Shown here: in pieces, positions 1-29,920 of the stretch | How the letters are laid out: every line of letters starts with the position of its first letter | How positions within the stretch are numbered: the stretch's first letter is position 1 | Source: a virus | IMG/VR virus record: IMGVR_UViG_3300027826_000159 | Coordinates: 1-29,920 of that record | Length of the DNA stretch: 29,920 nt | Strand: one strand, 5' to 3' | The notes under the pieces: model-generated | What the model saw: the letters and a program-made list of their open reading frames with translations, nothing else | Told to the model about the DNA's origin: nothing | Database searches by the model: none | Program-made: the position numbers and the translations under genes

Positions 1-330
1 GTAGTTCGTGCACTTCGAACCGGGCTGACATCCCGGGTTGATGAACGTCGGATCTATGGTGATTACCTGCTTGGCCCGCGACATAAGTCCCGGGACATCG
101 CCGGCGGAGTGCACGACTGCGACATCAAACCCGGGCTCCGGGACGCCCATCCACCATTCGCGGACGGTGACCTGGTGACCTCGCTTTTGGAGACCGGTGA
201 CGATTTCGGTCATCGGGGACACGATGTTCCCGAAGATGCCGCGGATCACGACGACCTTCTTCGCTTCAGCCGCAGAGGCGGCGAGCAGAATGGAAGTCGA
301 CAGCGCGAGCGCGGCGATATGCTTTTTCAT
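1..330 (-). CDS. Secreted alpha/beta-hydrolase-like protein, C-terminus cut by window edge
   Basis: An open frame runs from an ATG at 330 to the window edge, giving 110 codons with no stop. The first ~23 residues are a clear Sec signal peptide (MKKH, a hydrophobic Ala/Leu stretch, then an ASAAEA-type cleavage site). The mature part begins KKVVVIRGIFGN and continues with a segment reading DVAVVHSAGD about 35 residues before the cut. That segment resembles the nucleophile elbow (HSxG) of alpha/beta hydrolases, followed by a strand ending ITIDPTF. The fold assignment is inference, because the Asp/His part of any triad lies outside the window. The gene starts 7 bases after the hydroxylase stop, so it belongs to the same minus-strand cassette. 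It could act on lipid or envelope ester bonds during release, or simply be an exported protein of unknown role. Confidence 0.6.
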   Translation of the reverse strand, partial: MKKHIAALALSTSILLAASAAEAKKVVVIRGIFGNIVSPMTEIVTGLQKRGHQVTVREWWMGVPEPGFDVAVVHSAGDVPGLMSRAKQVITIDPTFINPGCQPGSKCTNY

Positions 331-337
331 GGAAGCC

Positions 338-865
338 TCACAGATAGGTGCCGAACATCCGGTCCCAGAACGGGGTCGTGATGCCGTAGTTGTAGTGGGT
401 GAGTTTGTGGTGGCGGTTGTGCCAAATGGCGTAGCGATGCAGCCACGTATGCTCGTTAAGATCGAGGTGGTGGAGCATGTGGTGCAGGAGAAGAAACCAG
501 CAGTACCAGAGCGTGAATCCGGCGAAGAACCCCTCGGCGCCGATCGCATGGCTCACGAGGAACACCGTCGCGAAGAACGCCGGCAGCCTCCAGAGCGGAA
601 ACACCACGTACTCTTTCGGATGCTGGTGATGCCGCTCGTGCGTCCCATGCCAAAAGAAAACGTGCAGCAGCGTTCGGTGCGCCCAGTACTCGGCGAAGGT
701 GCCGAACACGAACCCAAACAGCATCCCGAGGTTGAAACCGAACGAGCGGTCGTAAACCGCCACGGTCAGGCAGAACACCGCGGGAAAGAGACAGAAGTCG
801 AACCAGTAGCGCCAGCTCGACGTCTCGTAAGTGTGATCGTGTTTGCTGCCGATGTTGCCGTGCAT
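338..865 (-). CDS. Fatty acid hydroxylase / sterol desaturase family membrane protein
   Basis: The 175-residue protein carries the complete histidine signature of the fatty acid hydroxylase superfamily (PF04116, di-iron membrane oxygenases). This comprises H63-x4-H68 in AEYWAHRTLLH, H76-x2-HH in HERHHQH, a HHMLHH box near residue 130, and HNRHH near residue 150. The C-terminus NYGITTPFWDRMFGT is typical of the family. Hydrophobic segments near residues 22-37, 45-58, 92-106 and 115-127 fit a polytopic membrane protein. The length is short but acceptable for bacterial members. Its ATG overlaps the endolysin stop (TGATG), so the two are translationally coupled. Known members hydroxylate or desaturate lipids; the substrate here is unknown. 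Modification of host membrane lipid or hopanoid is a speculation from its position beside the lysin. Confidence 0.85.
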   Translation of the reverse strand: MHGNIGSKHDHTYETSSWRYWFDFCLFPAVFCLTVAVYDRSFGFNLGMLFGFVFGTFAEYWAHRTLLHVFFWHGTHERHHQHPKEYVVFPLWRLPAFFATVFLVSHAIGAEGFFAGFTLWYCWFLLLHHMLHHLDLNEHTWLHRYAIWHNRHHKLTHYNYGITTPFWDRMFGTYL

Positions 866-1698
866 CAGTGGCCACCCAACTGCTGCTGAATGGCCGACTT
901 GGTCTCGTTACCGACGATGCCGTCGATCCATTGAAGTCCGAACTTTTTCTGGAAGTCCATGACCACGCCGCGGGTCAGCCGGCCGTAAGAGCCGTCCACC
1001 CGCAGATCCGTTCCCATGATCTTGTTGAGATCGCGCTGAAGCGTGGCGACGTCGTCGAGATCGTCCTGGCTCTTGGGCGCCGGCGGCGGCACGTAGTTGG
1101 TCAGCGGATCCGTGGACCACGGGTCGCCGGCCAGATCGAGCGAAGCATCGCGCTCGACGAGCGCGCGCATCATGGGAATGATCCCGAGCTGCTCGTCGAC
1201 GTGATTGCGATCCCATACGCCGTCGGCAACGTACTTGCCGCGCACGTACGGGGTCATCCCGGCCCACAGGTATCCGGTGTGGATCCCGTGCATCCGGGGT
1301 CCGAACCCGTTCCACGCCTCGCCCTGGAAGCATCCACGCGTCCAAGACCAGCCCTCAGGCATGTCCTTGACCGTGTCCATGCGATCCAGATGAAGCGCGT
1401 CCTTTGCGCCGGCCTCCCAGGAGGAGAACGGCCCGCGTCCCGCGGGGACATGAACGGAGACCCGATTGAGTGGGTCGCCGTTGCCCAAATAGGTTCGGAA
1501 GTTCGAAGAGCTCTCGCGCTCGTTGATTGCCGCGAGCCATACAGCGGGGACACCGGTCGCCGCTTCGACGTCACGATACCGGGGGATCAGTTTGATCAGC
1601 CGGTCCGCGGTGCGTTCAATCTCGGTGGCCCGGGTCACCCGGGCCGTCTTGAGGAGCTCAGCGTATTCGTCTTTGAGGTCGCCGTACTGGTAGCTCAC
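865..1698 (-). CDS. Endolysin: lysozyme-like domain plus C-terminal peptidoglycan-binding domain
   Basis: I start this 277-residue protein at the GTG at 1698, which overlaps the upstream TGA (GTGA). The longer open frame to 1770 would lie entirely inside the upstream gene. Residues ~45-180 resemble a muramidase/transglycosylase-like domain: VPAVWLAAINERESSSNF contains candidate catalytic acids E60/E62, followed by a WEAGAKDAL helix and the GFGPRMHGIHTGYLWAG segment. Residues ~215-275 form a PG_binding_1 repeat (PF01471) with LQRDLNKI, VDGSYGRLTRGVVMDFQ and DGIVGNETKSAIQ. There is no signal peptide, so export would need a holin; none is recognised next to it. It would cut peptidoglycan at lysis. 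The domain order is seen; the exact bond cleaved is not determinable. Confidence 0.85.
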   Translation of the reverse strand: MSYQYGDLKDEYAELLKTARVTRATEIERTADRLIKLIPRYRDVEAATGVPAVWLAAINERESSSNFRTYLGNGDPLNRVSVHVPAGRGPFSSWEAGAKDALHLDRMDTVKDMPEGWSWTRGCFQGEAWNGFGPRMHGIHTGYLWAGMTPYVRGKYVADGVWDRNHVDEQLGIIPMMRALVERDASLDLAGDPWSTDPLTNYVPPPAPKSQDDLDDVATLQRDLNKIMGTDLRVDGSYGRLTRGVVMDFQKKFGLQWIDGIVGNETKSAIQQQLGGH

Positions 1699-2072
1699 GC
1701 TTCGATTTTCGCTTTGCGCATCGCCCGATCGTGTTTCTCGACGTCGGTGATGCCGTGCCAAGTAAAACACTCACCGTTGCCAGCGAGGGTTAGAACGCGG
1801 CCGTCTTTCAAAACGAATGAGATGGCGACATCCCATTCGACGTCTTCACCCCAATTCAGGAAGTATGCCTTCACCTCCGGGCCTTTCAGTCGATCGACGC
1901 GAACAACGTTGCCCATCGGGCTCGTCTTGATCAGGTCGTCGATCTCGGTGACGCTCGCCTCACACTGGGAAAGATCGGGGGTCACCGCGTGAGTGACGCC
2001 CATTCCGGTGAGACCGAATGCCAACGCGAAGAGCGCGGCGTGGAGGGTCTTCTTGATTTCGGAGATCATCAT
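1695..2072 (-). CDS. Exported protein of unknown function in lysis cassette
   Basis: This 125-residue protein begins MMISEIKKTLHAALFALAFG and has a hydrophobic core followed by THAVTPD, a convincing signal peptide cleaved near residue 29. The mature part has two cysteines (DLSQCEAS and GNGECFTW) that could form a disulfide, and alternating charged and hydrophobic strands suggesting a small beta-rich periplasmic protein. No family recognised. Its stop overlaps the endolysin GTG by four bases, so it may be co-translated with the lysin. The start is preceded by a GC-rich hairpin (2074-2093) rather than a good Shine-Dalgarno, so initiation at 2072 or 2069 is uncertain. A spanin or lysis-accessory role is possible from position only. 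Confidence 0.65.
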   Translation of the reverse strand: MMISEIKKTLHAALFALAFGLTGMGVTHAVTPDLSQCEASVTEIDDLIKTSPMGNVVRVDRLKGPEVKAYFLNWGEDVEWDVAISFVLKDGRVLTLAGNGECFTWHGITDVEKHDRAMRKAKIEA

Positions 2073-2073
2073 G

Positions 2074-2093
2074 CCGGCGGTATCGGCCGCCGG
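2074..2093 (-). promoter_or_regulatory. Hairpin abutting the start codon of the exported protein
   Basis: Read on the minus strand, CCGGCGG and CCGCCGG can pair around a six-base loop immediately before the ATG at 2072. It sits where a Shine-Dalgarno site would normally be and could limit initiation. It is preceded by GTAACC, the left half of the repeat family described elsewhere. Inference from sequence only. Confidence 0.35.
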
Positions 2094-2174
2094 GGTTACA
2101 CATGAGTCTCAATTCGGTTCGACCGGGTGTGAATTTTTTCGTTCACTGCCGCGCGGAACCGTCTGGCCCATCAC

Positions 2175-2234
2175 ACCACGAAACCATCCCGTCGCGTTCT
2201 TGCGCGCGGCGAGATGGTCAGATGGTTTGGTGGT
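2175..2234. repeat. Inverted repeat of the ACCACCAAACCATC family
   Basis: The arms 2175-2188 (ACCACGAAACCATC) and 2221-2234 (GATGGTTTGGTGGT) are reverse complements with one mismatch. They lie in the 184-base gap between the structural-type gene and the exported-protein gene. The right arm is an exact reverse complement of 4691-4704. It may serve as a minus-strand terminator for the gene ending at 2257, although no T-run follows directly. The rest of the gap holds a small GTGAA/TTCAC hairpin at 2129-2146 with a T6 loop on the plus strand; I see no convincing promoter. Confidence 0.55.
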
Positions 2235-2256
2235 TTAGTCGGCAGCGAGACCGCGA

Positions 2257-2922
2257 TTAGGCGCGGCCGATATATCCGCGGAGCGTCGCGTTGAAGAGCG
2301 TGCTGTTCGCCGACGGCGTGAAGCCGGTGAGCGTTTGCAACTGGTAATAGATCAGATTGCTGCCGGCCACGGGGAGCGTGATGATGCTCTGGCCTTCGTC
2401 CGGCGTCAGCTTGGCCTTCCCACCATCGCTGAACACGCGGAACTGCCCCTGCATCGAGCCGATGAAGCCGTTGCGTTTGTTGGAGTAGGCGCCGTTGTCG
2501 CCGTTGATCACGCCGCCGTTGGCGGTCGGATCGGCATTGAAAAGGAACGCGCGCATGTTGGCCGTTCCGACGCCCGTGTCGTTTGTCTCGAGCAACAGCT
2601 CTTTGATCTCAATCGGCTGATCATTCACGTCCGCTGGATTCGTGTAAATCGGGATCACGTTCCCGGCGGTGCTGTTGTTCGAAATGCTGTCGTTGGCCGA
2701 ATAGGCGGTCGTATTCGCCGGCCGGATCAGCACGCCGAATGCGGACACGAACATCCGCTGGACGTGCGCAACCCGCAGCTCGCCGCCGTTGGCAAGGTAG
2801 AGAAGCTTGGCGATATCGACCTTGAGCTCGCTCAACGCAGTGAGCTGGGCCTCGGAAAAATCACCGTTCGCCAACTGCGCGTAGATGCGCGCGGCTTCCA
2901 AACTTGCATTCAACGCAGACAT
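2257..2922 (-). CDS. Probable phage structural protein, family not recognised
   Basis: The 221-residue product starts at an ATG preceded by a good AGAGGG Shine-Dalgarno. The N-terminal ~55 residues are helical (SLEAARIYAQLANGDFSEAQ, then ALSELKVDIAKLLYLANGGE). The remainder is rich in Asn, Thr, Gly and Ser with short hydrophobic strands (FGVLIRPANTTAYSANDSIS, LPVAGSNLIYYQLQTLTGFT), typical of beta-rich virion proteins. It has no cysteine or signal peptide. The gene stands alone between a minus-strand terminator (2984-3018) and an inverted repeat (2175-2234), which suits a strongly and separately transcribed virion or decoration protein. That role is inference; a secreted or fibre-associated protein is the alternative. 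Confidence 0.65.
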   Translation of the reverse strand: MSALNASLEAARIYAQLANGDFSEAQLTALSELKVDIAKLLYLANGGELRVAHVQRMFVSAFGVLIRPANTTAYSANDSISNNSTAGNVIPIYTNPADVNDQPIEIKELLLETNDTGVGTANMRAFLFNADPTANGGVINGDNGAYSNKRNGFIGSMQGQFRVFSDGGKAKLTPDEGQSIITLPVAGSNLIYYQLQTLTGFTPSANSTLFNATLRGYIGRA

Positions 2923-2983
2923 GAACAGCCCTCTGAAAAGTTTTCTCGAGGTGCCGTATCGCAGGTGGGGGTATCGGCTGTGT

Positions 2984-3018
2984 CACAAAACGAAACCCCG
3001 GCGATGTGCGCCGGGGCT
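2984..3018 (-). terminator. Rho-independent terminator on the minus strand
   Basis: The stem CCCCGGCG (2996-3003) pairs perfectly with CGCCGGGG (3009-3016) around ATGTG. On the minus strand it is followed by TTTCGTTTTG. It lies 35 bases after the stop of the small HTH gene and ends that transcript before the structural-type gene. Confidence 0.85.
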
Positions 3019-3052
3019 CGCTGCTAGTTCGGAGTCAAGGCTCTTGGGGTTG

Positions 3053-3274
3053 CTAGTTGGGCTCGCCCAGGAAAATTGCAACCCACGCAATCGGCATATT
3101 GAAGATTCTCGAGAGCTCCGACGGCGGCACGCCGGCGTCGCGCGCGGCGCGGATCTGTGCCCGCACCGGCTCCGGAACGTCGAAAGCATCGCGATAGGCG
3201 GCGATCGGCGGCAGGTTCTCCGCGTCGACTTCGATCAGCGGAACGCCTTCGATCCAGGTGGTGAAGGTTTTCAT
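3053..3274 (-). CDS. Small helix-turn-helix protein at the divergence point
   Basis: I place the start at the ATG at 3274 (73 residues, MKTFTTWIEGVPLIEVDAEN). The longer frame upstream encodes only low-complexity Pro/Gly/Arg sequence translated from the C-rich non-coding tract. The C-terminal half reads VRAQIRAARDAGVPPSELSR followed by IFNMPIAWVAIFLGE. This is a Hin/resolvase-like HTH pattern in which a helix, the turn AGVPPSELS and a recognition-type helix are visible. It is monocistronic, with its own terminator at 2984-3018, and faces the plus-strand early genes across a 700-base non-coding region. A regulator of the switch between the two arms is a reasonable inference. No obvious Shine-Dalgarno is seen. 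Confidence 0.65.
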   Translation of the reverse strand: MKTFTTWIEGVPLIEVDAENLPPIAAYRDAFDVPEPVRAQIRAARDAGVPPSELSRIFNMPIAWVAIFLGEPN

Positions 3275-3383
3275 GAATGCGAATGTAGGGAAGTTGCTCG
3301 AAAGTAACAACGTCGATTTTGGGTCCTGGATATTTCCGGAGTCCCCAAAAAAGCGCGGCCCCCCCGGCGGCCCCCGCTGTCCA

Positions 3384-3404
3384 GTTACCCCGCCGGGTAC
3401 CCGG
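3384..3404. repeat. GTTACC...GGTACC element inside a C-rich tract, with a 12-bp palindrome
   Basis: GTTACC at 3384-3389 is followed by the perfect palindrome CCGGGTACCCGG (3393-3404). It lies in a run of C-blocks (3358-3415), so the minus strand carries several G-runs upstream of the small HTH gene. It may be an operator-like variant of the GTAACC family or a structured leader for the minus-strand transcript. Confidence 0.4.
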
Positions 3405-3421
3405 CCCCCGCACCTAGGCTG

Positions 3422-3495
3422 TAGGGCAATCAAGCGCCCTACCCGAACCGGAACCATGCCACCGAAAGGTGCGACAGTATAAAAGGCTGTCGGCG
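3422..3495 (+). other. Two short hairpins in the non-coding junction
   Basis: GTAGGGC and GCCCTAC (roughly 3421-3442) pair around a short loop. CGACAG (3472-3477) pairs with CTGTCG around TATAAAAGG. No coding frame on either strand is convincing between 3275 and 3982. The second hairpin includes a GTGCGAC at 3469, an alternative 5' end for the intron-like element that follows. Confidence 0.4.
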
Positions 3496-3524
3496 GCGCT
3501 CCTGCTCACCAGTGGAGCTACGCG

Positions 3525-3900
3525 GTGCGGGCGAGATTGCCAACGGGCGAGATAGCTAGGTCATATCGCGGCGCGTGCAGACGCGCGGGGGCTTCGGGTG
3601 CCCTGACTTATGAAAAAGCCCGATGGTGCCAGAGGAAATTCCGCGAGCGCGGAGCCGAGTGAACCCTGCGCCGTCATGTCGTCGGTATGGTCCCGAAGGG
3701 TGTGGCGGAGATGCTGGACTATTGGCCACGTTATCCGCAACTCTCAAGGTCTTAAACTGCCTAACACCATGCGACCACGAAACCAAGTGAACTTGGTGCG
3801 CGCCCAGTAGCACGCTCACCCAGAGCCGTGCGAACACCGCGTCAGTGGAAGGGCTAGACCCCAGTCAACAAGAGACTGGATACCGGGAAACCATCTCATT
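3525..3900 (+). ncRNA. Structured RNA resembling domain I of a bacterial group II intron (truncated or ORF-less)
   Basis: No protein-coding gene is supported here. The stretch starts with GTGCG (3525-3529), the group II 5' consensus. It then carries a series of blocks that match, from memory, conserved domain I text of bacterial group II introns: CTTATGAAAAAGCCCGATGG (3607-3626), AGAGGAAATTCC, GCGGAGCCGAGTGAACCC (3649-3666), GGTATGGTCCCGAAGGGTG and ACCACGAAACC. Local hairpins include GCGCGT/ACGCGC (~3572-3585), ACCAAGT-GA-ACTTGGT (~3782-3797) and CCAGTC/GACTGG (~3861-3879). I see no reverse transcriptase frame and no recognisable domain V with its AGC triad, so it is at most a fragment or an unrelated folded RNA. 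Infernal with Rfam group II models would decide. Confidence 0.45.
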
Positions 3901-3945
3901 GCGCCCACGGCTTGCGATTGCGGTCGTGGGCGCATTTGTTCATTT
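3901..3945 (+). terminator. Hairpin terminator after the structured region
   Basis: GCGCCCACG (3901-3909) pairs perfectly with CGTGGGCGC (3925-3933) around a 15-base loop, and is followed by ATTTGTTCATTT. It would end a plus-strand transcript of the folded region just before the first plus-strand gene. Confidence 0.7.
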
Positions 3946-3962
3946 CATGGTCTGATCGTTTT

Positions 3963-3980
3963 GTTACCCACGAGGTTACC
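3963..3980 (+). repeat. GTTACC-N5-GGTTACC start-associated repeat
   Basis: GTTACCCACGAGGTTACC lies two bases before the ATG at 3983, and its central CGAGG serves as the Shine-Dalgarno. It is the first start-associated member of the repeat family. Other boundary copies are at 5738, 6204, 6440, 7154, 9792, 11283, 12756, 13296, 15277 and 21830. Confidence 0.75.
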
Positions 3981-3982
3981 CC

Positions 3983-4258
3983 ATGGCGAACCCATCCATG
4001 CGGGCGAAGATCGAGAAGGCGCGCAAGCAATTCAGCGAGCGATGCCACGAGGCTTTCGACCGCGAACTCTATCGCGCCGTGTTCAATCCGCACCACAAGA
4101 CCATTGCATCATACGATGATGCGCTGGTCGTGCGCGTGCCTTGCGCCGGCGTGAAACCATATCGCGCTAAGACTTACGGCAATGGCGCGCGTCGGTGGTC
4201 TAATGGTCCGGTGGTTTGCTGGGCCGAGCCGCGCGACGAACTCATCAAGGCGCGCTGA
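3983..4258 (+). CDS. Small basic protein of unknown function
   Basis: The 91-residue protein has its ATG two bases downstream of the GTTACC repeat, whose GAGG is the ribosome site. The N-terminal third is a basic amphipathic helix (MRAKIEKARKQFSERCHEAF) and the rest looks beta-like (SYDDALVVRVPCAGVKPYRA). No family recognised. It is isolated: terminator upstream at 3901-3945 and the AT-rich inverted-repeat block immediately downstream. Its last 60 bases (4193-4222) contain a copy of the ATGGTC-GGTGGTTT repeat in coding sequence. Position next to the candidate origin makes an origin-binding or early regulatory role conceivable, but nothing in the sequence shows it. Confidence 0.6.
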   Translation: MANPSMRAKIEKARKQFSERCHEAFDRELYRAVFNPHHKTIASYDDALVVRVPCAGVKPYRAKTYGNGARRWSNGPVVCWAEPRDELIKAR

Positions 4259-4268
4259 CTACAACTAA

Positions 4269-4518
4269 AACTTAATTGCTATATTTACCACAACCGAACT
4301 CGGTTGCTTGAAAGTATAGCAATTAAAGTTAGCTTAGTGCCGCAGCGACATTCTTTCTTATTCTCTATATTCTCTATATTTACTATAGGTTTTAGATACA
4401 CACCCCCCGCGCGACCCCTCAATTCCAAAATGTAACTTTCGCTAGGTTACATTTTGGAATTGAAGCTCGAAATAATTCGCCTGTATCTCCTGCGAATATG
4501 GAGAATATGGAGAATAAG
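4269..4518. repeat. AT-rich block of nested inverted repeats with 9-bp iteron-like repeats; candidate replication origin or control region
   Basis: This block is strikingly AT-rich against its GC-rich surroundings. (a) The arms 4269-4283 and 4315-4330 (AACTTTAATTGCTATA type) are inverted with one base missing, and enclose CAACCGA-AC-TCGGTTG (4291-4306). (b) The arms 4419-4436 and 4446-4463 form a perfect 18-bp inverted repeat (CAATTCCAAAATGTAAC in the left arm) around nine bases. (c) The arms 4357-4381 and 4494-4518 are inverted over 25 bases; the two internal differences would be G-U pairs in RNA. Each of these outer arms is itself built of direct 9-mers (ATTCTCTAT on the left, GAATATGGA on the right). 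No gene is supported inside. Iterons, palindromes and low melting energy fit an origin; an RNA control element is the alternative. Confidence 0.6.
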
Positions 4519-4615
4519 CCGCAAGCCATTGGCGCGGCAGCGAAAACAAATTTGCTGTAACTTATCTGAACCGGCGATTATTCACACATATAAAGATCGC
4601 CGCCGGTGACGCGGC

Positions 4616-4625
4616 GCGCACTCAC
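4616..4625 (+). repeat. GCGCACTCAC decamer, one of eight plus-strand copies
   Basis: Exact copies are at 4616, 6188, 7493, 8422, 10149, 13860, 17195 and 23746, all on the plus strand. I found no copy of the reverse complement. Seven of eight are followed by G, and most are preceded by GC, giving a consensus near CGCGCACTCACG. They fall in non-coding DNA (4616, 6188) and in genes in more than one reading frame, so protein sequence does not explain them. Confidence 0.75.
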
Positions 4626-4682
4626 GCGCGCACGAACCCGCCTCACCACACCGCCGGTTGAACTTGGTGTCCGGTCTATTAC

Positions 4683-4706
4683 ACCACGCAACCACCAAAC
4701 CATCCC
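4683..4706. repeat. ACCACCAAACCATC repeat copy
   Basis: ACCACCAAACCATC at 4691-4704 is exactly repeated, inverted, at 2221-2234. It is preceded by ACACCACG, also seen at 2174-2180. Related copies lie at 4193-4222, 7922-7945 and 8026-8044. Confidence 0.6.
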
Positions 4707-4739
4707 CCTGCGCGATCGTCCTCCCGCGTCGCGCTGACT

Positions 4740-4821
4740 AGCCCATCGTACCGTCCGACCCTTAGCAGCCAGATCGCTCGCGCGATTTGTTGGTGTCGTG
4801 GTGCGATGGGCTTTTTCTTTT
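4740..4821 (+). terminator. Strong long-loop terminator
   Basis: AGCCCATCGTACC (4740-4752) pairs with GGTGCGATGGGCT (4800-4812) over 13 bp with one G-U, followed by TTTTTCTTTT. The loop of about 47 bases can fold further. It isolates the early operon starting at 5001 from upstream transcription. Confidence 0.85.
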
Positions 4822-4846
4822 CGCCGCGCCTCAGCGCGAGAGCGTC

Positions 4847-4867
4847 GGGTAACCTGTGAAGTTACCC
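4847..4867. repeat. Perfect GGGTAAC...GTTACCC palindrome, not at a gene boundary
   Basis: GGGTAAC (4847-4853) and GTTACCC (4861-4867) are perfect 7-bp inverted arms with seven bases between. The element sits between the terminator and the first long early gene. This is where an operator for that operon would be expected. A further hairpin, GCGGGGA/TCCCCGC (4922-4939), lies in the same leader. Confidence 0.7.
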
Positions 4868-5000
4868 ATAGGCAACCAAGACCACGTAATTCGCACGCCG
4901 TGTATCGACGCGCGAACCACCGCGGGGATTTCTCCCCGCACGCGCCGACAGCTATCTCCGGCGCTGAGTAGCGAGATGGCAACCCACGGAGCAACTTGAA

Positions 5001-5741
5001 ATGGTCACCAAAGCGCAGAAGAACGACAAGCGGCTCGACGACCTCATGAGCGAGGTCCGCGAGCTGGGTCGTGACGCCGCGTCCGGCAAGGACAGCCTTC
5101 CGTCGCTCGCGCACAAGATCGTGCGCGCGGCGAACGATGGCATCGTTACGCTGGACAAGGACAGCGAAGGCAAGGACGACGCGCATCGCGTCTACGACGC
5201 CTATCTGACGGCCGAGAGCAAGAAGGCCGTTCACGATCACACCGCCACGGGCAAGAAGGCGAATGTCTCCAAGCTTCGCCAGCTTATCGCGGTCGGCGGC
5301 ATGACGACCTGCGATCCGGTCGAAGTGTTCACGCGCGCTTCCCGTCTCTATCAGGAGATGGTGAAGAGCGAAGTGAAAGTTGTGTCCCCGTATCCGGCGC
5401 TCGTCGCCGTCGCGCGGGCGCAGCTTGCGTGCGACACCGACCTGACCGACGACCAGATCCGCGCCGCCTGCGAGAAGGTCTCCAAGGACAAGACCTTGGA
5501 AACCGAACTCACGCGCATCGTCAACTCGATCGAGAAGATCGTGACTGGCGAAGCCGGCGTGCAGGATCAGTCGGACGAACTCGTGCAGGCTCACTCGCTC
5601 GTGAAGCAGCGTCTCGCTGCCCTCATGAGCGTGAAGGAGCGCGACGAGGTTCTGGCCAAGGCGGCTTCGCTGGGACTGACGGTGGTGGAGAATACTCCCG
5701 CGACCGAGCAGCCCGGCGAGCAGCAGGCCGAGGCGGCGTAA
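5001..5741 (+). CDS. Acidic, mostly helical protein of unknown function, first gene of the early operon
   Basis: The 246-residue protein starts at an ATG preceded by ACGGAG. It is highly charged and Lys/Asp/Glu-rich with Ala-rich helices (KRLDDLMSEVRELGRDAASG and SDELVQAHSLVKQRLAALMS) and an acidic, Gln-rich tail ending EQPGEQQAEAA. There is one recognisable hydrophobic core segment (SPYPALVAVARAQL). No family recognised. Codon use is strongly biased to frequent GC-ending codons, which with the dedicated leader and downstream folded RNA suggests high expression. A helical, acidic abundant early protein could be a DNA-mimic, scaffold or host take-over protein; this is only a suggestion. Confidence 0.8.
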   Translation: MVTKAQKNDKRLDDLMSEVRELGRDAASGKDSLPSLAHKIVRAANDGIVTLDKDSEGKDDAHRVYDAYLTAESKKAVHDHTATGKKANVSKLRQLIAVGGMTTCDPVEVFTRASRLYQEMVKSEVKVVSPYPALVAVARAQLACDTDLTDDQIRAACEKVSKDKTLETELTRIVNSIEKIVTGEAGVQDQSDELVQAHSLVKQRLAALMSVKERDEVLAKAASLGLTVVENTPATEQPGEQQAEAA

Positions 5742-5759
5742 CCCCCACAGGTAACGCCT

Positions 5760-5825
5760 AAGTATCCCGGCGCAGCTAGGGGCGTGATGCCCTGAACCCA
5801 AGAGTTGGGAGCAGTGCGCCGGTAG
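5760..5825 (+). ncRNA. Three-way-junction RNA fold in the 3' region of the 5001 gene
   Basis: The closing stem CCGGCGCA (5767-5774) pairs perfectly with TGCGCCGG (5815-5822). Inside lie two hairpins: GGGGC-GTGAT-GCCCT (5779-5793) and CCCAA-GAG-TTGGG (5797-5809). The three stems fit side by side into a Y shape. No open frame covers it convincingly. It could be a stabilising 3' end, a small RNA or a protein-binding leader for the small gene at 5998. Confidence 0.5.
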
Positions 5826-5870
5826 CTCGCAGCAGGCTGACCCTTGAACGGTTGGCCAGAGCCGCGAGCG

Positions 5871-5938
5871 TGGGGTGGCGGCAGTTCCCGCCAGCGTGCG
5901 AGTGAGCAGCGCCGCCACCCCATCATCTTCACACATAT
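5871..5938 (+). terminator. 12-bp GC stem, terminator-like
   Basis: TGGGGTGGCGGC (5871-5882) pairs perfectly with GCCGCCACCCCA (5911-5922) over a 28-base loop. It is followed by TCATCTTCACACATATTC, which is T-rich but not a clean T-run. It closes the 250-base gap after the 5001 gene. The trailing TTCACACATAT repeats the 11-mer at 4581. Confidence 0.5.
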
Positions 5939-5997
5939 TCAAATTCATTCGTTAGGAAATTTCTTCACGCCTACCCACACCACGATGGAGACAACCC

Positions 5998-6135
5998 GTG
6001 GCGACCGAGAAGAAACCCGTGATGGTCGCGCGCCCCGTCAGCGCCGAAGAGCGCAAGCGTATCGAAGCGCAGATGCGGCGCGACATCATGGACGGCAAGT
6101 ACGAGAAGCTGCTCGCCTATCTGGCCGAGCACTGA
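5998..6135 (+). CDS. Small basic protein, GTG start
   Basis: A GTG at 5998, preceded by GGAG seven bases upstream, opens a 45-residue frame beginning VATEKKPVMVARPVSAEERK and ending KLLAYLAEH. The C-terminal two thirds would form one amphipathic helix rich in Arg, Lys and Glu. No family recognised. The frame is short, but codon use and the ribosome site support it, and no other frame across this stretch is plausible. Confidence 0.65.
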   Translation: MATEKKPVMVARPVSAEERKRIEAQMRRDIMDGKYEKLLAYLAEH

Positions 6136-6222
6136 TCGTGACGCGGAGATGCACCGTGAACACAGTGACGCCACGCCGTAGTGTCGCGCGCACTCACGCC
6201 AACGTAACCACGCGAGGTAACC

Positions 6223-6465
6223 ATGCGCCTCGATGAATTGCCGTTCCTCACCAACGGTGACGGCGGCACAACGAAGATGCTGCTCGGCCGCGACGGGATT
6301 TTTTACTTTGTGCGGCGTGAGGAAAACAACCTGTTCACGATCTCACACACCTGCTCGCGTGACTGGGACGGGCAAGGCGACATGTTCTTCAAGCACAAGA
6401 ACATCGACGCTGCGTCCGCCCAGTGCATCCTCAACCACATTACCTGCGGAGGTAACGATGGCTAG
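6223..6465 (+). CDS. Small protein, member of the C-terminal D-x3-AQ-x-I/V-L family
   Basis: An 80-residue protein whose ATG follows the repeat GTAACC-N6-GGTAACC (6204-6222), which supplies the GAGG ribosome site. The N-terminal part is strand-like (LGRDGIFYFVRREENNLFTI). The C-terminus reads IDAASAQCILNHI, matching the motif shared with the genes at 6714, 6935, 7483 and 8047. Upstream lies a GCGCACTCAC copy (6188). Function unknown; the shared tail suggests a common binding surface. Confidence 0.75.
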   Translation: MRLDELPFLTNGDGGTTKMLLGRDGIFYFVRREENNLFTISHTCSRDWDGQGDMFFKHKNIDAASAQCILNHITCGGNDG

Positions 6466-6724
6466 GTACTACGGCGCCGTGCAAGGCGGCAACGGCGAAG
6501 GTTCGCGGGTTGGCCACGCGTCGACGGGACTGAGGGTATCGGCGACCTCGCGGAGCGAGGCGATCCACGTGCGGCTCTTTGCGATGGACGTCGGCGACGT
6601 AGAGATAAACGGCGTGTCGATCGTGATCGAGTTGAACCCCGGTCGGCGCCACACCCTATTCCATGGTCCGATCGAGAAGCTCGCGGAGTACGCGCTGGCG
6701 CAGGAGATGCTGCGTGCTGCTTAG
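6458..6724 (+). CDS. Small protein, possible distant member of the AQ-motif family
   Basis: The start is the ATG at 6458 directly after GGAGGTAACG, eight bases inside the previous gene; the longer upstream frame is not credible. The 88 residues begin MARYYGAVQGGNGEGSRVGH, contain a beta-like core (VRLFAMDVGDVEINGVSIVI) and end in a helix EKLAEYALAQEMLRAA. That ending resembles the AQ-x-x-L end of its neighbours, though the Asp is missing at the expected place. Translational coupling through the palindromic repeat TTACCT-GCGG-AGGTAA (6440-6455) is likely. Confidence 0.7.
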   Translation: MARYYGAVQGGNGEGSRVGHASTGLRVSATSRSEAIHVRLFAMDVGDVEINGVSIVIELNPGRRHTLFHGPIEKLAEYALAQEMLRAA

Positions 6725-6938
6725 TGATCTACCGCTTGAGAAAGGATTATGGACGCGGGTTAAAGCGCCGCATGGCGCTTACCTGGTGATCCTATTGAGC
6801 GCCGTGGATAGCGCCTACTCGATACATTTTCAGAAGCGCGATGGTCGCGGCCGCATGAAAAGGTTCGATGACCTCGATGCTCCGACGGCGCAGGCGGTTC
6901 TGTGGAAACTCATTCCCCGGTGGAGACCGAAGCTATGA
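6714..6938 (+). CDS. Small protein of the AQ-motif family, GTG start
   Basis: I choose the GTG at 6714, preceded by AGGAG eight bases upstream, giving 74 residues (LLSDLPLEKGLWTRVKAPHG at the N-terminus after the initiator). The start lies 11 bases inside the previous gene. The middle is strand-rich (GAYLVILLSAVDSAYSIHFQ) and the end reads DDLDAPTAQAVLWKLI, a clear match to the D-x3-AQ-x-(I/V/L)-L motif. Function unknown. The TGA overlaps the next ATG (ATGA). Confidence 0.7.
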   Translation: MLLSDLPLEKGLWTRVKAPHGAYLVILLSAVDSAYSIHFQKRDGRGRMKRFDDLDAPTAQAVLWKLIPRWRPKL

Positions 6939-7195
6939 CGCTCGACGAGATACCGTGGGAAGAGCCGGTGGACGATGGCTCGCTATGGAAATACGCGCAC
7001 GTGGTCACGGACGACGGCTACATCTCTATTTGGATGCGAGCCAACTCGACACCGTTCTACGATCTTGTCTACCGATACAAAAACAACAAAGTCACAGAGA
7101 CCTGGCGGCGGCTCGACCCACTTCAGGCCCAGTGCATCCTGATCGAACTCACAGGTAACCAGCGAGGTAACAATGACCCGCATAGTGCCGCCTGA
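6935..7195 (+). CDS. Small acidic protein of the AQ-motif family
   Basis: The ATG at 6935 overlaps the preceding TGA. The 86 residues start MTLDEIPWEEPVDDGSLWKY and have strands around HVVTDDGYISIWMRANSTPF. The motif RRLDPLQAQCILIEL falls close to the end, followed by a 14-residue tail encoded by the repeat at 7154-7171 and beyond. The overlap suggests the tail may be a read-through of the repeat insertion. Same family as 6223 and 6714; role unknown. Confidence 0.75.
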   Translation: MTLDEIPWEEPVDDGSLWKYAHVVTDDGYISIWMRANSTPFYDLVYRYKNNKVTETWRRLDPLQAQCILIELTGNQRGNNDPHSAA

Positions 7196-7490
7196 CGAAA
7201 TCATGCGCGCCGCACAGGCGCAGATCGAAGCCCTAGGTCGTGGTCGCTGGAGAGCGATCAAGGACGAGGCTCGCCGGCGCATGGCGCAGCCGCGCTCGTG
7301 GCGCGCGATCGCGCGCGACGCGCTCCGCAAGGCCAACTCCGACCCGAAGTTCGCGCTGCATAACGGCAACGCCATGTTCAAGTGCGAGCAACTGTTCCGC
7401 ATGGCCGAGCACATGAAAGCGAACAACGGACCTGGCTTGCAGCTCGACGCCGAGACGGCCTCGCTGTTGGGACTGCCGCTCGATGAGTAG
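7173..7490 (+). CDS. Small basic helical protein of unknown function
   Basis: 105 residues; the ATG lies immediately after GAGGTAACA of the repeat and 23 bases inside the previous gene. The protein is helical and Arg/Ala-rich (EARRRMAQPRSWRAIARDAL) with a conserved-looking block KFALHNGNAMFKCEQLFRMA. The end reads LDAETASLLGLPLDE. It has no AQ motif. Nucleic-acid binding is conceivable from charge, nothing more. Confidence 0.7.
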   Translation: MTRIVPPDEIMRAAQAQIEALGRGRWRAIKDEARRRMAQPRSWRAIARDALRKANSDPKFALHNGNAMFKCEQLFRMAEHMKANNGPGLQLDAETASLLGLPLDE

Positions 7491-7746
7491 GCGCGCACTC
7501 ACGATTGGCGATTTGAAGTTTTTGCCGTGCCATCGACCACCGGGCGGCACGCCGAGATTGGTTGTCGAAAAAGCCTGCGTGAACCGCGCTGACGGCGCGC
7601 GCATTGAGTTCATGCGCACGAATTACTCGCCGCACGCTATGACGGTCATCTACACGCGGCCCAAACTCCAAACGCTAGAATGGTACGATCGTGACCCGCT
7701 CGAAGCGCAACTGCTGCTCAACGCTTTTCGGCAAGGCGAAATGTAA
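7483..7746 (+). CDS. Small protein of the AQ-motif family
   Basis: 87 residues starting at an ATG eight bases inside the previous gene. The first codons carry a GCGCACTCAC copy (7493-7502). The core is strand-like (RLVVEKACVNRADGARIEFM) and the C-terminus WYDRDPLEAQLLLNAF matches the shared motif. Function unknown. The next gene overlaps its last 56 bases in the +1 frame. Confidence 0.7.
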   Translation: MSRRALTIGDLKFLPCHRPPGGTPRLVVEKACVNRADGARIEFMRTNYSPHAMTVIYTRPKLQTLEWYDRDPLEAQLLLNAFRQGEM

Positions 7747-7921
7747 ACTCTTTGTCGGCACGGAGAAAGACTGGATACCGCACCTAAAGGCGATCGAGAA
7801 ACTCGAAATCGGCGAGGGGTGGAACGAGCTGGTCAGCGATCATAGGTTCGAAACCCTCTGCGAACTCCGCGCGCAAGGCAAGATCAAGAAGAAGCGCCGA
7901 TCGAAGAAGCCTACCAAATAA
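7691..7921 (+). CDS. Small basic protein overlapping its neighbour, GTG start
   Basis: 76 residues from a GTG at 7691, the only start codon in this frame before the conserved-looking part CKLFVGTEKDWIPHLKAIEK. The C-terminus is a Lys/Arg-rich tail (KIKKKRRSKKPTK). It overlaps the previous gene by 56 bases, unusually long here, and the ribosome site is weak. It might instead be reached by a +1 frameshift near the end of the 7483 gene. Function unknown. Confidence 0.55.
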   Translation: MTRSKRNCCSTLFGKAKCKLFVGTEKDWIPHLKAIEKLEIGEGWNELVSDHRFETLCELRAQGKIKKKRRSKKPTK

Positions 7922-7955
7922 CACCACCGAACCACGAAATCACGGAACCCCGCTG

Positions 7956-8045
7956 ATGCTCACTCCACTCGCTGCCTACGCCGCCGCGGTAACCTCGCTG
8001 GGTTACGTCGCCTGGCTATTGGGTCATTCGATGGTCTGGTGGTGA
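7956..8045 (+). CDS. Possible 29-residue single-span membrane peptide
   Basis: A frame of 29 codons starts at ATG 7956 and reads MLTPLAAYAAAVTSLGYVAW, then LLGHSMVWW. It forms one hydrophobic helix, with its stop one base before the next ATG (TGAGATG). Coupling and hydrophobicity favour it. Against it, half of the sequence is made of two repeat elements (GTAACC-TCGCTG-GGTTAC at 7989-8006 and ATGGTCTGGTGGTG), and the ribosome site is poor. Confidence 0.35.
   Translation: MLTPLAAYAAAVTSLGYVAWLLGHSMVWW
7989..8006. repeat. Perfect GTAACC-N6-GGTTAC palindrome
   Basis: Arms 7989-7994 and 8001-8006 with TCGCTG between. The same spacer TCGCTG occurs in the copy at 23646-23663, 15.6 kb away. That argues for a copied element rather than chance. 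Confidence 0.7.
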
Positions 8046-8046
8046 G

Positions 8047-8340
8047 ATGAAACTGGAGCATCTCGACTGGCGAGACGCTGAACTTCCACCGGGTCGCGTG
8101 GAGTGGACACATTGGGCACCACTGACCGACAACAAGTTTGGCGGTCGCCGCGCCGACCACATGATGGTTTGGCGAAGCAAAAACGGCACCAAGTATTGCA
8201 TCGTCGGTTTCGACAGCAGCGAGAAGTTCGGCTGGCCGAACAAGGGCACTGATCTGTCCGTGTGTTTGGACGCCGTGGAAGCGCAGGCGGTGATCTACGA
8301 TCTATTGGAGCGTTGGAAGAAACGTGGACGAAGAAAATAA
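8047..8340 (+). CDS. Small protein of the AQ-motif family with basic tail
   Basis: 97 residues. The N-terminal half is strand-rich with many Trp and His (WRDAELPPGRVEWTHWAP, then MMVWRSKNGTKYCIVGFD). The shared motif VCLDAVEAQAVIYDLL is followed by a basic tail RWKKRGRRK. Start at ATG 8047, one base after the stop of the putative membrane peptide. Function unknown. Confidence 0.75.
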   Translation: MKLEHLDWRDAELPPGRVEWTHWAPLTDNKFGGRRADHMMVWRSKNGTKYCIVGFDSSEKFGWPNKGTDLSVCLDAVEAQAVIYDLLERWKKRGRRK

Positions 8341-8656
8341 GGACGAATACGCCGAGCTGGAGATTCCCGATTTTCTGAAACGCAAGCGTGGCGAGGTGCG
8401 AGAAGCGCCGATCGAAGTGGCGCGCACTCACGAACCAAAAACGCCCGAACCAAAGCCGGCAAATACAGCCGTCGAAATCGCGGCGCTCGAACAACGCATC
8501 AAGTATTTGCGCGACCGAAATCGCCGACTGGAAGCCGGCCCAGTGCCGGAACATCCACACCACAAGTTCAGGCAGGATCGCACGCTCGATCTGAACGACG
8601 GGCTTATCCGGTCGCTTCAGAAGAAGCTAGACCGCCTGAAAAATTCCGCCGAGTAA
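8324..8656 (+). CDS. Coiled-coil protein of unknown function, GTG start
   Basis: 110 residues from a GTG at 8324 inside the previous gene. An acidic start (DEENKDEYAELEIPDFLKRK) is followed by a Pro-rich linker with Glu-Pro-Lys repeats. A leucine-spaced coiled coil follows (VEIAALEQRIKYLRDRNRRL), and the end QKKLDRLKNSAE is helical. A GCGCACTCAC copy lies in frame (8422). It could be an oligomerisation or adaptor protein; no family recognised. Confidence 0.7.
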   Translation: MDEENKDEYAELEIPDFLKRKRGEVREAPIEVARTHEPKTPEPKPANTAVEIAALEQRIKYLRDRNRRLEAGPVPEHPHHKFRQDRTLDLNDGLIRSLQKKLDRLKNSAE

Positions 8657-8670
8657 CCCCGCAAGGTTAC
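8653..8670. repeat. Perfect GTAACC-N6-GGTTAC palindrome at a stop codon
   Basis: The TAA inside the left arm is the stop codon of the coiled-coil gene (8654-8656). The right arm GGTTAC is 8665-8670, with spacer CCGCAA. No start follows directly, since the next ATG is at 8716. Confidence 0.7.
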
Positions 8671-8715
8671 CCACGCGATACTCAAACGCGCGACGCTGCG
8701 CGCAGGGGTGAGCCC

Positions 8716-9024
8716 ATGAACTATGTCGAGGCGATCAAGAAGAAGCTGGATGCGCACGGTGTGACCGATGCCGACATCTGGATGGACGTCGAGCTGCCGG
8801 TTCGATTGGGGAACGGCAATGTCGGGTTTCCGCAAACGAACGCCGCCCGCAGCAAGCAAATTTACTGGCGCGCGATGATGGAAGAGCTGGGCGGCTTCCT
8901 CGACAAGTTCGACACGACGCCGGCGCCGAACGATTGGTACATCAAATATCTCCGCGCGCGTGCGCGCCGCCGCCTGTGGAAAACCCTCAAGCAACACGTT
9001 CGCTGGTTCTTCCACCTCGACTGA
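8716..9024 (+). CDS. Small protein of unknown function with basic C-terminus
   Basis: 102 residues. ATG at 8716 with AGGGGTGAG upstream. It starts MNYVEAIKKKLDAHGVTDAD and has a middle segment ARSKQIYWRAMMEELGGFLD. The C-terminus is very basic and aromatic (YLRARARRRLWKTLKQHVRW), suggesting nucleic-acid or membrane contact. No family recognised. Confidence 0.7.
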   Translation: MNYVEAIKKKLDAHGVTDADIWMDVELPVRLGNGNVGFPQTNAARSKQIYWRAMMEELGGFLDKFDTTPAPNDWYIKYLRARARRRLWKTLKQHVRWFFHLD

Positions 9025-9049
9025 CCACCCACACCTTGGAGCCACCACC

Positions 9050-9476
9050 ATGGCCAACGAAAAATACTTTCGACAACGATGAGCTGCTTATCGACGTCAT
9101 GAAGAAGCATGGCATCACCAAGCTGGTCGTCGACTTCGATGGCGCCGGCGATAGCGGCCAGATCAGCGACTTCCTGGTCGAGGGTCTGACGGAAGGTAAC
9201 CTTGACGGGTTATTTTTCGAACGCCTGATTTCCGACGGCAGCCGAGCCCGAATGCCGCTGCGGGAAGCGATCGAGGAATTCGTTTACGCGATCATCAACC
9301 GGCCGGGGATCGACTGGTACAACAACGATGGTGGCTTTGGCCGGGTCGAAGTCGTCGCGGACACCGGCCAGGTGCTGCTCGAAATGAACGAGCGGTTCAC
9401 CGACTCCAAGCATTCCCATTGGGATTACTCGACGGGCAACAAGGTCCGCAGCCGGCAGCGGAAGAAAAATGGCTGA
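9050..9476 (+). CDS. DUF6878-like protein with an apparent one-base frameshift near its start
   Basis: The body resembles DUF6878: KLVVDFDGAGDSGQISDFLV, then REAIEEFVYAI, IDWYNNDGGFGR and LLEMNERFTDSKHSHWDYST. I recall this domain as a small protein of alphaproteobacterial plasmids and phages, function unknown. The best start, ATG 9050 after TTGGAG, is out of frame. As written it reads MANEKYFRQR and stops at 9080-9082. Removing one base from the A5 at ~9060-9065 or the T3 at ~9068-9070 would join it to FDNDELLIDVMKKHG. Either a sequencing or assembly error, a real mutation or a programmed +1 shift explains this. Without a shift, translation could start at TTG 9036 or ATG 9099. The stop overlaps the next ATG by eight bases. 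Confidence 0.7.
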
Positions 9477-9816
9477 CCCCTATCACCACGCGAGGTCGAG
9501 CGCGAAGAAGTGGGGTGGAACGCCGGAAGATTACCTGCACATCCACCAATGGTTCGACGGATCGAAGGCGATCAGTTGCGACTTTCGACATCGCGCGCTG
9601 CGCCATCACGCCGAGGGCATCATGCTCTGCGTGCAGCTCTTTGGACCGATCGTGAAGATCAGCACCGGCCGCGAAGTACCGACTCGGTGGGTTGGCGAGC
9701 AGCACGTTCAAGAGGACTTCGGACATATCCCGTCGTTCGTCGACTGGATGCGGGCGATCAAGCCTGAGCCCTGGATGGGCCGCGTGCCGAAGTTACCTGA
9801 CGAGGTTACGAAATGA
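9469..9816 (+). CDS. DUF6915-like protein
   Basis: 115 residues matching the pattern I know for DUF6915: DPYHHARSSAKKWGGTPEDY, LHIHQWFDGSKA, DFRHRALRHHAEGI, GEQHVQEDFGHIPSFVDWM. Many His and Arg residues (RHRALRHH) are the family's conserved core and might bind metal or nucleic acid; the biochemical role is unknown. It overlaps the DUF6878-like gene by eight bases, and the pairing suggests they act together. Its end carries a GTTACC-N6-GGTTAC copy (9792-9809), whose GAGG serves the next gene, and TGA/ATG overlap. Confidence 0.75.
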   Translation: MADPYHHARSSAKKWGGTPEDYLHIHQWFDGSKAISCDFRHRALRHHAEGIMLCVQLFGPIVKISTGREVPTRWVGEQHVQEDFGHIPSFVDWMRAIKPEPWMGRVPKLPDEVTK

Positions 9817-10118
9817 AGGGCGTCCCGAAGCTCTTCTATGCCGGCAAGGAAACCAAGTTCGTTGAGTGGCTTCGGCTGTGCCAACACGAAGGCGGCGCCC
9901 GGCTGCCGTTCATTCCAAAGTCTGTTTACTCCAAATCCCCGTCTTGGAATCCAAACGAGACCAGACTCGCTTTCGGGCTTGTCGAGATGCGGCGCGCCGG
10001 GCCGCGCAAGGGCAAGCGTTACCTCCTCACGGAAGCGGGTCGCGGGTTCCTCGAATTGCTCGACAAAGACCGACCGGCCGCCGAGCTGATGCTCGCGCTC
10101 ATTGGACAGAAATCATGA
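9813..10118 (+). CDS. Small basic protein, possible winged-helix fold
   Basis: 101 residues, ATGA-coupled to the DUF6915-like gene. The segment FGLVEMRRAGPRKGKRYLLT followed by EAGRGFLELLD resembles the wing and last helix of an archaeal/phage wHTH (a LTEAGR-type ending is common in MarR/PadR-like proteins). The N-terminal YAGKETKFVEWLRLCQHEGG would be the first helix. DNA binding is inferred at low confidence. Confidence 0.65.
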   Translation: MKGVPKLFYAGKETKFVEWLRLCQHEGGARLPFIPKSVYSKSPSWNPNETRLAFGLVEMRRAGPRKGKRYLLTEAGRGFLELLDKDRPAAELMLALIGQKS

Positions 10119-10522
10119 CGCCGATCATATGCAAGTGGCTGGGGTTGTGCGCACTCACGATCGCGCAATCCGGCACGCTATCGGGATACGCACGCGTCCA
10201 CGATGGCGACACCATCCGCGTGCAAGGCCAAAGCGTCCGCCTCCAGGGCGTTGACGCCGAGGAGCTGGACGAGCCGAACGGGCCGGCGGCGCGAGACGCG
10301 CTCATCGAAATCATCGGCAACGACCGCGTGACCTGCAAGTGGTCTGGTTGGTCGTACAATCGCGTGGTCGGCACCTGCGTTACCTCGCACGGTATCGAGA
10401 TCAACGCAGAGATCATCCGCCGCGGGTTCGCGCTCGATTGCGCGCACTATTCCGGCGGCAAGTATCACCAGATCGAGCCGGATGGCGCGCGCCGTCGGCT
10501 TATCCAGAAACCCTACTGCTGA
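10115..10522 (+). CDS. Secreted staphylococcal-nuclease-like (thermonuclease) protein
   Basis: I take the ATG at 10115 (ATGA overlap with the previous stop), giving 135 residues. An N-terminal hydrophobic segment (IICKWLGLCALTIAQSG) looks like a signal peptide, so the enzyme would act in the periplasm or outside. The SNase fold (PF00565) is clear: RVHDGDTIRV contains D30/D32/T33; VRLQGVDAEE gives R42, D47 and E50; and YNRVVGTC gives R83. These match the catalytic Arg35, Asp40, Glu43 and Arg87 pattern. Cys pairs (C74/C88 and C-terminal PYC) may form disulfides. It could degrade extracellular or incoming DNA, for example in superinfection exclusion; that role is inference. Confidence 0.85.
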   Translation: MTPIICKWLGLCALTIAQSGTLSGYARVHDGDTIRVQGQSVRLQGVDAEELDEPNGPAARDALIEIIGNDRVTCKWSGWSYNRVVGTCVTSHGIEINAEIIRRGFALDCAHYSGGKYHQIEPDGARRRLIQKPYC

Positions 10523-10530
10523 GGAGCATC

Positions 10531-10659
10531 ATGCTGACCGCCACACTCATCGTCGTCGCGCTTCTGCTCCTCTTTATCTGGCGCTCGCTGGAGAAGATCG
10601 CTGGCCTGCTCTTGGCGTTGGCGAAACTCGCGCACGAGCGCGCCGCCGAACAGAAATAA
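10531..10659 (+). CDS. Single-span membrane protein
   Basis: 42 residues with an excellent GAGGAG ribosome site. A hydrophobic helix (LTATLIVVALLLLFIW) is followed by a second amphipathic Leu/Ala helix and a charged tail HERAAEQK. The predicted topology is one span with a cytoplasmic tail. Small size and position after an exported nuclease would fit a phage inner-membrane accessory; no family recognised. Confidence 0.65.
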   Translation: MLTATLIVVALLLLFIWRSLEKIAGLLLALAKLAHERAAEQK

Positions 10660-10691
10660 ATTCCTGAACGATTTTGAAATGTGACCCCCGC

Positions 10692-10709
10692 GTAACCCTG
10701 CGGGGTTAC
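10692..10709. repeat. Perfect GTAACC-N6-GGTTAC palindrome before the dNMP kinase gene
   Basis: GTAACC-CTGCGG-GGTTAC in the 84-base gap between the small membrane protein and the dNMP kinase-like gene. It is neither a stop codon nor a ribosome site here. A protein-binding or RNA-hairpin function is therefore more plausible at this copy than simple translation punctuation. Confidence 0.7.
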
Positions 10710-10743
10710 TGGCGCATGTCTTCCACCTGCAAGAAAGCGATCA

Positions 10744-11286
10744 ATGAAACGTCTCGTCATCGGCATCACCGGAAAGATTGGCGCCGGCAAGAGCACGGCC
10801 GCCGTCGAATTCGAAGAGCTGGGCTTTGCGCGCGTGCGCTTCGCCGCGCCGTTCAAGAACATGATGCGTGCTCTCGGCCTCAACGACGAAGAGATAGAAG
10901 GCTCGCTGAAAGAAACGCCATGCGCGTTGCTCGGCGGCCGCACTCCGCGGCACGCGATGCAAACGCTCGGCTCCGAGTGGGGCCGCGACATGATCCATCC
11001 CGACCTCTGGATCAATGCATGGAAGCGTTCGTGCCAGATGCTGCCGTCCAAGCTGCATGTCGTCGCCGAGGATTGCCGATTTGAGAATGAAGCCCGCGCC
11101 ATCAAAGCCGCGGGCGGTTTCATTTTGCGGATCGACCGGCCGGAACTGTTTCCGAAGTCGTCGCATCCCAGCGAGCTGATGAACTTCCCCGCCGACTACA
11201 CGATCCAGAATTTCGGATCGCTGAAGGAATTCGTCGGCGACGTCCGCAAGTTTGTCCGTGAGCTGAAGAGATCCAAGGCCGCGTAA
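10744..11286 (+). CDS. Deoxynucleoside monophosphate kinase-like P-loop protein
   Basis: 180 residues. The N-terminus KRLVIGITGKIGAGKSTAAV contains a Walker A P-loop (K16). The segment PFKNMMRALGLNDEEIEGSL followed by GRTPRHAMQTLGSEWGRDMI and INAWKR is characteristic of phage dNMP kinases related to T4 gene 1. RIDRPEL and an ATP-lid-like basic region follow. It would phosphorylate dNMPs to dNDPs for replication, acting in the cytoplasm alongside the phage PolA. The TAA is part of the repeat at 11283-11300. Confidence 0.85.
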   Translation: MKRLVIGITGKIGAGKSTAAVEFEELGFARVRFAAPFKNMMRALGLNDEEIEGSLKETPCALLGGRTPRHAMQTLGSEWGRDMIHPDLWINAWKRSCQMLPSKLHVVAEDCRFENEARAIKAAGGFILRIDRPELFPKSSHPSELMNFPADYTIQNFGSLKEFVGDVRKFVRELKRSKAA

Positions 11287-11301
11287 CCCCACGAGGTAAC
11301 G

Positions 11302-11640
11302 ATGAACTTCTCCATGATGCCCGACGACGGGCCGCCGCGGGTGGTCCGCTTCGTAACGGATGGATCGCTGGGCACTAGCACTGTCGCCGTGCTCGACAAG
11401 TCGCTGAACGTCCTCCGCGTCGACCGCGACTTTTTCGACAAGCTCACCAAGAGCGAGCAGTCGCTCGTCATCAAGACGCGGCGCGCGCGCCTCGCCGTCG
11501 AGACGAATTCAGCCGGCAAGATCGAGCTGGTGCAGCCCGTCCGCCGCATTCCGTTTACGCGTCCGCCCCACCTGCGGCGCGTGAAGTCCCCGCCCACCCA
11601 CACTCAGGAGCCCGTGAATGAAGTTGAACACTGTCCTTGA
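11302..11640 (+). CDS. Unknown protein upstream of the MoxR-like ATPase
   Basis: 112 residues, with an ATG right after GAGGTAACG of the repeat at 11283-11300. The first 75 residues look like a compact alpha/beta domain (VVRFVTDGSLGTSTVAVLDK, then LTKSEQSLVIKTRRARLAVE). The C-terminus is Pro/Arg-rich and probably disordered. It overlaps the ATPase gene by 23 bases, so the two are coupled. No family recognised; an adaptor for the ATPase is a guess from position. Confidence 0.65.
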   Translation: MNFSMMPDDGPPRVVRFVTDGSLGTSTVAVLDKSLNVLRVDRDFFDKLTKSEQSLVIKTRRARLAVETNSAGKIELVQPVRRIPFTRPPHLRRVKSPPTHTQEPVNEVEHCP

Positions 11641-12688
11641 GCGCATCCCCGGCTGGTACGCCTCCGGGTATTGCGTCTATCTCAAGTCGTCGCCCGGCCG
11701 AGGAAAGACCACCGTCTTTTCCGAAGCGCCGGCGATCCTCTCGAAGAAGCTCGGTAAGAACTTCGGCCTCGTGATCATCAATGGGCCGTTGCTCAACCCG
11801 CCGGACTCGGTCGGCTATCTCATGCCGCGCGAAATCGAGGGACACCTGGAGTCGCTGTTCTCCGATCCGTTCTGGTTCAGGACGGACGAAGGCAAGCGGC
11901 TCGATCAGTATGACGGCGGGATCGTCGTTGTCGACGAAGCCGACAAGATGGACACCGACGTCAAGAAGATCATCGGTGAGGCCGCCCTGTCTGGTCGCCT
12001 CGGTCCGCATCGCCTGCCGAAGGGCTGGCGCGTGTGGATGGCGGGTAACCGCAGCGAGGATCGTTCCGGTTCGACCAAGGAGCTGGACCATCTGATCAAC
12101 CGCCGCATGGAAATCGACGTCACCGACGACCTCGAATCGTGGGTCGACTGGGCGATGAACAACGGTGTGATGCCCCTCACCGTGGCGTTCGCTTCCCAGA
12201 ACCCGCAGATCGTGTTCGCCGACAAGGTGCCTGACAAGCAGGGGCCGTGGTGCACGCCGCGGTCTCTGGTCGGTGCGGATCGGTATCTGCAAGCCATCTC
12301 CGAGAAGGGCAACATCCCCGACGATCCCACCGCGATGGAGGAAGTCGGAGGCATTATCGGTCAGGGTGCGACAGCGCAGTATTTCGCGTTCGTCAAGCTC
12401 GAGCGCGAGATGCCGAAGTACGAGACGATCGTCGCGGGTCCGGACAAGGCGAAGCTGCCGACGAAACCGGATGCCCAGATGCTCGTCTGTTACAACCTCG
12501 CGCACCGCGTCACGCAGAAGGACATCGTTCCCGTCATCAAGTACGTCGAACGGATGCCGAAGGAATTCAGCGTCACCTTCGCGAAGGCCGCGTGCAAGAA
12601 GGACATCTCGCTGGTCTCCACGCCTGCGATGCAGAAGTGGTGCATGGAGAACAGCTCACTGATGGCGGCCATCTCCGGCGCGAAGTAA
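11618..12688 (+). CDS. MoxR-type AAA+ ATPase
   Basis: 356 residues. Walker A is SSPGRGKTT (K30), Walker B is GIVVVDEADK (D106, E107), and the sensor-1-like segment is VWMAGNRSEDRS. LDHLINRRMEIDVTDDLESW follows, as in MoxR proteins that carry NR at the end of the AAA core. The C-terminal half holds the lid and a phage-specific extension. MoxR ATPases usually work with a VWA-domain partner encoded nearby. Here the metallopeptidase/VWA gene at 13838 fits, with three small genes between. Role: ATP-driven remodelling or metal insertion for the partner, by analogy. A strong hairpin (12708-12752) follows the gene. Confidence 0.85.
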   Translation: MKLNTVLERIPGWYASGYCVYLKSSPGRGKTTVFSEAPAILSKKLGKNFGLVIINGPLLNPPDSVGYLMPREIEGHLESLFSDPFWFRTDEGKRLDQYDGGIVVVDEADKMDTDVKKIIGEAALSGRLGPHRLPKGWRVWMAGNRSEDRSGSTKELDHLINRRMEIDVTDDLESWVDWAMNNGVMPLTVAFASQNPQIVFADKVPDKQGPWCTPRSLVGADRYLQAISEKGNIPDDPTAMEEVGGIIGQGATAQYFAFVKLEREMPKYETIVAGPDKAKLPTKPDAQMLVCYNLAHRVTQKDIVPVIKYVERMPKEFSVTFAKAACKKDISLVSTPAMQKWCMENSSLMAAISGAK

Positions 12689-12707
12689 TCGCACCGAAGA
12701 TACGCCT

Positions 12708-12752
12708 GCCGGGCTCGTCGCGTCCCCCGCCCCCGCGAGCGGCGAGCCCGGC
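12708..12752 (+). terminator. GC-rich hairpin after the MoxR gene, possible attenuator
   Basis: GCCGGGCTCG (12708-12717) pairs with CGAGCCCGGC (12743-12752), extended inward by TCGCG/CGCGA with a GCGG bulge. It is followed by CCTTTACC rather than a T-run, so partial termination or mRNA 3' protection is likelier than a full stop. It would set the MoxR level apart from the downstream genes. Confidence 0.5.
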
Positions 12753-12776
12753 CCTTTACCTTGGAGGTAACCCACC

Positions 12777-13319
12777 GTGCACCCACACATCAGGGAAAAG
12801 ATCCTCGAGGTGCGCAAGCAGCACGAGGAAGCAGGACGGCTTATCGACGCCGGCGCCGCTGCAATTCAAGCGGCCTTCGATGGCTTCGAAAAAGACGGGA
12901 TCGTCTACATCAGCAAAGAGGCCGCCGGATTGTTGCACCAGATTGGATCATCGCTTCGCGATGAGTTCAAAGAGCTCGCCTCGAAGTCCGATCGCATTCG
13001 GCCGTTCGCCGAGGAAGAGGCTCGCAGCCGGTGGGATGAGGCCACGCAAACTTGGCGGGAAATTCCTTTGATCACGATGGACGTACGCCGCAGCAAGAGA
13101 TCACAGCAGTTGGTGTCGTCGCTTCTGTTGGTCAGCAAAGTAGTTCGGCGGGGGGAGCAAGCCGAAGAAGGCGTTTCCCGCATCGAGCGCAAGGGCAATT
13201 GGACCTTCGTGTTCTTCGATGAAGAGGGCACGAAAGTCTTCCACGCGTGGCGCGAAGCGTGCCGCACCAATCCCGTCTTTCGCATCATTCTCGGAGTAAC
13301 CCCTGGAGGTAACCCATGA
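12777..13319 (+). CDS. Unknown helical protein in the MoxR operon, GTG start
   Basis: 180 residues from a GTG at 12777 preceded by GGAGG of the palindromic repeat TTACCT-TGG-AGGTAA (12756-12770). It is mostly helical and charged at the N-terminus (KILEVRKQHEEAGRLIDAGA). A middle segment reads YISKEAAGLLHQIGSSLRDE, and a C-terminal strand pair is KGNWTFVFFDEEGTKVF. No family recognised. Location between ATPase and VWA genes suggests it belongs to that system. Confidence 0.7.
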   Translation: MHPHIREKILEVRKQHEEAGRLIDAGAAAIQAAFDGFEKDGIVYISKEAAGLLHQIGSSLRDEFKELASKSDRIRPFAEEEARSRWDEATQTWREIPLITMDVRRSKRSQQLVSSLLLVSKVVRRGEQAEEGVSRIERKGNWTFVFFDEEGTKVFHAWREACRTNPVFRIILGVTPGGNP

Positions 13320-13570
13320 GCAACACGCTCACCATCCAAGTCCGCTTCGACCATCGTGACGCCGACACGAAGGAGGAGAAGGACAAGCAGATGCTGACCG
13401 CCGCCAAGATGGCCGCGAAGCACATCTACACCACCGCGCTGCTCTTGCAGGACAAGAGCAAGCCGCAGGTCGCGCTGTTCACCGAAGATATGTTCACGCC
13501 GCAGGAAGAGATCCTGCTGGCCGACGACATTCCGGAAGAGCAGCCTGCCGAAGATCAGGGCACCGGATGA
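13316..13570 (+). CDS. Small acidic-tailed protein in the MoxR operon
   Basis: 84 residues, ATG inside GAGGTAACCCATGA, overlapping the previous stop. It starts MSNTLTIQVRFDHRDADTKE, with a helix TAAKMAAKHIYTTALLLQDK and an acidic C-terminal tail (DDIPEEQPAEDQGTG). No family recognised. The ATGA overlaps on both sides show it is translated as part of this operon. Confidence 0.7.
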   Translation: MSNTLTIQVRFDHRDADTKEEKDKQMLTAAKMAAKHIYTTALLLQDKSKPQVALFTEDMFTPQEEILLADDIPEEQPAEDQGTG

Positions 13571-13854
13571 CGATCCCTCTGTTGGGATTCCCTTTTGAAG
13601 TGCTCGCGTCCAGCGGCCGCTTTTACCGGTGCGCTCCTAACGGAAGCGACACCGCGTTCGTTCTCGAGTCGCGTGAAGGCGACTACGTGGTCTATCGAGA
13701 GGGATCGGTGGAGTTCCTCGGCAAGAGGATCGTGATCCCGGAATCCTACGAAACGATTATCGAGGTCGTCGCCCGCTTGCACGAGCTCGGACAGCTTCCA
13801 CCTACACCAACACCGCCACCCAAAGAGAGGAGTGAGAATGGACAAGAAGCCTGA
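13567..13854 (+). CDS. Small beta-rich protein in the MoxR operon
   Basis: 95 residues with ATGA coupling. The N-terminal 75 residues alternate strands (FEVLASSGRFYRCAPNGSDT, then VLESREGDYVVYREGSVEFL) like a small barrel. They are followed by a Pro-rich tail (LPPTPTPPPKERSENGQEA). No family recognised. Its end overlaps the metallopeptidase start by 17 bases. Confidence 0.65.
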   Translation: MTIPLLGFPFEVLASSGRFYRCAPNGSDTAFVLESREGDYVVYREGSVEFLGKRIVIPESYETIIEVVARLHELGQLPPTPTPPPKERSENGQEA

Positions 13855-15088
13855 ACCGTGCGCACTCACACCGGCGCAGGAAAAAGCTTGGAGCGACACG
13901 CGCGTTTCGTTGCTCTGGCACTGCCCCGCGTTCTCGCACATTTTTTACACGATGCTCGACACCGTGAACTCGAAGCACATCGCGATGTTCACGAAGGACG
14001 TTCCGATCGCGGCCACCGATGGCTCTTCGCTCATCATCAACCCCGACACGTTCTTCAAATATAACCTGAACGAGCGCGTGTTCATCGTGGCGCACGAAAT
14101 CATGCACTGCATCTACAACCACTGCATCACGATGCACCAATTCGCCCAGCGGGGAAAGGTAAGTTACCCCGATGGTAAGTCGTTTCCCTACGACCAGCAG
14201 ACGATGAACCAGGCGCTCGACTTGGTGATCAACGACGCGCTGATCGAGTCGAAGGTCGGCCAGTTCAACAAGGACTGGCTGCACGACCCGAAGATCGCGA
14301 CGGCGAAGGATACCGGCCTCGACGCTTATCGGAAGCTGATCAAGGACAAGCCGCCGATGAGCGGCAAGGGCTTCGACATCCACCTGTCGCCGGGCGCCGG
14401 CAGGGGCCAAGATCCCAACACGGCGTCCCAGCAGCGAAACGAGATCGCGTGGAAGACGGCGATTGCCGCGGCGGCCAATGCCGCTCGTGCACAGGGCAAG
14501 CTTCCCGCCGGTCTCGAACGGCTCTTCGGAGAGCTTCTCGATCCGCAGATCGACTGGCGCGAGAAGATCCGTGCGCTGTTCGCGCGCAAGGTCGGTAGCG
14601 GCTCGTACAACTGGCAGAAGCCCGATCGCCGCCTGATCGTGCGGGGTATCGTTGCCCCCGGACGCTCCGGCTTCGGTGCCGGCACTGTCGTCGTCGGCTG
14701 CGATACGTCGGGATCTATCGGCGAGAAGGAATTGGATATGTTCTTCGCCGAGATGGCCGGGATCTTGGAAGATGTCCGGCCGCGCGAGCTCGTGGTGATC
14801 TGGTGTGACGCGAAAGTCCACCGCGTCGACGAGCTCTATGATCCGAGCGACCTCAACTCTGTGCGCTGCAAGGGCGCACCGGGGGGTGGTGGCACGGATT
14901 TTCGTCCGGTATTCGACGAGATTGCCGAGCGCGGTCTAGAGCCGGAGGCGCTCGTGTTCCTCACGGACGGCATGGGTTCGTTCCCCGATAAGCCGCCGGC
15001 TTACCCGGTGATCTGGGGGAACATCTATCCGAGTTCGAAATATCCGTTCGGCGACGTCGTTGACGTGCCGAGCGGGAGTGATGCCTGA
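13838..15088 (+). CDS. VWA-like protein with zinc metallopeptidase motif (DUF2201 type)
   Basis: I use the ATG at 13838 with AGGAG six bases upstream; a GTG at 13832 would overlap that site. The protein is 416 residues long. The N-terminal domain has FIVAHEIMHCIYNH, giving HExxH with H86, E87 and H90. A linker follows, then a VWA-like domain from ~285: VVGCDTSGSIG (MIDAS D289xSGS), GGGGTDFRP (T353) and VFLTDGMG (D377). This architecture matches DUF2201 (PF13203 plus PF09967). It is the expected partner of the MoxR ATPase at 11618. A metal-dependent binding or cleavage activity controlled by the ATPase is the working model. Confidence 0.85.
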   Translation: MDKKPEPCALTPAQEKAWSDTRVSLLWHCPAFSHIFYTMLDTVNSKHIAMFTKDVPIAATDGSSLIINPDTFFKYNLNERVFIVAHEIMHCIYNHCITMHQFAQRGKVSYPDGKSFPYDQQTMNQALDLVINDALIESKVGQFNKDWLHDPKIATAKDTGLDAYRKLIKDKPPMSGKGFDIHLSPGAGRGQDPNTASQQRNEIAWKTAIAAAANAARAQGKLPAGLERLFGELLDPQIDWREKIRALFARKVGSGSYNWQKPDRRLIVRGIVAPGRSGFGAGTVVVGCDTSGSIGEKELDMFFAEMAGILEDVRPRELVVIWCDAKVHRVDELYDPSDLNSVRCKGAPGGGGTDFRPVFDEIAERGLEPEALVFLTDGMGSFPDKPPAYPVIWGNIYPSSKYPFGDVVDVPSGSDA

Positions 15089-15203
15089 GGGGAGGTTATC
15101 CCCCGCTTCCACCGGTGGCAGTGCAGATGGCGGTTCCGACATTCCCGCTGTTTGTATGGGCGAACGTAGGCCGCGCGGTTCTTTCATGAGGCCGCGTGGA
15201 TAG
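15081..15203 (+). CDS. Possible 40-residue ORF coupled to the VWA gene
   Basis: ATG 15081 lies eight bases inside the VWA gene with GGGAG upstream. The frame reads MPEGRLSPASTGGSADGGSD and on to GSFMRPRG. It is low-complexity and may be chance. The 207-base gap to the next gene otherwise holds only a 17-codon ATG frame (15246-15299), whose TGA overlaps the next start. Confidence 0.25.
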   Translation: MPEGRLSPASTGGSADGGSDIPAVCMGERRPRGSFMRPRG

Positions 15204-15295
15204 GCGAGACAAGGCGAGGTTCCGCATCCCCTCAAGGCCGTAATCATGGCGGTGAAACCACGCAAGCCACCGAAAATTACCACGGAGGTAACTGA

Positions 15296-16006
15296 ATGAG
15301 TCGCGCAATCTCTTGGAACATCCATTCGCAGCTCAACCGGCGGATCATGTACCTGCACAGCGAGATGGCAAAGACGCAGTCCATCGAGCTCACGCACGAC
15401 GAGGTGCTGGACCTGATCGCCGACCCAGAAGATGCCTTCATCTTGAAGCGCGCCGGGGTTCTAACGAACCTCAATTCGGTGGACCAAACCCAAATCGGGT
15501 ACCCCGTTGGCGGCGAACACCATGCAGTAATTCAGGCGACGTGCCGCCCACACAACGGTAAGTCGCCGCCGGTGCTCCCCGCGCGCGCCACAGCGCGATA
15601 CGACCAAATATCCGATTCCCTGCGCGCAAAGCTCAACGCGTGGGCCGAACTTCGAATGGAGACGGCGAAAGGTTTTAGTCTAGCGCACTACGCGCTGGAT
15701 AATCTGGTCAGTACGTGCGGCTCCGCGCAGCAGATGCGGTTCTACTGGCCGGTGATCCTCACTCTGTGCGACGGCGTCGACGAGCTCAAGGAATTCGCCG
15801 ACAAGATTCGCGATTTCCGCGCGCCCAAAAATACGCCGTCACTCCCCGAAGACCTGCGGCAGGCATGTCGGATTTCGTCCGGCATAATCACCGCGTCAAA
15901 GCTGATCGAGGCGGCGCCGGCGCCCAAGGCGGAAGCCTTTGCCAACCTGACTTCGATGCCATCGTTCGAATTCTGCGGAAAGGCTGTCGATCGTAGGGAG
16001 ACCTAA
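15296..16006 (+). CDS. Unknown protein upstream of the DNA polymerase
   Basis: 236 residues. ATG follows the palindromic copy TTACC-ACGGA-GGTAA (15277-15291), which supplies GGAGG. Helical N-terminus (SWNIHSQLNRRIMYLHSEMA, then ELTHDEVLDLIADPEDAFIL). A middle helical domain begins ARYDQISDSLRAKLNAWAEL, and the C-terminus is helical with FEFCGKAVDRRET. No recognised family and no transmembrane segment. Placed before PolA, it may be a replication accessory, but the sequence does not show it. Confidence 0.7.
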   Translation: MSRAISWNIHSQLNRRIMYLHSEMAKTQSIELTHDEVLDLIADPEDAFILKRAGVLTNLNSVDQTQIGYPVGGEHHAVIQATCRPHNGKSPPVLPARATARYDQISDSLRAKLNAWAELRMETAKGFSLAHYALDNLVSTCGSAQQMRFYWPVILTLCDGVDELKEFADKIRDFRAPKNTPSLPEDLRQACRISSGIITASKLIEAAPAPKAEAFANLTSMPSFEFCGKAVDRRET

Positions 16007-16012
16007 ATAAAA

Positions 16013-16104
16013 GGCGCGCCGAGGACCACCATCCTCGACGCGCCGAACTCCACCCACAGGAGCACTCGCTGGTCGCGAGCGTCGCAACAGATAGGGGTTG
16101 CGAC
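16013..16104 (+). promoter_or_regulatory. Two-hairpin leader of the DNA polymerase gene
   Basis: GGCGCG (16013-16018) plus CGAGGA (16020-16025) pair with TCCTCG (16032-16037) and CGCGCC (16039-16044) around CCACCA. Then GTCGCAAC (16081-16088) pairs perfectly with GTTGCGAC (16097-16104) around AGATAGGG. The second loop contains a purine-rich GATAGGGG that could be a protein or ribosome contact. No T-run follows either hairpin, so translational or RNA-protein control of PolA is likelier than termination. Confidence 0.45.
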
Positions 16105-16137
16105 TCCCCAAGTCAACTATCGGTGGGTTTCAGAAAA

Positions 16138-18048
16138 ATGAAATTCGTTTTCCTCGACTACGAGACGTTCTACTCCAAGGAATACACGCTGCGCCGCATG
16201 ACGCCGGTGCAATACATCCTCGATCCCCGCTTCGAAATGATCGGCTGCGCCGTGAAAGAACGGCGTCAACCCGGTGTCTTTCTCGAGGACGCGGAGCTCC
16301 GCGCCTACTTTGCGTCGCTCGATCCGAAAGATACCTGCATGGTAACTTTCAACGCGCTGTTCGATATGTGCATCACAGCGTGGAAATATGACTTCGTGCC
16401 CAAGCTGATGGTCGACACGATGGGGGTCGCGCGCGCTTGCCGCGGCTCCGAACTCAAGCGCCTCAACCTCGAAACCGTAGCGGAGCATCTGGGCCTGCCG
16501 GCGAAAGGCAAGACGATCCTCAAAGTCGAGGGCATGTGCGGCGCGGCCATCAAGGCCGCCGGCCTCTGGCCGGATTACGAGGTGTACGCGCTCAACGATA
16601 ACGATCTGAACGAAGGGATCTTCGAGAAGCTTGTCGAGTCGGGTGAATTCCCGGCCGAAGAGCTGCCGGTCATGGATATGGTCCTGCGTTGCGCGATCAA
16701 ACCGCGCTTCATTCTCGACGCGCCGAAACTCGCTGTTCACCTCAACAGCATCGTCCAGCAGAAGAACGAACTTCTCGCCCAGGCAATGCTCGCGGGCGGC
16801 GTCGACGGCAAGAGCGATTTGATGTCGAACGATCGCTTCGCCGAGCTCCTGCGGAACGTCGGGTGCGAACCGCCGAAGAAGATTTCGCCGACGACCGGGC
16901 TTTCGACGTGGGCGTTCTCAAAGACCGATCCCGATTTCCTCGCACTTGAGGAGGACGACAACCCCGCGGTGCAGGCGCTGATCGCCGCCCGATTGGGTCA
17001 CAAGAGCACGCTCGAGGAGACGCGCACCAAGCGCCTGCTCGAGATTGCCGCCTTGAACTGGCCTGGTAAGGGACAAGTCGGACTGATGCCGGTGCCGCTG
17101 CGCTTCTCCGGCGCGCATACACATCGCCTGTCGGGCGAGTGGAAAATCAATATGCAGAACATGCCGGCGCGCGACGGCGTCAAGGCGCTCCGGCGCGCAC
17201 TCACGGTTGGCCCGGACGAAGAAGCCGTTGTCGCCGATGCCTCACAAATCGAGGCGCGCATTACCGCGTGGATCTGCGGCCAGACTGATCTTGTTGACGC
17301 GTTCGCGCGCGGAGCCGACGTCTATTCGGACTTTGCATCCGAAGTGTTCGACCAGCCGGTCAACCGCAAGGCAAAACTCCCGAACGGTGATCCTGATCCG
17401 CAACAAGTCGGCATGGGCTTCGTCGGCAAGACCGGAATTCTCAGCCTCGGCTTCGGCGTCGGCTGGGAGAAGTTTCAACGCTCGGTCAAAATCCTATCGA
17501 AGCAACAAATCGGTACCGCGATCGAGTTGGACGACGAGACGTCGATCAAGACCGTCAAAACTTATCGTCGAAAAAACTACCGGATTTCGGGTGCGTGGAA
17601 AACGCTCGGCGCGCATCTCAACATCCTGTCCGGCGGCGGCCGTGCTGAATTCGGTCCGTGCCTGATCGAGAAGGGCTCGATCCTGTTACCCAGCGGGTTA
17701 CGTCTCTTCTATCGCGACCTCCAGCAAGAAGGCGGTCAGTGGCGCTTCAAGTACGGACCCAAGACCAAATTTATTTGGGGTGGAGCGCTGCTCGAGAACA
17801 TCGTGCAAGCGATCGCCCGCATCGTGACTATGTCTGCTGCCGTACGAATTCAGCGGCGCGTGGCCAAGTACAACGTGTGGCTCAATCTGCAAGCGCACGA
17901 CGAGCTCGTCTTCATCACGCCGAAGCAACACGTCGCGGAGGTGAAGAAAATTATTCACGAGGAAATGGTGCGGCGCCCGCAATGGGCGTTGGACCTTCCG
18001 CTCGCCGCGGAGGTCGGAAGCGGCCCGACATACGGCGATGCAAAGTGA
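16138..18048 (+). CDS. Family A DNA polymerase with 3'-5' exonuclease-like N-terminus
   Basis: Start at ATG 16138; an upstream GTG at 16123 has no better ribosome site. The protein is 636 residues long. The N-terminus KFVFLDYETFYSKEYTLRRM is a DnaQ-type exonuclease motif I (DxE). Polymerase motif A is VVADASQIEARI (D367), motif B is GFVGKTGILSLGFGVGWEKF (K431), and motif C is LQAHDELVF (H587, D588, E589). No 5'-3' exonuclease domain, as usual for phage PolA. It is the replicative polymerase of this phage, working with the primase-helicase at 23259. It contains internal copies of GCGCACTCAC (17195) and GTTACC-N5-GGTTAC (17685-17701). Confidence 0.95.
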   Translation: MKFVFLDYETFYSKEYTLRRMTPVQYILDPRFEMIGCAVKERRQPGVFLEDAELRAYFASLDPKDTCMVTFNALFDMCITAWKYDFVPKLMVDTMGVARACRGSELKRLNLETVAEHLGLPAKGKTILKVEGMCGAAIKAAGLWPDYEVYALNDNDLNEGIFEKLVESGEFPAEELPVMDMVLRCAIKPRFILDAPKLAVHLNSIVQQKNELLAQAMLAGGVDGKSDLMSNDRFAELLRNVGCEPPKKISPTTGLSTWAFSKTDPDFLALEEDDNPAVQALIAARLGHKSTLEETRTKRLLEIAALNWPGKGQVGLMPVPLRFSGAHTHRLSGEWKINMQNMPARDGVKALRRALTVGPDEEAVVADASQIEARITAWICGQTDLVDAFARGADVYSDFASEVFDQPVNRKAKLPNGDPDPQQVGMGFVGKTGILSLGFGVGWEKFQRSVKILSKQQIGTAIELDDETSIKTVKTYRRKNYRISGAWKTLGAHLNILSGGGRAEFGPCLIEKGSILLPSGLRLFYRDLQQEGGQWRFKYGPKTKFIWGGALLENIVQAIARIVTMSAAVRIQRRVAKYNVWLNLQAHDELVFITPKQHVAEVKKIIHEEMVRRPQWALDLPLAAEVGSGPTYGDAK

Positions 18049-18263
18049 CCTTCGTGCAACTCTCTGAACACTTGAATGGATTTTGGTTCTGTTGCGGTTT
18101 TGTGACGCGCGACAGCTTGTCGCGTGACTCTCCGTTTTGTAAGGCGTGCGTAACCCAACCGAGAGGCACCACCACGCATGTCGGACGACGAAATCGAAGT
18201 TCTGCGGCAGCAACTGCGAGACCTGCGTGCCGCTCTCAACCAGAACAATCAGACCATCGCTAA
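18045..18263 (+). CDS. Possible small cysteine-rich protein coupled to PolA, GTG start
   Basis: The GTG at 18045 overlaps the PolA stop (GTGA) and opens a 72-residue frame. Its first 40 residues contain WFCCGFVTRDSLSRDSPFCK followed by AC. The two Cys pairs about 18 residues apart resemble a small zinc ribbon. The rest overlaps the next gene by 86 bases and looks like shadow sequence. Translation from the coupled GTG is plausible, but the long overlap is unusual. Confidence 0.4.
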   Translation: MTFVQLSEHLNGFWFCCGFVTRDSLSRDSPFCKACVTQPRGTTTHVGRRNRSSAAATARPACRSQPEQSDHR

Positions 18264-18540
18264 CACGTTTCGTCTCTCCCCGGCCCAGAACAATCTGTTC
18301 GGCCTTCTCATCTCACTCGATACCGTCACGCCTGAAATCATCCGGCAGCGGCTCGAGATCGCGACTGACGCCAAGGTCGCCGTTCACCGCCTTCGCCGCC
18401 ACCTGAAAGAGTGGGAGATCCAAATCCACTCGCGGCGCAACGTCGGCTACTGGCTCGACGAAGAAACCAAAGAAAAAATCCGCGGGATGATTACCCCGCA
18501 GGTTACGGAGAGCGAAACGAAACCATCCGTAGCCGCATAA
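18178..18540 (+). CDS. Orphan OmpR/PhoB-type winged-helix DNA-binding protein
   Basis: 120 residues. After a coiled-coil-like start (IEVLRQQLRDLRAALNQNNQ) the effector domain runs from ~33 to ~95: LSPAQNNLFGLLISLDTVTP, recognition helix around VAVHRLRRHLKEW, and wing HSRRNVGYWLD. This is the pattern of Trans_reg_C domains (IxxxRxxGYxL) without a receiver domain. It probably controls phage transcription. A second protein of the same type is at 26300. It carries an ATTACC-N5-GGTTAC copy (18490-18506) in its coding sequence. Confidence 0.75.
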   Translation: MSDDEIEVLRQQLRDLRAALNQNNQTIANTFRLSPAQNNLFGLLISLDTVTPEIIRQRLEIATDAKVAVHRLRRHLKEWEIQIHSRRNVGYWLDEETKEKIRGMITPQVTESETKPSVAA

Positions 18541-18565
18541 CCACACTCACCCACAGCGAGTAACG

Positions 18566-18997
18566 ATGGCGATCAGCGATCTTTGTCCTCCCAAATACAA
18601 CTATCTCGGCGAGCCCGTAGAGAGAATTCTGAGAGATCCGAATATATCTCCGGATTGCAAACACGAGATCCTGCAGCGACTCAAAGGGCTGGAGATGGAT
18701 TATCTCCAGAGGTACACGCCGATGCCGTCCGCTATGGCGGAAATGTTCCAAGCGATGGTCGGCACCCCCAAATTCGAGAAAGCCCATAAAGGCATGGGGC
18801 TGATCGACATGATCAAGCACCGTCTCCGCACGCCCGACTCGTCCAAGTTTTTTGACTACTGGGACGCAGCGAGGGTCGCCGACACGGTGCACGTGTTCGT
18901 CATCACCGGCAACGAGTCGGTAATCCTCAAGGACGATTGGGCGATGTTCCCCTCCGACTCGCTGATCACGCAGCTTCGCGTGCTGGAGAACCGCTGA
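18566..18997 (+). CDS. Unknown protein, distant AQ-motif ending
   Basis: 143 residues. ATG after CACCCACAGCGAGTAACG. N-terminal half helical (ILQRLKGLEMDYLQRYTPMP). A C-terminal strand segment VHVFVITGNESVILKDDWAM is followed by FPSDSLITQLRVLENR. That last part mirrors the FPSDAMVAQVLLVT end of the protein at 19713, so both may belong to the AQ-motif family. No known domain recognised. Stop and next ATG overlap (TGATG). Confidence 0.7.
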   Translation: MAISDLCPPKYNYLGEPVERILRDPNISPDCKHEILQRLKGLEMDYLQRYTPMPSAMAEMFQAMVGTPKFEKAHKGMGLIDMIKHRLRTPDSSKFFDYWDAARVADTVHVFVITGNESVILKDDWAMFPSDSLITQLRVLENR

Positions 18998-19692
18998 TGG
19001 CGGTCACTCAATTCCGCGGAGGGCCGAAGCCCTTCACGTGGAGCTATAGTCGCCTGAAAAACTTCGAGACGTGCCCCAAGCGGCACTACCATCTCGAAGT
19101 CGCCAAAGACGTCAAAGAGGAAGAGAGCGAGCAGCTCCTCTGGGGCAACCAGGTTCACGCGGCGTGCGCGGCGCGCATCGCCAAGAACACGCCACTGCCG
19201 ATCACCATGACGTCGTTCGAGCCGTGGTGCCAGAAGATCCTCGCCGGCGCCGACCAGCCCGGCGTCCGCATCCTCGTCGAGCAGAAGCTCGCGATCACCA
19301 AAGAGTTCGGCCCGTGCGGGTTTTTCGACGCGCCGGTGTGGTTCCGCGCGGTCGGCGACGTCATCAAGGTGGCCGGCCCGGTGGCGCTGATCGTCGACTG
19401 GAAGACCGGCAAGATCGTCGAGGACTCGGTGCAGCTTGCGCTCGCCGCCGCCTGCGTCTTCGCGCATTACCCCGAAGTGCAGAAGGTGCGTAGCGAATTT
19501 ATCTGGCTCAAAGAGAACGCCAGCACGCGCGAGGACTTCACGCGCGAGGGAATGGTCGAGCTCTGGAAGGGGCTATGGCCGCGTATCGAGTCGCTCAAGC
19601 ACGCCTACGAGACGAACTCGTATCCGGCGAAGCCCGGCCGCCTCTGCCGCAACTGGTGCCCGGTGAAACAATGTCCGTACCACGGGGAATAA
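18997..19692 (+). CDS. Cas4/RecB-type PD-(D/E)XK nuclease with four-cysteine cluster
   Basis: Start at ATG 18997 (TGATG overlap); 231 residues. WSYSRLKNFETCPKRHYHLE is the typical N-terminus of the PDDEXK_1 family (PF12705). The nuclease core shows GNQVHAACAAR, EQKLAIT, AVGDVIKV and ALIVDWKTGK (D134, K136). C26 near the N-terminus with C217, C221 and C226 (CRNWCPVKQC) is the arrangement that binds a 4Fe-4S cluster in Cas4 and AddB. There are no cas genes nearby, so this is a recombination or DNA-end-processing nuclease, likely acting with the VRR-NUC protein and helicase that follow. Confidence 0.85.
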   Translation: MAVTQFRGGPKPFTWSYSRLKNFETCPKRHYHLEVAKDVKEEESEQLLWGNQVHAACAARIAKNTPLPITMTSFEPWCQKILAGADQPGVRILVEQKLAITKEFGPCGFFDAPVWFRAVGDVIKVAGPVALIVDWKTGKIVEDSVQLALAAACVFAHYPEVQKVRSEFIWLKENASTREDFTREGMVELWKGLWPRIESLKHAYETNSYPAKPGRLCRNWCPVKQCPYHGE

Positions 19693-19712
19693 CCGCGAGG
19701 ACTCTTGGCGAG

Positions 19713-20000
19713 ATGTCGGCTGGACGCCAGATCATTCGCCTCAACGCTGCGCGTGAAGTCGCGGACCAACGCGCCATAGATCGTTTCGGATATTCGTATT
19801 ATGGCGTCCAGGCTCGCTTCGTGCCGCACGACGGAAAACGAAAGTGGGTGCTCAAGGTCTACCACGACGAGCACGAGGACCGGGTGATGGTGCGGTTCAT
19901 CGTGAGGGTGAACGACGATAAGATCCAACTCGAATTCACCGAGCCATTCGAAACTTTTCCGAGTGACGCGATGGTCGCACAGGTGCTGCTGGTCACGTGA
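19713..20000 (+). CDS. Small beta-rich protein, AQ-motif family candidate
   Basis: 95 residues from ATG 19713 (MSAGRQIIRLNAAREVADQR). An alternative ATG at 19671 lies inside the nuclease gene with a weaker ribosome site. Strand-rich body (KRKWVLKVYHDEHEDRVMVR, then FIVRVNDDKIQLEFTEPFE) and C-terminus FPSDAMVAQVLLVT, fitting D-x3-AQ-x-L-L. The gap before it reads TAACCGCGAGG, a degraded form of the boundary repeat. Function unknown. Stop overlaps the next GTG. Confidence 0.65.
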   Translation: MSAGRQIIRLNAAREVADQRAIDRFGYSYYGVQARFVPHDGKRKWVLKVYHDEHEDRVMVRFIVRVNDDKIQLEFTEPFETFPSDAMVAQVLLVT

Positions 20001-20308
20001 CGCCCGAAGGAAAAGTGAAGGCGCGCGTCAAACGCGTCCTTGAAAAATACGATCTCGTCTACAGATTTATGCCAGTGCAATCGGGGTACGGAGCGAAGAC
20101 GCTCGACTTCCTCGTTTGCGTCAACGGAAAATTTCTCGCCATCGAGACGAAAGCTCCGGGCAAACAACTAACGGAGCTCCAGCGCCAGACCGCGCGCGAC
20201 ATCGTCGCGGCCCGCGGCAAGGTTCTCGTTGTCGACGGCGACACCACCCAGCTCGAGCTCTATCTGAAACGAACCACTCATGTCCGTACACGTAAGCCCA
20301 AAACATAA
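19997..20308 (+). CDS. VRR-NUC domain nuclease
   Basis: 103 residues from a GTG coupled to the previous stop (GTGA). The fold is a minimal PD-(D/E)XK enzyme of the VRR-NUC family (PF08774): EGKVKARVKRVLEKY, then SGYGAKTLDFLVCVNGKFLA with D37, IETKAPGKQLTELQ with E50 and K52, and GKVLVVDG. Stand-alone phage VRR-NUC proteins act as structure-specific nucleases, including Holliday-junction type cleavage. Placed between the Cas4-like nuclease and the helicase, it fits a recombination or fork-processing role. Confidence 0.85.
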   Translation: MTPEGKVKARVKRVLEKYDLVYRFMPVQSGYGAKTLDFLVCVNGKFLAIETKAPGKQLTELQRQTARDIVAARGKVLVVDGDTTQLELYLKRTTHVRTRKPKT

Positions 20309-21833
20309 GCTGCTCGGCGTTCCGTTCAGCAACGAGGTGCGCAATCTCTTTCCCGCGGCGAAGTCTATGGAGTTCAACGGGGCGGAGCATCTTCTCCTTC
20401 CGCACGGCCCCACCGAGACGTTCATCCTTCGCAAGCTCGGATACACCGTTCCCGCGCCGATCCTGACACACTACGACTGGGCCGGCGGTAAGCCGTTCGA
20501 AGTCCAGAAGAAAACCTGCGCGCTGCTGTCGCTGAACGAACGCGCCTACGTGCTCAACGACATGGGCACAGGCAAGACGAAGGCGCTTCTCTGGGCGTGG
20601 GATTACCTTCGAAGTAACAACCTCTGCGGCCGCCTGCTGATCTTGGCGCCGCTCTCGACACTACGCTTCACGTGGGAGCGAGAGGTCTTCAACACGATCC
20701 CGCACCGCCGCTGCGCGGTCGTCCACGGCGACCGAAAGCGTCGGCTCGCGCTGCTCAACAACCCGGATGTCGAAATCTTCATCCTCAACCACGACGGGCT
20801 GAAGGTCGTCTTCGATGACATCCTCAAGATGCCCGACCTCGACGTGCTCGGCCTCGACGAGCTCGCGGTCTACCGCAACGGGCAAGCCGACCGCACCAAG
20901 CTAACGCGCAAGCTCGCGCAGAAGATGAAGTGGGTGTGGGGCATGACCGGCGCCCCGATCCCGCATGAGCCGACAGACGCGTGGGCGGAGGCGTCGATCG
21001 TCACGCCCCACACGGTGCCTAAGTATTTCTCGCGCTTCCGCGATGAGCTGATGCAGCGTGTCACCCAGTTCAAATGGGTGCCGAAGCAGGACGCGGTGGA
21101 GCGCGCCTTCGCTGCCCTTCAGCCGGCGGTGCGTTTCTCGCTCGATGACGTCGTGGAGCTGCCGGATTGCGTCGAGCAGTTCGTCGACGTCGACCTCGCG
21201 CCATCTACAGCCAAAATCTACAAGGCGCTTGTCGACGACTGCTACGCCGCGATCCAGTCGCAGGAAATCACCGCGGCCAATGCCGGCGCCGTGATGATGA
21301 AGCTTCTCCAGGTGTCGTCTGGCTGGGTCTACACCAAGGACGGCGGCACGATCTCGCTCGACAACCAGAATCGCATCGACGCAATGCTCGACGCCATCAA
21401 CGCCTCGGGCCGCAAGGTGCTCGTATTCGCCCCGTTCAAGCACGCGCTCGCTGGCATCTCGGAGACGCTCACCAAGAACAATATCGAGCACGCGACCGTC
21501 TCCGGCGACACTCCCCCGAACGATCGGGCGCAGATCTTTAACGCCTTCCAGAACACCAACAAGTACCGGACGATCGCCGCGCATCCGCAATGCCTTGCGC
21601 ACGGCGTCACCCTCACCGCCGCCGACACCATCATCTGGTTCGCGCCGGTGACGTCACTCGAGATTTACGACCAGGCCAACCGCCGCATCCGGCGAATTGG
21701 CCAGCAGCACAAGCAACTCGTGCTGCACCTTCAGAGCACGCCGGTCGAGCGGCGAATCTATTCGCTCTTGCGTGCCCAACAGAAAGTCCAAGAGAAGCTG
21801 CTCGAGCTCTTCGAAGAGGCGAGCCGCGCGTAA
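20280..21833 (+). CDS. Snf2-type SF2 DNA helicase/translocase
   Basis: 517 residues, starting 29 bases inside the VRR-NUC gene. Helicase motifs in order: I, NDMGTGKTKALLWAWDY (K99); Ia, ILAPLSTLRFTWERE; II, LGLDELAVYRN (D193-E194, DELA instead of DEAH); III, WGMTGAPIPHEPTDAW; IV-like, RKVLVFAPFKHAL; V, LAHGVTLTAADTIIWFAP; VI, DQANRRIRRIGQ (465-475). The order and spacing match Swi2/Snf2-like phage helicases. It would move along DNA for recombination or replication restart. Its TAA is part of the repeat at 21830-21848. Confidence 0.9.
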   Translation: MSVHVSPKHKLLGVPFSNEVRNLFPAAKSMEFNGAEHLLLPHGPTETFILRKLGYTVPAPILTHYDWAGGKPFEVQKKTCALLSLNERAYVLNDMGTGKTKALLWAWDYLRSNNLCGRLLILAPLSTLRFTWEREVFNTIPHRRCAVVHGDRKRRLALLNNPDVEIFILNHDGLKVVFDDILKMPDLDVLGLDELAVYRNGQADRTKLTRKLAQKMKWVWGMTGAPIPHEPTDAWAEASIVTPHTVPKYFSRFRDELMQRVTQFKWVPKQDAVERAFAALQPAVRFSLDDVVELPDCVEQFVDVDLAPSTAKIYKALVDDCYAAIQSQEITAANAGAVMMKLLQVSSGWVYTKDGGTISLDNQNRIDAMLDAINASGRKVLVFAPFKHALAGISETLTKNNIEHATVSGDTPPNDRAQIFNAFQNTNKYRTIAAHPQCLAHGVTLTAADTIIWFAPVTSLEIYDQANRRIRRIGQQHKQLVLHLQSTPVERRIYSLLRAQQKVQEKLLELFEEASRA

Positions 21834-21848
21834 CCTACGGAGGTAACC
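21830..21848 (+). repeat. Stop-Shine-Dalgarno-start repeat cassette
   Basis: GTAACC-TACGGA-GGTAACC: the TAA (21831-21833) ends the helicase gene, GGAGG is the ribosome site, and GTG 21849 starts the next gene directly after. This is the cleanest example of one repeat supplying both ends of a gene boundary. Confidence 0.8.
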
Positions 21849-22268
21849 GTGAACGCACCCGTCCAGACGCCGCCGGCGCCCGAGAAAATCGACTTCGCCA
21901 AGCGCGTGCAGCAGTTCGTGAAGCTGCGCGATCTTATCGCGGATAAAGAAGCCGCCGCAAAAGCCGAGCTGAAACCGTACAAGGAGACCCTTGAGCAACT
22001 CAATGCTGTTTTATTGCAGCACCTCAACGAGGTGAACGGCGACAGCATTCAGACGCCGCACGGCACGGTTTATCGCACGGCGAAGAAATCGGCCTCGGTG
22101 GCGGACATGACTGCCTTCTGGACCTACGTCGTCTCGCAAGGCGACTGGGATCTGATCGACAAGAAGGCGAACGTCACCGCCGTCGCTGACCACGTCGAGA
22201 AACACCAGACGCCGCCGCCTGGTGTGAACTATTCGGTGACGCACGTCGTCGGCGTCCGCCGCAAGTAA
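21849..22268 (+). CDS. Unknown phage protein next to replication genes, GTG start
   Basis: 139 residues from the GTG at 21849. N-terminal helical region (FAKRVQQFVKLRDLIADKEA, then AELKPYKETLEQLNAVLLQH) probably dimerises as a coiled coil. A C-terminal domain follows: SIQTPHGTVYRTAKKSASVA, DMTAFWTYVV, WDLIDKKANVTAVADHVE, PPPGVNYSVTHVVGVRRK. I remember this C-terminal pattern from phage proteins beside recombination or ssDNA-binding genes, with no assigned function. It is likely a replication or recombination accessory by context. Confidence 0.7.
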   Translation: MNAPVQTPPAPEKIDFAKRVQQFVKLRDLIADKEAAAKAELKPYKETLEQLNAVLLQHLNEVNGDSIQTPHGTVYRTAKKSASVADMTAFWTYVVSQGDWDLIDKKANVTAVADHVEKHQTPPPGVNYSVTHVVGVRRK

Positions 22269-22296
22269 TTTCGAGCCATCCACAGGAGAAGTGACT

Positions 22297-23232
22297 ATGA
22301 ATGCAATCGTACAGCAGCCCGGTTTCGGAGCCGTCTCTACGCGCTTCGCCAACCGTCCCCCCGAGAACGATCTTGCCGCCGGCGTCCAAACCGGCTTCGG
22401 CATCATCGGGTATCGTGGCAAGGTGTGGAGCACCCGCTACCGCGGCGAAGAGCGCCAGCTCATGCGTGCTGACGGCGACGGGCCGCGCAACTCGATCGAG
22501 ATCGTGATCGTCAAGGCGAGCTCCCACGTTTCCAAGATCTGGTACGAGGCGGGCTACACCGAAGGCGCGTCCGCCGCTCCCGACTGCTTCTCGACCACGG
22601 GCCTCACGCCAGAGCCGGGAGCGGCCAAGAAGCAGAGCCCTTCGTGTGCGAGCTGCCCCAAAAACGCGTGGGGATCGCGCATCACGCCTTCGGGCAAGCA
22701 GGGTAAGGCCTGCCAGGACTCGAAGCGCCTCGCCGTCGTGCCGCTCGACGATATTCGCAACGAGATGTTCAAGGGGCCGATGCTCCTGCGCGTGCCTGCC
22801 GGATCGCTCCAGGATCTCGCGACGTTCGGTCAGCGCTACCAGGCGATGGGGTATCCCTACTACTCGATCGGTGTGCGCATCGCGTTCGACGCGAAAGAGT
22901 CGTATCCGAAGTTCGAGTTCAGCGCGATCAGGCCGCTGACCGACGCCGAAGCCGACCTCATCATTGAAATGCAGAAGTCGCCGGAAGTTGCCCGCATCCT
23001 CGCCGAGGGCTCGGAAATCACCGCTCCAGCAACGGCCAATCCGCCTGCCGGCGCCTTCGAGCAGCCGCCTCAGTCGGCTCCCGCTCCGCAGATCCAGGCG
23101 GGACCCCAGCCTCAGTCGCATGGCTTCGCCCCGCCCACGGCCACCACGGTCGCCGCGCAGCAGCCGGCGACCAACGGCAAGAGCTTCGAGGACAGCCTCG
23201 ACGCCAAGCTGAAGGAGCTGATGCCCGAATAA
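22297..23232 (+). CDS. Candidate single-stranded-DNA-binding protein with zinc motif
   Basis: Start at ATG 22297 with GGAGAAG upstream; 311 residues. The N-terminal ~210 residues hold a beta-rich domain (GFGIIGYRGKVWSTRYRGEE, then IEIVIVKASSHVSKIWYEAG). A cysteine segment SCASCPKNAWGS...GKACQDSKR gives C-x2-C plus a further Cys. Residues ~240-290 are Pro/Gln/Ala-rich and probably disordered, and the C-terminus is acidic (FEDSLDAKLKELMPE). A folded core, disordered linker and acidic tail is the general plan of SSB proteins. No other SSB gene is seen in this replication cluster. Function is inferred from architecture and neighbours. Confidence 0.6.
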   Translation: MNAIVQQPGFGAVSTRFANRPPENDLAAGVQTGFGIIGYRGKVWSTRYRGEERQLMRADGDGPRNSIEIVIVKASSHVSKIWYEAGYTEGASAAPDCFSTTGLTPEPGAAKKQSPSCASCPKNAWGSRITPSGKQGKACQDSKRLAVVPLDDIRNEMFKGPMLLRVPAGSLQDLATFGQRYQAMGYPYYSIGVRIAFDAKESYPKFEFSAIRPLTDAEADLIIEMQKSPEVARILAEGSEITAPATANPPAGAFEQPPQSAPAPQIQAGPQPQSHGFAPPTATTVAAQQPATNGKSFEDSLDAKLKELMPE

Positions 23233-23258
23233 TCACCTCGCGCCCATAAGCGAAGCCA

Positions 23259-26200
23259 ATGTCCACCGAACAAGCAAAAGAATATCTGGCGCGCGTCGTT
23301 CCTTGGCCCCAAGAAGGGGAAGCTCCTACCTTCGTGAATATCCATTGGACCTTTGTGCCCCCAGATCTCGAGCCGGGGCGCAAGGCGCCGTGGACGGGGC
23401 GCGCATGTCGATCGCTCAACGAAGCCGTGCGGGCGATCGAGTATGCGCTAAAAAATTCCACTACGCGCGACATCTATGCGTGCATGAGCTCGCAGCGGAC
23501 GGCGACGGAAAAGACCGCCGCCCGCAGCGGCGGCAAGTATTTCACGCCCGTACGCTCGCAGGCGAACGCCGCCTACCTCAAGTCGTTGTTCATCGACATC
23601 GACTTCAAGGGTGGCGATCACGGCTACGACACGCCCGACGAGGCCGTTACCTCGCTGGGTAACTTCCTCGCCAAATCCAACATGCCGAAGCCGAGCCTGA
23701 TCGTTTCGTCGGGCGGTGGGATGCACGTCTACTGGACGCTTGCGCGCGCACTCACGCCGCCCGAGTGGAACCCGCTCGCTTTCGCCCTCGCCGAAGCCAC
23801 GAAGCAGCTCGGCCTGAAATGCGACACGCAATGCACAATCGACGCGGCGCGCGTTTTGCGCGTGCCCGACACTTTCAACCGGAAGACCGAGCCGCCGCGT
23901 CCCGTTCGCCTCACCGGAGGCCGGACCGATTTCGATTACGCAGTCGATCGGATCTGGGCGGCGCTCGAGCCGTACCGCGTCGCCGCACCAATCACCAAAG
24001 ACATCGACCCCTCGCTTTTCCCGTCTCGGCCCCCGATCACGGGCGACAGTGCGCTCGCGATGGGAGTCGATATGGGAAGGGCCGCGCCGATCAAGCTCGA
24101 TGAGCTCAAGTCTGAGTGTGGGTTCATTCGCGATGCTCTCGATACTGGCGGCGCGGCTTTCACCAATCCGCTGTGGAACCTGACGACGCTGATCGCGACG
24201 TTCACGGACAATCCGCGCGCGGACGCGCACCGGATGGCGAACAAGCATCCGGGCTACACCCAGGAGAGCACTGATGAGCTATTCGACAGGAAAGAACGCG
24301 AGAAAGAAGCCAAAGGCCTCGGCTGGCCGGCGTGCCGCACGATCAGTGGCAGCGGTTGCAAGCTCTGCCAGAGCTGCGTCCACTTCGCCGCTGGGAAATC
24401 GCCACTACATTTCACGCCCAGGAACTCTCCCACTCCTAACGCTGGTGGTGGGAATCTACCTGGGAATGTCGCTGGTGTTGGTAACGGCCAAGCTGGCGGG
24501 GCTCCATCTGGAACCCAATTCGGTGGTCCACCTCAGCCCGCCGTTTCCCAGTCCGACCTACCGACTGGTTATGTCCGACGCGCCGACGGCGTCGTTCTCA
24601 AAATCACCACGCGTGAAGACGGTCAGCAAGACTTCATCCCGATCTGCAAGTATCCGATGCAGGACCCCTGGCTACAAGTTAGTCCGTGGGCACTGCACTT
24701 CACAACCATTCTGGATAGTGGGAGGCAGAAAAAAATCACCCTCCCTTTTACCGACGTAAGCGACGACGCGGGAATGCGCTCGACGCTATGGGCGCAGGGT
24801 GTTCCGCTCCGCAAGGGCGAGACCAGCATGACGGTGGAATTCGTGGTTAGCTGGATCGAGAAGCTTCAGAAGACGAAGGGGATGACCGTCTCCTCCGTGC
24901 CGTTCGGGTGGAACACCGCCTTCGGCAAGATCGACGGTTTCTGTTTCGGTGGCCACGTCTGGTCGCCGAACGGCGAGCGCCAAGCCGCCAGCCCCGACTT
25001 CGTTATCGCGCAGCAGTACGAGCCGACCGGCGCCATCGAGCCGTGGATCACGGCGGCAAAGATGGTCACGCAACAGAAGCGGCCGGCGCTAGACGCGGTG
25101 ATTGCCGCCTCTTTCGGCGCGCCGCTCGTGCGCTTTACCGGCCAGACGGGGCTCCTCATGAGCCTCTACTCGATCGAGTCCGGCATCGGAAAATCGACTG
25201 CGCTCAAGATCGCGCAGGCGGTGTGGGGCGATCCCATTAAAGCCATGCAGGGGCTTTCAGATACGCAGAACTCCGTCGTCAACAAGATCGGCGAGATCCG
25301 CTCGCTGCCCCTCTTTTGGGACGAGCTGAAAACTGAAGACGATACGAAGAAGTTCGTCAATCTCGCGTTCCAGCTTTCCCTAGGAAAAGAAAAGTCGCGG
25401 TTAACGCAGTCGTCCCAGCAGCGGAACCCGGGGACGTGGCAAACGATTCTAGTTTCGGCGTCGAATGAAAGTCTTCTCGACTTCGTGTTGACGAGGACAA
25501 AAATGACGACGGCTGGTTTGTATCGCGTCTTCGAATACGAAGTACCACCAGCGATTGGTGCTCAGGTTGCGCTCGCTGATGCACAAAGTCTGCTTGGTGC
25601 ACTGCACGATAACTACGGCATCGTCGGACTTGAGTTCGCGAAGTTTTTGGGAGCGCACCACGCGCGCCTTAACTCTGAAGTCAATTCCTACTTCAAAAAT
25701 CTGGAGACCGAACTCAGGATACAGCCCGACGAAAGATTTTGGGCGGCGTTGATCACCTGCGTCTGTTTGGGAGCGAAATACTCAAACGAGCTGAAGTTCA
25801 CGGAGATCGACGAAGAGGGGCTGAAGCAATTCATGATCACTACGCTTGCCGGAATGCGGAGCGAGCGCGCCAGCCAACCGGTGGACATGAAGGACACGAT
25901 GAACGTGTCCAACATTCTCGCGCAATTTCTGAATGAGATGCGCGCCCGCCACACGCTTTACACCAACCGCATCCACACCTCGAAGGGCAAGCCATCCGGC
26001 ATCGTGGTGAAGCGTGATGCCTCTCGGCTAGAGAGCGTGTACGTGCACGTCGGCCTCGATCAGAAGCTGATGCGGATCAGCTCCACGAAGCTGTCTAACT
26101 GGTTGGGCGACAACAACTATTCCCGCCATATCTTCAATCGCGCGCTCGAGCGCGAGTTCAAAGCGAAGACCGTGCGCGGGTTCATTGGCTCGGGAACGCA

Positions 26201-26279
26201 GTACGCGGTCGCGTCTGAATATCTCGTGGAAATCGACCTGAATAATTCGCCGCACGCCAACTTCATCGACGAAGCCTAA
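23259..26279 (+). CDS. Primase-helicase: AEP-like primase domain fused to DUF927/P-loop helicase
   Basis: 1006 residues. The N-terminal domain shows an archaeo-eukaryotic-primase pattern: SLFIDIDFKGGDHG (D113, D115), SSGGGMHVYWTL (H156) and IDAARVLRVPDTFNRK. A cysteine cluster near 365 (CRTISGSGCKLCQSC) may bind zinc. After a Gly/Pro-rich linker (~390-425), the C-terminal part matches DUF927-type helicases: FGWNTAFGKIDGFCFGGHVW, Walker A SIESGIGKSTALKIA (K645), Walker B LPLFWDELK (D688-E689) and ILVSASNESLLD. It would prime and unwind the phage chromosome for the PolA at 16138. It contains GTTACC-N6-GGTAAC (23646) and GCGCACTCAC (23746) in the primase domain. Confidence 0.9.
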   Translation: MSTEQAKEYLARVVPWPQEGEAPTFVNIHWTFVPPDLEPGRKAPWTGRACRSLNEAVRAIEYALKNSTTRDIYACMSSQRTATEKTAARSGGKYFTPVRSQANAAYLKSLFIDIDFKGGDHGYDTPDEAVTSLGNFLAKSNMPKPSLIVSSGGGMHVYWTLARALTPPEWNPLAFALAEATKQLGLKCDTQCTIDAARVLRVPDTFNRKTEPPRPVRLTGGRTDFDYAVDRIWAALEPYRVAAPITKDIDPSLFPSRPPITGDSALAMGVDMGRAAPIKLDELKSECGFIRDALDTGGAAFTNPLWNLTTLIATFTDNPRADAHRMANKHPGYTQESTDELFDRKEREKEAKGLGWPACRTISGSGCKLCQSCVHFAAGKSPLHFTPRNSPTPNAGGGNLPGNVAGVGNGQAGGAPSGTQFGGPPQPAVSQSDLPTGYVRRADGVVLKITTREDGQQDFIPICKYPMQDPWLQVSPWALHFTTILDSGRQKKITLPFTDVSDDAGMRSTLWAQGVPLRKGETSMTVEFVVSWIEKLQKTKGMTVSSVPFGWNTAFGKIDGFCFGGHVWSPNGERQAASPDFVIAQQYEPTGAIEPWITAAKMVTQQKRPALDAVIAASFGAPLVRFTGQTGLLMSLYSIESGIGKSTALKIAQAVWGDPIKAMQGLSDTQNSVVNKIGEIRSLPLFWDELKTEDDTKKFVNLAFQLSLGKEKSRLTQSSQQRNPGTWQTILVSASNESLLDFVLTRTKMTTAGLYRVFEYEVPPAIGAQVALADAQSLLGALHDNYGIVGLEFAKFLGAHHARLNSEVNSYFKNLETELRIQPDERFWAALITCVCLGAKYSNELKFTEIDEEGLKQFMITTLAGMRSERASQPVDMKDTMNVSNILAQFLNEMRARHTLYTNRIHTSKGKPSGIVVKRDASRLESVYVHVGLDQKLMRISSTKLSNWLGDNNYSRHIFNRALEREFKAKTVRGFIGSGTQYAVASEYLVEIDLNNSPHANFIDEA
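23646..23663. repeat. Perfect GTTACC-N6-GGTAAC palindrome inside the primase domain
   Basis: Perfect 6-bp arms with spacer TCGCTG, identical to the spacer at 7989-8006. It is fully inside coding sequence (around residues 130-135, in VTSLGNF), with a GCGCACTCAC copy 83 bases downstream. Confidence 0.7.
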
Positions 26280-26299
26280 CCACCATTGGGCACCCACAG

Positions 26300-26758
26300 A
26301 TGAACTCAGAAGAACGAAATCAACTGGACGCACTGATCGAGAAGCTGAACAACGCGGCGGCCGTCGGCGACGCGCTCGCTGCCGAGTCGGCCTCGGCGAT
26401 CGTCGATCTCATTGCGCGCGTTCGTCCGGATGATCTTGTGTCCGTGAACCTGTTCACCAACCTCGCCACGCGCGGCCTGAAGACCGTGAAGCTCAGCCCG
26501 TCGGAGGCGTCGCTTCTCTACCGGATGACACAATCGCATCCGAAGTCCGTCACGCTCGATGAGCTCTACGTCGCGGTCTACGGACGCACGCTTAAGCGCA
26601 ACAAGAACACCGTGCGCGTCCTGCTGAAGGGCCTGCGCAGCCGCGCGGCCGAGCTGCACATAACGATCACCAACACGTTCGGGACGGGATACCGGCTCGA
26701 GCTCCATCCCCTCCCCCCTCACGAGAGTGTTCCAAATGACAATCCACAAGACGCGTAA
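26300..26758 (+). CDS. Second orphan OmpR/PhoB-type winged-helix protein
   Basis: 152 residues; ATG directly follows CACCCACAG. The N-terminal ~70 residues are helical (ERNQLDALIEKLNNAAAVGD). The effector domain follows: VKLSPSEASLLYRMTQSHPK, TLDELYVAVYG, recognition helix KNTVRVLLKGLRSRAAEL, wing ITITNTFGTGYRLEL. This is the typical LSPxE...LR...G-x-GYRL signature without a receiver domain. It shares this form with the protein at 18178, although the sequences are far apart. Likely a phage transcription regulator, as part of the decision or late switch. Confidence 0.8.
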   Translation: MNSEERNQLDALIEKLNNAAAVGDALAAESASAIVDLIARVRPDDLVSVNLFTNLATRGLKTVKLSPSEASLLYRMTQSHPKSVTLDELYVAVYGRTLKRNKNTVRVLLKGLRSRAAELHITITNTFGTGYRLELHPLPPHESVPNDNPQDA

Positions 26759-27284
26759 AGGCAATTGGATGCAGACCTACTCGGGCCGGAAGTTCTGGCC
26801 GGTGGATCCGCGCGCGGACGAGCTTGACATCAACGACATCGCGCACGCGCTTGCGAAGATGTGCCGCTACGGCGGTCACTGCACGCGCTTCTACTCGGTG
26901 GCCGAGCACTGCGTCCTGGTGGCGCGCCATGCGCCACGCGAGCTTGCGCTCACCGCGCTCCTGCACGATGCGAGCGAAGCGTACCTCGTCGACATCCCGC
27001 GCCCGATCAAAGCGAATCTCAGCAACTACGCCGAGATCGAGCACGAGATCATGCTCACCGTCGCCAAACGCTACGGGATCCAGTGGCCGGTGCCCGACGA
27101 GGTGAAGCGACTCGACAACGCGATCCTCGCCGACGAGCGCGCGCAGAACATGGCAACGATGGACGTACCCCCCCGCGACTGGGGCAGTGACGAGCCGCCG
27201 CTGCACGTGAAGCTGTGCTTCTGGTCGCCGGAGACCGCGGCCACCGAGTTCCTGTCGTCGTTCTACCAGTACGGAGGGAAATAA
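26736..27284 (+). CDS. HD-domain phosphohydrolase, YfbR-like 5'-deoxynucleotidase
   Basis: Start at ATG 26736 with GAGAG upstream; 182 residues. MQTYSGRKFWPVDPRADELD is followed by INDIAHALAKMCRYGGHCTR and FYSVAEHCVLVAR (H58). ALLHDASEAYLVDIPRPIK gives the HD pair H77-D78 and E81, and a later Asp in VKRLDNAILADERA completes the metal site. This matches HD proteins related to YfbR that dephosphorylate dNMPs. With the dNMP kinase at 10744 it would adjust the nucleotide pool during replication. It overlaps the regulator gene by 23 bases. Confidence 0.85.
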   Translation: MTIHKTRKGNWMQTYSGRKFWPVDPRADELDINDIAHALAKMCRYGGHCTRFYSVAEHCVLVARHAPRELALTALLHDASEAYLVDIPRPIKANLSNYAEIEHEIMLTVAKRYGIQWPVPDEVKRLDNAILADERAQNMATMDVPPRDWGSDEPPLHVKLCFWSPETAATEFLSSFYQYGGK

Positions 27285-27499
27285 TGGCCCGTGTTTGCGC
27301 ATGGGCGAAGATGGAAACATTTGATGACGGCGGCAACCTGGCCGCTCCAGACATACGTCTGAGTGCTCGCCTCTGCATAAACAATAGACCGCAGGTCTTC
27401 TGCATCTCGCTTCCCGCGTGGTGGGTCGGGGTTCATCGCTCCATCATCATATCGCGCGCCGATATTGAGCGGGTGCTCGCGGAAAATCCGCGGAAATAA
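27284..27499 (+). CDS. Small protein of unknown function
   Basis: 71 residues; the ATG overlaps the HD gene stop (TAATG) with GGAGGG upstream. It starts MARVCAWAKMETFDDGGNLA, has a strand-rich middle (RLSARLCINNRPQVFCISLP) and a C-terminal helix SRADIERVLAENPRK. Its size and fold outline recall the small proteins at 6223-8340, but the AQ motif is absent. No family recognised. Confidence 0.65.
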   Translation: MARVCAWAKMETFDDGGNLAAPDIRLSARLCINNRPQVFCISLPAWWVGVHRSIIISRADIERVLAENPRK

Positions 27500-27536
27500 T
27501 GGTCACCAAAACCGAAGAACTACATGGAGGTAAGTG

Positions 27537-27893
27537 ATGGGTTTTATTTTCGGTCTACTTCTTGGTGCGGCTGTGTTCGCAGGCGGAGATGGTCGACCGG
27601 CTACTCCCTCGATCCTCAGCGGCATCCCGCTGCGCTGCTACGCCGCGCTCGATCACGGCGACAACGAATATCGAGACTGCCGTAGAGCGACCATGTCGCA
27701 GGAGCTGAACATGCAATCGGCTCCGACCGCGGGAGGCAATACGACATGCAGCGATATCTGGTTCGGCAACGGCGTCAACAAATATCGCGAAAAGTTATTC
27801 TCCAACTGCGACGTCGAAGTGGCGCTCACGCTCGAGATCGAAGCGCTTCGCGCCCTCGAAAAGAAAGTCGCCGAGAAGAAGCCCCATGGTTAA
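27537..27893 (+). CDS. Exported or membrane-anchored small protein
   Basis: 118 residues from ATG 27537, eight bases after GGAGG; a GTG at 27534 is less well spaced. N-terminus MGFIFGLLLGAAVFAGGDGR is a signal peptide or anchor. The mature region has four Cys (LRCYAAL, YRDCRRA, TTCSDIW, SNCDVEV), possibly two disulfides, and a charged C-terminal helix (LEIEALRALEKKVAEKKPHG). Periplasmic location is inferred. First of a run of four small envelope-type genes. Confidence 0.65.
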   Translation: MGFIFGLLLGAAVFAGGDGRPATPSILSGIPLRCYAALDHGDNEYRDCRRATMSQELNMQSAPTAGGNTTCSDIWFGNGVNKYREKLFSNCDVEVALTLEIEALRALEKKVAEKKPHG

Positions 27894-28098
27894 GAAAACC
27901 GAAGGCTTCGAGGAGAGCGATCAGATCCTCGCCGAGTCGATCACCAAGATCAGCGAGGGCGTTACGCGTCTCCTCAATGGCGGTCTCAAGAAGCGGGCGA
28001 TCGTCGTTCTCCTCAAGGACTCGACCGGCGTCTCGATGGCGCAAATCGAGAAAGTGATTGCCGGCCTCGAGAACCTCAAACAGGAGTTCTGCCAATGA
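27886..28098 (+). CDS. Small helical protein of unknown function
   Basis: 70 residues starting eight bases inside the previous gene. Fully helical, with a central hydrophobic stretch (LKKRAIVVLLKDSTGVSMAQ) and an amphipathic end IEKVIAGLENLKQEFC. No signal peptide. The segment GVSMAQIEKVIAGL could be part of an HTH, but this is weak. ATGA-coupled to the lipoprotein gene that follows. Confidence 0.65.
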   Translation: MVKKTEGFEESDQILAESITKISEGVTRLLNGGLKKRAIVVLLKDSTGVSMAQIEKVIAGLENLKQEFCQ

Positions 28099-28298
28099 TT
28101 AGAGCTCTAGCCGTGATCGCAGCGCTCCTGGCGTCCGCCTGCGACAACTATGGAAGCTTCCCCGAATTCAAGTGCACGGAGCGCGACTTGCAGTCCGCAA
28201 AGTGCATGAGTGGCGAGTATTTCTGCTTCCCGCCTCAAGTGCTCTTCTCCCACAACGGCCGCCCATACTGCGCAGCACCGGGCAAAGGCGGGCAATGA
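28095..28298 (+). CDS. Probable small lipoprotein
   Basis: 67 residues; MIRALAVIAALLASACDNYG is a short signal peptide with a lipobox-like ASAC, which would leave Cys16 lipidated. The mature part has four further Cys (FKCTERD, AKCMSGE, YFCFPPQ, PYCAAPG), likely two disulfides. Small Cys-rich lipoproteins of temperate phages can block superinfection or act as outer-membrane spanins. Either is a hypothesis. ATGA-coupled on both sides. Confidence 0.7.
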   Translation: MIRALAVIAALLASACDNYGSFPEFKCTERDLQSAKCMSGEYFCFPPQVLFSHNGRPYCAAPGKGGQ

Positions 28299-28603
28299 CC
28301 TGGGCCGATCTCACCAACGGCATCTTCGAGTTCGGCATCGCCTACTTCCTTTGGCGAGGCGTCATGATGCTCCGCCAGAGCAAGAAGGTGCAGGGATTTT
28401 ATTGGCCGACGATCGCGTGGACCACCGCATGGGGGCTCTGGAACCTCTACTACTATCCCAGCCTCGGGCAGTGGCTGTCGTTCACTGGCGGCGCGATAGT
28501 CGTCTCGGTCAACATTGCGTGGCTCGGACACGTTTGGCATTACTGGTGGCTGGAAAACTACGAAAAGACGGTCAATGGTAACTGGCGCAAGAAAATAATT
28601 TAG
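28295..28603 (+). CDS. Three-span membrane protein
   Basis: 102 residues from the ATG at 28295 (ATGA overlap). Hydrophobic, Trp/Tyr-rich segments at about 7-25 (NGIFEFGIAYFLWRGVMML), 35-55 (YWPTIAWTTAWGLWNLYYY) and 62-85 (LSFTGGAIVVSVNIAWLG), with a basic tail NWRKKII. No family recognised. It could be a holin-like or superinfection-exclusion protein, given the neighbouring lipoprotein and exported protein; neither is shown. Confidence 0.7.
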   Translation: MTWADLTNGIFEFGIAYFLWRGVMMLRQSKKVQGFYWPTIAWTTAWGLWNLYYYPSLGQWLSFTGGAIVVSVNIAWLGHVWHYWWLENYEKTVNGNWRKKII

Positions 28604-28643
28604 TCGAAGGGCGCAATGAGATGGTTTCTAGTGGGGAGCGCGT

Positions 28644-29741
28644 ATGGCACTGAAACTCGTCAAGCGAAAGGGATCGAAATATATCTACATGCGGGGCACC
28701 GTCCGGGGGGCTTTCGTTTTTGAAAGCACCGGCGTCATAGACAGGAAGTCCGCGGAGCCTATCCGCGCGCTGCGCGAGGCCGAGCTCATCGAGCAGTCGG
28801 TCTTCGGTAAGCGCGCCACTCTCACCTTCAACGAGGCAGCGGCCCACTATCTGGCCCACCACGGCGCTCCCGAATATGTGGGCAAGCTGGTCAGCCACTT
28901 CGGCTCGCAGCGGAAGCTGCATACGATCTCGCAGTCAGATCTAGATGCCGCCGCCGACGAGATCTATCCGAACGCGAGCTACCAGACCAAGAACCGGCAG
29001 GTGCACACGCCTTTCATCGCCATCTGGAACAAGGCGGTCGCCGGCGGGTGGGCGCCGGAAAAGAAATGGTCGCGCCCAAAGAAGCCGAAGGGCACGCTCA
29101 ACAAGCCGGCGCCGAAGCGCTCCGGCACGCGCGCTGTCGGCTACGAGCGCGCTTACGAATTCGTCTCGGCCATGAGCCCGGCTCCCGGGCTGATCATGAC
29201 GTGTCTGTTTTACACGGGGATGCGGCCGATCGAGCTCATGTCGCTCGACGCGGACGTCGACGACGTCCGTCCCGACGATAGCTGGCTGGTGCTATCGAAC
29301 TCGAAGACCGGCCAGCCGCGCGGCGTGCCGCTCCACGATTTCATCGTGCCGATCTTTCGGGCGCTCAAGACCCGCGGCGGAAGGCTCTTCCGCACGCCCA
29401 AGAATAGGCCCTACACCGATGGGGGGCAGATCAAGACGGCGATCCTCGGCGCGCGCGAGCGCACGGGGATCACGGACGTGTCGCCGTACACCGGCCGGCA
29501 CACCGTCTCAACCCAGCTTGTCGTGAACGGGGTCCACCCACATATCAAGGACCAGATCCTCGGCCACGCCGTCACCGAGATGAGCCGCGTCTACACGCAC
29601 GTCCCGGTGAAGTCCCTGATCGAAGCGATCAACACACTCCCCGTGCCGCCGGCATGGCGCGAGCTCGAGTGGATCAAGAACCCACTCGCCAAGTCGCGGT
29701 ACTTCGTCCGCGAGAAACCACCAGAGGTGAAGACGGCTTGA
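28644..29741 (+). CDS. Tyrosine recombinase / phage integrase
   Basis: 365 residues with GGGGAG upstream. An N-terminal arm-binding-like region (LKLVKRKGSKYIYMRGTVRG) and a SAM-like core-binding domain (~75-140) precede the catalytic domain. Catalytic residues visible: R194 in FYTGMRPIELM, K221 in SKTGQPR, R285-H286 in PYTGRHT, H308 in ILGHAV, and nucleophile Y317 in RVYTHV. The first His of the usual HxxR box is Tyr (Y282), a tolerated variant. It would integrate the phage into the host chromosome, implying a temperate cycle. I cannot identify the attachment site; the 40-base gap before it has no clear core repeat. Confidence 0.9.
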   Translation: MALKLVKRKGSKYIYMRGTVRGAFVFESTGVIDRKSAEPIRALREAELIEQSVFGKRATLTFNEAAAHYLAHHGAPEYVGKLVSHFGSQRKLHTISQSDLDAAADEIYPNASYQTKNRQVHTPFIAIWNKAVAGGWAPEKKWSRPKKPKGTLNKPAPKRSGTRAVGYERAYEFVSAMSPAPGLIMTCLFYTGMRPIELMSLDADVDDVRPDDSWLVLSNSKTGQPRGVPLHDFIVPIFRALKTRGGRLFRTPKNRPYTDGGQIKTAILGARERTGITDVSPYTGRHTVSTQLVVNGVHPHIKDQILGHAVTEMSRVYTHVPVKSLIEAINTLPVPPAWRELEWIKNPLAKSRYFVREKPPEVKTA

Positions 29742-29920
29742 GCCTAGGCATCAATCGCGACAAGTACGAGGACGGCTATTACTGGTGCCGCTGCTCGTCA
29801 GACGGGACGACTTTCATAGCGCTTCGCGAAGATGGCCTCTGGTACTGCTGCGGCGTCGAGGAGAGCATCGACATCCCCGACTTCGAAGTCATTGGTCCCG
29901 TCAGAAGTGTCGATCACTAA
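29738..29920 (+). CDS. Small protein after the integrase, TTG start
   Basis: The TTG at 29738 overlaps the integrase stop (TTGA) with GAGGTGA nine bases upstream, and opens a 60-residue frame that ends at the last codon of the window (TAA 29918-29920). It reads SLGINRDKYEDGYYWCRCSS and contains YWCRC and WYCCGVEE, two Cys pairs that could bind zinc. Its size and the DGYYW...GLWYCCGVEE strands recall phage excisionase-sized or small beta proteins, but no family is recognised. Confidence 0.6.
   Translation: MSLGINRDKYEDGYYWCRCSSDGTTFIALREDGLWYCCGVEESIDIPDFEVIGPVRSVDH

Follow-up and report, generated by a model that had tools for sequence, protein, structure and literature searches.

Several replication systems bear on the locus described here. 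Published origins of PICI (SaPI-like) elements consist of an AT-rich region with two sets of iterons around it. According to PMC6092414, no other bacterial replicon was known to have this layout. The iterons are recognised by SaPI Rep through its C-terminal domain, and in Cch2 the corresponding domain binds direct repeats in the putative origin (PMC7581432). The alpha protein of phage P4 is a fusion of primase, helicase and origin-binding functions (PMC7145576), and a pRN1-type minimal replicon is reported to need, besides a primase-helicase replication protein, a stretch downstream of its operon (PMC4234260).

The DNA analysed here, referred to as the window, is a stretch of 29,920 bases of viral origin (IMGVR_UViG_3300027826_000159). 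It was identical throughout to part of IMGVR_UViG_3300005533_000243, through which the whole genome of 59,845 bp was available, that of a roughly 60-kb soil phage with a DNA polymerase A. A sequence-only reading of the window had singled out an AT-rich patch with nested inverted repeats as a candidate replication origin. Our comparisons suggest that the patch is probably the origin of this phage, read by its DUF927 primase-helicase. That reading is supported by the recurrence of the unique AT-rich patch, at the matching end of their early region, in almost every relative, by unit-variable repeats in both orientations that are usual in those patches, and by an encoded initiator helicase resembling SaPI Rep.

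Location and repeat structure of the patch

The features referred to below are as follows (window coordinates).

3983–4258, + strand: gene of a small basic protein of 91 aa, immediately to the left of the patch
4236–4530, no strand assigned: AT-rich patch, presumed unwinding region with iterons; AT maximum of the genome
4272–4326, no strand assigned: inverted repeat (15 nt) that surrounds a smaller hairpin, CAACCGA-ACT-CGGTTG (4291–4306)
4359–4380, − strand: left iteron set, ATTCTCTAT twice; read on the − strand, AATATAGAG twice
4419–4463, no strand assigned: perfect 18-bp inverted repeat with a 9-nt spacer, between the iteron sets
4494–4518, + strand: right iteron set, GAATATGGA twice, inverted relative to the left set
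5001–5741, + strand: gene of a conserved 246-aa protein, all-helical, marking the corresponding place in relatives
23259–26279, + strand: presumed initiator, a primase-helicase of 1006 aa with DUF927 and a winged-helix-like C-terminal domain

All three inverted repeats of the sequence-only reading were found where it had placed them. The outer arms (4357–4380 and 4495–4518, 114 nt apart) are 92% complementary over a scored length of 24 nt, not the 25 bases claimed, and are built as described from tandem 9-mers, with ATTCTCTAT at 4360 and 4369 and GAATATGGA at 4494 and 4503. The inner pair (4419–4436 and 4446–4463; 18 nt, 9 nt apart) proved to be 100% complementary, as had been stated, and the remaining pair (4272–4286 and 4312–4326; 15 nt, 25 nt apart) is 93% complementary. 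There are two iteron units per side, the left and right units differ at one base, and neither occurs outside the patch in the 59.8-kb genome.

The patch had been placed between divergent genes beside a small basic protein gene; that gene does adjoin it, but both flanking genes (3983–4258 and 5001–5741) point rightward, which places the site within the left end of the rightward early region and not exactly at the divergence. The search with the 91-aa basic protein gave no relative. The 246-aa neighbour, which had no match in a scan of genome contigs, was considered as the initiator and rejected: its all-helical model (of moderate confidence) had no convincing fold match, and the protein is conserved while the iterons differ. 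A phage attachment site was likewise rejected, as the tyrosine integrase gene (28644–29741) lies 24 kb from the patch and does not adjoin it. Between the patch and the 246-aa gene there is a terminator-like hairpin, AGCCCATCGTACC/GGTGCGATGGGCT, followed by TTTTTCTTTT (4740–4822).

The stretch 4236–4480 has the highest AT content of the 59.8-kb genome (0.66; next highest, 0.53). In a strict scan of all 59,845 bp the 18-bp pair was the sole inverted repeat of ≥15 nt; five first-order Markov shuffles of the genome yielded 1, 0, 0, 0 and 0 such repeats, and shuffling the region produced one in 1 of 2000 trials. Sharing of 8-mers, direct and inverted, within the 400-nt patch reached 38 (shuffle mean 4.8, maximum 15), a score that ranks second genome-wide behind a window dominated by direct repeats. 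The repeat clustering was unmatched by every chance model run. A stricter test, which counted 8-mers occurring in both orientations within 700 nt against shuffles, was not significant for the window phage (p 0.17), owing to the one-base difference between its left and right units; the patch passes the looser 8-mer sharing test. This failure is the main weakness of the case for an origin in the window genome.

Patches in related phages

The early protein of 246 aa and the primase-helicase of 1006 aa are shared, at 46% and 49% identity respectively, with four Rhizobium phages (RHph_TM27A, TM27B, TM29 and TM3_14A; 60.9 kb). Other relatives were viral contigs found by profile searches; 25 contigs were oriented and the AT maximum was located in each. 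Where the contig of a relative extends to the left end of the early region, it nearly always has one AT-rich patch there, usually the AT maximum of the contig. For 14 contigs with a detected 246-aa gene, the top 150-nt AT window fell about −6.9 to +1.6 kb from that gene, and in a fifteenth, that of L018 (G028), the patch ranked third in AT by a margin of 0.01. In three contigs in which the gene was undetected (G002, G017 and G023), the top AT patch preceded the polymerase gene by ∼6 to 9 kb. The position of the patch is conserved among relatives.

Most of these patches contain short repeated words in both orientations, and the word is different in each phage:

L018 (G028 contig): ATCTATA
G002: CCCCACCATTTT, four copies facing four
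G017: arrays similar to those of CCCCACCATTTT in G002
G021: AAATGTCC
G024: AATTGGTC
G025: ATTAGCTG to the left and CAGCTAAT to the right of an AT-rich core
L017: CAATAATAACT

Of 18 patches put to the strict both-orientation test, 12 were significant at p≤0.015 and 9 were the outright maximum of their contig; those of G006, G020, G027 and G029 fail it, as does that of the window. Opposed iteron sets were clearer in G025, G002, G017 and G024 than in the window. The sequence-only reading had proposed comparing the arms with relatives, and here the arm sequences turned out not to be conserved, none of the relatives examined having homologous arms; what is conserved is the architecture. An iteron origin would be expected to show just this combination of constant architecture and variable sequence. 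Separately, the 11-mer TAACCCATTGA was found once per genome in 5 of 26 genomes (G007, G028, TM27A and two others), within or near the AT patch in at least 3 relatives, and is absent from the window phage.

A natural exchange was apparent between TM27A and TM29, which are ∼99.4% identical across 24 kb of the early region and have diverged alleles over ∼19,860–20,548 (MN988461.1 vs MN988463.1). In TM27A the patch is at 19.5–20.1 kb, and the exchanged segment takes in its right half together with the small gene next to it. Five 8-mers that recur in the half not exchanged persist in both alleles (null mean 0.6 and maximum 6 across 200 shuffles), as would fit an unchanged helicase still reading retained iterons. 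No DNA-binding domain was recognisable in the exchanged adjacent genes.

Cumulative GC skew, which had been put forward as a check on the origin, gave a mixed outcome. Without detrending, its maximum coincided with the patch in the window phage, but TM27A had a minimum just left of the corresponding region, near the early region; detrending moved the maximum of the window phage ∼9 kb to the left, and positions differed between relatives. As an origin marker, skew was inconsistent between relatives and neither supports nor refutes the assignment.

Dispersed palindromes

A 17–18-bp palindrome, GTTACC-N5/6-GGTAAC, is dispersed through these genomes, with 36–82 copies per long contig of close relatives vs 5–16 in shuffled sequence and about 60–70 copies in RHph_TM27A. 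A spacer of 5 or 6 is strongly preferred, and there is approximately one copy per 0.4–0.9 kb, within and between genes (in the window e.g. at 3384, 3963, 5738, 6204, 6439, 7155, 7989 and 8653). The pattern recalls the stoperator-like or start-associated repeats of mycobacteriophages. The core of the 18-bp repeat in the patch, GTAAC..GTTAC, is a degenerate match to this palindrome. A non-coding stretch that follows a GTTACC palindrome recurs in relatives (window 3384–3935; L011 6680–7000; L017 6735–7000; L018 9195–9450); it holds CCTA-n-TGTAGG as a short conserved element, and its window version ends close to a terminator-like hairpin (3910–3931). This stretch is possibly an uncharacterised phage RNA.

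A presumed initiator helicase

The 1006-aa protein has a DUF927 match and weaker primase matches towards its N-terminus, and its profile matches two solved structures, those of SCCmec Cch (5dgk) and SaPIbov1 Rep (8tch). Residues 480–1006 were modelled using AlphaFold2 (mean pLDDT 83.7). Its alignments to Cch (Z 28.7, 444 residues) and to SaPIbov1 Rep (Z 24.5, 413 residues) cover almost the whole model, C-terminal domain included; an MCM came next among the structural matches, at Z 12.3. Judging from this model, the phage presumably encodes an initiator helicase of the SaPI Rep type. The patch is ∼19 kb upstream of the helicase gene (23259–26279), and the next listed ORF past that gene begins 20 nt on, at 26300.

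G002 and G017, the sole pair with a common iteron word, are more alike in the C-terminal domain (0.59) than in the helicase domain (0.49), whereas in every other pair among the distant relatives the helicase domains are the closer match. We take this as a hint, from one genome pair only, that the C-terminal domain may covary with the iteron. A third contig with the G002 iteron (L195) was rejected as an extra pair; it is a copy of the G002 region on a contig without a helicase match.

The right-arm word in another virus family

The exact 22-mer GAATATRGAGAATATRGAGAAT from the right arm was present in 25 other viral contigs. In 23 of these it follows a TOPRIM-AAA primase-helicase gene, unrelated to that of the window, at a distance of ∼15 to 180 nt from the 3′ end, and nearly all of this family have 2–3 units per orientation, ∼70–115 nt apart. 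The sets face each other in the TOPRIM-AAA family vs a back-to-back order in the window. With GAATATGGA iterons near the 3′ end of its primase-helicase gene, this family obeys the PICI rule using the iteron of the window. Since they represent one family, the 23 matches count as a single coincidence; the other two (L207 and L213) have no primase-helicase gene, look like chance and were set aside. As calibration, an 18-mer from the palindrome matched 15 other contigs singly and none in paired form, which indicates that single matches of such length arise by chance. The 22-mer result is therefore meaningful mainly through its layout.

The contigs of this group (L198–L206, L208–L212, L214–L217 and L219–L223) are of low GC content and have the TOPRIM-AAA primase-helicase followed by GAATATGGA iterons near its 3′ end, usually in both orientations. 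The site is likely an origin in an unrelated virus group.

Alternative explanations

A structured RNA, with the nested arms transcribed from the + strand as a leader, terminator or non-coding RNA, would account for the stable + strand fold (−69.6 kcal/mol, z −9.95) and for arm differences that are all G-U compatible on that strand, which the sequence-only reading had taken as a sign of selection for RNA pairing. A transition difference always yields a G-U pair on one strand and an A-C mismatch on the opposite strand. However, both differences fall at the same position of the 9-mer unit, and are therefore a single event that was copied; the − strand folds as well (−70.3 kcal/mol, z −7.35), as expected of any inverted repeat, and this equal folding leaves no sign of RNA selection. 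Moreover, Rfam gave nothing at gathering scores, and relatives keep the place of the patch but not the arms, some having arrays in place of one hairpin. We regard an RNA as very improbable. Recent insertion of a MITE-like element, or a chance AT-rich island, would fit a composition sharply unlike the rest of the genome and inverted arms typical of small mobile elements; it can practically be dismissed, given that the patch is single-copy in the genome, that the 18-nt arm was never paired in 15 other contigs, and that a patch occupies the corresponding place in nearly all relatives.

The opposed repeats could instead be operators of a repressor or early regulator in a transcription control or immunity region, with early promoters in the AT-rich DNA. 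The rightward early region has the patch at its left end, near the divergence; site words that change fast and are exchanged with an adjacent small gene (TM27A/TM29) fit an immunity region, and the 18-bp palindrome resembles the dispersed one. On the other hand, a weak test found no sigma-70-like promoter in the patch, the exchanged genes are without a recognisable DNA-binding domain, and it is origins that more typically show AT extremes with short tandem words clustered in both orientations. We consider pure control function unlikely, and the patch may have a double role in replication and transcription control. Iteron arrays also serve as centromeres, and the tyrosine integrase gene means that the phage could be temperate; a centromere-like partition site, or another element for segregating a plasmid-like prophage, is nevertheless most improbable, as no ParA/ParB-like protein was seen among the proteins scanned, which cover part of the small genes.

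Proposed mechanism and implications

If the patch is the origin, we infer that binding, melting, loading and the start of replication would all take place there. The winged-helix C-terminal domain of the helicase would bind both oppositely oriented 9-bp iteron sets (4359–4380 and 4494–4518), two helicase rings would load facing each other, and the AT-rich DNA between and around the iterons would melt. The rings would then unwind outward while the fused primase lays primers that the phage DNA polymerase A would extend. More loosely, the central 18-bp palindrome might act as a strand-exposed hairpin or a regulator site.

An extended picture is rather doubtful as a whole and is offered tentatively. 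A family of ∼60-kb tailed phages would use a PICI-like origin distant from the initiator gene; iteron words and the initiator C-terminal domain would co-diversify fast, so that relatives read different words, and origin halves would be swapped between near-identical phages together with a neighbouring gene. The use of GAATATGGA by an unrelated primase-helicase family as well would mean that different initiators met one iteron, through convergence or domain exchange.

If true, this would be the first assignment of an origin and initiator for this phage family (based on a small literature search), and would extend the PICI-type origin layout to large independent phages. It would also provide natural pairs of iterons and DNA-binding domains for studying origin specificity, show that in these phages composition and unit-variable repeats can locate the origin even without conserved sequence, and make the rules of replication start testable in an uncharacterised phage family.

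Comparison with known replication systems

RepA-type iteron plasmids share short iterons and an AT-rich unwinding element with the window phage; they differ in having direct iterons bound by RepA without a helicase, and no RepA-like protein was seen in the phage. The pRN1-type plasmids, which are archaeal, are alike in the domain type of their primase-helicase. Phage P4 (ori/crr), whose alpha protein works on iterons, is comparable in that its fused primase-helicase-origin-binding protein acts on such repeats, but P4 uses two separated sites. SCCmec Cch is the best structural match of the helicase half of the phage protein (Z 28.7); SCC elements, however, are not phages and have their origin downstream of the operon.

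The PICI/SaPI systems resemble this locus in two respects: the phage encodes a DUF927 Rep-like helicase whose C-terminal domain matches those of Cch and SaPIbov1 Rep, and the window has two opposed iteron sets, of two units per side, in an AT-rich patch. In contrast to these elements, the phage of the window is tailed and of ∼60 kb, encodes a DNA polymerase A of its own, and has primase and helicase fused. Furthermore, the PICI origin is directly 3′ of rep, whereas the patch is ∼19 kb from the helicase gene, and a probable origin at such a distance from its presumed initiator sets this case apart from known PICI-type origins.
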